Shown: piece after piece, positions 1-64,000 of the stretch
Layout: each line of letters begins with the position of its first letter
How positions within the stretch are numbered: position 1 is the first letter of the stretch
Assembly (NCBI GenBank): GCA_937863435.1
Contig: CALMES010000157.1
Span: 1-64,000, forward strand
Direction of reading: 5' to 3'
Length of the DNA: 64,000 bases
Origin: an uncultured Candidatus Peregrinibacteria bacterium
Lineage (GTDB): Bacteria > Patescibacteriota > Gracilibacteria > Peribacterales > Peribacteraceae
Notes under the pieces: model-generated
What the model was told of the DNA's origin: nothing
What the model saw: only the letters and a program-made list of their open reading frames with translations
Databases searched by the model: none
Translations under genes and position numbers: made by a program

Positions 1-55
1 GAGCGCGACACTGATAATGTCGAGGTCACAAGTTCAAGTCTTGTATCGCCCACCA
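1..55 (+). tRNA. tRNA-Ile(GAT), 3' part only
   Basis: The window opens inside a tRNA. The anticodon arm reads CGACA-CTGATAA-TGTCG, giving anticodon GAT, followed by a normal variable loop, a T arm (ACAAG/CTTGT), the acceptor 3' strand ATCGCCC and an encoded CCA at 53-55. The 5' half lies outside the window. All 55 bases are repeated exactly at 336-390. Confidence 0.85.
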
Positions 56-70
56 TTCAATTTTTATCTT

Positions 71-324
71 ATATACTACGTTTACGTCCTTCAGAATCCC
101 GAAGGCGTTCTTTATAAAGGCTATACTGAAAATATTGACCATCGATTACAGCAACATAATGCTGATGATGAATTTGGGTCATATACATCAAAAAGAGGCC
201 ATGGAAGCTCATGTACAAGGAAGAATTTAAAACTAAACAAGAGGCAATGCGGAGAGAAAAATTCTTCAAAACCGGTAAAGGAAGAGAATTTTTAAAACAA
301 ATGATAGGGCGATTATCGGCCTAG
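71..324 (+). pseudogene. GIY-YIG endonuclease-like gene, frameshifted, between two tRNA-Ile copies
   Basis: The first part encodes YYVYVLQN...GVLYKGYT...DHRLQQHN, the N-terminal core of small GIY-YIG nucleases of the UPF0213/YhbQ type. Near position 197 the frame is lost. The C-terminal half (PWKLMYKEEF, then EAMRREKFFKTGKGREFLK with the usual catalytic Glu region) continues from 199 in the next frame and stops at TAG 322-324. Relative to the family one base seems to be missing around 197-199. No in-frame ATG precedes the core except one inside tRNA copy 1 at 17-19. The stop codon lies inside tRNA-Ile copy 2. Sequencing error or programmed frameshifting cannot be excluded. I read it as a decayed mobile nuclease. 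Confidence 0.7.
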
Positions 325-387
325 GCCGATGGTTAGAGCGCGACACTGATAATGTCGAGGTCACAAGTTCAAGTCTTGTATCGCCCA
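307..387 (+). tRNA. tRNA-Ile(GAT), second copy with abnormal D arm
   Basis: Acceptor GGGCGAT (307-313) pairs with ATCGCCC (380-386). The discriminator is A and CCA is encoded at 388-390. The anticodon arm has GAT and the T arm is normal. The D region is odd: where GCTCAGA would be expected there is the 14-base palindrome TCGGCCTAGGCCGA (316-329), so the 3' D-stem strand GAGC has no GCTC partner. The molecule may be non-functional or may fold in a non-canonical way. The TAG inside the palindrome is the stop of the GIY-YIG reading frame. Confidence 0.7.
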
Positions 388-390
388 CCA
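336..390 (+). repeat. 55-base exact direct repeat of window positions 1-55
   Basis: Positions 336-390 are identical to 1-55 and end with the tRNA CCA. The repeat brackets the GIY-YIG pseudogene. The true repeat may be longer, because copy 1 is cut by the window edge. Confidence 0.95.
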
Positions 391-404
391 ATCAAAAAAA
401 TAAT

Positions 405-749
405 TTACTTCTTATCTTTTTCAGACCAGGCATAAATGCATTTTTGCTGATGATCTCCATTTTTTGCAGCTCTACAGTAAATATCATCATTTCTAAGGAA
501 ACTTTCCTGAGCATACAAACAACACACTCTGCGAATACCACTTGAAAACGTTGAAATTTCTGCCACTACAGGATCTTCCAACGGCTCAACAATTTGATGT
601 GTCTGTTTAGGTCTTCCTCTACGCCCCAAGAAACCTCTTTCACCTTCTCTCACTTCAACACGCTCAGCAATACCTTTACATTCAACAGTTTGAACTAAAC
701 CCGTGCCTGCTGGAATTTCGTTACAAGAAAGAGGTATACCGCGTTGCAT
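405..749 (-). CDS. hypothetical small cysteine-containing protein
   Basis: This open frame of 114 residues matches no family I recognise. It has six cysteines, including a CC pair in RRVCCLYAQ, and a C-terminal part rich in charged residues (AWSEKDKK end). No signal peptide or membrane segment is evident. Its DNA is more AT-rich than most neighbours, which could indicate recent acquisition with the adjacent tRNA/GIY-YIG locus. No convincing promoter or ribosome binding site is seen. It could be a real accessory gene or a chance frame. Confidence 0.45.
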   Translation of the reverse strand: MQRGIPLSCNEIPAGTGLVQTVECKGIAERVEVREGERGFLGRRGRPKQTHQIVEPLEDPVVAEISTFSSGIRRVCCLYAQESFLRNDDIYCRAAKNGDHQQKCIYAWSEKDKK

Positions 750-900
750 ATTTCAATATTGATCTTACAAATTATTGCTGTCAATTTAACTGAATGTATC
801 CTTTCTATACCAAAAAACATTCTCAAAACCATTTCAATTGGCACTTCTTCTCTCTTTCCGCTTTACTAAGGATGTTTATCCTCTCTTTCCCCTCTTTCCT

Positions 901-1182
901 ATGCATTCCGGCAAAAAATGTATTCCCGGCATCCTTATCTGTCTTCTCGTCGTAGTCGGCGCTCTCAACTGGGGCCTTGTCGGCATCGGCATGCTGATGA
1001 ACAACGACTTAAACGTTGTCCATATGCTGGTCGGCGCATGGCCGATGGTCGAGGCTATCGTCTATATTCTCGTCGGTGTAGCAGGCATCGGCAAAATCTT
1101 CCACGACATGATGTGCCCATGCAAGAAGGATTGTTGTGGCGACTGCGGCAAAGACGGCAAGGCAGAAGCTCCAAAGATGTAA
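901..1182 (+). CDS. DUF378 family membrane protein
   Basis: The 93-residue protein has two hydrophobic helices (about 8-28 and 44-66) with the DUF378 signature GALNWGLVGIGML between them. It ends in a Cys/Lys-rich tail (CPCKKDCCGDCGK) that could bind metal. The frame is open further upstream (838), but the start at 901 gives the normal DUF378 N-terminus, so the extension is rejected. A terminator follows directly. The function of the family is unknown. The Cys-rich cytoplasmic or external tail is the unusual part. Confidence 0.85.
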   Translation: MHSGKKCIPGILICLLVVVGALNWGLVGIGMLMNNDLNVVHMLVGAWPMVEAIVYILVGVAGIGKIFHDMMCPCKKDCCGDCGKDGKAEAPKM

Positions 1183-1203
1183 GAACTTCTCTCTTACAAT
1201 CTG

Positions 1204-1236
1204 AAAAACCACATCTGCTGCAGATGTGGTTTTTTT
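1204..1236. terminator. bidirectional rho-independent terminator
   Basis: An 11-bp stem ACCACATCTGC/GCAGATGTGGT is flanked by an A run on the left and T7 on the right. It lies between the converging DUF378 gene and the minus-strand secreted-protein gene and can serve both. Confidence 0.85.
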
Positions 1237-1239
1237 ATA

Positions 1240-2598
1240 CTACAAACTCTGTGCCAAAGCGCTGAGTGATACCTGATTCGGAAGCGGAATGGCGCCCAGA
1301 ACTATGGATGACACCTGCTGTGTCTCGGTATCGAAGGTGCCGCTTATGTCGCTGTCACCATGGGCGGTGGCTATATAGGCATGCTCAAACCGCACCCGGG
1401 CTTTTGTCTCATAGACAATAGTGGTTTTTTCGGTAAACAGCAGCGCCGACGACTGCAGATACTGTCGCGCAAGAGACACGATCTTCGCAGGTTCGTATGT
1501 ACGTGCTGCGGCAACGGGCAATACGTCTGATTCCTGATGTTTGGCCGCAGGCGGAAGCAGAGGTGCAATGAAGTCATGCAGCCTGCTACTGACGCGCTGC
1601 CACTGCCTGGCGGATTCCGGATATCCGGCTGTATCCAGCGCCAGCGCCATTCCATCGATTTTGTCCAACAACATCTCTCCTGCCATCTGCGGATCCATGG
1701 TTGCGGCACGTTCGGCCGAATGAGTCAGTGTATCGAGCACGCTCAGCGGAAGCGGGCGGCTAAGAGCGGTTTGCTCCTGCACAACAGCCAGAACAAATGA
1801 GGAGTCCATCGTCACCGGAACGTCCAGCTCCGCCAGTAAATTTGCCGCATTGCGTCGTTGCGACAAGAGCGCAAACAAAAGCAGGATACGGGACGGGGTT
1901 GCGTCCGAAGGCATCAATCGGAGCAGGGCATCCGAACAATCGACAGTTGCGTCTGCTGTCGTCAGAAATTCCGCCATGACGGCAGAGGCATCGATTGCAG
2001 CAAGAGGCGCAGGCAACGAGGTGCAACGGGATATGCCCAGCAGCTGTACGGCCTCAGTTGCAGATTGTGACAATCCTGCGTCAGTCACGACAGGTATGAG
2101 ACGCATTTTCTCCTGCAGCCAGTGAAGCGGCACTTCAGAAGTACTCATCTTCCCACCCTCCATCCGCATTTGATAACCGCGCGGCAGCAATGTGCTGCTG
2201 CCGGCAGACTCAACAAGAAGTGGCGATGTCAGGGCGACAGCCGTTACGCTCGTTGCATCACGGAGCACCAGCACACTGCCATGCAGCACACGAACGACAG
2301 ATGAATCTGCGACAATATCCACAAAACCGCTTGTGGCGACTATGGCCGATCCTGCCGATACCGTAACCCTGGCTGCGGATGCATCGACTGTCGCGGAAGA
2401 CCGCTCCTCCAGCGCAACGGCAATGCCGGCATTTCCCTGCCACACTACAGGCTGACCCGCTGTCCGGAGCACCACCGGAGCAATGCGTACGGGCTCTTGT
2501 AAAATCGTGGCAAACAAATGGTCGGAACCGGCAATGCAGAGCATCGCAATGAGGAAGACGGGCAACGCCACGAAGTGTTTGTGTTTTTGTGTGAACAT
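1240..2598 (-). CDS. secreted/membrane-anchored protein with FecR-like N-terminal region
   Basis: The protein has 452 residues. A signal peptide or anchor (KHKHFVALPVFLIAMLCIAGSD) is followed by about 120 residues of short beta-strand pattern (VTVSAGSAIVATSGFVDIV, VRVLHGSVLVLRD, LLPRGYQMRM) that resembles FecR-type domains. The C-terminal two thirds is alanine-rich, probably helical, and not recognised. FecR domains usually sit on the outer face of the membrane and sense or bind surface ligands. Here no partner sigma factor is adjacent, so a regulatory role is not supported. The start is supported by a TGCTATAAT box eight bases upstream. Confidence 0.7.
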   Translation of the reverse strand: MFTQKHKHFVALPVFLIAMLCIAGSDHLFATILQEPVRIAPVVLRTAGQPVVWQGNAGIAVALEERSSATVDASAARVTVSAGSAIVATSGFVDIVADSSVVRVLHGSVLVLRDATSVTAVALTSPLLVESAGSSTLLPRGYQMRMEGGKMSTSEVPLHWLQEKMRLIPVVTDAGLSQSATEAVQLLGISRCTSLPAPLAAIDASAVMAEFLTTADATVDCSDALLRLMPSDATPSRILLLFALLSQRRNAANLLAELDVPVTMDSSFVLAVVQEQTALSRPLPLSVLDTLTHSAERAATMDPQMAGEMLLDKIDGMALALDTAGYPESARQWQRVSSRLHDFIAPLLPPAAKHQESDVLPVAAARTYEPAKIVSLARQYLQSSALLFTEKTTIVYETKARVRFEHAYIATAHGDSDISGTFDTETQQVSSIVLGAIPLPNQVSLSALAQSL

Positions 2599-2606
2599 TT
2601 CCCCTT

Positions 2607-2615
2607 ATTATAGCA
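2607..2615 (-). promoter_or_regulatory. extended -10 promoter TGCTATAAT, leaderless type
   Basis: On the minus strand TGCTATAAT ends eight bases before the ATG at 2598, so transcription would begin at or within a base or two of the start codon. Confidence 0.7.
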
Positions 2616-2648
2616 GAAAAATGGCCTTTCTTCCATACCGCCTGTCCG

Positions 2649-2654
2649 TACAAT
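2649..2654 (+). promoter_or_regulatory. -10 box TACAAT for ruvC
   Basis: TACAAT ends six bases before the ruvC ATG at 2661. This predicts a leaderless transcript. No Shine-Dalgarno sequence is present. Confidence 0.55.
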
Positions 2655-2660
2655 GTTTCC

Positions 2661-3134
2661 ATGCGCGCACTCGGAATCGACCCAGGATTGGCCACAACAG
2701 GACTGGGGCTTGTTGATCAATCCAGTAAGCGCGTTGTATCCGCCCTTGATTGGTGTGTGATCGAAACACAAGCCGGCCTGCCGATGCCAGACAGATTGGC
2801 CGAACTGGCTGCCGATTTGCGATCATTCATCAGTGAGCATAAGCCGGATGTTATTGCCATCGAGAAGCTGTTTTTTGCGACCAACAAACGGACAGCCATC
2901 GATGTGGCCCAAGCCCGCGGCGTGATTGTTCTGACAGCCCACAGCTTCGGCATTCCCCTTCTGGAACCAACGCCGCTGCAACTGAAATCTGCTATTACCG
3001 GAGATGGCAAAGCCGATAAGAAGCAGATGCAGGATATGGTCATGCGCATTCTCAAGCTCAAAGAACGACCGCAGCCGGATGATGCGGCAGATGGATTGGC
3101 GTTGGCGTTGTATGGATTGTCGCATCATCGATAG
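2661..3134 (+). CDS. ruvC: Holliday junction resolvase RuvC
   Basis: RuvC is the endonuclease that cuts Holliday junctions after RuvAB branch migration. The 157-residue protein has the family length and the RNase H-like fold motifs: IDPGLATTG with catalytic Asp7, IAIEKLFF with Glu68, and PDDAADGLALAL with Asp141 and Asp144. Its partner ruvB is in the same window at 56.5 kb, and no ruvA is seen here. recF follows convergently, separated by a palindromic repeat. The start is fixed by the MRALGIDPG N-terminus and a -10 box six bases upstream. Confidence 0.95.
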   Translation: MRALGIDPGLATTGLGLVDQSSKRVVSALDWCVIETQAGLPMPDRLAELAADLRSFISEHKPDVIAIEKLFFATNKRTAIDVAQARGVIVLTAHSFGIPLLEPTPLQLKSAITGDGKADKKQMQDMVMRILKLKERPQPDDAADGLALALYGLSHHR

Positions 3135-3144
3135 AGATCATCAG

Positions 3145-3222
3145 TCGAGACGCGCCGGCTACTGCTTAATAAAACTCCAATCATAGTTGGAGGAATTTCA
3201 TCAAATCGCCGGCGTGTCTCGA
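3145..3222. repeat. nested palindromic element, GACGCGCCGGC family
   Basis: Outer arms of 15 bases (TCGAGACGCGCCGGC at 3145-3159; GCCGGCGTGTCTCGA at 3208-3222) pair with one G-T mismatch. An inner stem CTCCAA/TTGGAG lies in the loop. It fills the gap between convergent ruvC and recF and may act as a terminator-like hairpin. Related copies are at 7224-7297 and 11817-11900. Confidence 0.85.
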
Positions 3223-3237
3223 CATCCATCATCTAGC

Positions 3238-4335
3238 TTACTTTTTATCAATTCTCCCATTCTCTACTTCCCACACCGTCGCTCTCGCCGGCACTTCGCT
3301 TGGTAAATGCGTGCCTGTTAGCAAGACATGGTAGCCTTCGACAGCCGAGAGCAAATGACGCTGGTGCGCATCGTCGAGTTCGGAGAAAACATCGTCGAGC
3401 AGGATGATCGGTTTTTCGTGTCGGTACGCCTCAAATAAAGAAAGTGATACAAATAACAATGATAACAAACTTGCACGCTGCTGCCCGCGAGAAGCAAAGA
3501 GTGCAATATCGCGGTTGTCGGCATACAGATGCCAATCATCGCGATGCGGACCCACGGTTGTGGATTTCAGAATGATGTCGCGCTGACGATAGTGCTGGAG
3601 CAATGCCAGTAATGCCGCTTCACCGGTTTTACCGTCGACGTGCTTGGTATCGTAGCGAATGTCGACACTCCCCCACTTCTCGCCCAAAAAGATGAGCGTT
3701 GGACCCAGAGATGCATTCAGGCTCTCGATAATACCGATGCGCTGTTTTTGAAGAAGTGAACCGAGCTGCGCTATCTGACTGTCCCACGGATCCAAATCGC
3801 GTTCCTTTGCCTGATTGTCGGCAATGAGCCGGAGCAAGGAATTGCGCTGTTTCAAGACGCGCTGGTACTCACTCTGCAGTCGTAGAAAATCCGGCGAGAG
3901 CTGCGAAAGTACATCATCCAGAAAGTCGCGCCGGCCTGCCGGACCACCGACAAATAGTTGCAGATGCGACGGCAGAAAGACAATGCTCGGCACGGATCCG
4001 ATGAAACGCATGATGGGCGTACGGACATCATTGATGAAAAAGGCTTTCTGCTTGCGTGGTTTAATGGAAGCAAACACCTCCACCATGCTCGGCTCGCTGG
4101 TATCTGACACCGTCTGCCCCTTTACGCGATAGTATTCTTTCCCCCACTGAATAATCGGCTCTGTTTCGGACTGGATGCAGGATTTGCCGGTTGAAAGAAT
4201 GCTCACAGATTCAAGAATATTGGTTTTCCCGCTGCCGTTGGGACCAATAAAGAGATCCAATCCGCCATCCGAAAAATCCAGTTGCTGCGTGCTGTAGCAA
4301 CGAAATTGCTCGAGAAGGAGAGACTGGAGACGCAT
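3238..4335 (-). CDS. recF: DNA replication/repair protein RecF
   Basis: RecF is an SMC-like ATPase that loads RecA at gaps with RecOR. The 365-residue protein has Walker A GPNGSGKTN near residue 32, an ABC-type signature region around FASRGQQR, and Walker B IILLDDVFSELD near the C-terminus. This is the usual RecF order and length. It is not next to dnaA/dnaN/gyrB as in many bacteria. The start at MRLQSLLLEQFRCY is standard, and GATACT lies six bases upstream. Confidence 0.95.
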   Translation of the reverse strand: MRLQSLLLEQFRCYSTQQLDFSDGGLDLFIGPNGSGKTNILESVSILSTGKSCIQSETEPIIQWGKEYYRVKGQTVSDTSEPSMVEVFASIKPRKQKAFFINDVRTPIMRFIGSVPSIVFLPSHLQLFVGGPAGRRDFLDDVLSQLSPDFLRLQSEYQRVLKQRNSLLRLIADNQAKERDLDPWDSQIAQLGSLLQKQRIGIIESLNASLGPTLIFLGEKWGSVDIRYDTKHVDGKTGEAALLALLQHYRQRDIILKSTTVGPHRDDWHLYADNRDIALFASRGQQRASLLSLLFVSLSLFEAYRHEKPIILLDDVFSELDDAHQRHLLSAVEGYHVLLTGTHLPSEVPARATVWEVENGRIDKK

Positions 4336-4341
4336 GCGTGA

Positions 4342-4347
4342 AGTATC
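4342..4347 (-). promoter_or_regulatory. -10 box GATACT for recF
   Basis: On the minus strand GATACT ends six bases before the recF start codon, so the mRNA is predicted to be leaderless. Confidence 0.5.
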
Positions 4348-4478
4348 GGGAAGGAAACATCAAGATACAAGATACAAATGGCAAAAATATGAAAATCAAA
4401 AAATCTAAAAAATATTGCGTAAAGACACCCCGATCTCGGTCATTCTATTCAAAAATCATGACAAGATTTTGATATCTG

Positions 4479-4961
4479 TTAGCTCCTGAGCTTCTCCATC
4501 GATTCTTCAATCACTTCCTGAATCACTTTTACATACGCTTCGCGCTTAATGTAGAGCGGAATCTGCTGTGGCAAGACCCAGGCAAACTGATCGATCTCTT
4601 TGTTATCCACTGTCACTTTTTGATCGCGTGTTGCTACAAACAGGACAAAACAGAGTGTCTGACCCTGATTGACCGGGTGATGACGCGCAATGAATTGCGG
4701 CGGAAAATCGTACGAATACGTACAGGTGCTCACATGATCAACCTTCGTAAATTCCAAGCCCGCCTCTTCCATAAGTTCTCGAATGGCCGCTTGTTTCATG
4801 TCTTCACCTTCCTCGATACCGCCCTGCGGAAGCTGCCACGCATCGTAAACGCGCGGCTTGTGGACAAGTAGAATCTCGTAGACAGTATCACAGCCTCCAG
4901 GAGCACAAACATCGACCGGTCGTACTACCAGAGCCGATACTGCTTTGCGATATTGTTTCAT
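4479..4961 (-). CDS. Nudix hydrolase, RppH/Ap4A hydrolase-like
   Basis: The Nudix box is complete: GGIEEGEDMKQAAIRELMEE followed by AGL. It is preceded by WQLPQGG, the form seen in RppH (RNA 5'-pyrophosphohydrolase) and diadenosine tetraphosphatases. The protein has 160 residues. The likely substrates are 5'-triphosphate RNA ends or dinucleoside polyphosphates, but sequence alone does not separate these. The frame has a TTG one codon before the ATG. I chose the ATG at 4961 because TATAAT ends seven bases upstream. Confidence 0.85.
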   Translation of the reverse strand: MKQYRKAVSALVVRPVDVCAPGGCDTVYEILLVHKPRVYDAWQLPQGGIEEGEDMKQAAIRELMEEAGLEFTKVDHVSTCTYSYDFPPQFIARHHPVNQGQTLCFVLFVATRDQKVTVDNKEIDQFAWVLPQQIPLYIKREAYVKVIQEVIEESMEKLRS

Positions 4962-4968
4962 CAAAAAA

Positions 4969-4974
4969 ATTATA
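4969..4974 (-). promoter_or_regulatory. -10 box TATAAT for the Nudix gene
   Basis: A perfect TATAAT on the minus strand ends seven bases before the ATG at 4961. The spacing predicts a leaderless mRNA. Confidence 0.65.
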
Positions 4975-5027
4975 CGGCTTTGTCTACCAAAACAAAAGGT
5001 TCAGAGCTTGCTCCTGCTAACACCTGA

Positions 5028-5204
5028 TTAGCTTGAGTGCTTTTCTTCCTTCAGCTTCAAGGGACGCTTAGCGCGACAATCCTTGCAATACTTGTTCAGC
5101 TTGCGAAAGTCAGCCTTTTTGGCCTTCAGGATGCGAACGGTTGCGATACGAGAACCGCATTCGCTGCAGGTGCCGGAGTACACTGTTTTCTTACCACGTG
5201 GCAT
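5028..5204 (-). CDS. rpmG: 50S ribosomal protein L33 (bL33)
   Basis: This 58-residue protein starts MPRGKKTVYSGTCSECGSR and continues with a basic middle to KLNKYCKDCRAKR. It has the zinc-ribbon pattern CxxC...KYCxxC and the basic character of bL33. The N-terminus is slightly longer than in textbook L33, and the central strand differs from the TTKNKRN form, so another small zinc-ribbon protein is possible. It sits 15 bases downstream of the permease gene on the same strand. Confidence 0.75.
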   Translation of the reverse strand: MPRGKKTVYSGTCSECGSRIATVRILKAKKADFRKLNKYCKDCRAKRPLKLKEEKHSS

Positions 5205-5219
5205 AGTTGCGACAATTTA

Positions 5220-6110
5220 CTAGCTGAGGGCTAGAAGCGCAAGCCCAAAAAAGGTAATCGCGAACCCGAGAGCCTTGATGCCGATCGATTTGGCACCAAA
5301 ACCCTCATGAGCCGTAAAAGCAGGCAGGTACCGGTGAAAGAGCCAGGCAAAGAACATGACAAAAAACGGCTGCGTATTGGCAAGCATGGAAACGAGTGAC
5401 GCCGGACCTGCTTGATAGGCGTAGACAAAAAACAAGATTGCCAGAAACCAGACTGCAATCACTGCGGCGTTAAAAAGAAAAAATACACGACGCTCCGTGC
5501 GTAACGTGACAAGCATTGGAGAGCGGTAGGCTGGCAGAATCCACGGCATTGCAAAAGACATGCATTCACGACCGATGATCGACCAGAAGAAAACTGCAAC
5601 AATAGTCTGAGAATCGAGCAGTGCTGCTTTTTGTACGAGATAATTGGGAGCGGTGATAAGACCGAGTACTGTCAGTAAACCAAGAGTGCGACCGAGAGAA
5701 ATGTGTGTATGCCAGAAGGCAATAAGAAGCGCTGAAACTAGGATGCAAACTACACCTGCTGTCTGCAGCATCGTCCAGTGTTCATGAAACACCATGAATG
5801 CGAAAGCGCTAATAAAAATAGACTGAAGCGCCCATGCGACATTTACTACCGATACCTCGATACGTTTAAGGACGTAAAAAAGAAAGAAATCACCGAAATA
5901 CGAACAGATACCCACTGCCAGAAGCGGCAGATGCCAAGTTGTCGCAATAGGCAGAAAGGTACTCAGAAGAATCAAAATCGATAGACTGAACAATGCCTGC
6001 ACGCCCATGAAAATGACCGTCGGCTTTTTATATCGCTTTGTCAGACTCGAATCCAGTACATTCACTAATGCCCAACTGGCTGCCGAAAGAAGAGTGAATA
6101 AAATCCACAT
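5220..6110 (-). CDS. EamA/DMT-family permease
   Basis: The 296-residue membrane protein has about ten hydrophobic helices in two homologous halves, the drug/metabolite transporter layout. It begins MWILFTLLSAASWALVNVLD, a typical EamA first helix with a conserved Trp. The substrate cannot be predicted; the family includes amino-acid and metabolite exporters. TATACT ends six bases before the start codon. The L33 gene lies 15 bases downstream and may be co-transcribed. Confidence 0.85.
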   Translation of the reverse strand: MWILFTLLSAASWALVNVLDSSLTKRYKKPTVIFMGVQALFSLSILILLSTFLPIATTWHLPLLAVGICSYFGDFFLFYVLKRIEVSVVNVAWALQSIFISAFAFMVFHEHWTMLQTAGVVCILVSALLIAFWHTHISLGRTLGLLTVLGLITAPNYLVQKAALLDSQTIVAVFFWSIIGRECMSFAMPWILPAYRSPMLVTLRTERRVFFLFNAAVIAVWFLAILFFVYAYQAGPASLVSMLANTQPFFVMFFAWLFHRYLPAFTAHEGFGAKSIGIKALGFAITFFGLALLALS

Positions 6111-6116
6111 GAAGCA

Positions 6117-6122
6117 AGTATA
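6117..6122 (-). promoter_or_regulatory. -10 box TATACT for the permease gene
   Basis: On the minus strand TATACT ends six bases before ATG 6110. This predicts a leaderless start for a possible permease-L33 transcript. Confidence 0.65.
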
Positions 6123-6205
6123 TAGAATTTAGAATGAAGTATGCAGAATCATGAAGCTGAGAAGAGCAAAACAATTCTTCATTCTGCATACGGAATACTG
6201 CATTC

Positions 6206-7150
6206 TTAACATGCTCCCTGCAACCATCCGCCATCGCCTGCCTGCAGATAGTTAAACACGCTGTTAGCGGCAATCGCCCCTTCACCGGCAGCAGTTGTAA
6301 ACTGAGCAAAATGATTGGAGCCGCTTGTGACATCGCCAGCGCCGAGAATACCTTTGACAGTCGAGCGCATAGCAGCGTCGACCTGCATGAAACCTTTATC
6401 GTCGAGCTTGCAGCCGATTTTTGTTGCGAGCCCTACGTTTGGAATGGAACCGACTTCGATGAAAACGCCATCGAGTGCGAGTGTATCGGAGCCATTGAAC
6501 GGCTTTTCAAGTTTGACGCCGGTTACCTTCTGTTCGCCGAGTACTTCCGTGATGGTATTTTCGAGCACCATGACAATGTTCGTCTTCTCTTTCACTTTCT
6601 GCACCCAGTACGGCTCGGCGCGGAACGAGTTACGGCGATGAATCAGGTACACGGTCTTGGCAACCTGAGCCGCAATCGCTGCGCCTTCCACGGCGCTGTC
6701 CCCTCCTCCAATAACAGCAACTGTCTTGTTGCGATAAAAGAACGCATCGCAGGTGGCACAGTACGTCACTCCTTTCCCCGAAAACTCGGCTTCGCCCTTT
6801 ATTCCTAAATGACGCTTGTTGGAACCTGTCGCCAATATGACCGTCTTGGCTTCCTGAAACGATCCATCTGCCAACAGTAATTTGAAACCGCCTTCGATCT
6901 GCTGGATTTCATTCACACGACCGATCATATGTTTTACCTGCTCGAAACTTGTTGCATGCTTTTTGAAGTTCTCCATAAGATCCGGACCACGGATTTCGAT
7001 AATCCCCGGCCAGTTGCCGACTTCGGCTGCCGTCTGTCCCATGCCACCTTCTTCTGCACCGATAATGAGCGTCGAAAGCTGGTAACGCGCTGTGTAAATG
7101 GCGGCTGTGTATCCGGCGGCGCCGACGCCGATAATTGCTGTGTCGAACAT
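6206..7150 (-). CDS. trxB: thioredoxin reductase (NADPH)
   Basis: This FAD enzyme passes electrons from NADPH to thioredoxin in the cytoplasm. The 314-residue protein has an FAD-binding GVGAAGYTAA near the N-terminus, the redox-active pair in TYCATCDAFFYRN, the NADPH site GGGDSAVEGA, and a C-terminal GAGDVTSG FAD motif. The frame is open 20 codons further upstream, but MFDTAIIGVGAAG is the normal start. A weak CACACT box lies eight bases before it. Confidence 0.93.
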   Translation of the reverse strand: MFDTAIIGVGAAGYTAAIYTARYQLSTLIIGAEEGGMGQTAAEVGNWPGIIEIRGPDLMENFKKHATSFEQVKHMIGRVNEIQQIEGGFKLLLADGSFQEAKTVILATGSNKRHLGIKGEAEFSGKGVTYCATCDAFFYRNKTVAVIGGGDSAVEGAAIAAQVAKTVYLIHRRNSFRAEPYWVQKVKEKTNIVMVLENTITEVLGEQKVTGVKLEKPFNGSDTLALDGVFIEVGSIPNVGLATKIGCKLDDKGFMQVDAAMRSTVKGILGAGDVTSGSNHFAQFTTAAGEGAIAANSVFNYLQAGDGGWLQGAC

Positions 7151-7223
7151 AGGATTGCAGTGTGCCGATCGACAGTCAGTCTGTAAAGACTCAGCTGAGT
7201 GATCTGCCAATCATCGCTCAGTA

Positions 7224-7297
7224 AAGACGCGCCAGCTATTTCTTTTTCTACCCACAATCATAGCCCGATGAAACACATCCAACTATCCGGCGCGTCT
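7224..7297. repeat. palindromic element, GACGCGCC family (second copy)
   Basis: Left arm AAGACGCGCC (7224-7233) pairs imperfectly with GGCGCGTCT (7289-7297). The sequence around the right arm continues CTCGACTGTCAG, and further short palindromes lie on both sides (CTCAGCTGAG near 7189; GACGGCCGTC near 7315). It lies between trxB and the binding-protein gene. Confidence 0.65.
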
Positions 7298-7331
7298 CGA
7301 CTGTCAGACGGCCAGACGGCCGTCTCAATGA

Positions 7332-8099
7332 TCACCCCCCATGCGCCAGCTGAAACATCCAGCCGTATAATCGCTGCGCACCTTCTACCAAACGCGGACC
7401 TGGCCTGTTGAGCAGCGAATCATCAATCACAAAGATGCGGCCTTTTTGAACCGCCGGCAGATCTTTCCATCCGGCACGTTGATCGATGAGTGATTTATTG
7501 GCAGCCGAACCTGCACCGCAAATGCTGAGGACGATCATATCCGGATTGAATGTCTGCACCTCATGCAATGTCACCTCCCGACTCGCCGATCCTCGCGGTA
7601 ACGCGAGTGGAATGCCGCCGGCCATCTGCACGACTTCCGGCACCCAATTGCCACTGACCATCGGCGGGTTGTGCCACTCTTCGACGTATACTTTAAAACG
7701 CCTTGAGAGAATGCCGACTTTCTTTTTCACCTGCGAAAAGCCGAACTGCATGCGCGCAACAAGCTCGCGCGCCTCGGGCTCGGCTTCGAGCAACATGCCA
7801 AGCGTACGGATATTTTCGTAGATGTCACCAAGACTGCGCGGGTCTTGATGGACAACCGGGAGTCCATCGGCTTTGAGTTGTTCTGCTAATTTCTGCTGTA
7901 CGAGTGTGGACGTAAAAATGAGATCTGCCTGATACTCACGAAGTGTAGCAATATTAATTTTCTGATGATCTTTGAGATGCGGCAATATTTTCGCTTTCTC
8001 CGGCCAATCCGAAAACTGGTCGGTGCAAACTATGTTCTTTTCGAGCCCAAGCGCGAAAAGGATTTCAGTGATTGCAGGTGATAAGGATGCGATGCGCAT
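7332..8099 (-). CDS. BtuF-like (cobalamin/iron-type) substrate-binding protein without signal peptide
   Basis: The 255-residue protein has the helical-backbone metal-receptor fold. It starts MRIASLSPAITEILFALGL, then contains VCTDQFSDWP, PDMIVLSICG, and SGNWVPEVVQMAGG, the typical BtuF signature. BtuF homologues normally sit outside the membrane and feed an ABC importer. Here the conserved fold starts at residue 1 with no signal peptide, and no permease or ATPase is adjacent. It may be a cytoplasmic corrinoid- or metal-binding protein. Longer upstream starts add MNLYLFLVISIKMHQHP, a weak hydrophobic stretch that is a poor signal peptide. Confidence 0.8.
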   Translation of the reverse strand: MRIASLSPAITEILFALGLEKNIVCTDQFSDWPEKAKILPHLKDHQKINIATLREYQADLIFTSTLVQQKLAEQLKADGLPVVHQDPRSLGDIYENIRTLGMLLEAEPEARELVARMQFGFSQVKKKVGILSRRFKVYVEEWHNPPMVSGNWVPEVVQMAGGIPLALPRGSASREVTLHEVQTFNPDMIVLSICGAGSAANKSLIDQRAGWKDLPAVQKGRIFVIDDSLLNRPGPRLVEGAQRLYGWMFQLAHGG

Positions 8100-8119
8100 A
8101 GGGTGCTGATGCATTTTGA

Positions 8120-8449
8120 TTGATATCACCAAAAAAAGGTATAGATTCACAAGCTATAGGAACATTAGCACCTTCAGCCAACGGTACTACCGCAATTGTT
8201 AAAAAACAATCTGCCATGACTCCTGCCGATGTTGCCGACGTTTTTTCTATTGATACAATTAAAGGAGTTCAAGAGCCTGCAACAAAGACGAACATTCAAA
8301 CAGTCGATCAACAAACAAGAACAGGCATTGTTGCAGCATTTCAGCTCAAGAATGGTGAAGTATGCATTAACGGAATACAGCAACCACGCGGATATCCGAT
8401 AATAGACATCTCAGGTGAAACGAGTGAGGGGCCAGTCTGGATTCGATAA
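8120..8449 (+). CDS. hypothetical small protein
   Basis: The frame of 109 residues opens with TTG; an internal ATG at 8217 would give 77 residues beginning MTPADVADVF. No family is recognised. The sequence is polar and Thr-rich, ends NGIQQPRGYPIIDISG...VWIR, and its DNA is more AT-rich than the flanks. It is divergent from the binding-protein gene and stops one base before the stop of the next minus-strand gene. It could be a real accessory gene; support is limited to reading-frame length. Confidence 0.4.
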   Translation: MISPKKGIDSQAIGTLAPSANGTTAIVKKQSAMTPADVADVFSIDTIKGVQEPATKTNIQTVDQQTRTGIVAAFQLKNGEVCINGIQQPRGYPIIDISGETSEGPVWIR

Positions 8450-8450
8450 T

Positions 8451-8846
8451 CTACCTCATCCCCAAATCCCCCAGCGCCCTCCTGAAAATACGCATCGCTT
8501 TTTCGGTTTCTGTCCGAAAAATCTGTGCATTCATTTCGTGTGCCAGTGTATTGCGCAACTTGTGTGCGTACCACACCGCATTTAAGTCGTTAAACCGTGG
8601 CCCAGCCTGCTTCAGCTTTTCGCCGAGTGAGCCTTTGTAGCCAAGCAGCTTGAGCGCGTGATCCAGTACTTTGTCGGCTTCCATAATCTGCAAGTTCGGA
8701 TTTTCGATCGCCTCCACCTTTTTCCATGCGTGCTTGATTTGCTGCAAGGCGCTGCCCGAGAGAAACCGCTTGCGGCCAACGAGAAGGGCTCCGATAATAA
8801 TACCGATAATCACAAGTAGGATGATGGCGAGGATGACGTATTGCAT
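8451..8846 (-). CDS. membrane-anchored protein with HEPN-like RX4H motif
   Basis: The 131-residue protein has one N-terminal helix (about residues 3-24, very Ile/Leu-rich) and a soluble helical domain. That domain contains ADKVLDHALKLLGYKG and then KLRNTLAHEM, an R-x4-H motif in the context seen in HEPN and DUF4145-type domains. HEPN proteins often act as RNases or nucleotide-binding partners in conflict systems, but no partner gene is adjacent. I infer the relationship from motif and helicity only. A TATAGT box lies about 20 bases upstream. Confidence 0.6.
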   Translation of the reverse strand: MQYVILAIILLVIIGIIIGALLVGRKRFLSGSALQQIKHAWKKVEAIENPNLQIMEADKVLDHALKLLGYKGSLGEKLKQAGPRFNDLNAVWYAHKLRNTLAHEMNAQIFRTETEKAMRIFRRALGDLGMR

Positions 8847-8946
8847 AGGCAGAACAGTGAATTTCTACACTATACGCGACCTGCTCCCAGACTACTATTG
8901 CAGGAGCGTTTGGCAGTGGCGATGTTACATTGTAGGATAGCGCCGT

Positions 8947-9028
8947 GCCGGGATGGCGGAATTGGTAGACGCGCACGACTCAAAATCGTGTACCGCAAGG
9001 TGTGTGGGTTCGATTCCCACTCTCGGCA
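8947..9028 (+). tRNA. tRNA-Leu(CAA)
   Basis: Acceptor GCCGGGA pairs with TCTCGGC (one G-T). The D arm TGGCGGAATTGGTAGACGCG is typical of leucine tRNAs. The anticodon arm CACGA-CTCAAAA-TCGTG gives CAA, followed by a long variable arm and a normal T arm. The discriminator is A and CCA is encoded at 9029-9031. Confidence 0.95.
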
Positions 9029-9061
9029 CCATTGAAATTCGCAACAATCACAGCAAAACGA

Positions 9062-9067
9062 TACAAT
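9062..9067 (+). promoter_or_regulatory. -10 box TACAAT for murL
   Basis: TACAAT overlaps the upstream candidate ATG at 9066 and ends seven bases before the ATG at 9075. It therefore favours 9075 as the true start and a leaderless mRNA. Confidence 0.5.
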
Positions 9068-9074
9068 GAACCCG

Positions 9075-10484
9075 ATGAAGCAATTCACCTCGTTCATCTT
9101 CGATTCCTACTCTTTCGATGCGGCCACGCGCACGATCAGTTTGAACTATGGTTTGGATGACGAGATTCAGTTCACCGAAACAATCACACTGCCGACCGAT
9201 TCGCCGCTTGCAGACTACAATAACGCAGCGCTAGACCGCGCACTTTTTGCCCTGCATATGATCGGCGGGATCAGTTACTACAAAACGTGTTTGCCGAAGA
9301 AAATAGAGATCAAATCGGGTTCATTGAGCAAGGAAGAGGCGGCTTTCTGGAAAAAAGTGTACGAGAATGGTCTGGGTGAGTATTTCTATAAAAATAACAT
9401 CGATTTTCGCGGACTCATTAATTTTCCGATAACGGCAGACACAACACAATCGGAGACCGCGGGCGGGTCCTTCGATACGACTCAGGATAAAAACGCCCGC
9501 TCTGGAGGGAATATTGATAAGAAAAATCAGCAGTCCCAATTCCAAAGCCCCCATTCCAAAGTCCTCGTCCCCCTCGGCGGCGGCAAAGACTCGACCGTTA
9601 CTGTCGAATTGCTCAAAGAAGCTGGTTTCGATTGCACTTTAATCCGAATGGAACCGCATCCGCTCATCGATGTTCTCGCCAAAGAAATCGGCCTGCCGAT
9701 GCTGGAAATCAAGCGATCACTCTCCCCTGCTCTGTTTGAATTGAATAAAGACGGCGCACTGAATGGACATATTCCCATTACCGCGTATTTATCCTTCTTG
9801 CTGATCGTCGTCGGCATTCTGTATGGCTACGATGCAATAGCGATGAGCAACGAGCGCAGCGCCAACGAAGGCAACGTCGAGTTCCATGGAAAAATGATCA
9901 ATCATCAGTGGAGTAAAGGGCTCGAGTTTGAACGCATGCTTCAGAATTATCTGAGTATGACGATTGGCTCATCAATCAAGTATTTCAGCTTACTGCGGCC
10001 ATTATCTGAAATTCACATTGCGAGACTCTTCAGCAAATATCCGCAGTATTTGACCCTCACAACCAGCTGCAACGCCAACTGGAAGATTGTAAAAGAGAAA
10101 TCAGCCGAGAGGTGGTGTCAGCGCTGTCCAAAGTGCGCGTTTGTGTTTGCGATTCTCACGCCGTTCATTCCCAAAAAGACGCTGATGGAGATGTTCGGGA
10201 AAAATTTGCTGGACGATGAGTCACTCATTCCTCTGTATAAAGAACTACTCGGCATAGAAAACTACAAACCGTTTGAATGTGTCGGTACACCGGAAGAAAC
10301 GCTCGCCGCGTTCATTCTGGCACATGAAAATAATGAGTGGAAAGAGGCAGCAGCAATGAAGATGGCGCTGGAAGAAGCCAATTTGCCGGATGACGTGCAT
10401 GGCATGATCGAACAGCAATTCACGCCAGTTGCCGATCACGCTATTCCAAGCGAGTATAAGGGCAAATTCCCCTTCTTTGCGTAA
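9075..10484 (+). CDS. murL: UDP-MurNAc-L-Ala-L-Glu epimerase MurL
   Basis: MurL inverts the terminal L-Glu of UDP-MurNAc-L-Ala-L-Glu to D-Glu, as established for the Xanthomonas MurD2/MurL pair. The 469-residue protein has the family's N-terminal region (FIFDSYSFDAATRTISLNY), a PP-loop-like ATP site VPLGGGKDSTVT near residue 165, AMSNERSANEGN, and the cysteine cluster RWCQRCPKCAFVF. murD2 follows two bases after the stop, which strongly supports the call. Between about residues 118 and 161 there is a low-complexity insert rich in Q, S, N and G (9426-9557) that looks like inserted intergenic repeat DNA. The start at 9075 rather than 9066 is chosen from the -10 box. Confidence 0.88.
   Translation: MKQFTSFIFDSYSFDAATRTISLNYGLDDEIQFTETITLPTDSPLADYNNAALDRALFALHMIGGISYYKTCLPKKIEIKSGSLSKEEAAFWKKVYENGLGEYFYKNNIDFRGLINFPITADTTQSETAGGSFDTTQDKNARSGGNIDKKNQQSQFQSPHSKVLVPLGGGKDSTVTVELLKEAGFDCTLIRMEPHPLIDVLAKEIGLPMLEIKRSLSPALFELNKDGALNGHIPITAYLSFLLIVVGILYGYDAIAMSNERSANEGNVEFHGKMINHQWSKGLEFERMLQNYLSMTIGSSIKYFSLLRPLSEIHIARLFSKYPQYLTLTTSCNANWKIVKEKSAERWCQRCPKCAFVFAILTPFIPKKTLMEMFGKNLLDDESLIPLYKELLGIENYKPFECVGTPEETLAAFILAHENNEWKEAAAMKMALEEANLPDDVHGMIEQQFTPVADHAIPSEYKGKFPFFA
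9426..9557 (+). repeat. repeat-like in-frame insert within murL
   Basis: The inserted DNA contains a hairpin with GCGGGCG and CGCCCGC arms around TCCTTCGATACGACTCAGGA. That loop is close to the reverse complement of the TGAGCGCAGTCGAA core found in intergenic hairpins at 17.9 and 34.6 kb. It ends in word-like repeats such as CCCAATTCCAAAG. The encoded stretch is low-complexity and lies just before the ATP-binding loop. Confidence 0.6.
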
Positions 10485-10486
10485 TC

Positions 10487-11776
10487 ATGCATATCAAAGA
10501 TGTAAACGGCAAAAACGTGTGCATTCTCGGCTTCGGCCGCGAAGGACAGGCAACACTGGCGGCACTCGAACGCTTCGCGCCACAGGCCGAGGTGACAATC
10601 GCGGATGCGAATGAAAATATACAAACAGCACCAGGCAAATACTGGCTGCAGATCGGTTCCGGCTGGCTCAAAAATCTGGATAAATTTGATGTAATCATCA
10701 AGTCTCCCGGCATTCCGCCCAAACCTGAATTCGGGCCAGTGAAAGACAAAATGACCTCTGCGACGCAAATTTTCCTCGAAAGTGTGGCGCCAACCGGCGC
10801 GACTGTCATTGGCGTGACGGGCTCCAAAGGGAAGAGCACGACCAGTTCGCTGATTTACGAAATACTCAAAGCCGGAGGCAAAAATGTATTTCTGGTCGGC
10901 AACATCGGCGTGCCAGCCATCACGTACATCGCCGAAGCGACGCCAGAGACGTACTTCGTCTACGAAATGAGCAGTTACCAGTTGATGGATATGTCCATCA
11001 GCCCGCATATTGCGGTGGTTACGTCGTTTTTTCCCGAACACCTGGATTATCATGGCTCACTGGCTGCGTATATGGATGCCAAAAAGCACATCGCGCGCTT
11101 CCAGACAGAACACGACAAAATATTTTTCAATGCTGAGTGGGCCGGAGCAGCGGAAATCGCACGCGAAAGCAAAGGTCAGCGCATTCAGTACTTGCAAAGC
11201 GAATGCCCGATTGGCCTAAATGAAATCCAGCTTCTCGGTCAGCATAATTTGGCCAATATTACCGCCGCACTGAAAGTCGGTTCGCTGCTACAGATACCGG
11301 AAGACATCATGTTCAAAGCCGTGAAAAACTTCCGTGGTTTGCCACACAGATTGCAATCACTTGGCATGCAGGCCGGTATTGAATGGGTGAATGACTCCAT
11401 TTCCACCACTCCCCAGTCTGCCATGGCCGCGCTCGATGCACTGGACGGAAAAGTGGGAACAATGATTCTGGGTGGCCAGGATCGCGGCTACGATTTCCGC
11501 GAACTCGCTGAAAAGATTGTCCAAAGCCCGCACATCAAGCACATTATTCTGATGCCAGGCAGTGGCGCCACCATTCGTGCAGCTATCGAACATACGCATC
11601 ACACTGCGTTACCTACTCTCTGGAACGCTGCCGATATGAAAGAAGCCGTCGCTCTCGCACGCAAGAACACGCCAAATACATTCATTTGTCTACTCTCCCC
11701 CGCCTCGCCCAGCTACGGATATTTCAAAAACTTTGAGGACAGAGGCGAACAGTTTCGGAGCGAGATACAGGAATAA
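10487..11776 (+). CDS. murD2: UDP-N-acetylmuramoyl-L-alanine--L-glutamate ligase (MurD2)
   Basis: MurD2 is a MurD-type Mur ligase that adds L-Glu (not D-Glu) to UDP-MurNAc-L-Ala; MurL then epimerises it. The 429-residue protein has an N-terminal Rossmann domain (VCILGFGREGQATLAAL), the ATP loop GVTGSKGKSTTSSLI near residue 108, YEMSSYQLMDM and a C-terminal ligase domain (WVNDSISTTPQSAMAAL, ILGGQDRGYDF). Adjacency to murL two bases upstream, rather than motifs alone, distinguishes it from classical MurD. The two genes form an operon. Confidence 0.88.
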   Translation: MHIKDVNGKNVCILGFGREGQATLAALERFAPQAEVTIADANENIQTAPGKYWLQIGSGWLKNLDKFDVIIKSPGIPPKPEFGPVKDKMTSATQIFLESVAPTGATVIGVTGSKGKSTTSSLIYEILKAGGKNVFLVGNIGVPAITYIAEATPETYFVYEMSSYQLMDMSISPHIAVVTSFFPEHLDYHGSLAAYMDAKKHIARFQTEHDKIFFNAEWAGAAEIARESKGQRIQYLQSECPIGLNEIQLLGQHNLANITAALKVGSLLQIPEDIMFKAVKNFRGLPHRLQSLGMQAGIEWVNDSISTTPQSAMAALDALDGKVGTMILGGQDRGYDFRELAEKIVQSPHIKHIILMPGSGATIRAAIEHTHHTALPTLWNAADMKEAVALARKNTPNTFICLLSPASPSYGYFKNFEDRGEQFRSEIQE

Positions 11777-11816
11777 TAATCAACAGCTCAGCTCGAGGTT
11801 TTATGTAATAAAGATT

Positions 11817-11900
11817 CTGTCGCGACGTGCCGGCTATTTGATGTATTTCACCACATAATGATTGTGGATTGAATAGCCACAGTACGGCGCGTCGCGACAG
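11817..11900. repeat. nested palindromic element, GACGCGCCGGC family (third copy)
   Basis: Outer arms CTGTCGCGACGTGCCG (11817-11832) and CGGCGCGTCGCGACAG (11885-11900) pair with one mismatch. An inner stem GGCTATT/AATAGCC and an innermost CCACA/TGTGG follow. It lies downstream of murD2 and is followed at about 11996-12032 by the AT-rich word repeat TGTACATTGTCAATTGTACA. Confidence 0.85.
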
Positions 11901-12023
11901 ACATGATAAACCGCCGCGCCAAGCATGCCGCTCCTTTTATGTTGGAATAATTAACAGCGATTCGCAAATCGCTGCTGCGGGTTTTATAACTGTGATCTCA
12001 TTGTACATTGTCAATTGTACATT

Positions 12024-12593
12024 CTACATTCCTCCCCCCACCTTCACTTTCGCCGGTCGCAACACTTTACCGCTCAGTTCGTAGCCTTCTTCGAACACTT
12101 CCAAGATTTTCCCTTTCTCGCCGGGGCCTTCCATGAGCACTTCATGCTTGTTGGCATCGGCCATTTGTCCGAGCGCTTCCATCTTCATTAGACCCATACC
12201 AGAGAGCTGCTTCATGAAATCCTGTTCGATAGAAACTACTCCCTTCACCCATTCGTTGCCCGCCAAATCTTGGGGCAAGTGTTTAAAAGCGCGCTGAAGA
12301 TTATCGATGGTCGGAAGCAGGCGGATGAGCGCGCCTTCGGAAGCGTACTTCCGCAAATCGGACGCCTCTTTTTCCATCCGCATTTTGGCATTCTGCAGCT
12401 CGGCTTGCGCGCGAGCCGATGCCTCTTTGAGAGGCTTCATCTGCTCTTCAAGTTCAGCAATTTTCTTCAGCAGTTTCTGTAATTCGTCGTCATTGGCTTG
12501 AGCGTCTTTCATCGCCTGTGCAAGCGGATCATCGTGAGCTGTCTGAGCCTTCTTTTTATCGTCGTCGTTCTGAGAAGAGTGGGCGGGATTCAT
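12024..12593 (-). CDS. grpE: nucleotide exchange factor GrpE
   Basis: GrpE releases ADP from DnaK. The 189-residue protein has a charged, disordered N-terminus, a long coiled coil (about 35-95, AELEEQMKPLKEASARAQAEL), the GALIRLLPTIDNLQRAF helix and the C-terminal beta domain ending VLRPAKVKVGGG. Length and order are typical. dnaK and dnaJ are not adjacent. TGCTATGAT lies six bases before the start. Confidence 0.95.
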   Translation of the reverse strand: MNPAHSSQNDDDKKKAQTAHDDPLAQAMKDAQANDDELQKLLKKIAELEEQMKPLKEASARAQAELQNAKMRMEKEASDLRKYASEGALIRLLPTIDNLQRAFKHLPQDLAGNEWVKGVVSIEQDFMKQLSGMGLMKMEALGQMADANKHEVLMEGPGEKGKILEVFEEGYELSGKVLRPAKVKVGGGM

Positions 12594-12599
12594 GACACA

Positions 12600-12608
12600 A
12601 TCATAGCA
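12600..12608 (-). promoter_or_regulatory. extended -10 TGCTATGAT for grpE
   Basis: On the minus strand TGCTATGAT ends six bases before ATG 12593, predicting a leaderless mRNA. No CIRCE-like heat-shock operator is visible. Confidence 0.65.
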
Positions 12609-12631
12609 GAAAGAAGAAAAGGGGCGTAAGA

Positions 12632-12732
12632 AAAAATACGAAGATCAAAGAACCAAGCACTAAACAATTTCGAAATTCTAATTTTCAAATTCGAATTTGT
12701 CTCGAATTTAGTATTTTGACCTTCGTATTTTT
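12632..12732. repeat. AT-rich word repeat with inverted ends between ppcA and grpE
   Basis: The ends AAAAATACGAAG and CTTCGTATTTTT are exact inverted copies. The middle is made of variations on AAATTCGAATTT and CTAAATTCGAAA. The element could fold into a long hairpin after ppcA transcription. Similar word repeats occur at 39469-39545 and inside the femAB gene. Confidence 0.75.
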
Positions 12733-12742
12733 CTCCCTGATT

Positions 12743-14278
12743 CTATCCTAAACTTTTTCTAATTATTCCGGCTTCGACAATATCCGCCGCCAAATGGGGA
12801 TCGTTTTCATCTGCCATTAGTCGTTGATAGATGGAGGACGTGAGATTGCGATGGATGAGATGATGTGGTTTTTCCTGTGTCAGCTGAATGCCGAGAATAC
12901 TTTCGATAGCTGCAATATCTTCCTGAATACCGACAAACTGAGCGTCGGATTTGGCTAGTAGCGAGAGATTTTCGCGGTTTAAGTATTTGCCGGCATGCTG
13001 TAAGTCGTCGCGCAGTGCCGGATAATACGTCTCCAAAAGATCGAGCTGATTGTTTGTCTGCGCCAGCCTGAGTCCACGACCAGTAGTGATGAATTCCGGT
13101 GGCACGCCAATGGAATAGAGAGCGGCCGTAAACCCGATTGCACGTGGCAGACGCACCTTGCCAATGCCGCGACTGTAGCCAAAAAGACCAATGTGCTGCA
13201 GGCGCTCACGGCGCGGCGGCACATGAGCGGCAACCGCGTTGATGAGCGGGGCAATCGATTCAATGGTCGGCCGCCACAGGGCGGACATGTTTTTACACAG
13301 AGCAATGATGCGCTGTTTATCGGCATCGGGAACGACAATCGTCGACAGAGTCGGAGACACAGCACGAATCTTTTCGAGTGCCTGTTTTGCTTCCTCTTTC
13401 GGGTAGTCGTAGCGGAAAGCAGACTGAATCGAATAGGTGCGAGTGCCTGCGTACTGCCTGAGAAACGGATCGGTGTAGGTGGGATTCACACTCCCGCGAA
13501 ACGGGAGCGAACCTGTACCAAGGATCGGATGCGCCGCAAAACCGAGGGATGACGACAGGGTGCTGATCGTACTCAAGGCGACTTTGACTGCCAATACCGC
13601 TGGCATGAGCCCTGCATTCATAGCCGGGTCGGACCTGGCAAGGAAAATACGCTGACCGCGCGTGGCGATATCGGGCTTTTCTTTGACGAGCGAACTCCAA
13701 TACGGCTGCAGGATCTTTTCAATCGAGAGCAATGAATCAACATCCTCTACCAATGGCGTCACTTCAAACAGCGACTGCATGAGTGAATCCTGCGTGCTGT
13801 CGGTATGAAAAATCGCGCGGTGATACTTCATCACTTCCTTGAACGTCTCGCGGACTTTTCTAGGTTGATCGGCGGAAGTGGTGAGTGGCAGGAACATTTC
13901 GGTGACAGCCGGCCTGGCAAGTCCGATGTCTTTAGACAGATCCGCAAGCGACAGAATATTCATGAACGCCCGCGCCATGCGGTGCATCTTTTCACCATCG
14001 AATGCCGGAATCCGGTACGTAAGATGCAGCTCCTCGCCAAGCGGTCGCCTGGTAAACAGTTCCTGCGCGCGCGAAAACAGTTTTTCGCCCACCGCTTCAT
14101 CCACGTATTTCCCCTCCCAGTCCCACATGTATTCATCGATCGGCAATTCCTCAAAAAGCAGTGTCATTTCCGCAAGCTCATCTTGCGTCGGCACAAACGC
14201 ATCTTTGCGCCACCACGGAATCGACGCATTGTCCGGATGCTGCGTCGCCATGGTAATAGGTGGCCAAACCTGCGTCAT
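12743..14278 (-). CDS. ppcA: phosphoenolpyruvate carboxylase, archaeal type
   Basis: This enzyme carboxylates PEP to oxaloacetate. The 511-residue protein is about half the size of bacterial PEPC and carries the archaeal-type hallmarks: N-terminal MATQHPDNA, LTYRIPAFDGEKMHRMARAFMN, TGSLPFRGSVNP and FGYSRGIGKVRLPRAIGF. It would feed C4 acids for aspartate-family amino acids; homoserine dehydrogenase is encoded 8 kb away. Archaeal-type PEPC is found mainly in archaea and in scattered bacteria, so transfer is likely. GATAAT lies eight bases before the start. Confidence 0.93.
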   Translation of the reverse strand: MTQVWPPITMATQHPDNASIPWWRKDAFVPTQDELAEMTLLFEELPIDEYMWDWEGKYVDEAVGEKLFSRAQELFTRRPLGEELHLTYRIPAFDGEKMHRMARAFMNILSLADLSKDIGLARPAVTEMFLPLTTSADQPRKVRETFKEVMKYHRAIFHTDSTQDSLMQSLFEVTPLVEDVDSLLSIEKILQPYWSSLVKEKPDIATRGQRIFLARSDPAMNAGLMPAVLAVKVALSTISTLSSSLGFAAHPILGTGSLPFRGSVNPTYTDPFLRQYAGTRTYSIQSAFRYDYPKEEAKQALEKIRAVSPTLSTIVVPDADKQRIIALCKNMSALWRPTIESIAPLINAVAAHVPPRRERLQHIGLFGYSRGIGKVRLPRAIGFTAALYSIGVPPEFITTGRGLRLAQTNNQLDLLETYYPALRDDLQHAGKYLNRENLSLLAKSDAQFVGIQEDIAAIESILGIQLTQEKPHHLIHRNLTSSIYQRLMADENDPHLAADIVEAGIIRKSLG

Positions 14279-14286
14279 AGCCGCAC

Positions 14287-14292
14287 ATTATC
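14287..14292 (-). promoter_or_regulatory. -10 box GATAAT for ppcA
   Basis: On the minus strand GATAAT ends eight bases before ATG 14278, a spacing that predicts little or no leader. Confidence 0.5.
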
Positions 14293-14362
14293 TCAATCTT
14301 TTTGCGATGCAACTAAATCGAATGTGGTACAATCAAACTCTCAGCCTTTTGCATACTTTTGC

Positions 14363-15541
14363 ATGACAAAAAAAACCACTCACGCGTCTCACGACACATG
14401 CGACGACTGCAACACTCCCGCGAAGTTGCGACCCGACTGGTTCGCCATTTTCCTGACAACCCTCATTTTGCTGGCACTTCAACAAGTATTGAGTCACAGC
14501 GCTCTGAGTGATTTTGCACCGGCAACCGGTCAGAATACCGGCTTTTTGACTGCCGTACTCATTGGCGTTGCTGCCTCGGTTTCCAGCTGTCTTGCGGTTG
14601 TCGGCGGACTCTTGCTGTCTGTCTCGGCCAAGTGGAGCGAGACACATCAGAAACAGGCACCGATTGTCCGCCTGTGGCCGATGCTGATTTTCAATATCGG
14701 TCGTCTTATTGGCTACTTCCTGCTTGGCGGACTCATCGGACAGATTGGCAGACAGCTCACGCTTTCTATCGGCACCACAGGAGTCCTTACGATTGCCATG
14801 TCGATTGTCATGCTGGCTCTTGGCCTCAACATGCTCCATATATTACCCAAAAAATACTGCACGATCCCACTTCCTCGCTCCATCTGGAAACGCATTCACG
14901 CACTGTCAGAGTCGCGCAATCCCCTCATGCCACTCGTCCTTGGTGCGCTCACCTTCTTTGTTCCGTGCGGATTCACCCAGTCCATGCAGCTCGTTGCTCT
15001 CGGCTCCGGAAGTTTTATGGCCGGCGGCTTACTGATGTTTGCGTTTGCCATCGGCACACTGCCATCACTGCTTGGCATCAGCATTATGAGTTCGTTTGTG
15101 CACGGTCGTTACGCCCGGACATTCTTTACAGTCTCGGGCACGCTCGTCGTGTTGCTGGGCCTCTCGAATATCTCCAATGGCCTCACACTTGCCGGCGTGC
15201 ATGTGCCGACTCTTGGTTTCGTTCAACCGGTACAGGCAGACGGTGCCGTGAGCATCGACGCCAAGGGCGATCAGATTATCCGCATGTACGTCCACAGCAA
15301 TGGCTACACTCCCAATGCCTTTACCATCAAGCCGAACATGACGACGTACGTGTACGCCGTTGCGCCGGAAGATGTGTCAGGCTGCGCCAGCTTCTTAACC
15401 GTACCGGGCGCAAATATCAGCGTGCCCATCAACAAAGGCGCAAACTGGCTTAAGCTCCCCACTCCTGTTGCCTCTCAAACAATTACACTCGCCTGTTCCA
15501 TGGGCATGTACAAGGCAGATATTCACGTTCTGCCGTCATAA
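14363..15541 (+). CDS. TauE/SafE-family membrane protein fused to a cupredoxin-like domain
   Basis: The 392-residue protein has an N-terminal CDDC pair and about seven membrane helices with the SafE/DsbD-like signature TFFVPCGFTQSMQ. A C-terminal cupredoxin-like domain (YTPNAFTIKPNM, DVSGCASFLTVP, LACSMGMYKADI) retains Cys and Met residues suited to copper. It probably handles copper at the outer membrane face. The copper ATPase gene starts at the base after its stop codon, so they form one operon. The frame is open far upstream, but that part is antisense to ppcA; the ATG at 14363 starts the conserved protein. TACAAT at 14328 and CATACT at 14352 are candidate -10 boxes. Confidence 0.85.
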   Translation: MTKKTTHASHDTCDDCNTPAKLRPDWFAIFLTTLILLALQQVLSHSALSDFAPATGQNTGFLTAVLIGVAASVSSCLAVVGGLLLSVSAKWSETHQKQAPIVRLWPMLIFNIGRLIGYFLLGGLIGQIGRQLTLSIGTTGVLTIAMSIVMLALGLNMLHILPKKYCTIPLPRSIWKRIHALSESRNPLMPLVLGALTFFVPCGFTQSMQLVALGSGSFMAGGLLMFAFAIGTLPSLLGISIMSSFVHGRYARTFFTVSGTLVVLLGLSNISNGLTLAGVHVPTLGFVQPVQADGAVSIDAKGDQIIRMYVHSNGYTPNAFTIKPNMTTYVYAVAPEDVSGCASFLTVPGANISVPINKGANWLKLPTPVASQTITLACSMGMYKADIHVLPS

Positions 15542-17851
15542 ATGAAAACATCATTTGCGATTGTCGGCATGCACTGCGGCAGCTGCAGCGCACGTTTGAG
15601 CCGCACTCTGCAAGCAGTATCCGGCGTGAGCGAGGCTCACGTGAATTTCTCGACGGAGAAAGCAACGGTTGTGTTCGACGAAACGCAAACGACGGAGGCC
15701 GCTCTCATCCAAATCATACAACATGCCGGCTTCGATGCCATGATTGCAACGAATCTCGATCGCGAAGCTGATAAAAAGCGTAAGCAGGCCGAGATCGACA
15801 CAATCAGAAAAAAACTACGCCTCAGCGCGCTCTTCACTCTGCCACTCCTCATATTCATGATTCTGGGCTTCTTCCCCGAAACGACGATTGCAATGCTACT
15901 GATGCCCTACATGGGTATCGCCTCGCTCTTTTTCGCCACTCCGATTCAGTTTTCCTTGGGACTGGAGTTTTACCGAAGCGCTTTCTCGGCACTGCGAATC
16001 CGTACCTTCAACATGGATAGCCTGGTAGCTATCGGCACGACGACCGCGTATATCTTCAGTTTCATTGAATTAATGATGGGCATTGCTCATACGGGGAGTG
16101 CTATCGGACATTTTGACAATCTGTACTTCGAAATCGGCGCGTTTCTGATTACCTTCGTTCTGCTTGGCAAGTGGCTGGAAGCGCGCGCCAAAGGCAAAAC
16201 AAGCGCCGCAATTGAGAAGCTGATTGAACTGTCGCCGAAAACCGCACGTATCATCAACCCAAACGGTGATCAGGTAGATGTCTCCATCGAACAGATCCGT
16301 GTCGGCGATATGCTGATGGTAAGACCGGGTGAAAAAATAGCCGTCGATGGCATCGTGATGTCTGGCAGTTCATCGATTGATGAATCGATGCTCACCGGCG
16401 AAAGTGTACCGATTGAAAAGGCTGTAAGCAGCCACGTATTTGCCGGAACGATCAATGGCAGTGGATCACTGCAGTACAAAGCCGAAAAAGTGGGAACCGA
16501 TACCGCGCTCGCACGCATTGTCCAGTTTGTGGAAGACGCACAAGGATCGAAAGCGGATATCCAGAACGTTGCCGATCGCATCGCTGCGTGGTTTGTACCG
16601 GCAGTGATAGCAATCGCCCTCATCACACTCATCGGCTGGATCATCGCCGGCCAAACGATCACGTTCGCGCTTCTCGCGTTCGTCTCAGTGATTGTCATCG
16701 CCTGTCCGTGCGCGCTCGGCCTTGCAACACCGACAGCTATCATGGTAGCAACCGGTCGCGGCGCGCAGCTGGGGATTTTGATCCGCGGCGGCGAAGCGTT
16801 GCAAGCTGCCGGAACAATCCGCACGATTGTTTTCGATAAAACCGGCACGCTCACTATCGGTAAACCGTCGGTAACCGATAAACACGCACTGATAGGAACC
16901 GATGACGAACTGCTGATGATCACGGCGTCGCTCGAACAAGCATCGGAACATCCGCTTGCCCATGCGATTATTTCCGCAGCCAAACAGCACAATTTACAAC
17001 TTACGACGATCGAAAATTTTCAAGCGGTGACAGGGAAGGGCATTCGCGGAAAGATCGGAAATGATGAATGTATGCTCGGCAATGAAGCGCTGATGATCGA
17101 CCAGAAGATTGATCTCACTGCTCATCAGGAAATTATTCACGGACTATCCGATGCCGGAAAAACAGTGATGTTTCTGGCCAAGAATGCGCAATTAATCGGC
17201 TGGATTGCGGTTGCCGATACCGTCAAACCGGAAGCAGCAGAGGCAATCGAGCGACTGAAAAAGATGCGCTGCAAAACACTGATGATCACCGGCGATACGC
17301 CTCGTACAGCGCAGGCAATTGCCAAGACAATCGGCATCGACGACGTACGCGCCGGCATCAGCCCGGAAGGAAAAGCCAATGAAATCAAAGCACTGCAGTC
17401 GACTCATACCAAAGTCGCCATGGTCGGCGATGGTATCAACGATAGCCCTGCACTCATCCAGGCCGATCTCGGCATTGCGATGGGAAGTGGAACAGACATC
17501 GCCATCGAAACAGGCGACATCGTACTTGTGAAAAGTGATATGCGGGATGTCGTAACAGCACTCGAACTTAGCAAGGCAACGATGAGCAAGATCCGCCAGA
17601 ACATGTTCTTCGCGCTCTTCTATAATGTCGTGGGTATTCCCATCGCCGCCCGGCTCTTTGTGAATTATGGTGTGATTCTCAAGCCCGAACTCGCAGGACT
17701 CGCGATGGCACTCAGTTCGGTGTCCGTTGTGACCAACTCGCTGCTGCTGCGGGGATTCAAGCCGCACAAACGCAACTGGCTTTCAGAACTTGCACCGTTT
17801 GTGATGGCCATTGGCTTTACGGCGTTCTTTGTACTGGGGGCGAGATTGTGA
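15542..17851 (+). CDS. copA: copper-translocating P-type ATPase
   Basis: CopA exports Cu(I) using ATP. The 769-residue protein has one N-terminal heavy-metal domain ([12 protein letters not shown], metal-binding CxxC), membrane helices, the actuator motif LTGESVP, the channel motif CPC in [12 protein letters not shown] near residue 388, the phosphorylation site DKTGT near 430, the nucleotide-binding SEHPLAHAI and the hinge [11 protein letters not shown] near 628. Its start codon directly follows the stop of the SafE-cupredoxin gene, implying translational coupling. The CPC and HMA motifs support copper or silver rather than zinc. Confidence 0.94.
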
Positions 17852-17985
17852 CATTCTTCGACTGCGCTCAGGATGACACAAGTACCATCGTGAAAGTATC
17901 ATGGTGAGCACAAAGGCTTCATGGTGAACGGAGAGTTGTTATGGTGAACTGAGAGGTGTCATGGTGAGCGCAGTCGAACCATGAC
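17851..17985. repeat. cluster of TGAGCGCAGTCGAA hairpin repeats
   Basis: On the plus strand GTCATGGT-GAGCGCAGTCGA-ACCATGAC (17958-17985) forms a hairpin with perfect 8-bp arms. Facing it at 17851-17880 is a minus-strand copy with different, near-complementary arms. Partial ATGGTGA copies lie between. It separates copA from the convergent oxidoreductase gene and may end transcription. The same core recurs at 34578-34608. Confidence 0.85.
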
Positions 17986-17986
17986 C

Positions 17987-18679
17987 CTAATCAAACATAT
18001 ACACCACCCTATTCACCACCCCAAATGCAAAGCGGAATAACTTATACGACAAAGCATTCTTAAGCGGCAATTTGCCGGTCTTCTTGAATGTATCAACCAA
18101 CTTGGCAAATGCCTCGCCTTTGGCAGATGCTGCGGTGAGCGATTCCGTGCGCTTATCGACCACCAATCCAAACACACCTTTGCCCGGCGTGCAGCGACCT
18201 TCGAAGTGTGTGCCGACGATTGATCCCCCAAAGTAACGCATTGCTTCCTGTAAGTGTGAGGTAGTGATTGAGAGAAACGATGTCCAACCCGGCTTGGCCA
18301 TGCCACCCGTGAGGATAAAGTAAAACGGTTTTCCGCCGAGCGTTCCCTGCGAGTGCGTTTCTTTATCCAAGCCAAATGCACCAAGACGATCGATGAAGTT
18401 TTTGAGGTTCCCGGGAATACTGAAGTTCCTGATAGGAGTAGCGATAACCACCGCATCAGCCGTCGCAATCGATTTCTCGATGGTGTAGTAATCGTCGTTG
18501 CTCTGCGGCGGAGTAGTGTAATGCTTTTCGATAGTGAAATGTTCAATCGTCATGTCTTTCAGCCGAAATGTATCGACGGTCATATCCCCTGCTTTGGCCA
18601 TGCCATCCACAAACGCTTTGCCGACAGTCAAACTGTTACTGGCTTCGTTCGTACCACCGACAATCAGAACAATATGCAT
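17987..18679 (-). CDS. NAD(P)H-dependent FMN reductase / flavodoxin-fold oxidoreductase
   Basis: The 230-residue protein has a flavodoxin-like fold: VLIVGGTNEASNSLTVGKAF for the FMN phosphate, AVVIATPIRNFSIPGNLKNFIDRL, and FILTGGMAKPGW. It resembles NADPH-dependent FMN reductases and WrbA/azoreductase relatives. The substrate is unknown. It lies between copper export genes and a His-rich secreted protein, so a role in metal or quinone stress is possible but only inferred. Confidence 0.8.
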   Translation of the reverse strand: MHIVLIVGGTNEASNSLTVGKAFVDGMAKAGDMTVDTFRLKDMTIEHFTIEKHYTTPPQSNDDYYTIEKSIATADAVVIATPIRNFSIPGNLKNFIDRLGAFGLDKETHSQGTLGGKPFYFILTGGMAKPGWTSFLSITTSHLQEAMRYFGGSIVGTHFEGRCTPGKGVFGLVVDKRTESLTAASAKGEAFAKLVDTFKKTGKLPLKNALSYKLFRFAFGVVNRVVYMFD

Positions 18680-18698
18680 ACGAGAGAAGAAAGAATGA

Positions 18699-19319
18699 TT
18701 ACGGAACTATTTTGCACGGAACTTTCGGGTCTGCAATGCAGTTTTCGGTGGGCGGTGCACCTTTCCACGGGCAGGTTTTGGAATATTTGCAGGCGTCGTC
18801 GGTCAGCTGATCCAGTTCTTTCTGTATTTCAGCCTTATCTGCGCCGTAGGTAAGCAAAATCTTGTCGTCATCGGCAAAGTTATAACTCAGATCGAACGGC
18901 TGGCTCTGTCCGTTCACGTACATTTGCCACGTCCGAGTGGCATCGTTACAAAATTTCTCAGCGGTATCGGTCGAAAAACAGCCATCGGCAAACGTCCAAC
19001 CGAGCGAAGTAAAGAACTGGGCCAGCGGCAAACCTGGCTTGTGACTGTGAATCACATGGCCATTATTATCGTGAAGATGAAAATACAGATCCTTCTCGCC
19101 ATGCGTACCACCGGTGTGATCGTCAGTGGAGAGGCCGGACATGTAATGAGCCTGCGAGAAATCCCACATCCGACCATCTATCCACACCGCAAAATCCGCA
19201 TGCGTATGGTTGGGATCCGGATTTTTGGCAGGAATGTGCGGCCTAATCTGCAGGTAAATGTAGTAGCAGGCGCCAATAAAGACGGCAGCTGCAGCCAGTT
19301 GAAGAAGACGGTGTTTCAT
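18699..19319 (-). CDS. membrane-anchored His-rich extracytoplasmic protein
   Basis: The 206-residue protein has an N-terminal anchor (residues 5-25) and an external domain with HTHADFAVWIDG, GLSTDDHTGGTHGEKDLYFHLHD, VIHSHKPG, WQMYVNG and ILLTYG. I recall similar uncharacterised proteins in CPR bacteria and archaea but cannot name the family. Many His residues and Cys pairs (C114/C124 region and the C-terminal CKYSKTC) suggest metal binding and disulfides. It is near the copper genes. The oxidoreductase gene begins 20 bases downstream on the same strand. Confidence 0.65.
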   Translation of the reverse strand: MKHRLLQLAAAAVFIGACYYIYLQIRPHIPAKNPDPNHTHADFAVWIDGRMWDFSQAHYMSGLSTDDHTGGTHGEKDLYFHLHDNNGHVIHSHKPGLPLAQFFTSLGWTFADGCFSTDTAEKFCNDATRTWQMYVNGQSQPFDLSYNFADDDKILLTYGADKAEIQKELDQLTDDACKYSKTCPWKGAPPTENCIADPKVPCKIVP

Positions 19320-19591
19320 AAGATGAAGAGATTGTACGCTATCAATGAAATTTTATCTGCATGTATTGAAATAACATAAAGAAATCGTCTGGAACGATGT
19401 TGGTGTACGCGATATTGGACTTGTGATGATGGCTGCGAGTTTGTTTTTTATGCCAGCTAAAGCCAACAAATAGAGGAAAAAGCAAAATGCTCTTCAAAAT
19501 TGAGCCTTCTTGAGACATAATTCGCTCCGCGCTGAGCGAAACAGCGCCTTTCTACGACAGATCGTTTGAAATCAACGAAACGTACCAACAT

Positions 19592-19664
19592 GTCACGGTA
19601 GCTCAGTTGGTAGAGCACGGGACTCATAAGCCCGGGGTCGCCGGTTCAATCCCGGCCCGTGACA
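19592..19664 (+). tRNA. tRNA with CAT anticodon (elongator Met, or Ile2)
   Basis: Acceptor GTCACGG pairs fully with CCGTGAC, so it is not an initiator. The D arm is GCTCAGTTGGTAGAGC and the T arm GCCGG/CCGGC. The anticodon arm CGGGA-CTCATAA-GCCCG gives CAT, with an A-G mismatch at the loop-closing pair. The discriminator is A and CCA is encoded at 19665-19667. Met and lysidine-modified Ile2 cannot be separated from sequence here. Confidence 0.9.
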
Positions 19665-19686
19665 CCAAATAAGGTTTATAAGTTGC

Positions 19687-20271
19687 TCATAAAAAATTTT
19701 GGACCAGGATTATCATAAGAACGAACAGTGCAACAAGCCCAAACGACGTTTCCCAGTACATTCTCTTTAAAGTTTTTTCATTGAATCTTCCATTTCCACT
19801 CGCAATGTGCGAGTAACGATCTCCGAAGATTGTCACGCGCAACCAAAGTACCAAAAGGAGCACTAGCCAATTTCGAAGAAGATACCTATTCCGCATTGAC
19901 CTGACGCTTGTTACCGAACCACCGAAGGTGCCAGCCATAGAAACAAATTGAACTAGTTTCCACTTCGCAAGTTGCTTATCAATATTACCTAGCTGCGCTG
20001 CAGCACTATTCCCATTTGGCACGAATGCCCAATGATATTGTTGATTCCCCGAAGCAAGAGTGGATGTGGCATTCCAGACATCCATAAAACGATCTGCCAG
20101 AGCGAGTTCGCTGTAAATATTTCGACCAAGACACCTATTCCGTCGAATGAGCTTCAAGGAATAGTAGGGTGCTGGTAATGCGAAGCAGATAATAACTAGA
20201 ACAGCCCATAGCCAATTTTCAAGTGCTATATTCACAACATAAAGAGTTGCCGAAGCTAGAGTTATTTCCAT
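19687..20271 (-). CDS. hypothetical membrane protein in AT-rich islet
   Basis: The 194-residue protein has N-terminal hydrophobic helices (about 12-32), a polar middle (NIYSELALADRFMDVWNATSTLASGNQQ), and two further helices near 133-150 and 172-193. No family is recognised. Its DNA is clearly more AT-rich than the flanking genes and it lies just downstream of a tRNA beside a toxin-antitoxin pair. TATTCT ends six bases before the start. I consider it a real accessory gene of unknown role. Confidence 0.6.
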   Translation of the reverse strand: MEITLASATLYVVNIALENWLWAVLVIICFALPAPYYSLKLIRRNRCLGRNIYSELALADRFMDVWNATSTLASGNQQYHWAFVPNGNSAAAQLGNIDKQLAKWKLVQFVSMAGTFGGSVTSVRSMRNRYLLRNWLVLLLVLWLRVTIFGDRYSHIASGNGRFNEKTLKRMYWETSFGLVALFVLMIILVQNFL

Positions 20272-20277
20272 GGGTAC

Positions 20278-20283
20278 AGAATA
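20278..20283 (-). promoter_or_regulatory. -10 box TATTCT for the islet membrane protein
   Basis: On the minus strand TATTCT ends six bases before ATG 20271, in line with the leaderless pattern elsewhere. Confidence 0.4.
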
Positions 20284-20383
20284 GCGTTTTGATTACAAAA
20301 ACCTAGCTAGAAGTAAACCACTAAGCCCAATAGGCACCTAAACTTGAAGAGGCATACTGCAACTCCTACATCACCAGATAAAT

Positions 20384-20659
20384 TTACATCACATCTTCCG
20401 CATCAGAATAAATAGTCGATCGATGACCAAAGAGCAGAATTTCGACGATATCTTTTTGAATCCTGTAAATAATTCTGTATTCGCCAACTCGCAATGAACG
20501 AGAACCGTAGAGAGATTTTCTCAGTGGCTTGCCAAAATGAACAGGATCAACAGCCAGCTTCTTCTCTATAGCTTGCTTGAGACGTTTTTTGTCATTAGCA
20601 GGAATACTTTTGAACTTCTTCAAATCAATATGCTTACTGTAGCGAATAACATACATCAT
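20384..20659 (-). CDS. RelE/ParE-family toxin
   Basis: The 91-residue protein has the compact RelE fold: YSKHIDLKKFKSIPANDKKRLKQAIEKKL, then FGKPLRKSLYGSRSLRVGEYRIIYRI and a final beta strand VEILLFGHRSTIY. RelE toxins usually cleave mRNA on the ribosome; the LRVGEYRIIYRI strand with Arg residues is typical. Its start overlaps the stop of the antitoxin gene. An upstream in-frame start at 20674 is also possible. Confidence 0.85.
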   Translation of the reverse strand: MMYVIRYSKHIDLKKFKSIPANDKKRLKQAIEKKLAVDPVHFGKPLRKSLYGSRSLRVGEYRIIYRIQKDIVEILLFGHRSTIYSDAEDVM

Positions 20660-20889
20660 AGAGTTTTCGACCAAAATTCATCATGAGACATTGTCCCAGC
20701 CTTTGTATCTTTAGCACGAGTATCAGCAACAGTACTAAAATATTCATCTTCTTCTATCTCCATTACTTTTTCGAGCAACTCGGAAGCTTTAGTAGCCTGA
20801 GGAACACCGTCGCGAACAGAGACTTTCTGCAAAAATAACGCCATTTCTTTGGAGAGAGTGATGTTCAGGCGCTTTTTGAGAGTAGGCAT
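20656..20889 (-). CDS. antitoxin, ribbon-helix-helix type
   Basis: The 77-residue protein starts MPTLKKRLNITLSKEMALFLQKVSVRDG, a ribbon-helix-helix DNA-binding pattern. It continues through KASELLEKVMEIEEDEYFS to a disordered tail ending HDEFWSKTL that would wrap the toxin. The stop overlaps the toxin start, so the pair is translationally coupled with antitoxin first, the usual order. The frame extends 30 codons upstream, but the start at 20889 gives the normal fold. Autoregulation through the RHH domain is likely; no operator repeat is obvious. Confidence 0.8.
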   Translation of the reverse strand: MPTLKKRLNITLSKEMALFLQKVSVRDGVPQATKASELLEKVMEIEEDEYFSTVADTRAKDTKAGTMSHDEFWSKTL

Positions 20890-20986
20890 AACATTAAGAG
20901 AGAATATGCATAAGTGTACCAAAGGTGTATCACCTTGTAAAGAACAATCAAATTTTGTTCCCTTCCGCCCGTCAATCAATCAGGTC

Positions 20987-20992
20987 TACAAT
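20987..20992 (+). promoter_or_regulatory. -10 box TACAAT for the membrane-protein gene
   Basis: TACAAT ends nine bases before ATG 21002. The downstream ATG at 21005 is the alternative start. Confidence 0.4.
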
Positions 20993-21001
20993 CCAGACAT
21001 T

Positions 21002-21649
21002 ATGATGGCTCCGGAACTTCCGTACACAATCGTCTTATCTCTCTTTGTTCTGACCATTTCGATTATAACAGCACTCTTCGAGATAGAAGTAGAAGGACCT
21101 CACGGCTGGGCGACGTACTTGCCGACGTGGCGGTTGGATACGGCGCTGTTTAAGAGGCTGCTCAATGGCAAATCCTTAACTGGCTATCACCTGTTCTTCT
21201 ACGGACTGCTGTTTCTGATGTTCCACTTTCCGCTGCTGTTTTCCGGCTGGTCGAGTGCGCTGGAATTCAGCATTCTCTCGTGCTATTTCCAGTTTACGAT
21301 GCTGTGGGATTTGCTGTGGTTTATTTTAAACCCGTACTTCGGCTGGAAGCGCTACATGAAAGGCAACATCTGGTGGTTTCGCAGCTGGTTTTGGCTATTT
21401 CCGGTCGATTACTACATTTCACTCGCCCTCAGCGCCTGTTTTGCCGCACTGCGCGGACTGTCGTGGCATTCGACCAGGTGGTTTCCGTCTCTACCGGGTC
21501 CCGAGCAGCAGCTCATTTTTTGGGCAATCGACGTCGCTATACTTGCCGCATTCGTCGCTATCATCATCCTGTTTTTCCAGCCCAAGAGCCTGACTCATCC
21601 GCTCGAACGTGAGCACGATGATCAGTCCAGTAGCCTGATTAATGAATAA
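21002..21649 (+). CDS. hypothetical polytopic membrane protein
   Basis: The 215-residue protein has about five membrane helices and a Trp-rich centre (FQFTMLWDLLWFILNPYFGWKRY, NIWWFRSWFWLFPVDYYISL). It ends in a polar tail (EREHDDQSSSLINE). No family is recognised with confidence. The open frame reaches back to 20849, but that part is antisense to the antitoxin gene; the ATG at 21002 follows a TACAAT box and begins the hydrophobic protein. Confidence 0.65.
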   Translation: MMAPELPYTIVLSLFVLTISIITALFEIEVEGPHGWATYLPTWRLDTALFKRLLNGKSLTGYHLFFYGLLFLMFHFPLLFSGWSSALEFSILSCYFQFTMLWDLLWFILNPYFGWKRYMKGNIWWFRSWFWLFPVDYYISLALSACFAALRGLSWHSTRWFPSLPGPEQQLIFWAIDVAILAAFVAIIILFFQPKSLTHPLEREHDDQSSSLINE

Positions 21650-21687
21650 TGAAGCAATACGATACAGACAAGCCACGATTTAGTCTT

Positions 21688-21693
21688 TATAGT
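21688..21693 (+). promoter_or_regulatory. -10 box TATAGT for homoserine dehydrogenase
   Basis: TATAGT ends six bases before ATG 21700. This is the probable promoter of the envelope operon. Confidence 0.55.
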
Positions 21694-21699
21694 GCCTGT

Positions 21700-22764
21700 A
21701 TGACAAAACTCTTCATCCTCGGACATACAGGCAATGTCGGATCCACGCTCATTCAGCAGATCTACAAGCTCGATCAATCGACAATCGTCGGACTCGCCAA
21801 CAGTAGCGGTTACATACTCAAGCTCGACGGCATTGTGGACGGCATTACGCTCTGCGATCGCGATACATTTAAAACCCGTGCGACTGCCTACAAATCGTTA
21901 AGCGCACTCGCCGCGATTTTGATAAAAAAACTGCCCGAGGAAACGATTATTGTCGATGTCACAGCCGATGCCTCTCAGGACATGTGCGATCTTCACATCG
22001 AACTCATCAAGAAAGGTTTTCGGATTGCCACAGCCAACAAGAATCCACTGTCACTTTTCTCGTACGACACCTTCAAAACTCTCACTGCAAACAGGTGGCA
22101 CTATGGCTATAACGCTACAGTGATGGCCGGCGGCGATGCGACGACGTATGTGCAGGATATGATGGCGATTGGTGATCCGCTCAAGAGCATTCAAGGCTGT
22201 TTTTCGGGGACGCTCGGGTACATCATGTCCGGACTGGAGGAAGGAAAGCAATTTTCGAAAATCGTCGCCGATGCGCATCTGAAAAAATACACTGAACCGC
22301 ATCCGTGGGATGATCTCAACGGACTCGATATCGCACGTAAAATGCTCATTCTCGCGCGCACTGCCGGCGTGGATGCAACGGAAGATATGATAGTAGAGCC
22401 GCTTCTGCCTGCCCGTTTTGGCGAGATACGTGACACCGAAAAATTTCTCGCCGCCATTCGCGAAGCCGACAGTGAAATGAAACAGCGATCGGATGAGGCC
22501 AAGAAAAAACAGATGACCCTGCGCTTTGTAGCAAGCCTTAAGAAGAATGATAAGCACTGTACGGTGCGCATCCAGATGGAAGAAGTACCACTTAAATCAA
22601 CTATCGGCCAACTGAAAGGAACCGCGAATATCATCCAGATCGTGACCCGTGACCGTGCACCGGAAGATTGTCCGCACATCATCATCACCAAAGGCGCCGG
22701 CACTATCCGCACCGCCGCTGCTGTCCGCGCCGATATTGCCCGCATGGCAACAGTGTCCGTATGA
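21700..22764 (+). CDS. homoserine dehydrogenase
   Basis: This enzyme reduces aspartate semialdehyde to homoserine. The 354-residue protein resembles the C-terminal half of ThrA: NAD(P)-binding LFILGHTGNVGSTL, VANKNPLS-like TANKNPLS, GCFSGTLGYIMSGLEEG, and the signature YTEPHPWDDLNGLDIARKMLILAR. There is no fused aspartate kinase and no threonine genes are adjacent. Instead it heads a set of cell-wall genes and overlaps the next start by ATGA. Homoserine may therefore go to peptidoglycan or to another product; that is inference. The open frame extends 17 codons upstream to 21649, but the MTKLFILGHTGN start is normal. Confidence 0.85.
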   Translation: MTKLFILGHTGNVGSTLIQQIYKLDQSTIVGLANSSGYILKLDGIVDGITLCDRDTFKTRATAYKSLSALAAILIKKLPEETIIVDVTADASQDMCDLHIELIKKGFRIATANKNPLSLFSYDTFKTLTANRWHYGYNATVMAGGDATTYVQDMMAIGDPLKSIQGCFSGTLGYIMSGLEEGKQFSKIVADAHLKKYTEPHPWDDLNGLDIARKMLILARTAGVDATEDMIVEPLLPARFGEIRDTEKFLAAIREADSEMKQRSDEAKKKQMTLRFVASLKKNDKHCTVRIQMEEVPLKSTIGQLKGTANIIQIVTRDRAPEDCPHIIITKGAGTIRTAAAVRADIARMATVSV

Positions 22765-23438
22765 TGCGCTTTCGCCCCCTCCTCCGCATGCTTCTTCTGC
22801 CGGTTGGCATCCTCGTGCTGCTCGCCATTCTCGTATCGACCTCCATCAGTCTGTCGATTATCCGCAGCACCAAAACCTCTGTCTTTGCGCTGAGTAATGT
22901 TCCAAATAAGCAGGCCATTATGGTGCTGGGCGCAAAAGTGTATCCGTCGGGCGAACCCTCGGCGTTTTTGCGTGACCGGCTGGAAACCGGACTCGCGTTA
23001 TATCAGGCGAAAAAGGCGGCCAAAATTATTGTCTCCGGCGATCACGGCCGCAAAACATACGACGAAGTGAACGCCATGCGAACGTATTTGATGGATCGCG
23101 GCGTACCCAAAGAAGACATCTTCATGGACCACGCCGGATTCGATACCTACGACAGTATGTATCGTGCCCGTGATGTATTTGATGTGACGAGCCTGATTAT
23201 CACAACGCAAGCCTTTCACTTGCCCCGTGCGCTGTACCTGGCCCATGCGCTGGGCATGGATGCTGTTGGAGTAGGCGCAACCGGCCGACGCTATCCCACC
23301 TACTATTACATTCGCCAGACATTTCGCGAACCGCTGGCGCGCATCAAAGCAGTGCTCGACGTGGTGCAAGACAGGCAGCCGCAGTACCTGGGACCTGTGA
23401 TACCCATTTCGGGCGACGGAACCCAAACGGAAGGATAG
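22761..23438 (+). CDS. SanA/YdcF-family (DUF218) membrane protein
   Basis: The 225-residue protein has one N-terminal helix (about 8-32) and a DUF218 domain: AIMVLGAKVYPSGEPSAFLRDRLETGL, IIVSGDHGRKTYDEVNAMRTYLMDRGVP, and IITTQAFHLPRALYLA. SanA of enteric bacteria influences envelope permeability to vancomycin; the biochemical activity is unknown. It overlaps the preceding gene by four bases, so it belongs to the envelope operon. Confidence 0.85.
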   Translation: MMRFRPLLRMLLLPVGILVLLAILVSTSISLSIIRSTKTSVFALSNVPNKQAIMVLGAKVYPSGEPSAFLRDRLETGLALYQAKKAAKIIVSGDHGRKTYDEVNAMRTYLMDRGVPKEDIFMDHAGFDTYDSMYRARDVFDVTSLIITTQAFHLPRALYLAHALGMDAVGVGATGRRYPTYYYIRQTFREPLARIKAVLDVVQDRQPQYLGPVIPISGDGTQTEG

Positions 23439-23458
23439 CCCGATTCCAGACTTATCCC

Positions 23459-23464
23459 TATACT
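23459..23464 (+). promoter_or_regulatory. -10 box TATACT, internal promoter of the envelope operon
   Basis: TATACT ends eight bases before ATG 23473, giving the hydrolase and ligase genes a possible leaderless promoter of their own. Confidence 0.55.
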
Positions 23465-23472
23465 GGAAACCT

Positions 23473-24183
23473 ATGAGACCGACACTCGTCTGCCTACATG
23501 GTTGGGGTGGTTCCAAAGAGTCTTTTACGCAGCTGCGGGAGGCATTGAAAAATGACGATCTGATTATCCTGACACCCGATCTTCCGGGCTTTGGTGAGGA
23601 GAAAGAACCAACGAAACCGTGGACAGTTGGCGACTATGCCACTTGGGTCGAGCATTATCTGAAAGATCAAAAGATTGAACGATTATTCTTACTTGGTCAT
23701 TCACATGGCGGACGGATTGCAATCGAACTTGCCTGCAGGCACAGCGTGCCAATCGAACATCTCTTTCTCTGTGCCGCCGCCGGCATCAAGCATGCACGGC
23801 ATATCAAACGTGCCGTTGGACTGACACTTGCCAAGAGCGGCAAATTTTTCCTGTCGATTCCGGGTCTTCAAACTCTTCAGCCGATTGGTAAGAAGCTCCT
23901 CTACAAACTCGTGCGCGTGCATGACTACGAGAAAGCGAGTCCGCTCATGCGCCAGACACTCATCAATGTCACGCAGGAAGATTTACGACCGCTGCTTGCG
24001 CACATCGATATTCCAACGGATTTGTTTTGGGGCAAGCAGGATGGCATGACACCATTTTCGGATGCGCTCATCATGGAGAAAGAAATTCCCCGTGCCGTTC
24101 TGCACGCATTCGACAATGTCCGTCACGGTGTGCACCGCGACAAAGCTGATGCTATCGCCACTACCATTCGCTCGTTTCTATGA
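23473..24183 (+). CDS. alpha/beta hydrolase
   Basis: The 236-residue protein has the canonical fold: oxyanion region LVCLHGWGGSKESF, nucleophile elbow GHSHGGRIA (Ser near residue 78), an acidic residue in FWGKQDGMTPF and a C-terminal catalytic His in NVRHGVHRD. The substrate is unknown. The stop overlaps the start of the MurF-like gene, and the context suggests an envelope substrate or a detoxifying role. Confidence 0.85.
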   Translation: MRPTLVCLHGWGGSKESFTQLREALKNDDLIILTPDLPGFGEEKEPTKPWTVGDYATWVEHYLKDQKIERLFLLGHSHGGRIAIELACRHSVPIEHLFLCAAAGIKHARHIKRAVGLTLAKSGKFFLSIPGLQTLQPIGKKLLYKLVRVHDYEKASPLMRQTLINVTQEDLRPLLAHIDIPTDLFWGKQDGMTPFSDALIMEKEIPRAVLHAFDNVRHGVHRDKADAIATTIRSFL

Positions 24184-25739
24184 CGCAGACAGTTCTTTTA
24201 TCGGCACTCACGCTCGTCGCCTGCCTCTCGCCGATGCTGACACTCGTTACCCTGTGGCAGCGTAAAGAATGGCGCTGGGACAGACTGCTCGACCACCTGA
24301 AGGCAGAAGGATTCTTCACGCAGATTTTCGGATTCCTGCGTCCGGCACTTCTTGGCCTGTGGATAGTCCTGCTCGTTATTGTATCGCTCAGCGGCTTCGA
24401 TATCCGGCTGTTCCCGATGGGCTGCGCGCTCCTCTTGCTGGCTCCGCTTGCAACAGTGTCCCTCCTTCAGCTGGCATTGCGCAGGCAGAAAATGCCGACG
24501 TGGACGCTCAAAGCAAAAATCCTGTTAGGCATCACCATTCTGCTCACTCTGACTACAACAGTACAGCTGGCACTCCACACAACTGGCGTGATCGGGCTGG
24601 CTTTCTTGCCAACACTGCAGTCGCTTTTCCTGATTGTTGCCTGGGTACTGTTTCTCCCGATCGATCGGCTGCTCAAAAAAAAGCGCACCGCTCAGGCAGC
24701 TGCGCTTCGCGATCAGTTTTCCAATTTACTGGTGATTGGTGTCACCGGCAGTGTGGGTAAAACAACCACCAAAGAATTGCTCGCCCACATTCTGGCGCCG
24801 CTTTCTCCGCTGGTGACTCCCGAGCACGTGAACACCGAAATGGGGGTGGCCATGTGGCTACTGCAAACACTCCCTCTCCTCAAACGTATCGATAGTCGTA
24901 TGGCGATTGTGGAAATGGGCGCCTACAAAATGGGCGAAATAGATGCCATTTGCCGCATGACAAAGCCGACGATGGGGATTATCACCCGTATCGGCGAAGA
25001 GCATCTGGCGCTCTTCGGCTCCAGGCAGAATATCGCGCAGGCCAAGACCGAATTATTCGCAAGTCTGCCTGCAACCGGCCATGCTTTTTTCCCAGCTACC
25101 GATACATTTGCCGACTATCTGCGCACGCGCGCGCAGGCGACCGTTCATACGATTGGCAGTGCCAAACCAGCCGACGCAATTGTTGAGCAGGCAACAAGTG
25201 ACGCTTCTGGTATTCATTTCGTGATGGACGGCACATCGTACAGCATTCCCATCCAAGGCATTCACAATGTACCGAATGCGGCACTCGCCATCAGCTGTGC
25301 CCGCACGCTTGGCCAATCCCCTGACGATATTGCGAAGCGACTGCAGAGCTTTGTGTTACAGCAACATACATTCAACCTGCGCCACGAGCACGATATCGAT
25401 ATTCTGGACGCTACCTACAATGCATCGCCACAGAGTTTCGATGCGGCGATTGAATGGGCGGCAGCTCAACCGCATGCGCAGAAATATCTGATCACCAGTG
25501 GTATTATTGAGCTGGGAAAAGAAGAAGCTGGGCTGCACGAAGCAATCGCCAAAAGAGCCAGCAGTGTCTTTGCGCAGGCATTCATCACCTCCAAACGCTT
25601 CCTGCCGTATTTCCAAACCGGCGGCTTCGACAATCGGGCGATGCTCCTGAAAAACATGAAGACCAAACTGCCAAAAAACTCGCTGCTTGTCTGTATCAGC
25701 CGGATGTCCGATGCTACGATTGCCAAACTCCTGCCATGA
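24180..25739 (+). CDS. membrane-bound MurF-like Mur ligase
   Basis: The 519-residue protein has about five N-terminal membrane helices (residues 1-165). They are followed by a Mur ligase core: ATP loop VIGVTGSVGKTTTKELL near 186, VEMGAYKMGEIDAICRMTKPTMGIITRIGEEHLALFGSR, and the C-terminal ILDATYNASPQSFDAAIEW. These match MurF (D-Ala-D-Ala adding enzyme), but the usual N-terminal UDP-MurNAc-binding domain is replaced by the membrane segment. It may act on a lipid-linked or periplasm-facing precursor, or be a divergent MurF. It overlaps genes on both sides by four bases. Confidence 0.82.
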   Translation: MTQTVLLSALTLVACLSPMLTLVTLWQRKEWRWDRLLDHLKAEGFFTQIFGFLRPALLGLWIVLLVIVSLSGFDIRLFPMGCALLLLAPLATVSLLQLALRRQKMPTWTLKAKILLGITILLTLTTTVQLALHTTGVIGLAFLPTLQSLFLIVAWVLFLPIDRLLKKKRTAQAAALRDQFSNLLVIGVTGSVGKTTTKELLAHILAPLSPLVTPEHVNTEMGVAMWLLQTLPLLKRIDSRMAIVEMGAYKMGEIDAICRMTKPTMGIITRIGEEHLALFGSRQNIAQAKTELFASLPATGHAFFPATDTFADYLRTRAQATVHTIGSAKPADAIVEQATSDASGIHFVMDGTSYSIPIQGIHNVPNAALAISCARTLGQSPDDIAKRLQSFVLQQHTFNLRHEHDIDILDATYNASPQSFDAAIEWAAAQPHAQKYLITSGIIELGKEEAGLHEAIAKRASSVFAQAFITSKRFLPYFQTGGFDNRAMLLKNMKTKLPKNSLLVCISRMSDATIAKLLP

Positions 25740-26983
25740 GTCTGTTTTCCCCTATTCATCACACGTTTGCACCACATGCCGACAGACGTCACAGGCTGAC
25801 GGCCGTCAGAATGTCGTATGCTCCCTGGGCCTACGTTCACGGCAAAAGCGTGCGTGCCCTGGAGAAAGCAATCGGAGAAGAGTTTCATGGCGATGTTATA
25901 ACGTTTGCAACAGGTCGTGAGGCGTTTTTGGCTTTGCTGCGAAGCATCCAACTCAAGCCCGGCGAGGAAATCATCATTCAGGGCTATACGTGTGTCGTCT
26001 TGCCAAACGTCATTCATGCAGCTGGCGGCGTACCTGTGTATGTGGATATTGATCGCGAGACGCTGAACTTGGATATCGATGCGGTGCTTGAGGCTATTAC
26101 GCCCCGCACACGCGCGATTGTCTGCCAGCATACCTTTGGCATTCCGGCGCAGACATTACGACTGCGGTCTCTGTGCGACGAACATTCCTTGGCCCTTATA
26201 GAAGACTGTGCACATGTGATTCCCGATTCCCAGGGTGGCAGCGAAACGATCGGTAAGTACGGTGATTTCGTGCTGATGAGCTTCGGTCGCGACAAAGCTA
26301 TTTCGGGTGTCACGGGTGGCGCGATTGTCTCGCGCCATGGATCGATTTCGGCAGCACTGCGCGACCAGCAGGCAAAAGCTATTCCCTTCTCCTGGTGGAC
26401 GGTTGCACGGTACCTGCAGTATCCGAATTTCTATGCCTGGAACAAACTCTGGTACGGCCTGCGTATCGGCAAGGCTGCGCTTCTGTCGCTACGCCGCATG
26501 CATCTGCTGCTGCCTATTCTGGAAGACAGTGAAAAGAAAGGCCGCATGGCACCAGTACTGCACACCATGCCAAACGCGTGTGCGTACATTGCACTGCACG
26601 AGTGGAAACGCAGATCACAGATCAATGCACACAGACGCATGCTCACCGCTTTTTACTTGGAAGAAGGCCAGAAGCAACGCTGGCCACTGCTTGCCGGCGT
26701 ACACGGCGAACTGGCACTCCAGAAATTCCCACTGTTTATCAGCGACGCCGAAAAATTGCGCGAATCGCTGAAAGCAAAAAATATTTATCTGGATGATGGT
26801 TGGACCGGCTGTGTCATTTGTCCCGATACAGTCGACCTCGATGCAACAGATTACCGCTGGGGCGAAGACCCGGTTGCCGAGGCAGCATGCCTGCAAATCC
26901 TGTCACTGCCCACGCACCCGACTATGAGCCTGCATCAGGCCAAGCACCTTGTTTCTATCCTTCGTCCTTCCCTCATACGATGA
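25736..26983 (+). CDS. DegT/DnrJ/EryC1/StrS-family PLP aminotransferase
   Basis: The 415-residue protein has the sugar/cyclitol aminotransferase fold: FATGREAFLALLRSI, IIIQGYTCVVLPNVIHAAGGVPVYVDID, IEDCAHVIP (cofactor-binding Asp) and SFGRDKAISGVTGG, whose Lys is the likely Schiff-base residue. Relatives transfer amino groups to nucleotide sugars or other ketones. The neighbouring MurF-like and FemAB genes suggest an amino sugar or an amino acid for the wall. It is translationally coupled on both sides. Confidence 0.85.
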   Translation: MSLFSPIHHTFAPHADRRHRLTAVRMSYAPWAYVHGKSVRALEKAIGEEFHGDVITFATGREAFLALLRSIQLKPGEEIIIQGYTCVVLPNVIHAAGGVPVYVDIDRETLNLDIDAVLEAITPRTRAIVCQHTFGIPAQTLRLRSLCDEHSLALIEDCAHVIPDSQGGSETIGKYGDFVLMSFGRDKAISGVTGGAIVSRHGSISAALRDQQAKAIPFSWWTVARYLQYPNFYAWNKLWYGLRIGKAALLSLRRMHLLLPILEDSEKKGRMAPVLHTMPNACAYIALHEWKRRSQINAHRRMLTAFYLEEGQKQRWPLLAGVHGELALQKFPLFISDAEKLRESLKAKNIYLDDGWTGCVICPDTVDLDATDYRWGEDPVAEAACLQILSLPTHPTMSLHQAKHLVSILRPSLIR

Positions 26984-28152
26984 CCCAGATTTCCATTGCA
27001 CATGCCGTAAACAAGCAGGAGTGGGACAGCTTTCTTCTTAAGCAACCATTCAGTCCTTTTTTGCAAAGCTGGACGATGGGCGAAGTGTATAAAGATATCG
27101 GACAAGAGCCGATCCGTCTGACCATTCGCGTAGACGACAAGTTGGCTGGCATTTGCTTTGGACACATCGTGAATGCACGTCGTGGTCGACATATCTCCAT
27201 TCCTTACGGACCGGTACTGGCTCTCAGTCTCCACTCTCAAATAACTGAGGTGATGGAGCTGCTCATTGCGCAGCTGCGGATCATCGCGCTTTCACACAAG
27301 TGTCATTTTCTGCGCATCAGTCCGTTTTGGACGATGGATGAAAGTCACGTACAACATGAGCAACAGCGATGGATGACCCATCATGCGATCGGCAAATACA
27401 AAGCGCACGCCTCGCCCATGCACTTGCTTGCCGAACATTTGTGGGTGTTAAACCTGAAGGATCGATCAACGGATGATATCCTCAAGGAGATGCGAAAAAC
27501 GACACGTAATCTGATCCGTCGCGCCGAGAAAGACGGCGTGACAATCGAAGCGTCTAAAAATCCAAACGACGATCTGGAGCACTTCCTCAAGCTCCACGAT
27601 GAAACGCGCCATCGCCACGGTTTTACGCCCTACACCAATTCGTTCTTCCGTGCGCAGGTCAAACATTTTGCCGCCGAAAAGGCCTGCACGCTCTACCTCG
27701 CGCATTTCCAAGGTGAAGTAATCGCAGCATCCATTCATATGCACATGGGCGGCGAAACCAGTTATCACCATGGCGCCAGCACACAGCGTTTTTCCAAAGT
27801 GCCGGCCAGCTATCTACTCCAATGGACAGCAATTCAGGACGCTATGAAGCGCGGCGATAGGTTGTATAACTTTTGGGGAATAGCACCGCAGAGCGGCAAG
27901 TCCCAACTGCCAACTACCAATGACCAAACTGGTTTGCATGATAAAAAATCCGAAGAGCCAAATACTAAATCCGAAACGATAACAAAAAACGATCAAACGA
28001 AGAAACATCCTTTTGCCGGCGTCACGCTGTTTAAAACAGGCTTTGGCGGAGAGCTCATTGAACTCGTCCACTGCATGGATATTCCGCTCCACCCGTGGTA
28101 TACTATTACGAGAACTGTTGAGCTTTTACGCAAAAAACGTCGCGGCTTCTAA
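26980..28152 (+). CDS. FemAB/FemX-family peptidoglycan bridge aminoacyltransferase
   Basis: FemX-type enzymes add amino acids from aminoacyl-tRNA to the stem peptide of lipid-linked precursors. The 390-residue protein has two GNAT-like halves: LQSWTMGEVYKDIG, then MRKTTRNLIRRAEKDGV, and a C-terminal YNFWGIAP...KHPFAGVTLFKTGFGGE. Between IAP and KHP lies a low-complexity insert of about 37 residues (27889-28000) that seems to come from repeat DNA. The start at 26980 overlaps the aminotransferase stop; the longer upstream frame is a shadow. Confidence 0.87.
   Translation: MTQISIAHAVNKQEWDSFLLKQPFSPFLQSWTMGEVYKDIGQEPIRLTIRVDDKLAGICFGHIVNARRGRHISIPYGPVLALSLHSQITEVMELLIAQLRIIALSHKCHFLRISPFWTMDESHVQHEQQRWMTHHAIGKYKAHASPMHLLAEHLWVLNLKDRSTDDILKEMRKTTRNLIRRAEKDGVTIEASKNPNDDLEHFLKLHDETRHRHGFTPYTNSFFRAQVKHFAAEKACTLYLAHFQGEVIAASIHMHMGGETSYHHGASTQRFSKVPASYLLQWTAIQDAMKRGDRLYNFWGIAPQSGKSQLPTTNDQTGLHDKKSEEPNTKSETITKNDQTKKHPFAGVTLFKTGFGGELIELVHCMDIPLHPWYTITRTVELLRKKRRGF
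27889..28000 (+). repeat. repeat-like in-frame insert within femAB
   Basis: The inserted DNA contains CCAACTACCAATGACCAAA and CTAAATCCGAAACGATAAC. Very similar words occur between genes at 46953-47032 (GCCAATGACCAAGAACGG) and 39469-39545 (CTAAATCCGAGACAAGAAAC). The protein segment is polar and low-complexity (Q, T, N, K, S). Confidence 0.7.
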
Positions 28153-28162
28153 CCCCACTCCC

Positions 28163-28450
28163 ATGACGCCAGACATCACAAACATCGAACAGAAGTTGGA
28201 CGCGATTATCGAGTACATGCAACGCATGGACCGTCGCGACAAGTGGCGCATGATCGGCAGCTTCATCCGCTCCGCTATCACGATTATTCCGGTCATCATT
28301 GTCATCTGGAGCTCCATTTATTTTGCCCAGCACTGGGAGGAAATCATGAAGAGCATTACCGATATGTCAGTCACTGCCGCCAAGCAAGCTGCCCAAGGCA
28401 GCAGCAACAGCATGATCGATTCCATTAAAGCCAAGTACGGTATTCAGTAA
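28163..28450 (+). CDS. small single-span membrane protein
   Basis: The 95-residue protein has an acidic/polar N-terminal helix (MTPDITNIEQKLDAIIEYMQRMDRRDKWR), one membrane helix (about 33-53, IRSAITIIPVIIVIWSSIYF) and a polar amphipathic C-terminus. No family is named. It starts 10 bases after femAB, so it is probably the last gene of the envelope operon. The short coiled-coil-like ends suggest that it oligomerises or binds a partner. Confidence 0.7.
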   Translation: MTPDITNIEQKLDAIIEYMQRMDRRDKWRMIGSFIRSAITIIPVIIVIWSSIYFAQHWEEIMKSITDMSVTAAKQAAQGSSNSMIDSIKAKYGIQ

Positions 28451-28539
28451 AGATTGACAGTCAAAGGTAGCCTGAGCAGGCAGATGCTTTTTCTGGCAGC
28501 AGAATTTGTGCTGAAAGCCTGCACTCCAATTATTCAACT

Positions 28540-28559
28540 CCGCGGGTATCTACCCGCGG
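28540..28559. repeat. perfect hairpin of the GCGGGTA-TACCCGC family
   Basis: CCGCGGGTA and TACCCGCGG form a 9-bp stem with a TC loop. A related hairpin GCGGGTAGATACCCGC is at 45278-45293. Confidence 0.85.
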
Positions 28560-28567
28560 TTGACTAC

Positions 28568-28605
28568 AAAAAAGACCCGGGCATCCGCCGCAGGTCTTTT
28601 TATTT
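28568..28605 (+). terminator. rho-independent terminator of the envelope operon
   Basis: The stem AAAAGACC/GGTCTTTT is flanked by an A run and a T-rich tail. It lies 120 bases after the last plus-strand gene and before the convergent lipoprotein gene, so it may work in both directions. Confidence 0.75.
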
Positions 28606-28660
28606 CTAGTACCAATGAGATCCTTTGAGTCTTTGAGTCGTCTGAGTCCTTTGCGTCCTT

Positions 28661-30157
28661 TTATTTGACCATCTTTACCACTTCCTCCGGCGTCATCGTC
28701 GAGCTGACATACAAGCTTGGCAGGCGCAGGAATTGTGAACGAGTGAAGTTCTTGTCCGGTGCCTGGCTGATGCCAAACAGATAGCCGGCCTGAGATGCCA
28801 CTTTCATTACGCGGTCATTCACGCCACCCTGAGGATACGAAACAACGTATACCTCCCTGTGCGTCACGTTCTCAATCAGCTTCTTGCTCTGCCCGAGTTC
28901 AAGTAATAGCTGAGCGTCTGTCAGCGAACGCAGATCGTCGCCGGTGTGGCCTTCGGACTGGATTTCGTTGCCGTTAGCCAGCAGTGTGAGCATCATTTTC
29001 TCTGTGACACCGGTAATGCCGACATCTTTTGTCTGGAGGAAGAGTGTTGCGGCAACACCTGCTTTCTGCAGGGTGTCATTCACATCCTTGGCGTTCTTGC
29101 CGTTCACGCCGGCGACCGTCAGAGCCACCGTACCCGGCGTAATCCGTGCATCGCGCGTCTCTTGATCGCTCACAATGTTATAGAGTGCATGGAGAGTAAC
29201 GACCTTCATACCGGCTGCCTTGAGTGCGGCAACATGCTTACCAAGCGCAGACAAACTGCCGTTATCCGTTGCGCGATACTGCAAGATAGGCAGCGTGTAA
29301 TTCTCCTGACGAACCAAGTACACCGGCTGGAACGGCTTTAAATACTTTGCTGATACGAATCCTTCGTGACCATCCACCGATACGCGTGCCCACTCACCAT
29401 TGATAGACAGCGGCTTCACAATCGCCTGGCCTGGCAGTTCACCGATTTTCTCGGCCTGTGCCGACGCGTCTTTGCGAACATTCAAGAAAGCAAAATCCAC
29501 AAAGTATTTTCCTTCAAACTGCTTCTTGTCTTCTGGCAGTCTCTGCTCTGTTGTGAGCTTCGCGATGTAGCGGAATGCGACGTAGCCTTCTTTTCCGTCT
29601 GCCATGCGAATTTTTGCCCACTGTGCGTTTGGGATATCGAGAACCGTCACAATCGCTCCCTGAGCCAATTTCTCTACCTGCGTTGAACCGACTTGCGTTG
29701 ATGAGCGGACATTCAGGAACGGATTGTTCACACGGTACAAATTGCCCGCCTGATCCATGATTCCCATACGCAGATTGTCGTACTGCCTCTGCTTCTCCAG
29801 ATCCAATGTCACGCTGATTGCCGGAGCCGAAGATGAAGATACAGCAACCATGCCCGTTGGAATGCTGGATGCAACACTCATGCTGGAACTCGACGACGAT
29901 CCCTGTATCGTCAAGTCGAAGCTTCCTTGCGTACTACTGCTCGAGGAACCCAGAATCGTGAGACTGGAACCGGAATCAGCAATCGAGGAAGAGCTGCTGG
30001 CGACAACTTCCTGCACGCGCTGCAGATCTTTGTCATTGAAAGTAAATTCTTCAAATGACTTGTCAGTCGTGTCGGTCTGTCTGCCGCAACCCATAAACAG
30101 GGTGCCGAAGCAGGCGACGATGAGGAAGATGATAAGAGAGCGGGGCAACTTGGACAT
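28661..30157 (-). CDS. lipoprotein with two SH3 domains and a degenerate polysaccharide-deacetylase domain
   Basis: The 498-residue protein begins with a lipobox (FLIVACFGTLFMGC). A serine-rich linker (about 50-110) is followed by two bacterial SH3-type repeats (FLNVRSSTQVGS and FLNVRKDASAQAEK regions) and a NodB-like C-terminal domain. SH3 domains bind peptidoglycan. In the NodB part the usual TFDDG motif reads TVAGV, and the HxxxH motif is EGHTGDDL, so the metal-binding Asp and one His are missing. It is probably a non-catalytic wall-binding protein. Confidence 0.85.
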   Translation of the reverse strand: MSKLPRSLIIFLIVACFGTLFMGCGRQTDTTDKSFEEFTFNDKDLQRVQEVVASSSSSIADSGSSLTILGSSSSSTQGSFDLTIQGSSSSSSMSVASSIPTGMVAVSSSSAPAISVTLDLEKQRQYDNLRMGIMDQAGNLYRVNNPFLNVRSSTQVGSTQVEKLAQGAIVTVLDIPNAQWAKIRMADGKEGYVAFRYIAKLTTEQRLPEDKKQFEGKYFVDFAFLNVRKDASAQAEKIGELPGQAIVKPLSINGEWARVSVDGHEGFVSAKYLKPFQPVYLVRQENYTLPILQYRATDNGSLSALGKHVAALKAAGMKVVTLHALYNIVSDQETRDARITPGTVALTVAGVNGKNAKDVNDTLQKAGVAATLFLQTKDVGITGVTEKMMLTLLANGNEIQSEGHTGDDLRSLTDAQLLLELGQSKKLIENVTHREVYVVSYPQGGVNDRVMKVASQAGYLFGISQAPDKNFTRSQFLRLPSLYVSSTMTPEEVVKMVK

Positions 30158-30181
30158 GTGAAGGGAAGGAAGAAGGATGGG

Positions 30182-31882
30182 CTACATGCGATCGGGCACA
30201 CGCAGGGTGAGGATCTCAGCGCCAGTTTTGATAAGGGAAGCCGTAGTAAGGGTAAGAGCCAAACGAAAATCTCGCAGATCGTCGTCGGCCTTGAGGATTG
30301 GTTCGCTATTATAGAAGCCATTAAAGGCCTGACACAATTCGTACAGATACGTACACAGTTTATGCGGCATGCGATCCGCACGCGCAGATTCCACAGTGTC
30401 CGAAAATTGGAGAAGCAAATGGATGAGGGCACGTTCCTTTTCAGTCAGCTCTCCTTTATAGGAGATCTTGCCCACCTTCTGATCTGCCTTGCGCAGGACC
30501 GACATGGCGCGTGCGTGTGTGTACTGTACGTACGGCGCGCTGTTGCCTTCGAAACTCAAGACCTTCGACCAGTCGAAAACCATATCCATCTTGCGGTTCT
30601 GGCTGAGCACTCCGTAGACAACCGATCCCAGCCCGATCATCTTGGCCAATTCTTTCTTCTCCTCCCCCACTACTTCGGATTCTTTCTCGGCAATCAGCTT
30701 GTCAGCACGCTCGACTGCTTCGGCAAGAACATCTTCCAGCTTGAGAATATTTCCTTTGCGCGTGCTCATACTGCGGTCGGCAAAACGCATGCGACCGAAG
30801 ACGACATGCTCTACATGCGGCAACTCCCAACCGAGCTGCTCTACGATTGCGAACAGCTGCTGAAAGTAAAGAGACTGAGCGACATCGACGACATACAAAA
30901 GTTCGCTTGGATGCCATGTCTCTATGCGGTACTTCATTGTCGCCAAGTCGCGTGTGGTGTAGAGCGTAGAACCATCACCCTTCAAAATAACGGCTGGAGG
31001 CCACTTGGTCTCTTCCGGAAATTCTGCAATCAGTGCACCTTCATTACCTTCTTTAAATATCTTCTTCTTTTTGCCTTCGGCGATAATCGGCTCCATTTTA
31101 TCTTCGTAGAAACTCTCGCCATGCGTGTGATCAAACGAAACACCCAGTTGGGCGTACAACGTCTCGATCGATTCCATGGTGATGGTCACCACCTGCTTCC
31201 AGAAGTGACGCATATCCTTGTCGCCATTCTCCAGCAAAGTGAAGGCGTCGCGCGCCTCATCATCCAATGCTGGATTCGCCTCTACTTCGTCATGAAATTT
31301 CACGTACAAATCGAGCAGCTCATCAATGGAATACCGGGAAATGTCCTTCGTTCCCCACTTTTTGTGAGCAACGGCCAATTTTCCAAACTGCGTCCCCCAA
31401 TCCCCTATGTGATTGATAGACACTGTTGGATAGCCCTGATGTTTGAATAAATTGACGACCACCTGACCAATCACTGTACTGAGAATATGATGAATGCCCA
31501 GTGGCTTGGCGATATTCGGTGCCGAGTAATCGACAACAACAGGCTTCTCTTTGGAGCGGACGGTTTTCGGCTTCGCATCTTTCATAATGTCCGGGAGCAG
31601 CGCGACCAGTTGATCACTTTCCAGGTGAATATTGATATAACCAGGACCGGCCACTTCCATCGATTTCACGCCTTTGATTTTTCCTAACCCATCAATGACT
31701 GTCTGCGCAATGTCACGTGGGTTCTTGCCAACTTGCTTTGCTAATTGCAAAGCAATATTGGATGTTAAGTCTCCGCGACCGGATTCGCGTGGAATATCGA
31801 AAGAAACCGATGTCGAAACATCGAATTTTTTCTTCAAAATGCCGTCCGAGAGAGTAGCCAATTTTTGGCGAAGTACGTACAC
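30182..31882 (-). CDS. argS: arginyl-tRNA synthetase
   Basis: The 566-residue protein has the class I ArgRS layout: an N-terminal add-on domain, SAPNIAKPLGIHHILSTVIGQ at the HIGH site (here GIHH), INHIGDWGTQFG, the KMSKS-equivalent MSTRKGNILKLEDVL, and a C-terminal DALR anticodon domain ending ILTLRVPDRM. The start codon is GTG. TATAAA near 31910 could be its -10 box. The HIGH variant is unusual but the rest is orthodox. Confidence 0.95.
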   Translation of the reverse strand: MYVLRQKLATLSDGILKKKFDVSTSVSFDIPRESGRGDLTSNIALQLAKQVGKNPRDIAQTVIDGLGKIKGVKSMEVAGPGYINIHLESDQLVALLPDIMKDAKPKTVRSKEKPVVVDYSAPNIAKPLGIHHILSTVIGQVVVNLFKHQGYPTVSINHIGDWGTQFGKLAVAHKKWGTKDISRYSIDELLDLYVKFHDEVEANPALDDEARDAFTLLENGDKDMRHFWKQVVTITMESIETLYAQLGVSFDHTHGESFYEDKMEPIIAEGKKKKIFKEGNEGALIAEFPEETKWPPAVILKGDGSTLYTTRDLATMKYRIETWHPSELLYVVDVAQSLYFQQLFAIVEQLGWELPHVEHVVFGRMRFADRSMSTRKGNILKLEDVLAEAVERADKLIAEKESEVVGEEKKELAKMIGLGSVVYGVLSQNRKMDMVFDWSKVLSFEGNSAPYVQYTHARAMSVLRKADQKVGKISYKGELTEKERALIHLLLQFSDTVESARADRMPHKLCTYLYELCQAFNGFYNSEPILKADDDLRDFRLALTLTTASLIKTGAEILTLRVPDRM

Positions 31883-32173
31883 AGGAAGTGATCAGGAAAC
31901 AGCGCTACTTTATACACATAGTTGGCAATGTATAGCCGAAACAAAAATTTGATCTTGATCACACAATTTCTTCGTGTTTTGACTGTACTTTGAACAAATA
32001 ATGTGTGCACAATCGTACACCTTGCATTGAGCTCAAAAAATGATCAAACAAAAACTCCTGTCACAATCTGGTATACAACATACGATTTTGGCTTAAAGAA
32101 GATGATAATCCCCTATCCGATGATTAGAAGAGAGTATTTTACAAATTTTAATTTTTAATGTATAATATAATTA
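31883..32173. other. AT-rich intergenic region between divergent argS and lipoprotein genes
   Basis: This 291-base gap holds the two divergent promoters. I see no RNA gene, riboswitch or clear repeat. It is AT-rich throughout, with TATAAT at 32161 facing right and a TATAAA-type box near 31910 facing left. Confidence 0.6.
32161..32166 (+). promoter_or_regulatory. -10 box TATAAT for the coiled-coil lipoprotein
   Basis: TATAAT ends seven bases before ATG 32174, predicting a leaderless transcript. Confidence 0.6.
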
Positions 32174-33082
32174 ATGAGACAATCACTTCTCTCCCAGCCG
32201 CAGGTGAAAATATTGCTGGCAACGGTCAGCGCTTGTTCGATTGCCGCCTTCATGTCTGCCTGTAACAGGCAGACAAGTACGATAGATTTGTCGAAAGTAC
32301 ACGTTCAGGGAGGCGTGCGAGCAATTGTCGCTATTGATCAGCTCCTGAAACAGAATGTGGTGCGCAGACTGCCGCGCAAAGGGGCCCTTCTCGGGGTCTA
32401 CGTCGCCCAGTACGTGTCGCAAGCAATTTTACATCCTGTGCGTGCAGCCATCGCCGGAGTGGAGGCACAAAGCATTATCGCCAATGCGGCCATGCCATCA
32501 ACCAGTGGTCCCGATTTTGCACTGTTGCAGAATTTCGGCGAGTTGCTGAGCATTGATCTAGGAGACATGCTCAACCGCAGCATCAACAGACAGGTTGCCC
32601 TCGATGGATACCTCGCGAATCTGAATGCCGTAGGCAAGCAGGCAAATGACCGTTATACGATTTTACTGTCACAGCTGAAGGAGCTTGGAACGCAGAAACG
32701 CGCTGCTGACCGCGCAAACAGCGATCTGAAAAAAGAAGTACAGGCTGCCATTAAGGCAAAGGACTTTACGCTCGCCGGAGAAAAGCAGGCGCTGCAAACG
32801 GAAAGTGAAAAGAATGCATCGGACATCAACGCCAGACTCCTGCAGACACAGAATGTCGTCTCATCGTACAATACCCTGCTCACATTGTTTGGGCAGAGAT
32901 CGGTTGCGATCGATAAAAACCGCGAACTGCTCATATCCGGACTGAAGGCCGTGGACATACCGGGCGTGGACGCATTGAACATTATTCAGCGTGAAAAAGG
33001 GGCAACTACACGTAAAGCCGGCACGAGCGTGGGCGGCTTCAGCCTGTTTGACTTCTCACAGATATACGAGGGTCTCCAGTAA
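32174..33082 (+). CDS. coiled-coil lipoprotein
   Basis: The 302-residue protein has a lipobox-like end of signal peptide (CSIAAFMSAC) and a mostly helical mature part. A long coiled coil (about 155-240, LSQLKELGTQKRAADRANSDLKKEVQ) is followed by a short C-terminal region. No family is recognised. It lies just before three VirB2-like membrane genes and may be a component of the same envelope machine, which is inferred from position only. Confidence 0.7.
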   Translation: MRQSLLSQPQVKILLATVSACSIAAFMSACNRQTSTIDLSKVHVQGGVRAIVAIDQLLKQNVVRRLPRKGALLGVYVAQYVSQAILHPVRAAIAGVEAQSIIANAAMPSTSGPDFALLQNFGELLSIDLGDMLNRSINRQVALDGYLANLNAVGKQANDRYTILLSQLKELGTQKRAADRANSDLKKEVQAAIKAKDFTLAGEKQALQTESEKNASDINARLLQTQNVVSSYNTLLTLFGQRSVAIDKNRELLISGLKAVDIPGVDALNIIQREKGATTRKAGTSVGGFSLFDFSQIYEGLQ

Positions 33083-33115
33083 GCCAGAAACCCCATAGTA
33101 AAACTATGCTTTTTG

Positions 33116-33124
33116 TGCTATAAT
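33116..33124 (+). promoter_or_regulatory. extended -10 TGCTATAAT for the VirB2-like gene cluster
   Basis: TGCTATAAT ends eight bases before ATG 33133. It probably drives the three overlapping pilin-like genes. Confidence 0.7.
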
Positions 33125-33132
33125 GGTTCGAT

Positions 33133-33582
33133 ATGTTTGCACACAAAGGCACCGGCCACCGGCTTCTGTGGAGCAGTGTTCTCTGCGCTCTTCTGTGGCT
33201 GTGTGCGCCGATATCTTCAGGCCAGGCAGTAGACTGCGAGAATGGCAAGATTGACTGCAACGGTACCTGTATCAGCATGAATGACATCTGTCTGCTTGAA
33301 CCGCTGCCGGGAGGCGCGAAAACAATCACATCCAGTGAAACGGGCGACCTGGGAGCACTGCTGAAGTATTTTAACGGCGGGCTCTGGGAATGGGCACTGC
33401 GCATTGGCGTGGCGATAGCGGTGCTGCAGGGTGCGGTTGCCGGCCTGCAGATGGTATCGCAAGGACCGGATAAAGTCGCGGAAGCCAAGCAGCGTTTTAC
33501 TTGGGCCGTCATCGGACTGCTCATGCTCCTCATGGCTGGCGCCATTCTGCAGTTTATCAATCCCGTCGCCTTCTCCCAATGA
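33133..33582 (+). CDS. VirB2/TrbC-like pilin-type membrane protein 1
   Basis: The 149-residue protein has a signal peptide (LLWSSVLCALLWLCAPISSGQA), a Cys-rich external segment (CENGKIDCNGTCISMNDIC), and two membrane helices joined by a short polar loop (QMVSQGPDKVAEAKQRF). This is the topology of VirB2/TrbC pilins. The GGVRMLTS-type loop of these proteins is here LQMVSQG. The next start codon overlaps its stop region by four bases. Confidence 0.75.
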   Translation: MFAHKGTGHRLLWSSVLCALLWLCAPISSGQAVDCENGKIDCNGTCISMNDICLLEPLPGGAKTITSSETGDLGALLKYFNGGLWEWALRIGVAIAVLQGAVAGLQMVSQGPDKVAEAKQRFTWAVIGLLMLLMAGAILQFINPVAFSQ

Positions 33583-34166
33583 ACCGGCGCACCGTCCGTA
33601 TCGGCCTTCTTACAGCCGCATTCCTGCTTCCGGCCGCGGCGTTTGCGACACCTGTTTTGACACCCTACTGCGGAAATCTGCCAGGCTGCGGCGGCACTCC
33701 GGCCGGCTTGTTTGACCGCATTCTCAACCTTGCCTACACCCGGCTGGAACTGTACGGCTATTTGCTCGGCGGCTTGTTTATCATTATCGGCGGCGTGCGC
33801 ATGCTCACCAGCTTCGGCAGTGAGGAACGTTTTGGCGCCGGCAAAACGACTATTGTCTGGGCACTGGTGGGCATCTTTGTCGCGAATTTCGCATCCCAAC
33901 TGTTTCCAATTGTGTTTAAAGAAGTCAGCTCTGTCGGTGGCGGCGACCTGGTGATCGCCATCATTGCACTCATCAAAAGTACGATTTTCGACCTTATGTA
34001 CATCACGCTGTTTGGCATAGGACTCTTCAGCGGCATGAACTTCGTTCTTGCACAGGGCAAAGAGGATGAAGCAAACAAAGCACGAAACGCACTCATATAT
34101 GCAGCAATCGGAGCGTTTGTCATCAACCTTGCCGATCGATTTATCAGCGCATTCGTCCAGCTATGA
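33579..34166 (+). CDS. VirB2/TrbC-like membrane protein 2
   Basis: The 195-residue protein has a signal peptide (GLLTAAFLLPAAAFA), a short Cys pair segment (PYCGNLPGCGG) and four hydrophobic helices. IIGGVRMLTSFGSEERFGAGKTTIVWALVG matches the VirB2-like two-helix unit, and a second similar unit follows (MNFVLAQGKEDEANKARNALIYAAIG). It looks like an internal duplication of the pilin unit. The starts and stops of all three genes overlap by ATGA. Confidence 0.75.
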   Translation: MNRRTVRIGLLTAAFLLPAAAFATPVLTPYCGNLPGCGGTPAGLFDRILNLAYTRLELYGYLLGGLFIIIGGVRMLTSFGSEERFGAGKTTIVWALVGIFVANFASQLFPIVFKEVSSVGGGDLVIAIIALIKSTIFDLMYITLFGIGLFSGMNFVLAQGKEDEANKARNALIYAAIGAFVINLADRFISAFVQL

Positions 34167-34519
34167 AGAAATACCCTCTCTCCGCCGGCATTCTTGCCGC
34201 CCTGCTGCCCCTCAAAGCGGCGGCAGCGGTCAGTATCCAGCAATACTGGGCATGCAACCCGGATATTTTTTTCTGCAACAGCGGCAATATTCCCGCTGTC
34301 ATTATCGGCAATGTTCTCATCTTTGTCTCCAATACGATTATCTCCATCGGCACACTGATGTTTGTCTACGGCGGCGTACGCATGCTCGTCTCGCAGGGCG
34401 GCGAAGGAAAAGAGGCAGGCAAGAAAGCCATGCAGTTTGCCGTCATGGGCATCATTTTCGCTTTCCTCGCCGGACGCATCGTCCAGTTCGTTCTGGATAT
34501 TATTACGGCGATAGCTTAG
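34163..34519 (+). CDS. VirB2/TrbC-like membrane protein 3
   Basis: The 118-residue protein has a signal peptide, an external Cys pair (WACNPDIFFCNSG) and two helices around YGGVRMLVSQGGEGKEAGKKAMQFAVMG, a clear VirB2/pilin-like loop. It is the third gene of the cluster. A VirB4-type ATPase is encoded at 39.8-41.8 kb, so these may be parts of one secretion or pilus system. Confidence 0.78.
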   Translation: MKKYPLSAGILAALLPLKAAAAVSIQQYWACNPDIFFCNSGNIPAVIIGNVLIFVSNTIISIGTLMFVYGGVRMLVSQGGEGKEAGKKAMQFAVMGIIFAFLAGRIVQFVLDIITAIA

Positions 34520-34577
34520 GCGACAAGCGAGGTCGTCGGAGTGAGACACTGCTATTTGTGGCATCGTAATTAAGAAG

Positions 34578-34608
34578 TGTCACTCTGAGCGCAGTCGAAG
34601 AGCGACAC
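34578..34608. repeat. GAGCGCAGTCGA-core hairpin
   Basis: GTGTCACTCT, core GAGCGCAGTCGA, then AGAGCGACAC: the arms pair apart from one A-C. The core equals that at 17.9 kb, but the arms differ in sequence while staying complementary. Next to it (34615-34662) are CTTTGAGTC/CTGAGTCC word repeats. Confidence 0.85.
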
Positions 34609-34680
34609 GTCCTCTCATCCTTTGAGTCATCTGAGTCCTTTGTTTCCTCTGAGTCCTGTACTTGTGCTAGGCTGTAAAGC

Positions 34681-36234
34681 ATGACCCGCCAGTACGTTAC
34701 CACCGCCATCGACTTTCCGAATGCCGCCCCCCATATGGGACATGTCATGGAAAAAATATTAGCCGACGTTGTCGTACGATGGTTTCGTCTGCGCGGCGAC
34801 GAGGTGCGATTTCATATTGGCACTGACGAGAACGGCATCAAAATTCAGCAAACCGCAAAGGCGGCTGGCATCAGTCCCAAAGAACTGATCGATCGGAATG
34901 CGCCGCTGTTTGAAGATCTGTTTCAAAAACTCAACATTTCATACGACTTCTTTATCCGAACGTCGGATCCAGACAGTCACTGGCCGACCGTCATGGAACT
35001 CTGGAAAAAATTGCACGAAGCCGGGTTTCTCGAAAAGCGCCAATATACCGGCTTGTACTGTACCGGCTGTGAGCGATTTGTGACTGAGAGAGATTTAGTG
35101 GATGGCAAATGTCCGGACCATAACAAGGTGCCCGAAAAAGTAACCGAAGAAAATTGGTTCTTTTTACTCAGCAAAAAACAGAAAGCCGTCGATCAATTAC
35201 TGCATGCAAAAACAGGCTATACGATTGTTCCGGATTGGCGCGCCAATGAAACATATGCGTTTTTGGAAGAAGGGCTCGAGGATATTTCTTTTTCGCGTTC
35301 CAAGAAAACACTCTATTGGGGCGTACCCGTGCCAGGCGATGATGATCAGGTGATGTACGTCTGGTGCGACAATTTAACGAGCTACATTTCCAGTCTCGGT
35401 TATTTTACGGATCATGAAATGCGACAGTGGTGGGACGACGCAGAAGTAACGCATGTCATCGGCAAAGATATTGCGCGATTTCATGCCATCAACTGGCCGG
35501 CGATGCTGGAATGCGCCGGAGTCAAAACACCGAATCGTTTGCTCATCCACGGCTTCCTGACGAGCGAAGGAAAGAAGATGAGTAAGACGCTTGGCAACGT
35601 CGTGTCGCCGGTTGAAATTCTGGAAAAATTCAAAGGCGACCCGGATCCGATCCGTTTTTACTTAAGCCACGAAATTCCGGTCGGCAACGATGGCGATTTT
35701 TCCTGGAAACGCTTCGAGGAACTGTACGATGCAAAACTGCGCAATCAACTCGGCAACATGCTCAATCGCTTGTTGGTACTCATTACAAAAGAAGGCGGCA
35801 GCCTAGCTGATATTCCATCGAGTGCAGCGAGCGAATTAACTGATCATCTTAAGTGGCAAGAATATGCAACAGCGATGAATGCGTTCGAACCACAGCGCGC
35901 GCTCGAAGTGGCTACAAACCTGGTGAATCAATGCAATCTCTTCATTGACCAGAAAGCACCATGGAAAGAGAAAGATCCGACTGCCAAACTCAAGATTCTG
36001 ACAGCCCTCGCCGAGGGATTGCGCCATATATCGCTCATGTTGTTGCCCTTCATGCCGGAAACAGCTCAGAAGATCGCGCAGCAATTGAATGTTTCGTATG
36101 CCGATACAATGCTCGAGAAAAACTTCGTGATCGGCGATTTGAATAAATGGGGAGCTGATACAGACTGGAAAGTCGTCGGACAGCCACAGATTCTGTTTCC
36201 GCCATTGGAAAAGCAGGAAGCGATTCAGGCATAA
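34681..36234 (+). CDS. metG: methionyl-tRNA synthetase
   Basis: The 517-residue class I synthetase has HMGH near residue 18, a zinc knuckle CTGC...CPDH around 124-142, VYVWCDNLTSY, GKDIARFHAINWPAML, and KMSKT in SEGKKMSKTLGN. It lacks the C-terminal tRNA-binding extension found in some MetRS, a normal short form. It stands alone, followed by two hairpins. Confidence 0.96.
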   Translation: MTRQYVTTAIDFPNAAPHMGHVMEKILADVVVRWFRLRGDEVRFHIGTDENGIKIQQTAKAAGISPKELIDRNAPLFEDLFQKLNISYDFFIRTSDPDSHWPTVMELWKKLHEAGFLEKRQYTGLYCTGCERFVTERDLVDGKCPDHNKVPEKVTEENWFFLLSKKQKAVDQLLHAKTGYTIVPDWRANETYAFLEEGLEDISFSRSKKTLYWGVPVPGDDDQVMYVWCDNLTSYISSLGYFTDHEMRQWWDDAEVTHVIGKDIARFHAINWPAMLECAGVKTPNRLLIHGFLTSEGKKMSKTLGNVVSPVEILEKFKGDPDPIRFYLSHEIPVGNDGDFSWKRFEELYDAKLRNQLGNMLNRLLVLITKEGGSLADIPSSAASELTDHLKWQEYATAMNAFEPQRALEVATNLVNQCNLFIDQKAPWKEKDPTAKLKILTALAEGLRHISLMLLPFMPETAQKIAQQLNVSYADTMLEKNFVIGDLNKWGADTDWKVVGQPQILFPPLEKQEAIQA

Positions 36235-36245
36235 TTTCCTCCGCA

Positions 36246-36294
36246 GCACAGGTTCCGTAACCTGTGCGATCCGGTAAGGTTCCGGAACCTTACC
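36246..36294. repeat. two tandem hairpins sharing AGGTTCCG
   Basis: GCACAGGTT-CCGT-AACCTGTGC (36246-36267) is followed five bases later by a perfect 22-base palindrome (36273-36294) with arms GGTAAGGTTCC and GGAACCTTACC. Both contain AGGTTCCG and differ in the outer pairs. There is no T run, so they are not classical terminators. Confidence 0.85.
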
Positions 36295-36463
36295 TACGAG
36301 AATGGAATATGGTGTCTGATTGTATAAAAATCATCATTTTCAATTCTCAATTGGCTATTTTCGACTATACTGAGGCCAGCTCTCAAGGTACCAACGACGA
36401 AAGACGCTATAAATCGACAGTCTACGGTGTATGGGGGGCCTATTTATTTCTTACTACATTCTT

Positions 36464-36829
36464 ATGTTTGATCCATTAGCCGATCTGACGAACCCATCGT
36501 CGAGCGAAGATCCACTCGCACCAAGTTCCAATTACTCCTCTGCTCCGGCACCTCGTCATAGTGGTGGTCATCGCGGCGGACAAGGCGGCGGCTTCGGTGG
36601 CGGCGCTCCAGCAGGCGGCGGCTCTAGTCGTTACGGCGAGGAAATCCACTCCGTCACGATCCGCGCCCGTCAGCGCACGTTCTACATCGACTTAAAGCAG
36701 TCGGGTAGCGGCAAGTTCCTCAAGGTGTCCGAAAAGTCGCGCGGCGGCCAGAAGACAACTATCATCTTCAACGTCGAAGATTTGCCAACATTCATCGAGG
36801 CTTTGCAGGAAATTCAGACCAAGCTGTAA
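36464..36829 (+). CDS. Pur-alpha/DUF3276-like nucleic-acid-binding protein
   Basis: The 121-residue protein has a disordered Ser/Pro/Gly-rich N-terminus (about 1-60, GGHRGGQGGGFGGGAPAGGG) and one PUR-type repeat: EEIHSVTIRARQRTFYIDLKQ, GKFLKVSEKSRGGQKTTIIF, FIEALQEIQ. Bacterial relatives of Pur-alpha bind single-stranded DNA or RNA. The start at 36464 is chosen because the frame upstream is unlike protein. A strong hairpin follows. Confidence 0.85.
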   Translation: MFDPLADLTNPSSSEDPLAPSSNYSSAPAPRHSGGHRGGQGGGFGGGAPAGGGSSRYGEEIHSVTIRARQRTFYIDLKQSGSGKFLKVSEKSRGGQKTTIIFNVEDLPTFIEALQEIQTKL

Positions 36830-36849
36830 ATCAGCATCTCAAAATTATT

Positions 36850-36888
36850 AACCGCAGACGCGAGTCATGACTCGCGTCTGCGGTTTTG
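36850..36888. terminator. long perfect hairpin after the Pur-alpha-like gene
   Basis: Arms AACCGCAGACGCGAGT and ACTCGCGTCTGCGGTT pair around CATG. A short TTTT follows. This is probably a terminator between convergent genes. Confidence 0.75.
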
Positions 36889-36897
36889 GTATGGTAA

Positions 36898-36940
36898 TCA
36901 AAACAACCGCGGCCACGAAGGGCCGCTCTAATATATGAAT
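36898..36940. repeat. AACCGCGGC...GCCGCTCT...ATGAAT repeat
   Basis: AACCGCGGCCACGAAGGGCC, then GCTCTAATATATGAAT. Related elements are at 39759-39800 (AACCGCGGCTAGAAAAGGCG) and 63289-63335 (AACCACGGCTAGAAAAGCCG), each ending in ATGAAT. Confidence 0.7.
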
Positions 36941-36943
36941 TTA

Positions 36944-37834
36944 TTATAGGCCACCTTTCATCTTCCCAAGCATCTCCGGATACCCTCGCTCAAAATCCGT
37001 CCCGCTCATCGGCTTGCGGCCATCGGGCTGAAGAGACGTGATGAATAATTGAGTATCGTGAACACAGGAAATTGCGATACTGTTTGCTTGCGGCGCCACA
37101 TCCGTCGCCAGAATTTTGATGTCGTTCCATTTTACCCCTGGCCACGGAACAAGCGCTCGTACTTTGCGATCAATCTCCACTGCCGTCATTGTCTGAAAAT
37201 TGATAACACCATCGTCGCGTGTGAGCTTATGACAAAACGTTGCTTTGCCATTGTCCTGATCAATCGGATGGAGCGGATGACTCAATGTGTCGATAAGTAA
37301 TTGCGCACCGAGAGTCGACAGCTTGTCATGAAGTGACGCTGTTGTTTCGCGAGAATCAAGCTCGATGGATGACTGGCCGAGTATCGGCCCGGCATCGAGC
37401 TCTCGCACCATTTTTTGAATAGTGACTCCCGATTGTGCATGGCCCAGAAGAACCGCATGTTGCAGCGGCGATGCTCCCCGCAAAGCTGGTAGCAGCGATG
37501 CATGGACATTCACCGGCGCAACTATCGGAAAATCCAGCACCTGCTGAGACACTATTTGGCCGTAGGCAACAACGACCAGAAAGTCCGGTCGCTTGGCAAA
37601 GTGATGAGCTGCGAATTCTTTATTCAAACTCTCCGGCTGCCACACTTCTATCCCCTGCTCCTTCGCAAAAATCTTCACTGGCGAAGGCGTCAATTCCTGC
37701 GATCTTCCAACCGGTTTATCGGGCTGCGAAATTACCAAATCAACCGAGAAACGATTATCTGCACACAGAGCGGCGAGACTCGGCACCGCAAACTCCGGCG
37801 TTCCGCAGAAAACGATGGAGATTGGCGAAGACAT
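36944..37834 (-). CDS. fmt: methionyl-tRNA formyltransferase
   Basis: Fmt formylates initiator Met-tRNA. The 296-residue protein has VFCGTPEFAVPSLAAL, QPDKPVGRSQELTPSPVK, the catalytic region NVHASLLPALRGASPLQHAVL and a C-terminal domain (VRALVPWPGVKW). The start at MSSPISIVFCGTPEF is normal; a TACACT box lies nine bases upstream. It is divergent from rbfA. Confidence 0.95.
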   Translation of the reverse strand: MSSPISIVFCGTPEFAVPSLAALCADNRFSVDLVISQPDKPVGRSQELTPSPVKIFAKEQGIEVWQPESLNKEFAAHHFAKRPDFLVVVAYGQIVSQQVLDFPIVAPVNVHASLLPALRGASPLQHAVLLGHAQSGVTIQKMVRELDAGPILGQSSIELDSRETTASLHDKLSTLGAQLLIDTLSHPLHPIDQDNGKATFCHKLTRDDGVINFQTMTAVEIDRKVRALVPWPGVKWNDIKILATDVAPQANSIAISCVHDTQLFITSLQPDGRKPMSGTDFERGYPEMLGKMKGGL

Positions 37835-37918
37835 TGAGAAAGTAGTGTACACTGATTACTCAGTACAAATGAAGACCTCTCTCATTGTACATTGTCAATT
37901 ATCAATTTTACATTCTGC

Positions 37919-38275
37919 ATGTCTCACCGCGGTCCCATGTCGGCTTCTCTTATACGCTCTGTTGTGGCCAAGCACGCGCTGGCCATACCGCCACACATTG
38001 CGCATGTGGTCAGCATTACCGATGTCGAAGTGAGTGCCGATTTTTCGTATGCCGATATCTATGTCTCGGCATTACAAAACGTGGAAGCAGCTATCAAATT
38101 TCTGAACAACAACAAAGGACCCATTCGCAAAGAATTGAGCGGTGGTCTGCGTTCTTTCCGCTTACCACTCCTGCGCTACCACGTTGATACCAGAGGGGAA
38201 CGCGGCAGTAGAATTGATCGATTGCTTGCGGGGGAGAATCCGGACGCGGAAGTAAGAAACAGAGGAAACAGATGA
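37919..38275 (+). CDS. rbfA: ribosome-binding factor A
   Basis: RbfA helps mature the 30S subunit at low temperature. The 118-residue protein has LIRSVVAKHALAIPPHIAHVVSITDVEVSADFSYADIYVSA and LRSFRLPLLRYHVDTRGERGSRIDRLL, in the usual KH-like order. The frame before 37919 is AT-rich word-repeat DNA (CATTGTACATTGTCAATTAT), so the ATG at 37919 is preferred; a second ATG lies six codons later. nrnA follows, a common neighbour. Confidence 0.85.
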   Translation: MSHRGPMSASLIRSVVAKHALAIPPHIAHVVSITDVEVSADFSYADIYVSALQNVEAAIKFLNNNKGPIRKELSGGLRSFRLPLLRYHVDTRGERGSRIDRLLAGENPDAEVRNRGNR

Positions 38276-38380
38276 TGCAGAAGAACCAGAGGATTCTCTG
38301 TTGTATATTTGCTATACATTAATAATTGCACCTCAAGTTCTCACCTAAAATCCTCTGCATCGTCTGGTTCTTCTGGTTCT
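38271..38380. repeat. inverted word repeat GATGCAGAAGAACCAGAGGATT
   Basis: The right part (38347-38380) reads AATCCTCTGCATCGTCTGG then TTCTTCTGGTTC, roughly the reverse complement of the left part in shuffled order. The same words occur at 57868-57903. It lies between rbfA and nrnA. Confidence 0.6.
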
Positions 38381-38496
38381 TTTCCAATCCTCACTGTAAA
38401 CCTCTCTACACATTCACCCACTTCGTCACACCTATCTCCCATTTGCAAGGTCGAAGAATTTGAAGTTCGGACAGAAGTTCGTAGACTCACTCTCCT

Positions 38497-39468
38497 ATGT
38501 TTGACAAAGTAGCAACGAATCGCGCACTCGAAATATTTGGCTCTGCCAAGCGCATCTGCTGCATTTGTCACCGCAATCCGGATGGCGATGCTATCGGCTC
38601 TGTCACCGGCATGGCTCTTTTGCTGGAAGAAAATTTTCCGGATACAGTTGTCGAACTGTACTGCGTCGATCCATCCCCGCCGACGTTTCATTTTTTGCCC
38701 GCCGCACTGCGCATCAAGCACGACCTACAACCACGCGATGGCGATGCGTACGTCTTTCTGGATTGCGCGGAACCAAAACTGACTGAATACCACGAAACAC
38801 TGCCGCAGCTCTTTGATAAATCCTTGCCATCCGTCGTCTTTGACCATCACTTAAGCAACCCGGAATTCGGTCAGGTGAACTTCGTGTATTCCGACAGTGC
38901 CTCTGCGTGCGAAGTGGTCATCGGCTTTGCCGACGCCGTTGGCTGGGCTGTGACATCGGATTGTGCCACGTGCTTGCTCACCGGTGTCTATACGGACACA
39001 GGAGGTCTGCTGCACAGCAATACAACCACACGCGTGTATCGCACTGTTGCGCGCTTGCTGCGCTTGGGTGCCCGTCAGCAGACGATTATTCAGAATGTCT
39101 TCCGCACTGCCAAACTTTCAACCCTCCGGCTCTGGGGACGCGTACTGGAAAAAATATCGCTGTCCGATGAAGGCGCTGCCATCTCGGCCTTAACCGAAGG
39201 CGATTTCCGTGCAACAGGAGCTGATTATTCGGAACTGACCGGAGCCATCGATTATGTGAACGCCGTTCCGGGTATGAAGTTCTCGCTGATATTGTCCGAA
39301 CGCGGTGGCAAAGTGAAAGGCTCGCTACGAACGTTGCGTGATGACGTCGATGTGGCAGCCATGGCCAAGAAATTTGATGGGGGCGGCCACAAAAAAGCTG
39401 CCGGCTTTGCACTGGATGGCAAACTGACATCGGAAGTACGGTGGAAGGTGGAGCCGCAGAAGAAGTAA
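38497..39468 (+). CDS. nrnA: DHH-family phosphoesterase, NrnA-like (oligoribonuclease/pAp phosphatase)
   Basis: The 323-residue protein has CHRNPDGDAIGSVTGMAL (motif I), VFLDCAE, VVFDHHLSN (DHH), VYTDTGGLLHS, and the DHHA1 signature GGGHKKAAGF. NrnA degrades short RNAs and dephosphorylates pAp. The order and length fit well, and position next to rbfA matches many bacteria. Confidence 0.92.
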   Translation: MFDKVATNRALEIFGSAKRICCICHRNPDGDAIGSVTGMALLLEENFPDTVVELYCVDPSPPTFHFLPAALRIKHDLQPRDGDAYVFLDCAEPKLTEYHETLPQLFDKSLPSVVFDHHLSNPEFGQVNFVYSDSASACEVVIGFADAVGWAVTSDCATCLLTGVYTDTGGLLHSNTTTRVYRTVARLLRLGARQQTIIQNVFRTAKLSTLRLWGRVLEKISLSDEGAAISALTEGDFRATGADYSELTGAIDYVNAVPGMKFSLILSERGGKVKGSLRTLRDDVDVAAMAKKFDGGGHKKAAGFALDGKLTSEVRWKVEPQKK

Positions 39469-39800
39469 TAATCCGAAACAAATTCGAAGGTCGAAATTCT
39501 AAATCCGAGACAAGAAACAAGATACAAATTTCAAAAAATATCAAAGGAATAATGATCAACCGCCAACGAGTGGTGGATGCGCATAAGCCAGATTGATGAA
39601 TCATAAAAGCTCCCCCTCTCGCTCGCTTTAGCGAGGAGAGGGGTCGGGGGTGAGGGGCGGACCTTGTTATGGAACAATTTCTGATTGTTATTGAGTCTCC
39701 GCGGGACTCAAAGGGTCTCCCTAGGAGCGGGGACGCCCGCTGCTGTAGATGGTTTGTAATTATTGCCAACCGCGGCTAGAAAAGGCGCTCTCTATGAATA
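39469..39800. repeat. composite repeat region between nrnA and virB4-like gene
   Basis: This 330-base gap carries several repeat types: ATTCTAAATCCGAGACAAG words (39469-39545); a C/G-rich hairpin CCCCTCTCGCTCGC-TTTA-GCGAGGAGAGGGG followed by GTCGGGGGTGAGGG (39609-39660); GAGTCTCCGCGGGACTC and CGGGGACGCCCGCTGCTG (39695-39745); and AACCGCGGCTAGAAAAGGCG...ATGAAT (39759-39800). No gene is seen. Confidence 0.8.
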
Positions 39801-39808
39801 TAGGTAAT

Positions 39809-41767
39809 TTATTTCCCATCTTCCGGCTTCACTTCTTCCACCTTCGCATCTTCTGCAGCTTGCAGTGCATCTTTATCCGTCTTCTGCTGCGCCTGTCGCT
39901 TCATCACTTCTTCCGGTTTGGTGGTGATAATGGCATGTTCGCTCGGGCTGGCAACAACCTGAATCGCCACGTGTGTGTTACCGGCAAATAAGACCCCCTG
40001 ACCGACTGCCGAGCTGAGGAGCAAGTACTTCTCCCCTTCTGTTAAGTAGAACAGCTTCGCCATGTTATCCACGCTGGCTGCAGATTGCTTGAGCAGCATC
40101 TGGAGCGACGTGTTGGAGATGATCGGTTTGCCGTACGGCGAATTAATGAAGTCATCGATATCCTGCGTGATGGTAGTGACGCCGAGATAATATTTACGAG
40201 CACGCTTGATGAGACCGTAGAGGAACTGCGCCGAATCTTCGTACTGCATCAGGTTCCACGCTTCGTCGATAACGAGGAAGCGGCGCTTCATGTCGCTGCG
40301 AACGCGGTTCCAGATAAAGTTGAGAACCACGTAGATGGCAATCGGACGGAGAACATCTTCTAAGTCGCGCGTCTGGAAGACGACCATCTGGTTATCCAAG
40401 TTGATGTTGGTCGGCTTATCGAAGAGTCCGGAGAAGCTGCCTTCCGTATATTTCTGAAGCGTCTGCGCCATGGATTCGCCGCCATCGGTTGTTTTGAGCA
40501 CGTCGATCAGATCCGGCAGAATCGGCGGCTCCATACTGGTGGGATCCGGTGTTTTAAGGGTAATGCCCTTTAGCGCATACGTGTCCAAAATCGCCTTATC
40601 GAGCACACCTTCTTCTGCTGGTGTAATGTTGCCAAGCATCAGCTTGAATAAGCCATGCAAGTTGATCGCCGCACTGCGTACGACTTCGCCGATTTCGGCA
40701 TCCTCGCCACGCACGGCTTTGGGCAGGTCGAATGGATTGATACGATACGAACTTTCAAGTGACACAGGAATGACTGAGCCACCGACTGTGTTACACAAAT
40801 CCGTATATTCGTTTTCCGGATCGATGACATACGTTTGCACGCCCTGAATGAGCGAGCGCAAGATTTCCAATTTGACCACGTACGATTTACCGGCTCCGGA
40901 TGTGGCAAACACGTTGGCATTCGCATTCGGCAAATCGAAGCGATCGAAGATGATGAGTGAGTCGTTGTGGCGGTTGATGCCGTAGAGAATGCCGTGGTCG
41001 TCGGTTAAGTCGGAGCTCGAGAACGGAAAGCTCGTTGCCAGCGCCTGCGTGTTCATGTTGCGGTTAAAATCCAGCTCGTCCAGACAGTACGGCAGCGTAC
41101 ATGTCCAGCCGTGCTCCATTTGGAACACCGACGGCTTGGTGAGAATCAGTTTGCCGCCAAGAATTGCTTCGATGTCCGTTTGTGCCTTCTTAAGCTTCGT
41201 TTCGTTCTCGGCATAGATAGTAAAGTAGAAACCGATCTGGAACAGTTTTTCGCTGCCACGAGCCAGCAAGTCGCGCAGCTCTTCGGCGTCCTGGAGTGCT
41301 GCTTCCAGCGCCGGATCGCGCACGATACCGCGCTGTTGCAACATGCGGATGGACGAGCGCATTTCCGTCACTTTCTTGCGCAGCATTTTGAGAATCACTT
41401 TGTTGGATGCCGGGTAGATGAACGTCGAAATATCCATCTGCAAATCGAAGTTGATGAGCTGACTCATCCAGTTCGGGTAAATCTGGCTCGGCCAGTTATA
41501 GGCATAGAAACTGCGCGCAACGAGCTGATCGTTGAGCACGATCATATTGCGGTCGAACTTCAGTCCGGCTGGCGCAATGACATCCAGCATGCGCTGCATC
41601 CCCTCTTCGTAGCGCTTGATGACTTCCAGTTCGTTTTTCGAGAGCTTCTGATCTTCCTGCGATTTGTCCAAAATCTCCTCCACATTCTGATGCAGCCCGA
41701 GCACATCATCGAACAACGAGAGGAATTTGGCGCCGGAATTGGGATTGGCAGGTGTCGGAGTCGGCAT
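39809..41767 (-). CDS. VirB4/TraC-like type IV secretion ATPase
   Basis: The 652-residue protein has an N-terminal region typical of VirB4 (LVARSFYAYNWPSQIYPNWMSQLINFDLQMDISTFIYP), Walker A FATSGAGKSYVVKLEIL near residue 310, DPENEYTDLC, Walker B RRFLVIDEAWNLMQ and TTITQDIDDF. VirB4 ATPases power type IV secretion or conjugative pili. Here the only possible partners seen are the three VirB2-like genes 5 kb away. The acidic C-terminal tail (AAEDAKVEEVKPEDGK) is variable. Confidence 0.9.
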   Translation of the reverse strand: MPTPTPANPNSGAKFLSLFDDVLGLHQNVEEILDKSQEDQKLSKNELEVIKRYEEGMQRMLDVIAPAGLKFDRNMIVLNDQLVARSFYAYNWPSQIYPNWMSQLINFDLQMDISTFIYPASNKVILKMLRKKVTEMRSSIRMLQQRGIVRDPALEAALQDAEELRDLLARGSEKLFQIGFYFTIYAENETKLKKAQTDIEAILGGKLILTKPSVFQMEHGWTCTLPYCLDELDFNRNMNTQALATSFPFSSSDLTDDHGILYGINRHNDSLIIFDRFDLPNANANVFATSGAGKSYVVKLEILRSLIQGVQTYVIDPENEYTDLCNTVGGSVIPVSLESSYRINPFDLPKAVRGEDAEIGEVVRSAAINLHGLFKLMLGNITPAEEGVLDKAILDTYALKGITLKTPDPTSMEPPILPDLIDVLKTTDGGESMAQTLQKYTEGSFSGLFDKPTNINLDNQMVVFQTRDLEDVLRPIAIYVVLNFIWNRVRSDMKRRFLVIDEAWNLMQYEDSAQFLYGLIKRARKYYLGVTTITQDIDDFINSPYGKPIISNTSLQMLLKQSAASVDNMAKLFYLTEGEKYLLLSSAVGQGVLFAGNTHVAIQVVASPSEHAIITTKPEEVMKRQAQQKTDKDALQAAEDAKVEEVKPEDGK

Positions 41768-41789
41768 GTTTGTTGATTTAAATCTGACT

Positions 41790-41798
41790 ATTATAGCA
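41790..41798 (-). promoter_or_regulatory. extended -10 TGCTATAAT for the VirB4-like gene
   Basis: On the minus strand TGCTATAAT lies 22 bases before ATG 41767, so this mRNA should have a leader of roughly 15 bases, unlike most others here. Confidence 0.65.
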
Positions 41799-41805
41799 TA
41801 AAAAA

Positions 41806-41942
41806 GGACTCAGAGGAAGCAAAGGACTCAGGGGATTCAAAGGATTGTGATAAAAATCAAAAATAATGGCTTGATAAAGCCAAATAATGTATTTATTAGG
41901 CTCCTATTCGTCATTCATAATTCGTAATACGTAATTCGCTTC
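41806..41942. repeat. word repeats: GGACTCAGAGG and ATTCGTAATACG families
   Basis: 41806-41850 repeats AAGGACTCAGAGGAAGC-like words. 41905-41940 repeats ATTCGTCATTCATAATTCG and close variants. These families recur at 28620-28665 and 34615-34662 (first type), and at 60000-60030, 60870-60900 and 61400-61425 (second type). The rest of the 303-base gap shows no gene. Confidence 0.65.
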
Positions 41943-42070
41943 AATCTGGCTTAATCTTGAGCCAAACTCAAATGCCCCTCAGAGATGGACTCGCCAGTCA
42001 TAGCAAACTATGGCCGCTCAAAAAAACAAATGCGGTAAGATGCGCTTGCTCCTCCCGTCTTCCAACTCGC

Positions 42071-42994
42071 ATGTCCTCTTCTTCCAAAGCTGTTGCTGTC
42101 TTCTTCGATGCCCCGCACTTCGACGATTATCCCTTTGAACCCACCGCAGGAAACTATTATCCGGATTCATACGCAGAACTTGGGGCAATCCTGGGGGAGC
42201 GCGGACACAGTTTTTACATAGTCCGCGGCCAGGAGACATACAGAGGACATAATATTTTTTCACGCGGCTGGAAGTTTGACGGAACCAAGTTTCAGGACCA
42301 TCCGCAAGCCATTACTGTTGACCGCATCTACAACAAGGGCGCTTTCGTCGCCGACGAACAAGCGAGATTGCTCAACAGCGTCGAAATGGAGTCAATCTGC
42401 ATGAATAAGCATAAAACCTATGAGATGTTTCCGCAGCTTATGTCGCCGAGCATGGTAGTCCATAACGCGCAGGAAGCATGGAAAGCGCTTACACACCTTA
42501 CAACCGGACTGATCGTTGCCAAGCCTCTCACCGGATGCGAAGGCAGAGGGATAATTATCGCATCGCGTGAGACAGTCGCCCGCTCTCTTCCGTCATTCCC
42601 CTACCTGCTGCAGGAATTCATGGATACGTCGGACGGCATTCCCGGGCTCACACATACGAAGCATGATTTTCGCACTGTCATCATCAACGGCGAAGTCATA
42701 GATGCGTATATCCGCATACCCAAGGATGGTTCGCTGCTGGCAAATGTCGCACAGGGAGGAAGCCTGAAACCGGTGGCAATCGACGCGATTCCTGCCGAAG
42801 TTCTGGCCATTTTACGGCAAGTGGAAGCATCTTTTTCAATGTTCGGCACGCGCGTTTACGCACTCGATGTGTGCCGTCAGAAAAACGGCATATGGAAGAT
42901 CATAGAAATCAATGCACAGCCGGGACTTCCCGAGCGCATTGAACCGAACTTTCAAAGATTTCTGAGCAGGCTGACGGACGTACTGGTGGCGTAA
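42071..42994 (+). CDS. ATP-grasp protein, RimK/glutathione synthetase-like
   Basis: The 307-residue protein has an ATP-grasp core: LIVAKPLTGCEGRGIIIASRE, YLLQEFMDTSDGIPG, DFRTVIINGEVIDAYIRIPKDGSLLANVAQGG, and IWKIIEINAQPGLPERI (metal-binding E-x-N). Such enzymes ligate amino acids or glutamates to peptides or proteins. The product is unknown. The start at 42071 is the ATG nearest the conserved region; an upstream ATG adds MRCACSSRLPTR. Confidence 0.82.
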   Translation: MSSSSKAVAVFFDAPHFDDYPFEPTAGNYYPDSYAELGAILGERGHSFYIVRGQETYRGHNIFSRGWKFDGTKFQDHPQAITVDRIYNKGAFVADEQARLLNSVEMESICMNKHKTYEMFPQLMSPSMVVHNAQEAWKALTHLTTGLIVAKPLTGCEGRGIIIASRETVARSLPSFPYLLQEFMDTSDGIPGLTHTKHDFRTVIINGEVIDAYIRIPKDGSLLANVAQGGSLKPVAIDAIPAEVLAILRQVEASFSMFGTRVYALDVCRQKNGIWKIIEINAQPGLPERIEPNFQRFLSRLTDVLVA

Positions 42995-43006
42995 TTCCTT
43001 GAGGCA

Positions 43007-43699
43007 CTACACTGTCGGCAGTGTCAGATCGATACGATACATGCCATCGTCTGTCGGCTCCATTTCAACCGTTCCCTGCAGCACCTGAGCCAACGTCTGA
43101 GCCATAGAAAGCATGAGCCCTGGTGTGCCGCCGACAATCTGTCCGCTTTGACTGTCACTTCCCACAACCGTATCCGAATTGATCAGCGGAAATTCCAACG
43201 GTGCGTCAAAATGCACAGTCACCATACTCTCTGCCGCAGAGAGGGAAACGCCGATCGATTTGTCTTCCACCTGCGCTTCCACAAATACGCCAAGCAGGTT
43301 CTGAAGAATCCCGTCGAGCAGAAGCGGATCGACATAAACATTCGGCATATCACCCACGTCAATCGTAATAGTCGTCCCTTCCTCTTTTGCTTTGCCGACA
43401 ATGCCGGCAATCGAAACGGCCAGATCGACAGACTCCGGCTGCGCGACATAAGCCGGATCCGCAGCTCGCGTCACTAAAATGAGCGACTGGAGGAGGCGCG
43501 ACAACGTGCGGGCGTCTGCGTCGATGTGCGACAGCAGTTTTTTCTGATCCTGCGTCCAGCTGTCTTTCTCGCTTTTGTGCAAACGAGACAATCCCCAGCG
43601 TATACCGGAGAGAGGCGTCTGCAACGCGTGACTGGCCAGAACGAGAAATTCAACCATATGCTGACGCGGTGCTGCCGATGAAACAGAAGAGGGGGTCAT
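43007..43699 (-). CDS. minimal sensor histidine kinase without sensor domain
   Basis: The 230-residue protein consists only of a HisKA dimerisation domain (LVLASHALQTPLSGIRWGL, phospho-acceptor His24) and a short HATPase domain (PLLLDGILQNLLGVFVEAQ, TPGLMLSMAQTLAQVLQGTVEME). The ATP-lid glycine motifs are weak. There is no membrane helix or sensory domain. The response regulator gene lies nine bases upstream on the same strand, so the pair is an operon. Confidence 0.82.
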   Translation of the reverse strand: MTPSSVSSAAPRQHMVEFLVLASHALQTPLSGIRWGLSRLHKSEKDSWTQDQKKLLSHIDADARTLSRLLQSLILVTRAADPAYVAQPESVDLAVSIAGIVGKAKEEGTTITIDVGDMPNVYVDPLLLDGILQNLLGVFVEAQVEDKSIGVSLSAAESMVTVHFDAPLEFPLINSDTVVGSDSQSGQIVGGTPGLMLSMAQTLAQVLQGTVEMEPTDDGMYRIDLTLPTV

Positions 43700-43708
43700 A
43701 GAAATTAT

Positions 43709-44071
43709 TTAAGAAAGATACACGCTGATTTTCGGCCACAATTCGTCTTCATCCATATCGCTCTTGATGTAATAGTCCTTCACCCCCAATTCCCTGCAGC
43801 GCTCATCATCCATTTCATCGCTCAAATTCGAGAGAATGATAATCGGAAACGCATACTGCCTGTCTTTGACATGCTGCAAAACGGCAAAACCGTCTTTGCG
43901 CGGCATGAGCAGATCCAGCAGGAGCAGGCCGGGCCGCTCTTCGTCAATCATGGCAATCGCCTCTTCGCCGTTGCGTGCCAGCCGGACATTCACACCGTGC
44001 TCCTCCAGACTCAACTGGATGGTCTCACGGAAAAACGCATCATCTTCGGCAATAAGGACAGTGGGCTTCAT
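43709..44071 (-). CDS. single-domain response regulator
   Basis: The 120-residue receiver domain has the acidic pocket EDD (10-12 region), phospho-acceptor Asp53 in LLLLDLLMP, Ser81 in IILSNLS and Lys103 in YYIKSD. No output domain is attached, so it must act through protein contacts. The histidine kinase gene follows on the same strand. Confidence 0.9.
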   Translation of the reverse strand: MKPTVLIAEDDAFFRETIQLSLEEHGVNVRLARNGEEAIAMIDEERPGLLLLDLLMPRKDGFAVLQHVKDRQYAFPIIILSNLSDEMDDERCRELGVKDYYIKSDMDEDELWPKISVYLS

Positions 44072-44224
44072 AGGGAAAAATGAGAAGAATACCGGACAAA
44101 AAACGTATGCACCGGATAATCAAGGCGAAAGCAGCTCCAAGGAACCGAGCTGTGCTCGTGCCCTTTTTGAAGAAATAATGCCGAAACCAGTGAGATGCAG
44201 GACATACGGACGCAAAAAAGCCGC

Positions 44225-44554
44225 TCACGCGGGCGACAGGAAGAAGGGACGAATGGCCCCGAAAATATTGATGCCTTTCCAGAGATCCAGATGCAGGCGG
44301 GATGCGCCTCGTTGAGAGTGTCTGCGCATGAATGCGGCAAGCGCCTGGCGACCGGCATCTTTCTCACTCATTTTCATCCGCACTGCCGTCGCAGCGGTAA
44401 ATACCTGCTCAAACGCCGCTGATGCAGGAACATCCGCAACAAGCGGATGTGCCGCCATAAAGGCCTGAATACCTGCCCGCGCTTCCCGCCTGTCTGCAGC
44501 CGACAGGCGAATGGCTTGAGAAACCCGGAAGAAATCATCGAGAGAGTCTGACAT
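44225..44554 (-). CDS. hypothetical small helical protein
   Basis: The 109-residue protein starts MSDSLDDFFRVSQAIRLSAADRREARAGIQAFM and is almost wholly helical, with basic C-terminal half RQALAAFMRRHSQRGASRLHLDL. No family is recognised. The beginning resembles short helical N-termini of some CPR regulatory proteins, from memory only. It lies upstream of the response regulator on the same strand with a 150-base gap that shows no gene. An upstream start at 44620 is possible but less likely. Confidence 0.5.
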   Translation of the reverse strand: MSDSLDDFFRVSQAIRLSAADRREARAGIQAFMAAHPLVADVPASAAFEQVFTAATAVRMKMSEKDAGRQALAAFMRRHSQRGASRLHLDLWKGINIFGAIRPFFLSPA

Positions 44555-44787
44555 GGACGGGAATGGAAGGATAATAGATGATAGACGCAAAGACGAACAG
44601 GCAAGAGGGTACTGCCTCACGAGTGCAACGATTGCAGTTTCAGCGCGGACTTAATTGAGACGATGACTGTGTATGCTTCTTACACAGAAGTATTTGACAT
44701 ATTTAAATAGTAAATTATAAATATATTTTGTCTGGCACGCTCCTCTGCTGAAAGCTAAAAATCTCGTCCATTTGCAGGCCCGAAAAG

Positions 44788-45216
44788 CTATTGTATCCCG
44801 CATTTCCAGAGACTCAGCCCGATTCTGTCATCGAACTGTCTTTCGATGAATGCATCTGACGCATCGAGAATCACTTCACATGTTACGGCAACAGTTGCGC
44901 TTCCCAAATGCCCGCCAATCACGCCAAAATCGCTTTTCCCGAGTGCGATGTGGATATGAGTGAAGGGCTTGCCTTTGAGCAAACTGATATTTCCCGACAG
45001 GGACAAAATCTCATAATCCTCCGCAAAAATCCGGTCTTTGTAAGCCCTGGATGCAAGATCGTAATAGCGAAGCGTCACGTCCGTCGCAGCACCGATTCCC
45101 ATAATCGATCCGGCATGAATGCTGTGATCTTCCGCATACTTGGTGATGGATGCAATAATTTCCTCGCCACGGTCAAGAACAAGAAAATGGCGCTGATGAG
45201 AGGTGGTGGATTGCAT
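44788..45216 (-). CDS. PPC/DUF296 domain protein
   Basis: The 142-residue protein is a single PPC (DUF296) domain: HFLVLDRGEEIIASITKYAEDHSI, GSIMGIGAATDVTLRYYD, GKPFTHIHIALGKSDFGVIGGHLGSATVAVTCEVIL. The His residues in THIHIAL and GGHL form the usual metal site. In plants the domain accompanies AT-hooks; bacterial single-domain forms are of unknown role. TACACT ends six bases before the start. Confidence 0.88.
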   Translation of the reverse strand: MQSTTSHQRHFLVLDRGEEIIASITKYAEDHSIHAGSIMGIGAATDVTLRYYDLASRAYKDRIFAEDYEILSLSGNISLLKGKPFTHIHIALGKSDFGVIGGHLGSATVAVTCEVILDASDAFIERQFDDRIGLSLWKCGIQ

Positions 45217-45222
45217 GGACGA

Positions 45223-45228
45223 AGTGTA
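45223..45228 (-). promoter_or_regulatory. -10 box TACACT (extended TTGCTACACT) for the PPC gene
   Basis: On the minus strand TGCTACACT ends six bases before ATG 45216, predicting a leaderless mRNA. Confidence 0.6.
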
Positions 45229-45277
45229 GCAAACATTCGGAAAGGAAAGATCTGCATCTGTATTGTTCTGATAACAC

Positions 45278-45293
45278 GCGGGTAGATACCCGC
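45278..45293. repeat. hairpin GCGGGTAGATACCCGC
   Basis: A perfect 7-bp stem with a GA loop, same family as 28540-28559. Confidence 0.75.
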
Positions 45294-45383
45294 TCCCCTG
45301 CTGTAATTTTTCTCATTCATTCTTGCATGATTTAATCTGCACCCGAAAGATGCAATAGCATTAGCAGCCCCAAAGGAGCAAGT

Positions 45384-45548
45384 TTAGCGAGGCATGGAAC
45401 TGAGCGCGATCCCTAAGTAGTAAGGCCACAGAAGTAGCGCAAACACACCCTGCCAGAAAGCCAAATGCAGATAGCCGATGGTAAAAAGCCAAAGCGCAAA
45501 CCAGGCTCCGCCGGTTGCACTGTGCTGTTCAATGCGGATTTTTTGCAT
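45384..45548 (-). CDS. 54-residue membrane protein
   Basis: The protein reads MQKIRIEQHSATGGAWF, then two close hydrophobic helices (ALWLFTIGYLHLAFWQGVF and ALLLWPYYLGIAL) and SSMPR. The pattern WF..WLFTIGYLHL.FW...AL..WPYYLG seems to recur in small proteins of CPR genomes, by memory. TATTAT ends seven bases before the ATG. Function unknown. Confidence 0.65.
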   Translation of the reverse strand: MQKIRIEQHSATGGAWFALWLFTIGYLHLAFWQGVFALLLWPYYLGIALSSMPR

Positions 45549-45588
45549 ACCAGAAATAATACACGTTTTTCATACGAATACTACGCAT

Positions 45589-46206
45589 TCATGAAATGCG
45601 ACAACCATATTCCTGCAGCCTCTTGCATACCAATGCAATATCATTCTTCTCATCGTTGTGCCAAATAGTTTTGAAACCCATTTTTGCCGGAACAATCAGA
45701 TTTTTTTCGTAGTTATCGATAAAAATACACTCATCAGCCTGGCAGGAAACGGATGCCAATGCCTTTTCAAAAATGTGCGACTCATTCTTTCGTGAGCCAA
45801 TTTTTCCCGAAAGAATGATTGAGTCAAAAATCGTTGAAAGTTGTAATTCCTGTTCAATGACAGTGAATCTTTCGATGCCATTGTCCGTAATGATTCCTAA
45901 CGTGTATTGCTGATGCAGTTTTCTGCACAGATCAAACATCTTTTCATTGACAGGTATTCGCCGAAACGCATCGTCGAGCAAATCACTATCAATCGGTGTA
46001 CCGACACACGTACAAAATGAATGCCAGACATCGGCATGCGTTGCCTTGCCGAGCATAATATCGCCATGATTTGCCCGGTAGCATCGAAACAGATCATCAA
46101 AAGACAATTCGGGCATCTGGCGATGGAGATTACGACACGTCGTACCCGAACCATTGGCGTCGAGCGTGAGTACGCCGTCGAAGTCAAAAAAAATTGCTTT
46201 GATCAA
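45589..46206 (-). CDS. HAD-superfamily hydrolase
   Basis: The 205-residue protein has the HAD motifs: I, FFDFDGVLT; II, LGIITDNG; III, KIGSRKNESHIF; IV, CIFIDNYEKN. It has a small helical cap, as in subfamily IA phosphatases. The start codon is TTG at 46206, with TGCTATACT nine bases upstream. The DNA is AT-richer than average. Substrate unknown. Confidence 0.88.
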   Translation of the reverse strand: MIKAIFFDFDGVLTLDANGSGTTCRNLHRQMPELSFDDLFRCYRANHGDIMLGKATHADVWHSFCTCVGTPIDSDLLDDAFRRIPVNEKMFDLCRKLHQQYTLGIITDNGIERFTVIEQELQLSTIFDSIILSGKIGSRKNESHIFEKALASVSCQADECIFIDNYEKNLIVPAKMGFKTIWHNDEKNDIALVCKRLQEYGCRIS

Positions 46207-46215
46207 AGTGCGCCG

Positions 46216-46224
46216 AGTATAGCA
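46216..46224 (-). promoter_or_regulatory. extended -10 TGCTATACT for the HAD gene
   Basis: On the minus strand TGCTATACT ends nine bases before the TTG start codon. Confidence 0.6.
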
Positions 46225-46232
46225 TCTTGCGA

Positions 46233-46652
46233 TTAATGCGCTTCCGTATACTTCTTGAAGTTATCAAGAATGGACTGCCAGCCCTGGCGCTGCATCTCGG
46301 GCGCATTTTGCGTTTCTGCTTCAAACGTTTCGGTGATATGCGTTTTGTCACCTTGATCCTCAAACGTAATGGAAACAGTGCGACCATCCCCCAGTATGTA
46401 GTCGAGCTTTTTGGACGGAATGACCGTCGTGAACGTGCCACCAAAATCGAATCCCATACTACCGTCTTTTGCCTCCATTCGGGATGAAAATTTGCCGCCT
46501 GCCTTTAGATCGCTTGTTGCACTCGGTGTATGCCAGTCCGGCGACGCATTGTTCCACTGCATGATGTGCGTCGGCTCTGTCCAATACTTCCATACTTTGT
46601 CTGCAGGTGCTTTTACTGTCGTTTCAATGGTGATGAATGATTTGTCTGGCAT
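46233..46652 (-). CDS. SRPBCC/AHSA1-domain protein
   Basis: The 139-residue protein has the activator of Hsp90 ATPase homologue 1-like fold: ITIETTVKAPADKVWKYWTEPTHIMQWNNAS, GGTFTTVIPSKKLDYIL, and GWQSILDNFKKYTE. Such proteins bind hydrophobic ligands; the role is unknown. TTATCT ends seven bases before the start. The HAD gene follows 26 bases downstream. Confidence 0.9.
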   Translation of the reverse strand: MPDKSFITIETTVKAPADKVWKYWTEPTHIMQWNNASPDWHTPSATSDLKAGGKFSSRMEAKDGSMGFDFGGTFTTVIPSKKLDYILGDGRTVSITFEDQGDKTHITETFEAETQNAPEMQRQGWQSILDNFKKYTEAH

Positions 46653-46829
46653 AGGATTGAGATAATAATTTGAGTGAGCTGATTATATCCCAGCTACTCT
46701 ATACGGCTACGAAAAAGAGACCGTATTCATGAAGTCATAAATAAGGTGGAGCGGGTAACTCCAAAGGAGTTAGCCTCCAAGCCAAAACCTGCGTCGCATG
46801 TTTAGCGCGCTCCTTGGTTTAGAGCTTGG

Positions 46830-46900
46830 AGCGGGTAACGGGAATCGAACCCGTGTCCACGCCATGGCAAGGCGTTGTACTACCGCTGTACTATACCCGC
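46830..46900 (-). tRNA. tRNA-Gly(GCC)
   Basis: Read on the minus strand: acceptor GCGGGTA/TACCCGC, anticodon arm ACGCC-TTGCCAT-GGCGT giving GCC, T arm ACGGG/CCCGT, discriminator T and encoded CCA at 46827-46829. A partial copy of its 3' end (GGAGCGGGTAAC) lies at 46747-46758. Confidence 0.93.
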
Positions 46901-46952
46901 AGCGAAGCCGAGACATACTAGGAAAGAATGCGGCCTTAGGCAAGGCCTTAAG

Positions 46953-47032
46953 TCCCAAAACCCAATTAGCCAATGACCAAGAACGGTTTGGAGCTTAAAA
47001 TTGGTAGTTGGGAATTGGAAGTTGGGATTTTT
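46953..47032. repeat. CCAATTAGCCAATGACCAAG word repeat
   Basis: The left part CCCAATTAGCCAATGACC is followed by the inverse-sense TTGGTAGTTGGGAATTGG, so the element can fold on itself. Very similar words are found inside the femAB gene at 27900-27940. Confidence 0.7.
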
Positions 47033-47060
47033 TCCAGCTGATCTCTCTCTACAAAATTTT

Positions 47061-47069
47061 TGCTATACT
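47061..47069 (+). promoter_or_regulatory. extended -10 TGCTATACT for tRNA-Gly(CCC)
   Basis: TGCTATACT ends 14 bases before the tRNA, leaving a short 5' leader for RNase P. Confidence 0.65.
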
Positions 47070-47083
47070 TGAATCATCACCCA

Positions 47084-47154
47084 GCGGGATTCGTACAATG
47101 GTAGTACGCAAGCTTCCCAAGCTTGAGACGCGAGTTCGATTCTCGTATCCCGCT
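47084..47154 (+). tRNA. tRNA-Gly(CCC)
   Basis: Acceptor GCGGGAT/ATCCCGC, anticodon arm CAAGC-TTCCCAA-GCTTG giving CCC, T arm CGAG region paired, discriminator T and CCA encoded at 47155-47157. It is divergent from tRNA-Gly(GCC) 180 bases away. Confidence 0.93.
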
Positions 47155-47164
47155 CCAGCCTTCG

Positions 47165-47215
47165 CTCCTCTGATGAGGAGCTACGGCTCCGAAGGAGACC
47201 CTTTGGGTCCGACAG
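47165..47215. repeat. GAGGAGCTACGGCTCC / GACCCTTTGGGTC repeat
   Basis: Short palindromes CTCCTCTGATGAGGAG, GGAGCTACGGCTCC and GACCCTTTGGGTC follow the tRNA. GGACCCTTTGGGTC also occurs at 63253. Confidence 0.65.
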
Positions 47216-47224
47216 GCCCGTATT

Positions 47225-47602
47225 TCAGCCCTTCTCTTTCCCATCCCGCTTTCGTCGCCACCGCTCTTCCATGATATGAATACGGTCATGCCCGAAACCG
47301 AAATAATGGGCGATTTCGTGCCAGAGAGTTTCACGAATAATGGCCGGAATTTCTTCCGGTGTTTTTGCGACCTGCTCGATGGATTGCTGAAATAATGTGA
47401 TCTTGTCCGGTAGCTGCGGACTCATGCCCTTTCCCCACGCCGTGAGCGGTACGCCTTCGTACAGCCCAAGCAAAATCCCCTTCTCCTGCGGGGGCGCTTT
47501 TTCTTCTATGACGATAGCAACGTCCTTAAGCTGCTCACGCAGTTGTTCGGGCAATGCATCGACGGTATCACGCACAATGGCGCCGTATGTTTCGATATCC
47601 AT
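47225..47602 (-). CDS. zincin-like metallopeptidase (MMP_TTHA0227-type)
   Basis: The 125-residue protein carries the zinc site WHEIAHYFGFGHDRI (HExxHxxGxxH) near its C-terminus and a preceding LGLYEGVPLT segment. This is the layout of the small minimal gluzincin-like family PF06262. The substrate is unknown. TACACT ends six bases before the start. Confidence 0.9.
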   Translation of the reverse strand: MDIETYGAIVRDTVDALPEQLREQLKDVAIVIEEKAPPQEKGILLGLYEGVPLTAWGKGMSPQLPDKITLFQQSIEQVAKTPEEIPAIIRETLWHEIAHYFGFGHDRIHIMEERWRRKRDGKEKG

Positions 47603-47608
47603 ACAAAT

Positions 47609-47614
47609 AGTGTA
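47609..47614 (-). promoter_or_regulatory. -10 box TACACT for the metallopeptidase gene
   Basis: On the minus strand TACACT ends six bases before ATG 47602; leaderless mRNA predicted. Confidence 0.55.
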
Positions 47615-47706
47615 AACCTGTTTGATACATTTCCTGAATAATCATCACAAAAACCATTTTCCTATTCCCCTTCAACTGAGCGCAAAGTATCTCCATACTA
47701 TGAGCC

Positions 47707-48168
47707 ATGACTCCCCTTTCGTTCTGGCTCGATTTTCTCGGCGTGTTCATTACGCTTGCCGGCTACATTCTCGGTCTTGGCGGCGTGACGGTGATCGAAT
47801 TTCATGCCTTTCTCGGCCGCACATCCAGCTACTGGACCGAAGCGACCATCCGTACGCATAAAATAACCAAGCCGATGATCTGGACAGGGCTTATTACTAT
47901 CGTCATCGGTTCCCTCTTTCTGTACAGGGAAACCGGCTTGCAGGGCATTGCGCTGTGGCAACTGGTACTCGGTGTCCCGCTGGCGCTTAACGGCTTGTAT
48001 CTCACCTTCAAGATAAGCCCCTACTTGCTGAAAAATGAAGAGGAAGGACATGCGACACAACTGCTTCCACAAAGCATCCAGAAGCCCGTTTTCGCGGCAT
48101 TTCTGTTTTCATTTGTGGGCTGGTGGACGGAAGCCGCGCTCTTTGCCTTCCATTTGGTGACTGCATGA
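47707..48168 (+). CDS. hypothetical four-helix membrane protein
   Basis: The 153-residue protein has four membrane helices (about 8-32, 52-72, 78-100, 126-148), with His and Arg residues near the membrane edges (IEFHAFLGR, IRTHKITKP). The pattern vaguely recalls small haem-binding four-helix proteins, but I cannot support that. No family named. Confidence 0.65.
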   Translation: MTPLSFWLDFLGVFITLAGYILGLGGVTVIEFHAFLGRTSSYWTEATIRTHKITKPMIWTGLITIVIGSLFLYRETGLQGIALWQLVLGVPLALNGLYLTFKISPYLLKNEEEGHATQLLPQSIQKPVFAAFLFSFVGWWTEAALFAFHLVTA

Positions 48169-48219
48169 AAAGCCAGGATCAATCCGCTATCACATACAAT
48201 CAAATGCATATCCGCCCCT

Positions 48220-48759
48220 CTACCTCGGGACGATGAACGATTTCAATTGCTTGATGCCGCGATGGATACGTACGGAAATAACATTCGCCGTTTCGTTGGT
48301 GATGGCGGCAATTTCGGCCGGCGACAGATGATCGACGTAGCGCATGATGAGTACTTCGCGATACTTCTTCTCCACTTTATTGAGCGTTGCCAGAACATAT
48401 TTCTCGTCGAGAGCGGATTGGATCTCCGGCAATGCGTCGTAACCCGGCTCCCATCCTTTTTCGTGCAGATCTTCCAATGAAACCGACTGCTTATCCTTCT
48501 TGCGGAATTCATCTACTATCAGATTGTTTGCAATGCGATAGAGAAACGCGCGGATGTTATCCACCTGGTTTCCCTTGGAAATATACTCCCACGCCTTCAT
48601 GAACGCTTCCTGCATCAAATCCTTGCCGCGTTCGCGATTGAACAGCCGGAAGTAGCAATGACGGAATATGGCATCGGAATACTGCTCGTACGCGGCTTCA
48701 AAATCGGAGGGGCCAAAAGACTTTTTTTCGGCGGCGGGAGAAGAGGACATACGCAACAT
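48220..48759 (-). CDS. ECF-type RNA polymerase sigma factor
   Basis: The 179-residue protein has region 2 (FEAAYEQYSDAIFRHCYFRLFNRERGKDLMQEAFMKAWEYI, FLYRIANNLIVDEFRKK) and region 4 (LATLNKVEKKYREVLIMRYVDHLSPAEIAAITNETANVISVRIHRGIKQLK). No anti-sigma gene follows in the operon. The small helical gene at 44.2 kb and the FecR-like protein at 1.2 kb are too distant to call partners. The start may be 48759 or 48750; the long upstream frame is not protein-like. Confidence 0.92.
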   Translation of the reverse strand: MLRMSSSPAAEKKSFGPSDFEAAYEQYSDAIFRHCYFRLFNRERGKDLMQEAFMKAWEYISKGNQVDNIRAFLYRIANNLIVDEFRKKDKQSVSLEDLHEKGWEPGYDALPEIQSALDEKYVLATLNKVEKKYREVLIMRYVDHLSPAEIAAITNETANVISVRIHRGIKQLKSFIVPR

Positions 48760-49082
48760 CAGAAAGAGAAGTAGGATCGCTTCCTTTTGGCAAGGAAAGC
48801 ATAGTGCAGGACGAGTCAGAAGCGAAGGAGTCATGCGTCATCAAGGAGTCGAGGCCTGTCGACGTGTCTTTTGAAAAACTCGAAGAAGAACGAAAGAGAA
48901 ATTCTGCACAGAATGCTTCAACCGGTCTCTAGACGACTCTTACAAAGATGTCTTACAGACAGGTATGGACATAAAAAAATAATAGTATTTAATATTAAAT
49001 AGTACGAAGGCGGGCGGTTTCAGTTGTATTTACGCCGGATTAATGCCTGAAAAAACAAATTATTGCTACACTCACCCGAGCA
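48760..49082. other. intergenic region between sigma factor and LssY-like gene
   Basis: The gap holds an AT-rich stretch (about 48970-49005, AATAGTATTTAATATTAAAT) and TTGCTACACT at 49063-49072, eleven bases before the downstream ATG, the likely promoter of the DedA-PAP2-LssY gene. No RNA gene or repeat is evident. Confidence 0.55.
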
Positions 49083-51227
49083 ATGACTACGCCACTTTTC
49101 GAGACACAGGCAGGCGGCCATCATATTTTTATCCTCTGGGTGTACTGCAGCGTTTTTTTTCTGGGATTCCTCGAATCACTTCCTTTTATCGGACTGACCT
49201 TTCCGGCAGCAGTACTCATGATTCTTGCCGGCACCACCGCGTATTTCGGCTGGACCGATATGCAGACCATGACCGTTCTGGCAATAGCCGGCAGTATGCT
49301 GAGTAATGTTCTCGGATACGAGGCGGACAGCTACGTACGGCCATTCATACAGAAAAGACCCGTCCTGACCGAGCAGGTGGAGAAAGCCCGGACCTTTCTG
49401 AAAAAATTTGGCGCCCTGAGCATTGTCCTTGCCCGTTTCCGTACATTCTCGCGCTCGCTTATAAGCCTTGTCGCAGCCGAAGAAGACATGCCTCGGCTGG
49501 AATTTTACGGCATCACTTTCGTCGGCATTGTCCTTATCACGGTCCTGCGACTGGGTGCAGGCTATCTGTCTGCCGCCGGTCTGCAGTTTGCATTTTACTG
49601 GGTAACGCGCCGCGAGGGCTTCCTGCTCGGCCTGGTTGTAGTGGCTCTGCCGGCGTTCATACTGTGGAAGTGGGCCATCCGCAAGGGCAGGCGTGCACTC
49701 ATTGTTCTTTTTTCACTCATCCAGTCCTCGTTGCGCCTCGTTTCGAGGCATCGGTTCATCGCACCGTTTTTCAAGCGTTACCCGTGGGTGAAAACATTCA
49801 TTCATGCCCGATTTTCCCGCTCCGACTTCTTCGGAATCGCACTGACAAGCCTGATACTGATGCTGCTCTATCTGCTGCATCTGCTTATCCTTCTCTTTGC
49901 CAGCTACGCACATAACGGAACAATCATCACTGTGGATACGCAGGTGGCGAACCTGCTGCTCACGTTCCGTAACCATCAGATGATGAGCGTATTTTACAAC
50001 ATCACGCTGCTGGCCAGCGCGCAGACCATTGTCGGAATCATGATTGTCGTGAGTGCCGTGCTGTGGGTAAAGCATCACCGCACCTTCCTGCTCGCTCTGT
50101 GGTCAAGCATTCTCAGCGCCACTGCAGTTATTTTCCTTATCAAAACAATGACCGGCCGTGTGCGGCCGTCAGCCGTGTATGCCGCTATTCATGAGCCGTA
50201 TTTCGCCCTGCCGAGCGCACATGCGACATATGCAACCGTACTGTACGGCACGCTCGCCTATATCGTTTTGCGCAGTAAGACAGTCAGCTGGCGGCTGAAA
50301 ATGTCGGTACTGTTTCTTATGAGCGCCTGCATCCTGTCTATCAGCTTCAGTCGTCTGTATCTGGGAGTCCATTTCACCAGCGACGTATTGGCCGGCATAC
50401 TGATCGGCCTGGTTCTTCTGCTGCTTTCCATCATTCTCAGCGAGAGCCTGTCACAGGCGTTGCACCACACAACCGTGTCACGCAACATCAGCCGCACCAC
50501 GCTTATCAGCCTGATCGGCTCATGCACCGCGGTAGTTGTCTCGGTCATTTTCGCCTCCACCACGCCCTCTTTTCTGATGCACGATGACACAGCAGACACC
50601 TTGCCAGTAGCAGTGGCAGACATTGCGGACATTTTCAACGTGCATCATCAGTCGAAATTCACCGAAACATTAACCGGCCAGCCGCAGGAACCGTTGAATA
50701 TCATTATTGTCAGCCAGAGCGATAGGTGTCTCGAAAAGCAGTTTGCTGATGCCGGCTGGCAGGAAGCCGACGCCCTTTCACCGGGCTCAGCGTACAAAGC
50801 CTTCCGGGCTGCTGTACTGAATGAGGAATACCCCACTGCTCCCATGACCCCGTATTTCTATGCCACACTCCCGCATTCCATCGGCATGCAGCAGGAAGCA
50901 GACCGCAGAACCGTGCGCATCCGTCATCATTTGCGTCTGTGGAAAACCCCGTACTCAGTCCCCGAAGGCCAGGTGTATCTGGGAACTGCCAGCTTCGACC
51001 GCGGCCTTAAGTGGGGCGGTTTCCGACTGGGCATCACTCACCGCATCGATCCGGATCTGGACACCGAACGCACCTATATCTCCAGCAATCTGAGCAATGC
51101 CGGTGTTATCAGCAGCTATACAAAAACCCAGCTTATTTCCCCCATGGTCGGCAGAAACTTTACCGGCGACCCGTTCGTAACCGATGGCCAGACCGCTATT
51201 TTGGTGTTACGCTCCTGCGCGCACTGA
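49083..51227 (+). CDS. DedA-PAP2-LssY fusion membrane protein
   Basis: The 714-residue protein joins three units. First, a DedA/SNARE-associated domain (about 1-200, GLTFPAAVLMILAGTTAY, ARFRTFSRSLISLVAA). Second, a PAP2 lipid phosphatase domain (about 270-470) with KTMTGRVRP, LPSAHATYA and SRLYLGVHFTSDV, all three catalytic motifs intact. Third, an external LssY C-terminal domain (about 500-714, QFADAGWQEADALSPGS, YLGTASFDRG, THRIDPDLDTERTYI). It may process lipid phosphates such as undecaprenyl pyrophosphate at the outer face. The glycosyltransferase gene follows 14 bases later. Confidence 0.9.
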   Translation: MTTPLFETQAGGHHIFILWVYCSVFFLGFLESLPFIGLTFPAAVLMILAGTTAYFGWTDMQTMTVLAIAGSMLSNVLGYEADSYVRPFIQKRPVLTEQVEKARTFLKKFGALSIVLARFRTFSRSLISLVAAEEDMPRLEFYGITFVGIVLITVLRLGAGYLSAAGLQFAFYWVTRREGFLLGLVVVALPAFILWKWAIRKGRRALIVLFSLIQSSLRLVSRHRFIAPFFKRYPWVKTFIHARFSRSDFFGIALTSLILMLLYLLHLLILLFASYAHNGTIITVDTQVANLLLTFRNHQMMSVFYNITLLASAQTIVGIMIVVSAVLWVKHHRTFLLALWSSILSATAVIFLIKTMTGRVRPSAVYAAIHEPYFALPSAHATYATVLYGTLAYIVLRSKTVSWRLKMSVLFLMSACILSISFSRLYLGVHFTSDVLAGILIGLVLLLLSIILSESLSQALHHTTVSRNISRTTLISLIGSCTAVVVSVIFASTTPSFLMHDDTADTLPVAVADIADIFNVHHQSKFTETLTGQPQEPLNIIIVSQSDRCLEKQFADAGWQEADALSPGSAYKAFRAAVLNEEYPTAPMTPYFYATLPHSIGMQQEADRRTVRIRHHLRLWKTPYSVPEGQVYLGTASFDRGLKWGGFRLGITHRIDPDLDTERTYISSNLSNAGVISSYTKTQLISPMVGRNFTGDPFVTDGQTAILVLRSCAH

Positions 51228-51241
51228 AACGGTGCTTTTTT

Positions 51242-51946
51242 ATGACACTTTCAATCGTATTACCGTGCTTTAACGAGGAAGAGAATATCGCACAGACGAC
51301 CCGGGATGTCCTGGGCTGGTTTGATGCAACAGGCAAGCAGGGCAGGGTAATCATTGTGAATGACGGATCCAAAGACAACTCACGCACCGTTCTGGAGCAA
51401 CTCACACAAACCGACAAGCGGGTTGTGGTCATTCATCATGACGTGAACAAAGGTTACGGTGCGGCCATCACGACAGGCTGCGACAACGCAACGACGGACT
51501 TGATTGGGTTCATGGACAGTGACGGCCAGTTTCTTGCCGCCGATTTCGACAAGTTGCTGCCGAGCATCGATACAACGCCATTCGTTTCAGGTGTTCGCAT
51601 TCACAGGGCGGATTCGTTTCATCGGAAATTGAATTCGTATTTGTACGGCCTCCTTGTGAGCATCATCTTGAGCCTGCGGGTGCGCGATTTAAACTGCGGC
51701 ATGAAGCTCTTCACGCGTGAATGCTGGCAGAAAGTACGCCCCACGCACGCAACAGGCGCACTGTTCAATGCCGAAGTGTTCTTGAACCTGAAAGCCCACG
51801 GCATCGTCTGGGCCGATGTCCCGGTCCCCCACTATCCGCGACTCAAAGGAAACCCAACCGGCGCCAAACCCGGCGTGATTGTGCGCATGTTCAAGGAACT
51901 ATTGGAACTAAAACGGGATCATGATGCAAAAGTGATCGGCCGCTAG
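51242..51946 (+). CDS. GT2-family glycosyltransferase (polyprenyl-phosphate type)
   Basis: The 234-residue protein has the GT-A fold: LSIVLPCFNEEENI, VIIVNDGSKDNS, GYGAAITTGC, and the metal-binding FMDSDGQF. It is like dolichyl/undecaprenyl-phosphate sugar transferases but lacks C-terminal membrane helices. It follows the lipid phosphatase gene closely, consistent with a shared lipid-carrier pathway. Confidence 0.88.
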   Translation: MTLSIVLPCFNEEENIAQTTRDVLGWFDATGKQGRVIIVNDGSKDNSRTVLEQLTQTDKRVVVIHHDVNKGYGAAITTGCDNATTDLIGFMDSDGQFLAADFDKLLPSIDTTPFVSGVRIHRADSFHRKLNSYLYGLLVSIILSLRVRDLNCGMKLFTRECWQKVRPTHATGALFNAEVFLNLKAHGIVWADVPVPHYPRLKGNPTGAKPGVIVRMFKELLELKRDHDAKVIGR

Positions 51947-51950
51947 AAAA

Positions 51951-52241
51951 TTACAATTCCTCTGCATTCACCAAACCTACATGGCGACGGATTTTCATTG
52001 TGTCTTTGATAACCGCAGTAAGATCTTCTTCGAGAGCATCCATGCGAGTAGTTAGATTTTCTCCTAGTACATCTACACGTCCTTCGAGACGATGCATTGA
52101 GACTGTATTTTCCTTAATACCCTGCGTATTTTCCCCAATTTTAGCCGATAGCCGCTGTTCGATATTATTCATATGCACAATCACATCGCGCAGTGTTATT
52201 GCTTTTACCTTGCCGGTAGTTTTTTTCTTTAGAGCAACCAT
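51951..52241 (-). CDS. small coiled-coil protein
   Basis: The 96-residue protein has a basic N-terminus (MVALKKKTTGKVKAI) and a long coiled coil (IEQRLSAKIGENTQGIKENTVSMHRLEGRVDVLGENLTTRM...). Small proteins of this form are frequent in CPR genomes, by memory. Function unknown. A TAGAAT box lies nine bases upstream. Confidence 0.65.
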   Translation of the reverse strand: MVALKKKTTGKVKAITLRDVIVHMNNIEQRLSAKIGENTQGIKENTVSMHRLEGRVDVLGENLTTRMDALEEDLTAVIKDTMKIRRHVGLVNAEEL

Positions 52242-52326
52242 GGGAACACGATTCTAATCCCAAAGAATCAGAAGAAGCAAGGAACGCAATTGTACAAACG
52301 TACTACTCAATAATGATAATAAGTGG

Positions 52327-52399
52327 TGGGTTGGGCGGGGCTTGAACCCGCGACCAATGCCTTAAAAGGGCACTGCTCTACCAACTGAGCTACCAACCC
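52327..52399 (-). tRNA. tRNA-Lys(TTT)
   Basis: On the minus strand: acceptor GGGTTGG/CCAACCC, D arm GCTCAGTTGGTAGAGC, anticodon arm GTGCC-CTTTTAA-GGCAT giving TTT, T arm GCGGG/CCCGC, discriminator A, CCA encoded at 52324-52326. Confidence 0.94.
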
Positions 52400-52488
52400 A
52401 TGTGCTCGCAGGGAAGTATAATGCAAGGTTTTCGAAAAACAATGTCAATTATCGAATTTCGAATCTGGAATTACGCATTCCCCTCTTT

Positions 52489-52497
52489 TGCTATACT
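52489..52497 (+). promoter_or_regulatory. extended -10 TGCTATACT for tatD
   Basis: TGCTATACT ends eight bases before ATG 52506, predicting a leaderless tatD mRNA that reads into the tRNA-Arg. Confidence 0.7.
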
Positions 52498-52505
52498 CTA
52501 GCGCC

Positions 52506-53270
52506 ATGCTCGACTCCCACTGCCACCTCGCCGATAAGCAATTTGATGCTGACCGCACAGATGTCATCAAGCGAGCCAAAGCCGCAGGAATCGAGACGAT
52601 GATCTGCATTGCTGATTCCCTGGAGGAAGCGCAAAAATGTAGAGAGATTGCGAACGATCATGAGAATATTTTTGCGACCGTCGGCATTCATCCGCACAAC
52701 GCCGCGTCGTATAACGAAACACGCGACATGCCGATCATCTGGCAGATGGCGATGGAGGAGAAGAAATGTGTGGCAATCGGGGAAATCGGACTGGATTATC
52801 ACTACTTGAACAGCCCCAAAGAAGCGCAGGAGAAAGCCTTTTCCCAGCAACTACTGATTGCCAAAGAGCTGGATAAACCCGCGATTGTTCATTGTCGCGA
52901 AGCAGTCGATGACGTGTGGTTTATCGTACATGCCATTCAACCGACCAAGCTGGTGATTCACTGCTGCACCGAAAAATGGGACGACGTGAAAAAGTTTGTG
53001 GACGCCGGATACTATCTCTCCTTTACTGGTATCGCCACGTATCCGAAATCAGACATCGTTCGTGACACCATCAAGCACTGCCCACTCGAGCAAATGATGA
53101 TCGAAACCGACAGTCCATACCTGGCGCCAGTCCCTCATCGCGGCAAGCGCAACGAACCGGCATTCGCGACTGAAGTTGGCAAATGCATCGCAGCCGTGAA
53201 AGGGCTTTCTTTAGAGCAAGTTTCCATGCAGACTACGAAAAACGCGAAGCACTTCTTCCAGCTCCCGTAG
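52506..53270 (+). CDS. tatD: TatD-family metal-dependent DNase
   Basis: The 254-residue TIM-barrel hydrolase has MLDSHCHL, VGIHPHNA, GEIGLDYHYL, PAIVHCREA, VIHCCTEKWDDVKKF and the C-terminal IETDSPYLAPVPHRGKRNEP. TatD enzymes are metal-dependent exonucleases/deoxyribonucleases. The stop codon TAG (53268-53270) is formed by T8-A9-G10 of the tRNA-Arg that starts at 53261, so the last three codons (GCTCCCG region) are shared with the tRNA. Confidence 0.95.
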   Translation: MLDSHCHLADKQFDADRTDVIKRAKAAGIETMICIADSLEEAQKCREIANDHENIFATVGIHPHNAASYNETRDMPIIWQMAMEEKKCVAIGEIGLDYHYLNSPKEAQEKAFSQQLLIAKELDKPAIVHCREAVDDVWFIVHAIQPTKLVIHCCTEKWDDVKKFVDAGYYLSFTGIATYPKSDIVRDTIKHCPLEQMMIETDSPYLAPVPHRGKRNEPAFATEVGKCIAAVKGLSLEQVSMQTTKNAKHFFQLP

Positions 53271-53332
53271 GTTAACGGATAGACCACTGGCCTCCGAAGC
53301 CGGGAATACAGGTTCAATTCCTGTCGGGAGCA
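53261..53332 (+). tRNA. tRNA-Arg(CCG), overlapping the end of tatD
   Basis: Acceptor GCTCCCG (53261-53267) pairs with CGGGAGC (53325-53331). The anticodon arm CTGGC-CTCCGAA-GCCGG gives CCG; T arm ACAGG/CCTGT; discriminator A; CCA encoded at 53333-53335. Its first ten bases are also tatD codons. RNase P cleavage at the 5' end would cut the tatD message just before its stop codon. Confidence 0.95.
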
Positions 53333-53422
53333 CCACGCAAAGCGCCTTCGGCGCTACGTGGCACAGCCAATTTCATCAGCGTATACTTTCAAAAAATTTC
53401 CTCATTATTTCCAAAAAACCCT

Positions 53423-54061
53423 ATGACCACTCTCAAAAAATCCCGGCAAATGACAATCGGTCTGTGGGCGATTATCTGGTTCACACTGACGTACATGACC
53501 ATCGCCAGCGGCGTAAGCATCGCCACGCACAATTGGGAATTCATTGTGTACATCATGGTTGTCATCGTCATTGCACTGGCAGCGCTGGCAGTACATCGGT
53601 CAGTCGGACTCAGTACCGGCGTCCTGCTGTGCCTGAGTATATGGGGGCTGTTTCATATGATAGGCGGACTGGTGCACTTGCCGGCAGACTGGCCTATCGA
53701 AGGCACCAAGCATGTGCTCTACAGCTGGTGGATTATCCCCGGACATCTCAAGTTCGATAATGTTGTCCATACGTTCGGGTTTGCCACTGCAACCTGGGTA
53801 TGCTGGCAGGCAATCAAGCAGGCACTCGCAATCCGCATTCCCCGCTTCGGCGTACTGACTGTCTGTGTTCTGGCCGGCATGGGGCTCGGCGCCTTCAACG
53901 AAGTCATTGAATTTGTCACAACACTCGTCATACCGAACACAAACGTCGGCGGGTACACGAATACCGGCTGGGATCTTATTTGCAATGCCCTGGGTTCGGT
54001 TGGAACCGCTCTCATCATCTACTACTGGCCGCGTCCGAAAAATTCTCAGGAACGCAGATAA
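53423..54061 (+). CDS. DUF2238 (YjdF-like) membrane protein
   Basis: The 212-residue protein has about six helices and the DUF2238 motifs HMIGGLVHLP, FDNVVHTFGFAT, GMGLGAFNEVIEF and NTNVGGYTNTGWDLICNALG. The conserved His, Asp and Glu residues suggest a metal-dependent or transport function, unknown. The last 16 bases overlap the convergent next gene. Confidence 0.88.
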   Translation: MTTLKKSRQMTIGLWAIIWFTLTYMTIASGVSIATHNWEFIVYIMVVIVIALAALAVHRSVGLSTGVLLCLSIWGLFHMIGGLVHLPADWPIEGTKHVLYSWWIIPGHLKFDNVVHTFGFATATWVCWQAIKQALAIRIPRFGVLTVCVLAGMGLGAFNEVIEFVTTLVIPNTNVGGYTNTGWDLICNALGSVGTALIIYYWPRPKNSQERR

Positions 54062-54678
54062 ATTGCGCCAAACAGAACGACAAGCCATACGAAAGATGTG
54101 CCAGCCATAATCACAGGACCGGTGCGATGCGCTTTGCCGCGCAAAAGGAAACTGGCGCTGCTGCCGCACAAGAGGATGGTTACAAGCAGAATGATTTCGG
54201 CAATGCCGATATTTTTCCGGTATAAAACAGCAGCGAACAGGGAAAAGGTGAACGCAACCAGACTTCCCTGTAAAAACGGGAGAACAAATAAACGCACACT
54301 CTTCCATCTGCTCTCAACGAGAATGCAAATAGCCGCAGTATCAAGAAAAAATATCGCGAGATACAGCCAGTTCACCAAAGTCACAACATGCCAGATGAAA
54401 AAACTGACCAACGAAGCGACAAACATAAGAAGCATGCAAACGATGACTCCGATGACAATCTTGAATGACGGCAAATGCGGATGACGATGCTCAATCGATG
54501 CCAGTGACTCGGTATTCAAAAACGAAAGATGGAGAACGTTCCGCCGCACCTCCAGGAGAATTCCTGTTATCAGCAAAAAAGAACTGATCAGAAAAATCTG
54601 AAGCGGCACAACCGAAAACCACGGCAAGACGATAATCATAAACGCAAAAAATATATCTGCTGTGTCGCACGATAGCAA
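54046..54678 (-). CDS. hypothetical polytopic membrane protein
   Basis: The 210-residue protein has about six hydrophobic helices with short loops (VLPWFSVVPLQIFLISSFLLITGILLEV, IVIGVIVCMLLMFVASLVSFFIW, and so on). No family is recognised. It converges on and overlaps the DUF2238 gene. Confidence 0.65.
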   Translation of the reverse strand: MLSCDTADIFFAFMIIVLPWFSVVPLQIFLISSFLLITGILLEVRRNVLHLSFLNTESLASIEHRHPHLPSFKIVIGVIVCMLLMFVASLVSFFIWHVVTLVNWLYLAIFFLDTAAICILVESRWKSVRLFVLPFLQGSLVAFTFSLFAAVLYRKNIGIAEIILLVTILLCGSSASFLLRGKAHRTGPVIMAGTSFVWLVVLFGAIYLRS

Positions 54679-54768
54679 CAGTCAGAATAAATATCCTGCC
54701 CTGCGGGACTCTCGCGTCCGTGCGCGAATGAAATATCCTCCCGCTGCAATTCCTGTTAATCTAACACC

Positions 54769-55875
54769 ATGAAAGTTGCCCTCGTTCACGAACTTTTAAC
54801 GATGCGTGGTGGCGCCGAACGTGTCCTCAAAATCGCTGCCGATCTGTTTCCAGACGCACCGATTTACACACTTCTGTACGACGAAAAGAAGCTGGGCGAC
54901 TGGTTTCCAGGAGAGCGCGTTCGCCCAAGCAGCCTGCAGCGCCTTGCCGGCCTTTCGACCAATCATCATCTGTATCTCAAACATTTTCCGGCTGCCGTTG
55001 AGCAGTGGGATTTTTCGGAGTTCGATCTCGTCATTTCATTTTCATCAGCATTCGCTCACGGCATTATCACCAACGGCAGACCGAAGCACATCTGCTACAT
55101 TCACTCCCCAGCCCGCTATTTGTGGGATCGCACACATGATGTGATTGATACGGCGAATCACGGGATTTTTGGCGGTCTCAAACGCAATCATGGAGAGCGC
55201 ACGTTTCACAAATTACGCATCTGGGATAGCGAAGCGGCTGACAGACCCGATAAACTGCTCGCCGCATCCAAAGAAGTACAGCGAAGAATCGAACTCTACT
55301 GGCGACGCGAAAGCGAAGTTGTCTATCCGCCGATTGATGACAGCTGGCTCGATAACACGAATTACGAAGTACGAATCACGAATCACGAATTTTCTTTTTT
55401 GATTGTCTCGACACTCGCACGGTACAAACGTATTGATCTGGCGATTCAGGCGTGTAACGAATTGAATCTTCCGCTCACGATTGTCGGTGACGGTCCTGAT
55501 AAAAATCGGCTGAAAGGATTGGCCGGACCAACCGTTCGCCTGCGTGGACATTTGGCACATGCAGCTGTCCGTGAATTATACAAATCGGCAACCGCTACCA
55601 TTTTCCCGGGCGAGGAAGATTTTGGCCTGGTACCATTGGAATCCATGGCGTGCGGCACGCCGGTGATTGGCTACCGCAAAGGCGGCGCGCTGGAGACAAT
55701 CATTGAGGGAAAAACCGGCATGTTTTTTGATGAACCGACAGTGGAATCGCTCAAAAAAGCACTGATGAATTTTGATGCTACGCGATTCGATCCGAATGAG
55801 GGAAAAGCACAAGCCGCAAATTTTTCACGCGCACAGTTCGAGACACAGCTGCGTAAAGCGATTGAAAATCTATAA
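54769..55875 (+). CDS. GT4-family glycosyltransferase
   Basis: The 368-residue protein has the GT-B fold: N-terminal VALVHELLTMRGGAERVL, YIHSPARYLWD, then IVGDGPDKNRLKGL, and the EX7E motif EEDFGLVPLE with GGALETI. It probably builds surface polysaccharide or glycolipid. An insert at about residues 197-208 (DNA 55357-55390) is made of ACGAATTACG-type repeats. A TTAATC box seven bases before the ATG is a candidate promoter. Confidence 0.9.
   Translation: MKVALVHELLTMRGGAERVLKIAADLFPDAPIYTLLYDEKKLGDWFPGERVRPSSLQRLAGLSTNHHLYLKHFPAAVEQWDFSEFDLVISFSSAFAHGIITNGRPKHICYIHSPARYLWDRTHDVIDTANHGIFGGLKRNHGERTFHKLRIWDSEAADRPDKLLAASKEVQRRIELYWRRESEVVYPPIDDSWLDNTNYEVRITNHEFSFLIVSTLARYKRIDLAIQACNELNLPLTIVGDGPDKNRLKGLAGPTVRLRGHLAHAAVRELYKSATATIFPGEEDFGLVPLESMACGTPVIGYRKGGALETIIEGKTGMFFDEPTVESLKKALMNFDATRFDPNEGKAQAANFSRAQFETQLRKAIENL
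55357..55390 (+). repeat. ACGAATCACGAAT repeat inside the GT4 gene
   Basis: ACGAATTACGAAGTACGAAT then CACGAATCACGAATT, encoding TNYEVRITNHEF. The same words make up intergenic repeats at 41905-41940, 60870-60900 and 61400-61425. Confidence 0.75.
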
Positions 55876-55890
55876 ATGAAAATTGAATAT

Positions 55891-55966
55891 CCGCAGGAGG
55901 GGCATCGTGCCCCGATGCGATGATCTGAATATACAACAACCCCGGGACGCGACGTCCCGGCTGCGG
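55891..55966. repeat. nested palindrome of the CCGGGACG family
   Basis: CCGCAG (55891) pairs with CTGCGG (55961-55966) around two inner hairpins: GGGGCATCGTGCCCC and CCGGGACGCGACGTCCCGG. Relatives are at 57828-57858, 61453-61480 and 63222-63245. Confidence 0.8.
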
Positions 55967-55986
55967 GAAATATTGATCAACACCCT

Positions 55987-56424
55987 CTACAACGCCACCA
56001 ACGTTCCGCCAATCACGATCAGAAATGACCCAAACAACAAACGTGTGACGTGTACCTGTTTCCATTCCGCAAAAATCCAGAGTGCGAGAATAACCGCGAC
56101 AAGTGTATTCATGTTAAACAGCGGAACGATCGTCGCAAGCGGCGCTTTATATTTGCTGACTGCAAGCGCCACGCACGCTGTCCCAAGTCCCCACGTAATG
56201 CCAAAGCCGGTTGTGTAGAGCATGCCAAGATTCGTCGCATGAGCATCACGCGTGAAGAGGAGAAAGAATGCACCAAGGACAGCAATCGTAATGCCGAGAA
56301 CGAGTAAATACACGCCGGTAGAAATACCCGCCTGATTCCCCGCCTTCACGAAAATATTACTCACTCCATAGAGCAGAGCCGGAATAAGTCCGCCAATGAG
56401 GATGCCAAGTGTCTGCTGCGACAT
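55987..56424 (-). CDS. half-size EamA/DMT membrane protein
   Basis: The 145-residue protein has about five helices, one EamA-like unit (LGILIGGLIPALLYGVSNIFVKAG, GTACVALAVSKYKAPLATIVPLFNMNTLVAVILALWIF). It would have to dimerise to form a transporter. Substrate unknown. The start at 56424 is preferred to 56484. Confidence 0.8.
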   Translation of the reverse strand: MSQQTLGILIGGLIPALLYGVSNIFVKAGNQAGISTGVYLLVLGITIAVLGAFFLLFTRDAHATNLGMLYTTGFGITWGLGTACVALAVSKYKAPLATIVPLFNMNTLVAVILALWIFAEWKQVHVTRLLFGSFLIVIGGTLVAL

Positions 56425-56545
56425 AATAAGAAGAGAAGAACGAATGAAATTTCTATTGATCGCGACGCCATTGTACATTGTCAATTGTTAATTTTACATT
56501 CGCAATTGCTCATCCAAAGAATTCGAAAAACACAGAAAAAGAGCA

Positions 56546-57586
56546 CTAGAACAACTTCGCGTGCACATCGGCTGGAGCGTCGAGCCCAAGCAATGTGTAG
56601 GCATGTTGCGTGACGACTCTTCCCTTGGGCGTGCGCTGAATGTAACCGCACTGCAGCAAATACGGTTCGTAGACATCTTCGAGTGTTTCCTGCTCGTCGG
56701 CGAGTGCGGCGGCAAGAGTGGAGAGCCCAACCGGACCGCCCGAAAACTTCTCGATGATGATGCGCAGAATCTGACGATCGGTCGCATCGAGTCCTTTGTC
56801 ATCGATGCCGAGTGCATGAAGAGTCGATTGCACACGATCGAGACCAATCATTTCTTCGTCGTTCACCTGAGCAAAGTCGCGGATCGAACGGACGAGTCGG
56901 TTGGCAATACGCGGAGTCGAGCGACTGGACGCCGCAATTCTGTAACTCGCATCTGGTTTCATAGGGACATTCAAAATAGATGCCGTTCGATCGACGATGC
57001 GCTGCATGTCCGGAATATCGTAGAACGAAAGCTTGAAGTTATGCACGAAGCGATCGCGCAGCGGCATGCTCATAGCGCCGATTTTTGTGGTCGCACCGAC
57101 AAGCGTGAACGGCTGCAAGTCGAGTCGCATTGAGCGTGCCGACGGACCTTTGCCAATCACAATATCCAACGCAAAATCTTCCATCGCACTATAGAGAACT
57201 TCTTCGATTGCCGGACGCAACCGGTGAATTTCATCGATGAACAGCACGTCGCCGGCCTGAAGATTTGTCAGGATTGATGCCAAATCCCCCGGCTTTTCGA
57301 TGGCCGGACCGGATGTCATGCGAATCTGCGACTGCATTTCGCGCGCAATGATGTGCGCGAGCGTTGTTTTGCCAAGTCCCGGCGGACCATGCAGCACGAC
57401 GTGACCAAGCGGCTCACTGCGTTTGCGCGCAGCTTCGATGTATACGAGGAGGTGACCTTTGATCGCACTCTGTCCGATATAGTCCTGGAGCGAGACCGGG
57501 CGCAGGGAATTCTCGAGCTGCTCCATTTCCGGAGCCTCGATTGTCGCTTCCACTGCCTCTTCTTTGCGCTTACGAGCAATAGCCAT
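56546..57586 (-). CDS. ruvB: Holliday junction branch-migration helicase RuvB
   Basis: The 346-residue AAA+ ATPase has Walker A HGPPGLGKTTLAHI, Walker B DVLFIDEIHRLRPAIEE, GATTKIGAMSMPLRDRF (sensor I/arginine finger region) and the C-terminal winged helix ending YIQRTPKGRVVT. ruvC is at 2.7 kb. The start at MAIARKRK is preferred; TGCTATACT ends six bases upstream. Confidence 0.96.
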   Translation of the reverse strand: MAIARKRKEEAVEATIEAPEMEQLENSLRPVSLQDYIGQSAIKGHLLVYIEAARKRSEPLGHVVLHGPPGLGKTTLAHIIAREMQSQIRMTSGPAIEKPGDLASILTNLQAGDVLFIDEIHRLRPAIEEVLYSAMEDFALDIVIGKGPSARSMRLDLQPFTLVGATTKIGAMSMPLRDRFVHNFKLSFYDIPDMQRIVDRTASILNVPMKPDASYRIAASSRSTPRIANRLVRSIRDFAQVNDEEMIGLDRVQSTLHALGIDDKGLDATDRQILRIIIEKFSGGPVGLSTLAAALADEQETLEDVYEPYLLQCGYIQRTPKGRVVTQHAYTLLGLDAPADVHAKLF

Positions 57587-57592
57587 GCGCGC

Positions 57593-57601
57593 AGTATAGC
57601 A
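57593..57601 (-). promoter_or_regulatory. extended -10 TGCTATACT for ruvB
   Basis: On the minus strand TGCTATACT ends six bases before ATG 57586; leaderless mRNA predicted. Confidence 0.7.
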
Positions 57602-57659
57602 GGAGGACGATCGTACTCCCATAAATTTAGAAGAGTTTTCTGGACAGAAATGAATATCG

Positions 57660-57905
57660 TTTTATGACATCAGAAAAATAATCCTTCTTACCATCAGAGC
57701 GGCCGTTCCCGGCCGCGGAGTTTTTAAGAACTGCAGCAAAGCACCGATTCCGATGCCATCTTGAATAATTCCTAATCCTGACGACCTCGCTTGCGCATAT
57801 CTATTTACTGTTTCATCTAACTCATCGGGGCACGGCGTCCCGGCTGCGGCAATCTTGATTATCCCCATCCTCTACATCGTCTGGTTCTTCTGGTTCCTCT
57901 TTATC
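57660..57905. repeat. repeat-filled gap between ruvB and acetate-CoA ligase genes
   Basis: Contains GAGCGGCCGTTCCCGGCCGC (57700 region), GGGGCACGGCGTCCCGGCTG (57826-57845), and CATCGTCTGGTTCTTCTGGT (57876-57895), which matches 38360 region words. No gene is seen in this 340-base interval except the promoter near its right end. Confidence 0.7.
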
Positions 57906-57913
57906 TTCTTTTC

Positions 57914-57922
57914 TGCTATACT
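57914..57922 (+). promoter_or_regulatory. extended -10 TGCTATACT for acetate-CoA ligase
   Basis: TGCTATACT ends seven bases before ATG 57930. Confidence 0.7.
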
Positions 57923-57929
57923 AAAGAGA

Positions 57930-59993
57930 ATGCTTTTCGAACCAACATCCATTGCGATTATCGGCGCCAGTAGCGAAGAAAAGAAGATTGGGCACTACCT
58001 GCTCAAAAATATTCTGACACAGGGTTACAAAGGCAAAATTTTTCCGATCAATCCGAAGCACACGGAACTGATGGGAATTCCAGCGTATCCATCGATCAGC
58101 GCAGTGCCCGAAGCAGTCGACATGGCGGTGATTGTGACGCCCGCTGCAACAGTGCTTGAGCTGGCAAAAGAGTGTGGCAAAAAAGGCGTGAAATCACTCG
58201 TCGTTATCTCCGCTGGCTTTGCCGAACTCGGCACACCGGAAGCGATTGAAGCCGAACATGCACTTGCGAACGTCGCGAAAGACTATTCGATGAAACTGAT
58301 TGGACCCAACTGTCTTGGCATTCTTCGTCCATCGATTGGACTGAATGCATCGTTTGCGCTCGATCTCCCGGCAACGGGGTCAATTGCGCTCGTGAGTCAG
58401 TCGGGTGCCATGGCAGTGGCACTGATGGACGCCTCGAAAAACCTCGGGATTGGTTATAGCCTGATCGCAAGCATCGGCAATAAGGCTGCAATGGATGAAT
58501 GTGAATATCTCGAAATATGTGAAAAAGACGACAAGACAAAAGTGATCGGCTTGTATCTGGAAAGCATCAAAGACGGCAAGAAGTTTGCACAGATCGCCGC
58601 GCGCATGACGAAATCAAAACCGATTGTGCTCATCAAGTCCGGCGTCTCAAAGCACGGCGCTCTGGCCGTGTCATCGCATACCGGCGCACTTGCAGGATCA
58701 GATGCAGCCATTACCGCACTGTGCAAGAAAACCGGCATTCATCGCGCGCACAGTACCGAGGAATTCCTTAACTTGCTGCGCACACTCGCCTCGCAACCTG
58801 CACTCCTTTCGCGCAAAGTCGCCATCATCACCAACGCCGGCGGACCGGGCATCATGGCAACCGATGCGGCCGAGCGCGAAGGACTCTCTCTGCCATCGCT
58901 CTCTCCCGAAAACGGGGAGAAACTGAAAAAACTTCTGCCTGTTGCCGCCAGCATCAAAAACCCGATCGATGTACTGGGCGACAGCGATGCCACTCGTTAT
59001 AAAGCCGCACTCGAAATCTGTGTCCGCGATGAAAATATGGATGGCGTTTGCGTGCTCCTTACGCCACAAATCATGACGCCGGCAAACGATGTTGCCCAGA
59101 TGATCATCCAACTCAAAAAATCTGTGCCGCTCATGCCGATCACAACCAGCTTCATGGGCTTCGATAGCGTGCAGGAGGCTCGTCACATTCTGGCCAAAGG
59201 TGGCATTCCCTGTTTCGACACACCGGAAGCCGCCATGCATGCGCTGGCTGCTCTCATGCAATCAGCCAATGATGAATCGGATCAGAGCATCGTCGTCAAT
59301 ACCGATCGATCCAGTGCAGCTGCAACACTTCTTCGTGGTCAATCGGGATTACTCAGCGAGGACATGACCAAGAAATTGTGTGAACTCTACAATCTTCCGC
59401 TCCCGAAAGCAGCGGTTGCAACGAGTGCCGATGAAGCTGTCGCCATCGTCAAACAAATCGGCTTTCCGGTCATTGCCAAAATCAGCTCGCCCGATATTCT
59501 GCACAAAACGGATATGGGCGGCGTGCGTGCCGGCATCAAAACCGACGACGATATGCGTAGTGCGTATGCCGAGATTATGCAAAATGTCGCCAAGAATGCG
59601 CCGAAGGCACACGTCACTGGCATCCTGATTCAGGAGCTTCTGCCAGCCGGCAGCGAATTTATTGTTGGTGGCATCCAAGATCCGACTTTCGGCCCACTGG
59701 TGATGGTCGGACTCGGCGGTATTTATACCGAACTGTTCAAAGACACGTCCTTCAGACTTGCCCCAGTCACCCATCAGCAATCGTATGAAATGATGGAAGA
59801 TCTGAAATCGTGGAAGCTGCTCACAGGCATGCGCGGATCAGCTCAATCTGACATTGATGGTCTCGCTGCGTGCATTGAAACAATTGGTATGATGATGAGC
59901 GAATGTCCGATGATCAAAGAGATTGATTTGAATCCGGTACTCGTGCGCGAAGGAAGTATCAGTATTGCGGATATCAAGATTGTTATCGGATAA
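57930..59993 (+). CDS. acetate--CoA ligase (ADP-forming), fused alpha-beta type
   Basis: This enzyme makes ATP while converting acyl-CoA to the acid, a fermentation end step common in archaea and CPR. The 687-residue protein has a CoA-binding domain (IAIIGASSEEKKIGHYLLKN), succinyl-CoA-ligase-like domains with the phospho-His segment SSHTGALAGSDAA, and a C-terminal ATP-grasp (IQELLPAGSEFIVGGIQDPTFGPLVMVGLGG). The start at 57930 removes a repeat-encoded hydrophobic extension. Confidence 0.92.
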   Translation: MLFEPTSIAIIGASSEEKKIGHYLLKNILTQGYKGKIFPINPKHTELMGIPAYPSISAVPEAVDMAVIVTPAATVLELAKECGKKGVKSLVVISAGFAELGTPEAIEAEHALANVAKDYSMKLIGPNCLGILRPSIGLNASFALDLPATGSIALVSQSGAMAVALMDASKNLGIGYSLIASIGNKAAMDECEYLEICEKDDKTKVIGLYLESIKDGKKFAQIAARMTKSKPIVLIKSGVSKHGALAVSSHTGALAGSDAAITALCKKTGIHRAHSTEEFLNLLRTLASQPALLSRKVAIITNAGGPGIMATDAAEREGLSLPSLSPENGEKLKKLLPVAASIKNPIDVLGDSDATRYKAALEICVRDENMDGVCVLLTPQIMTPANDVAQMIIQLKKSVPLMPITTSFMGFDSVQEARHILAKGGIPCFDTPEAAMHALAALMQSANDESDQSIVVNTDRSSAAATLLRGQSGLLSEDMTKKLCELYNLPLPKAAVATSADEAVAIVKQIGFPVIAKISSPDILHKTDMGGVRAGIKTDDDMRSAYAEIMQNVAKNAPKAHVTGILIQELLPAGSEFIVGGIQDPTFGPLVMVGLGGIYTELFKDTSFRLAPVTHQQSYEMMEDLKSWKLLTGMRGSAQSDIDGLAACIETIGMMMSECPMIKEIDLNPVLVREGSISIADIKIVIG

Positions 59994-60236
59994 TCGTTTA
60001 TTCGTTATTCGTGTACCGTTTTTCGATCTTGTCTCGAATTTGGTTCTTTAATCTTCGCGTTTTCACGGGGAAACAATGTCCCAGTTACTAGTTTACAAAC
60101 AACAGAAAAAGGGAGCAGGATGCTTCCCGCCGAGTTCGATTAAAACCATGACCTGATCACCGGGACACGATTGCGGATATAATGATCAATCCAAACTTTA
60201 TGGAATTATCAATTATCAATTTTTCATTATCAATTC
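59994..60236. repeat. word-repeat intergenic region
   Basis: Contains TTATTCGTTATTCGTG, TTTGGTTCTTTAATCTTCG and AATTATCAATTATCAATT words, families seen at 11996, 37886, 41905 and 56470. No gene seen. Confidence 0.6.
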
Positions 60237-60242
60237 TATACT
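60237..60242 (+). promoter_or_regulatory. -10 box TATACT for the anchored protein gene
   Basis: TATACT ends six bases before ATG 60249. Confidence 0.6.
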
Positions 60243-60248
60243 ATCCCC

Positions 60249-60854
60249 ATGTCCCCCATCGCAATCGGTGCCATCGCTGCTGTTCTTCTCCTTTCTATAG
60301 GAGGAGCCGATTATGCGTTGCTGGAAAAACCGCATCAAACGGAACTCGCAGGCCAGGAGAATCAGACTCCGGGCACGACGAGCAGCAGCTCATCACGTGC
60401 AGGAGTAAAGAAAGGAACATCGACGCGCAAGCGGACGGAAATCGATATTCCCGCCACTCTTTCGTCACTCGGCTTAAGCCAGATTGATACGCAGGAAATG
60501 AGTATTCTCAGTCGTGCCGTGCCTCCGCACATTGCCGTAACCACCAAAGTCCTCCTGAAAGACAATGACCGCAGTGCGCTCTTTGCATGGACTGAATCCG
60601 CAGACAGCAAAACTTTATTCGGCCAGCTCAAGCAAAGCCTGCAGCTAAGTTTTTCACCGCAGGTGCATGACGTACAAGATGAACGCGTCGAGCCTGACAC
60701 AGGAACATCTTACGACATTCTGCGTTTTACCGATGAAATTATCAGCCCCGAATCCATCATCTTCCTGCGCGTACGCAGCCGTATCTATGAACTTCATGTC
60801 ACAAGCGGCCAGCAGCCAACAATTGATCAACTGATTGCCGCTTTGGTCGCCTAG
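60249..60854 (+). CDS. membrane-anchored extracytoplasmic protein, unknown
   Basis: The 201-residue protein has one N-terminal helix (about 4-22), a Ser/Thr/basic linker (about 35-70) and a C-terminal alpha/beta domain (LSILSRAVPPHIAVTTKVLLKDND...YDILRFTDEIISPESIIFLRVRSRIYELHVT). No family is recognised. It precedes rplK but has its own promoter. Confidence 0.65.
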   Translation: MSPIAIGAIAAVLLLSIGGADYALLEKPHQTELAGQENQTPGTTSSSSSRAGVKKGTSTRKRTEIDIPATLSSLGLSQIDTQEMSILSRAVPPHIAVTTKVLLKDNDRSALFAWTESADSKTLFGQLKQSLQLSFSPQVHDVQDERVEPDTGTSYDILRFTDEIISPESIIFLRVRSRIYELHVTSGQQPTIDQLIAALVA

Positions 60855-60950
60855 AAAGTAGCACTTCCCGCAATTCGTACTTCGAGATTCGTAATTCTCG
60901 TAAGAAATGCCGTTGACGGTCGGAATGTTTATGCCTAAAGTACCGCAGCT

Positions 60951-61397
60951 ATGGCAAAGAAGGTTATCAAAATCATCAAGGCGCAAGCAAAAGGCGGTCA
61001 GGCAAACCCTGCTCCACCACTCGGTCCTGTGCTTGGACAAGCTGGTATCAACATCCAGCAGTTTTGTACGCAGTTCAACGACAAGACCAAGTCCCGCATG
61101 GGCGAACTCATTCCAGTCGAAATCACCTTGTTCGAAGACCGCAGCTTTACGTTTATCTTAAAGCAGCCACCAGCTTCGTACCTCATTTTGAAGAAGCTCG
61201 GCAAAGAGAAGGGTTCCGGTACGCCAAACAAAGACAAGATCGGCACCATTAAGCTCAAAGATATCGAGGAGATTGCCAAGCAGAAAATGCCGGATTTGAA
61301 TGCTGATACCGTCGAATCCGCCATGATGATGATTGCAGGCACTGCCCGTAACATGGGTATCGTGGTCGAGGACTACGAAAAGCTGAAAGCTGCTTAA
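60951..61397 (+). CDS. rplK: 50S ribosomal protein L11
   Basis: The 148-residue protein has [39 protein letters not shown] and the C-terminal RNA-binding [14 protein letters not shown]. Length and motifs are standard. rplA is not adjacent as usual: a membrane-protein gene intervenes. Confidence 0.97.
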
Positions 61398-61399
61398 AC

Positions 61400-61486
61400 G
61401 AATTGTGAATCACGAATGAGGAATGACGATAATTTGATATAACAAAATATATCCGCAGCCGGGACGTAGCGTCCCGGTGGAAATAA
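61400..61486. repeat. GTGAATCACGAATG words plus CCGGGACGTAGCGTCCCGG hairpin
   Basis: 61400-61425 has ATTGTGAATCACGAATGAGG. 61462-61480 has the 19-base hairpin CCGGGACGTAGCGTCCCGG preceded by ATATCCGCAG, as at 55888. Confidence 0.75.
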
Positions 61487-61589
61487 GAAAGCAATGCCAG
61501 ATCATAGGAGATAAAGCTGGCAACGGCTTTTGCGTGTACAAAACAAAAAAACGCGTAAGCTGACACAAACATCTTCCCTTTCTGCCCGT

Positions 61590-62162
61590 ATGAATCCCCT
61601 CTTCCATTTCAGCATTTTTCAGCCGATGTACCTTGTGACACTGCCTCTGGGCATTTTTGCAGTGTTTATCACGCTGTTCATTCCCAGTATGATGGCAACG
61701 TCAAATCCCAAGCCGGAAGCAATCAGCCGCGCTATCAGCTGCTACATTCTCAAAGCGTTTGGCATCGGTCTGATTGCGGTCGGCGCTTTCCCGGTGCTGT
61801 ACATGCTCCTCATCAATGAAGTCATGCCGATTGACAGCCTTCTTCCCTTGGCGTTTCTGTTTCTGGTAGGCACAGGCGTACTCGTCCAGGCCAATATCGT
61901 TCTGCAGGGTGTTGACGAAGCTTCTGTATCTGTTCCCCGCGCCATCTTCCATCACAGTCTGGAGGTGCTCGGCGGTATTGTCGCGCTCATCTCCGGTATT
62001 TCGATTGTCATGGTGCCGCTTATGACACAGAAAATCGGCGGCTGGGAGATTCCGGCCAGCACGCTGATCCTAAGCATGATTCTCACCCTCAGCTTTTCTT
62101 TGCACACCGCACCTCGTGGTGGCAGAGCAGCCAAGGCTGTCGGGAAAAAGAAATCCGCGTAA
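61590..62162 (+). CDS. hypothetical membrane protein between rplK and rplA
   Basis: The 190-residue protein has about five helices (YLVTLPLGIFAVFITLFIPSMM, ILKAFGIGLIAVGAFPVLYMLLI, and so on) and a basic C-terminus (RGGRAAKAVGKKKSA). No family is recognised. It separates two ribosomal genes that are usually adjacent and is followed by its own terminator. Confidence 0.75.
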   Translation: MNPLFHFSIFQPMYLVTLPLGIFAVFITLFIPSMMATSNPKPEAISRAISCYILKAFGIGLIAVGAFPVLYMLLINEVMPIDSLLPLAFLFLVGTGVLVQANIVLQGVDEASVSVPRAIFHHSLEVLGGIVALISGISIVMVPLMTQKIGGWEIPASTLILSMILTLSFSLHTAPRGGRAAKAVGKKKSA

Positions 62163-62184
62163 TGGATTCACCTTCTGCCTCCTC

Positions 62185-62213
62185 AAAGCCGATGCTGCAT
62201 GCATCGGCTTTTT
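62185..62213 (+). terminator. rho-independent terminator
   Basis: AAAGCCGATGC/GCATCGGCTTT stem with TTTTT tail, downstream of the membrane-protein gene. Confidence 0.85.
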
Positions 62214-62389
62214 AAAAAGCCCGCATTTGTGACAAGAGCAGGCGGATAGGCACGGGTGCCATGGCCTGAAACCGCTTGCCTCAGATGTTTAATTACGGCA
62301 AAATACAGTCCCTCTTTCATCTATCAGACATAGATAAAAGCCGTGGAAGTCCATATTCCTGGACGCTATACCACTTTCCCCCCATTTCT

Positions 62390-63091
62390 ATGAAAAGCAT
62401 GTCTGCAGCACAGACCGCACGCGGCGGCAAGAAATATGCCCAGAAAAAGGCGCTTGTTACCAAGCCCTCCTATTCCATTGCAGAGGCCTGCGAACTTTTG
62501 ACACAGGTGAGCATCACGAAATTCGATGCCACAGCCGAGGTGCACTTCCGCATCGGCGCAGATATGACCCAGGCGGATCAGCTCGTACGCGGCACAGTTT
62601 CGCTGCCAAACGGCACAGGCCAGAAAGTGCGCATTGCCGCTTTCGTCACAGAGGAAATGGAAGACGAGGCCAGGAAAGCGGGTGCCGAACACGTCGGCGG
62701 TGCAGATCTCATCAAAAAAATCGAAGGCGGCATGCTGGACTTTGACATCGCGGTTGCCATGCCACAACTCATGAAAGACATCGGTAAGCTCGCAAAGATC
62801 CTCGGTCCAAAAGGACTCATGCCAAGCCCGAAGGCCGGCACCGTCTCCGACAAGCCAGGCAAGATCATCGAGGAGCTCAAGAAAGGCCGTATCGAATTCA
62901 AAATGGACAAGCAGGGTAACATTCACGCTATCTTCGGCAAAGTTTCCTTTGGTGCAGCCAAGCTCACCAAGAACCTGGAAGTATTGGTCCAGGCCATCAA
63001 GGACGCGCAGCCAGCGGCTATCAAGACCGCCTACATCATGAATGTCTCCATCAACCCAACCATGGGTCCTGGTATCAAGATCGCTCTGTAA
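62390..63091 (+). CDS. rplA: 50S ribosomal protein L1
   Basis: The 233-residue protein has YSIAEACELLTQVSITKFDATAEVHFRIGADM, VGGADLIKKIEGGMLDFDIAVAMPQLMKDIGKLAKILGPKGLMPSPKAGTV and TAYIMNVSINPTMGPGIKI. The open frame extends to 62276, but the start at 62390 gives the usual N-terminus. The 170-base leader could hold an L1-binding site, as in other bacteria; I cannot identify it. Confidence 0.96.
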   Translation: MKSMSAAQTARGGKKYAQKKALVTKPSYSIAEACELLTQVSITKFDATAEVHFRIGADMTQADQLVRGTVSLPNGTGQKVRIAAFVTEEMEDEARKAGAEHVGGADLIKKIEGGMLDFDIAVAMPQLMKDIGKLAKILGPKGLMPSPKAGTVSDKPGKIIEELKKGRIEFKMDKQGNIHAIFGKVSFGAAKLTKNLEVLVQAIKDAQPAAIKTAYIMNVSINPTMGPGIKIAL

Positions 63092-63112
63092 ATTTTCTCA
63101 CATTGATGATTC

Positions 63113-63137
63113 AAAACGGGCTTCGGCCCGTTTTTTT
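63113..63137 (+). terminator. rho-independent terminator of rplA
   Basis: ACGGGC-TTCG-GCCCGT stem with a stable TTCG loop and T7. Confidence 0.92.
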
Positions 63138-63159
63138 GTAATTCATTGCATCCCCATAA

Positions 63160-63345
63160 ATCCTACAATCTACAGCAGCGGGCGTCCCTGCCCGCAGCAG
63201 CTTATATCACTACACTTTCTGTCACCGGGACGCGACGTCCCGGCCCCTAAGGGGACCCTTTGGGTCTGCGGATGTTTTGATTGATTCGCAACCACGGCTA
63301 GAAAAGCCGCTCTTATCTTTAGAATGAATAATCAAATTTTCCTCT
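63160..63345. repeat. composite GC-rich repeat region
   Basis: CAGCAGCGGGCGTCCCTGCC, CCGGGACGCGACGTCCCGG (63222-63240), GGGACCCTTTGGGTC and AACCACGGCTAGAAAAGCCG ending ATGAAT. The order of elements is similar to 39700-39800 read in part in the opposite sense. Confidence 0.8.
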
Positions 63346-63374
63346 TATACTCTTATCTTCTGATCTTCTTATCC

Positions 63375-64000
63375 TCACACAACAAGCATCTCCTTCACCT
63401 CATCCAACTTCTCCGTCGAGAGTAATCGCATACGAAGTTCCTTGGCGCCGTCGAAGCCTTTCACATAACTTCCCAAGTGCCTGCGCATTTCCAGCACTCC
63501 CCGCCTTTCGCCTTTTATTTTCACGGCCAGTTCGCAGTGCTCCAGAATGCACGGAATTTTTTGGCGGAAACTCTCCAGGCGCTGTTCCGGTTCCAGTAAG
63601 GCATCGGGTGGAGCATAGGATGCGATGATCGACTCATCGCTCTCGCCGTTTTTACGGCGCTCGAAGGCATCGTGAATATCGCGCAGCAGCCACGGATTTC
63701 CATACGTTCCACGCCCGACCATCACGCCATCGAGATTACCAATTTTCTGGAGCGCATGAGCAACAGTCGTGATATCCCCGTTACCGAAAACCGGTACCGA
63801 GACTTCGTTTTTGAGTGCGTAAACAGGATCCCAATTGGCACTGCCGGTAAATTTATCGTGATACCGGCGGCCGTGAATCGCCAGTGCTGACGCCCCGGCT
63901 TCGACCAGTTTTTTACAGAACGGAATGAGGGTTTCGTGCGTGTCCCAACCCAAACGTGTTTTCACACTCACCGGAATTTTGACTGCCTTGACCGCCGCGT
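63375..64000 (-). CDS. tRNA-dihydrouridine synthase, C-terminal part (N-terminus outside window)
   Basis: The frame runs off the right edge of the window; the visible 208 or so residues include AVKIPVSVKTRLGWD, ALAIHGRRYHDKFTGSANWD, VPVFGNGDI and GVMVGRGTYGNPWLLRDI, all typical of DusB-like flavoproteins. An internal GTG at 63971 is not the true start because homology continues upstream. Confidence 0.93.
   Translation of the reverse strand, partial: AAVKAVKIPVSVKTRLGWDTHETLIPFCKKLVEAGASALAIHGRRYHDKFTGSANWDPVYALKNEVSVPVFGNGDITTVAHALQKIGNLDGVMVGRGTYGNPWLLRDIHDAFERRKNGESDESIIASYAPPDALLEPEQRLESFRQKIPCILEHCELAVKIKGERRGVLEMRRHLGSYVKGFDGAKELRMRLLSTEKLDEVKEMLVV

Follow-up and report, generated by a model that had tools for sequence, protein, structure and literature searches.

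The murL homologue in the window (the whole 64,000-nucleotide stretch of DNA analysed here) carries, in frame, what is by its sequence a copy of a defined hairpin repeat of the genus, and the composite form of that repeat is itself a multi-copy subfamily. The centre of the linker that contains it is very probably a genus-specific REP-type hairpin that landed in a tolerant, disordered loop, the enzyme gaining a flexible loop in the process. A first-pass annotation had described an intergenic hairpin repeat inserted in frame into murL without destruction of the gene; membership of a repeat family, the intact open reading frame (ORF) and the conserved enzyme on either side all bear this out, and the segment lies in frame where it was placed (amino acids 121–164). 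The element reads, in short, CCGCGGGCG / TCCTTCGATnCGACTCAGGATAAAA / CGCCCGCTCTGGAG, and is restricted to the genus. Coordinates are collected in Table 1.

Table 1 Features of the window, with positions counted from its first nucleotide
Feature	Position	Strand	Remarks
murL homologue	9066..10484	+	intact 472-aa ORF containing the insert
Hypervariable linker	9426..9557	+	44 residues, aa 121-164, PITADTTQSETAGGSFDTTQDKNARSGGNIDKKNQQSQFQSPHS; relatives without counterpart
Composite REP-like element, arms and core	9455..9508	+	~54 nt, in frame, codes TAGGSFDTTQDKNARSG
5' arm CCGCGGGCG	9457..9465	+	matches intergenic copies
Core GGTCCTTCGATACGACTCAGGATAAAAA	9466..9493	+	replaces the usual CGAA-type loop; 28 nt
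3' arm and foot CGCCCGCTCTGGAG	9494..9507	+	recurs in intergenic copies
Weaker repeat-like stretch, CAATTCCAAAGCCCCCATTCCAAAG type	9532..9561	+	30 nt matching C105:15967-15996 of our own genome at 87% (E 0.0017)
ATP-binding PP-loop GGGKDS	9576..9593	+	just 3' of the linker; invariant in alignments
Second variable loop	10086..10112	+	9 aa here (short); repeat-filled in many relatives
TGAGCGCAGTCGAA-type hairpin, family named by the first-pass annotation	17857..17870	-
TGAGCGCAGTCGAA-type hairpin	17965..17978	+
TGAGCGCAGTCGAA-type hairpin	34586..34599	+
Short-loop REP-like copy	36907..36929	+	outside called genes; covariance model 27.7 bits
Short-loop REP-like copy	57685..57718	-	outside called genes; covariance model 39.9 bits
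Degenerate REP-like copy (weak)	63163..63197	-	outside called genes; 20.4 bits, E 0.061

The product of the gene matches NCBIfam model NF041275 over amino acids 4–464 (E 8.6e-132) at 439.8 bits, below the equivalog cut-off of 700 bits, so we call it a MurL homologue without claiming the same enzyme activity; no Pfam profile scored above its own cut-off on MurL. The nearest solved folds are those of QatC and QueC, which are PP-loop proteins, and a murD-like gene begins at 10487, directly after murL. Every conserved column of a 39-sequence alignment is intact, and with the linker excluded dN/dS against the murL of a same-genus relative (genome G001) is 0.048, at a dS of about 1.5. As far as sequence comparison can tell, the flanks of the linker are conserved and under purifying selection, and the enzyme presumably still works with the insert in place.

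The nearest named relatives of this MurL in GTDB contigs come from Ca. Peribacter/Peribacteria, in keeping with a Candidatus Peribacteria genome. We aligned this MurL with those of 29 relatives (30 sequences, which include our own genome and one genome from outside the family, G045). Both flanks of the linker align well, whereas the linker itself, measured between FP (amino acid 121) and LVPxGGGKDS, ranges from 20 to 58 amino acids; by this measure it is 46 amino acids long here and 26 in G001. None of its residues is conserved among the 30 sequences. The first-pass annotation had proposed such an alignment on the grounds that a segment shared by all relatives, with conserved residues, would be a real domain; the relatives lack the segment. 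The annotation also put the loop just before the ATP site, where it is, with GGGKDS just after the linker. In an AlphaFold model (39 sequences, mean pLDDT of 89), residues 126–161 are the sole segment with a pLDDT of less than 50 and lie immediately before the strand running into the GGGKDS loop; they are thereby predicted to be disordered, while all the rest of the enzyme is modelled with confidence.

The whole segment of around 130 bases had been taken as the repeat. As a unit its 132 nt are single-copy in the genome; the repeat proper is the central ~54 nt, which is multi-copy. Its inverted arms, GCGGGCG (9459–9465) and CGCCCGC (9494–9500), stand 28 nt apart, and the CGAA-type loop of the short copies is absent from the murL copy, which has the composite core instead. 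At least six composite copies occur elsewhere, at C2:295670, C4:3621, C5:75173, C15:26928 and C2:23606 of G001 and at C151:6298 of our own genome. The first of these reads CCGCGGCCAGATCCTTCGATGCGACTCAGGATAAAATGGCCGCTCTGG and the murL copy agrees with it at 44 of 51 positions (counted from the alignment); the murL 5' arm and core match G001:C15:26928-26963 at 92% over 36 nt (E=1.1e-7). The composite copies share a conserved core and 5' foot and vary in their arms, several of them with matching changes on both sides (GGGCG/CGCCC, GGCCA/TGGCC and GGGTA/TACCC). The core TTCGATACGACTCAG was rejected as an exact repeat, as it is unique in 59 genomes and only a degenerate core recurs.

Short-loop copies of the form CCGCGGGC-GCGAA-GCCCGCTCTGG number more than 30 in our own species and the same-genus relative together. 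The pattern CCGCGGGC-N(2-30)-GCCCGCTCTGG has 6 occurrences in our own genome, the murL copy included, and 10 in G001, and is found in 3 of the 59 genomes, the third (G023) having 2 overlapping matches; the reversed pattern is found in none of the 59. The arms surround short CGAA-type loops on contigs C19, C69, C75, C106 and C121 of our own genome and at the ten places in G001. A de novo scan with conserved feet returned 10 copies in 444 kb of our own genome, 10 in 784 kb of G001 and none in 400 kb of a more distant comparison genome, G029, and a control scan with altered feet returned no matches. The arms covary at two stem positions, and a covariance model trained with the murL copy left out retrieves that copy at E=4.4e-5 in 1.23 Mb, among 41 matches. 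Because the patterns were defined after the murL copy had been seen, we place most weight on this model and on the zero controls. In a separate search, at E<=1, there are 22 family matches in our own genome and 36 in G001.

Nearly all copies are intergenic, and several form inverted pairs within about 100 nt, which is the REPIN arrangement. Among 39 covariance-model matches that were placed, murL is the only conserved gene with a clear copy inside it; a further match sits at the extreme start of a called ORF, and a weak one in a long ORF looks like chance. Coding context was taken from sampled parts of the genomes, which are MAGs without reads, and genes were called simply as the longest ORFs. 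Our own genome (G000) is a MAG of 2.14 Mb in 168 contigs; as it is larger than its relatives (0.7–1.7 Mb) and has 5.4% contamination, it may include sequence from some other organism.

Some intergenic hairpins are orthologous between genomes (C121:1629 and C9 of G001, C19 and C2 of G001, C75 and L076) and nearly identical in both species (25/25 at C121) despite saturated synonymous sites, which hints at constraint or homogenisation. The hairpins on C19, C121 and C75 were considered as sites that might be empty in G001; they are filled there too and are thus vertically shared.

The family is linked to a transposase gene. On contig C106 (28598-29053) a 151-amino-acid protein passes NF047646, the model for REP-associated tyrosine transposases (RAYTs), at 88.9 bits against a cut-off of 80, and has family hairpins on either side; the orthologous RAYT of G001 is flanked by copies in the order - + RAYT - +, so that family copies flank the gene in inverted orientation, as in REPs. 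RAYT-linked REPs typically have a GT(A/G)G head and usually a high copy number (PMC2817692). In this family no such head stands directly beside the palindrome, the foot being GCTCTGG / CCAGAGC with GTAG often ~6 nt further out, and there are tens of copies, where REPs usually exceed 100 per genome. Covarying stems, inverted pairs and the flanking of a RAYT identify the element as REP-type; in view of the head and the copy number, we term the family REP-like and RAYT-linked. The RAYT presumably moved the element.

It is chiefly to this family, CCGCGG...CCGCTCTGG, that the insert belongs, and not to the TGAGCGCAGTCGAA hairpins with which it had first been grouped. Its arms differ from theirs, and the TGAGCGCAGTCGAA core has no match in murL at up to 2 mismatches. 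The resemblance of the cores does hold, as TCCTTCGATACGACTCAGGA in murL agrees with TCCTTCGACTGCGCTCAGGA of the TGAGCGCAGTCGAA family at 15 of 20 positions; we rejected membership on the arms, and the genome matches the loose pattern TTCGAYNNNRCTCARGA at only three places, murL among them. The composite may have arisen by the nesting of a TTCGA..CTCAGGA-type hairpin into a CCGCGG..CCGCTCTGG hairpin. Other repeats in the window are a scattered CATTGTACATTGTCAATTGTACATT-type repeat with three copies (11999-12042, 37883-37926 and 56469-56512) and short-period TCCTTTGAGTC / TCATCTGGTTC repeats (28621-28659, 34610-34657, 38350-38379 and 57858-57905).

We propose that a REP-type hairpin (arms CCGCGG.../...CCGCTCTGGAG, core TCCTTCGATnCGACTCAGGATAAAA) would have landed just ahead of the ATP loop, in a disordered surface loop that tolerates insertions, keeping the ORF intact, so that the enzyme would only have gained a flexible loop. 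The canonical short hairpin contains no stop codon in any of the six frames and the murL copy has none in the frame in which it is read; the insert would have survived because its arms are stop-free in any frame and its core is open in this one. The murL of G001 is without this element and its linker has a different repeat, which rules out direct proof from an empty site; at a dS of about 1.5 the species are too distant for the linkers to be aligned or for an insertion junction to be read. The good match that persists between the murL copy and other copies suggests that it arrived after the split from G001 or, less probably, that G001 has lost it. One point against this proposal is that copies in conserved genes are exceptional in the genus (1 of the 39 placed matches).

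It is very improbable that the segment is a domesticated repeat selected as a functional part, whether as an RNA hairpin that regulates the murL-murD transcript or as a useful flexible loop. The loop does adjoin the active site in the AlphaFold model, and the intergenic hairpin copies that are nearly identical between species with saturated synonymous sites may be constrained; however, the segment is absent from the same-genus murL and conserved nowhere, and the stability of its hairpin is no higher than that of shuffled sequences (z of -1.07 as DNA and -1.45 as RNA). We dropped hairpin stability as evidence for the element, the fold energy being ordinary. That energy would also suit a fast-evolving, low-complexity disordered spacer whose likeness to the hairpins is a coincidence or reflects shared base composition, as would the lack of linker conservation in all relatives and the existence of long linkers in which no repeats were detected. 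Such a spacer is a very improbable source of arms, feet and a core that all match a multi-copy family with family matches at E 1.1e-7 to 4.4e-5, when reversed-pattern and altered-foot controls give zero and control segments of the same genes have no genomic copies among the matches listed. A false join in murL made by the repeat during assembly or binning is barely conceivable even in so fragmented and contaminated a MAG, as the ORF runs unbroken and in frame across the element, the genome has no second instance of this exact variant, and the element lies mid-contig with MurL sequence on both flanks.

The presence of a repeat in this loop has counterparts in the relatives. In G029 the linker, CHIEPVEMSTRKSMLRQAQHDKK, is formed by a TGAGCCTGTCGAA hairpin, for which the same genome has ~20 more matches, and linkers also have same-genome copies in G016, G024, G032, G015, G023, G004, G017 and G021; for G001, the linker repeat is a single 31-nt match. 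Control segments of equal length from the same genes, and three plain linkers (G022, G010 and G019), had only self-matches among the matches listed. Counted by eye, at least about 15 of the 30 linkers contain same-genome repeats. A second loop, between TSCNxNWK and WCxxCPKCAF, has 11–38 amino acids (median of 21) in Peribacteria compared with 9–11 in 51 non-CPR homologues, and contains same-genome repeats in at least 9 genomes; one loop or the other is repeat-bearing in at least about 18 of 30 MurL genomes (also by eye). Judged from these matches, the occupation of the same linker loop and second loop by unrelated repeats is a recurrent outcome. That the two loops (before the ATP loop and before the cysteine motif) have long been landing sites in Peribacteria, at which unrelated hairpins and tandem repeats replace one another through insertion that is targeted or beneficial and not just tolerated, a conserved cell-wall enzyme thereby renewing two disordered loops again and again from mobile DNA, seems unlikely to us.

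Three genera (G001, G029 and G032) have a common GTGGCTTGCCACGCGAAGC...-type repeat in loop 2 of MurL, from either an old shared insertion or repeated landing. The MurL homologues of two genomes of the same class (G055:C10:21397-22599 and G046:C52:834-1661) contain 13 and 12 in-frame TGA codons, which suggests that TGA is read as an amino acid in these genomes.

Repeats in coding frames extend beyond MurL. In 400 kb of G029 (C3:400001-800000), in-frame repeat k-mers occur in valyl-tRNA synthetase (ValRS), PheT, asparagine synthase (AsnB), a P-type ATPase, glycosyltransferases and MurD. Compared with homologues from our own genome and G001, repeat sequence makes up 57 of 296 inserted residues (19%) and 317 of 40,485 aligned residues (0.8%), a ~25-fold enrichment among inserted residues. 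A search for a Y1 transposase in G029 returned no match, which makes it necessary to assume some other route, or the loss of a transposase, in that genome. Between our own genome and G001, gaps of at least 7 amino acids are rare, with 8 among orthologue pairs at >=65% identity, two of them in MurL.

Small repeats can thus become part of seemingly working proteins. If this is true, in-frame insertion would have supplied much of the insertion variation in the proteins of an uncultured CPR lineage, tRNA synthetases included. MurL would then offer about thirty orthologues whose two loops are differently filled, a natural series in which one can test directly how proteins tolerate mobile DNA and how disordered loops originate. 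Peptides such as CHPEPVEG, LRQAQHDK and PLSRGERG in such proteins would then probably be translated repeats, not domains. In-frame REP and RPE insertions have been described before, in Rickettsia and certain other bacteria; what this case adds is a new phylum, a composite RAYT-linked element and the repeated filling of the same two enzyme loops by unrelated repeats. Our literature search, which left most subscription papers outside, turned up no account of in-frame repeats from Peribacteria or from any other CPR bacteria.

The MurL of Xanthomonadales is a UDP-MurNAc-L-Ala-L-Glu epimerase (NF041275; PMC8788868), to which the Peribacteria protein is homologous over nearly its full length and with which it shares an adjacent murD-like ligase gene; the second loop of non-CPR homologues, unlike that of Peribacteria, keeps to 9–11 amino acids. 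The repeat itself resembles REPs and REPINs with their RAYTs (PMC2817692; REPINs, PMC3116915) in being a short, GC-rich, imperfect palindrome that is mostly intergenic, forms inverted pairs with covarying stems and flanks a RAYT that passes NF047646, and the Pseudomonas putida REP TGTGGGAGCGGGCgTGCCCGCGAA resembles, by eye, the reverse complement of this hairpin. It differs from them in having no adjacent GT(A/G)G head, tens and not hundreds of copies, a long-core composite form and one copy within a gene. The parallel that had been drawn with the Rickettsia palindromic elements (Ogata 2000/2002, as reviewed in PMC10969869) is apt by organisation alone, both being palindromic, selfish-type repeat DNA in frame in a protein-coding gene. 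Those elements are ~150 bp long and encode a conserved peptide in unrelated protein-coding genes, whereas the present one has ~54 nt and, within the genus, a single copy that is clearly coding. Closest in kind are the intragenic GTAG/CGTC REPs of prokaryotes, which lie in frame, and are tolerated, in genes of known function that include tRNA synthetases (PMC3733652). The murL insert is likewise an in-frame REP-type repeat that its gene appears to tolerate, but in other organisms and with other tags, and Peribacteria differ in that two particular loops of a single enzyme have repeatedly been filled by repeats unrelated to one another.
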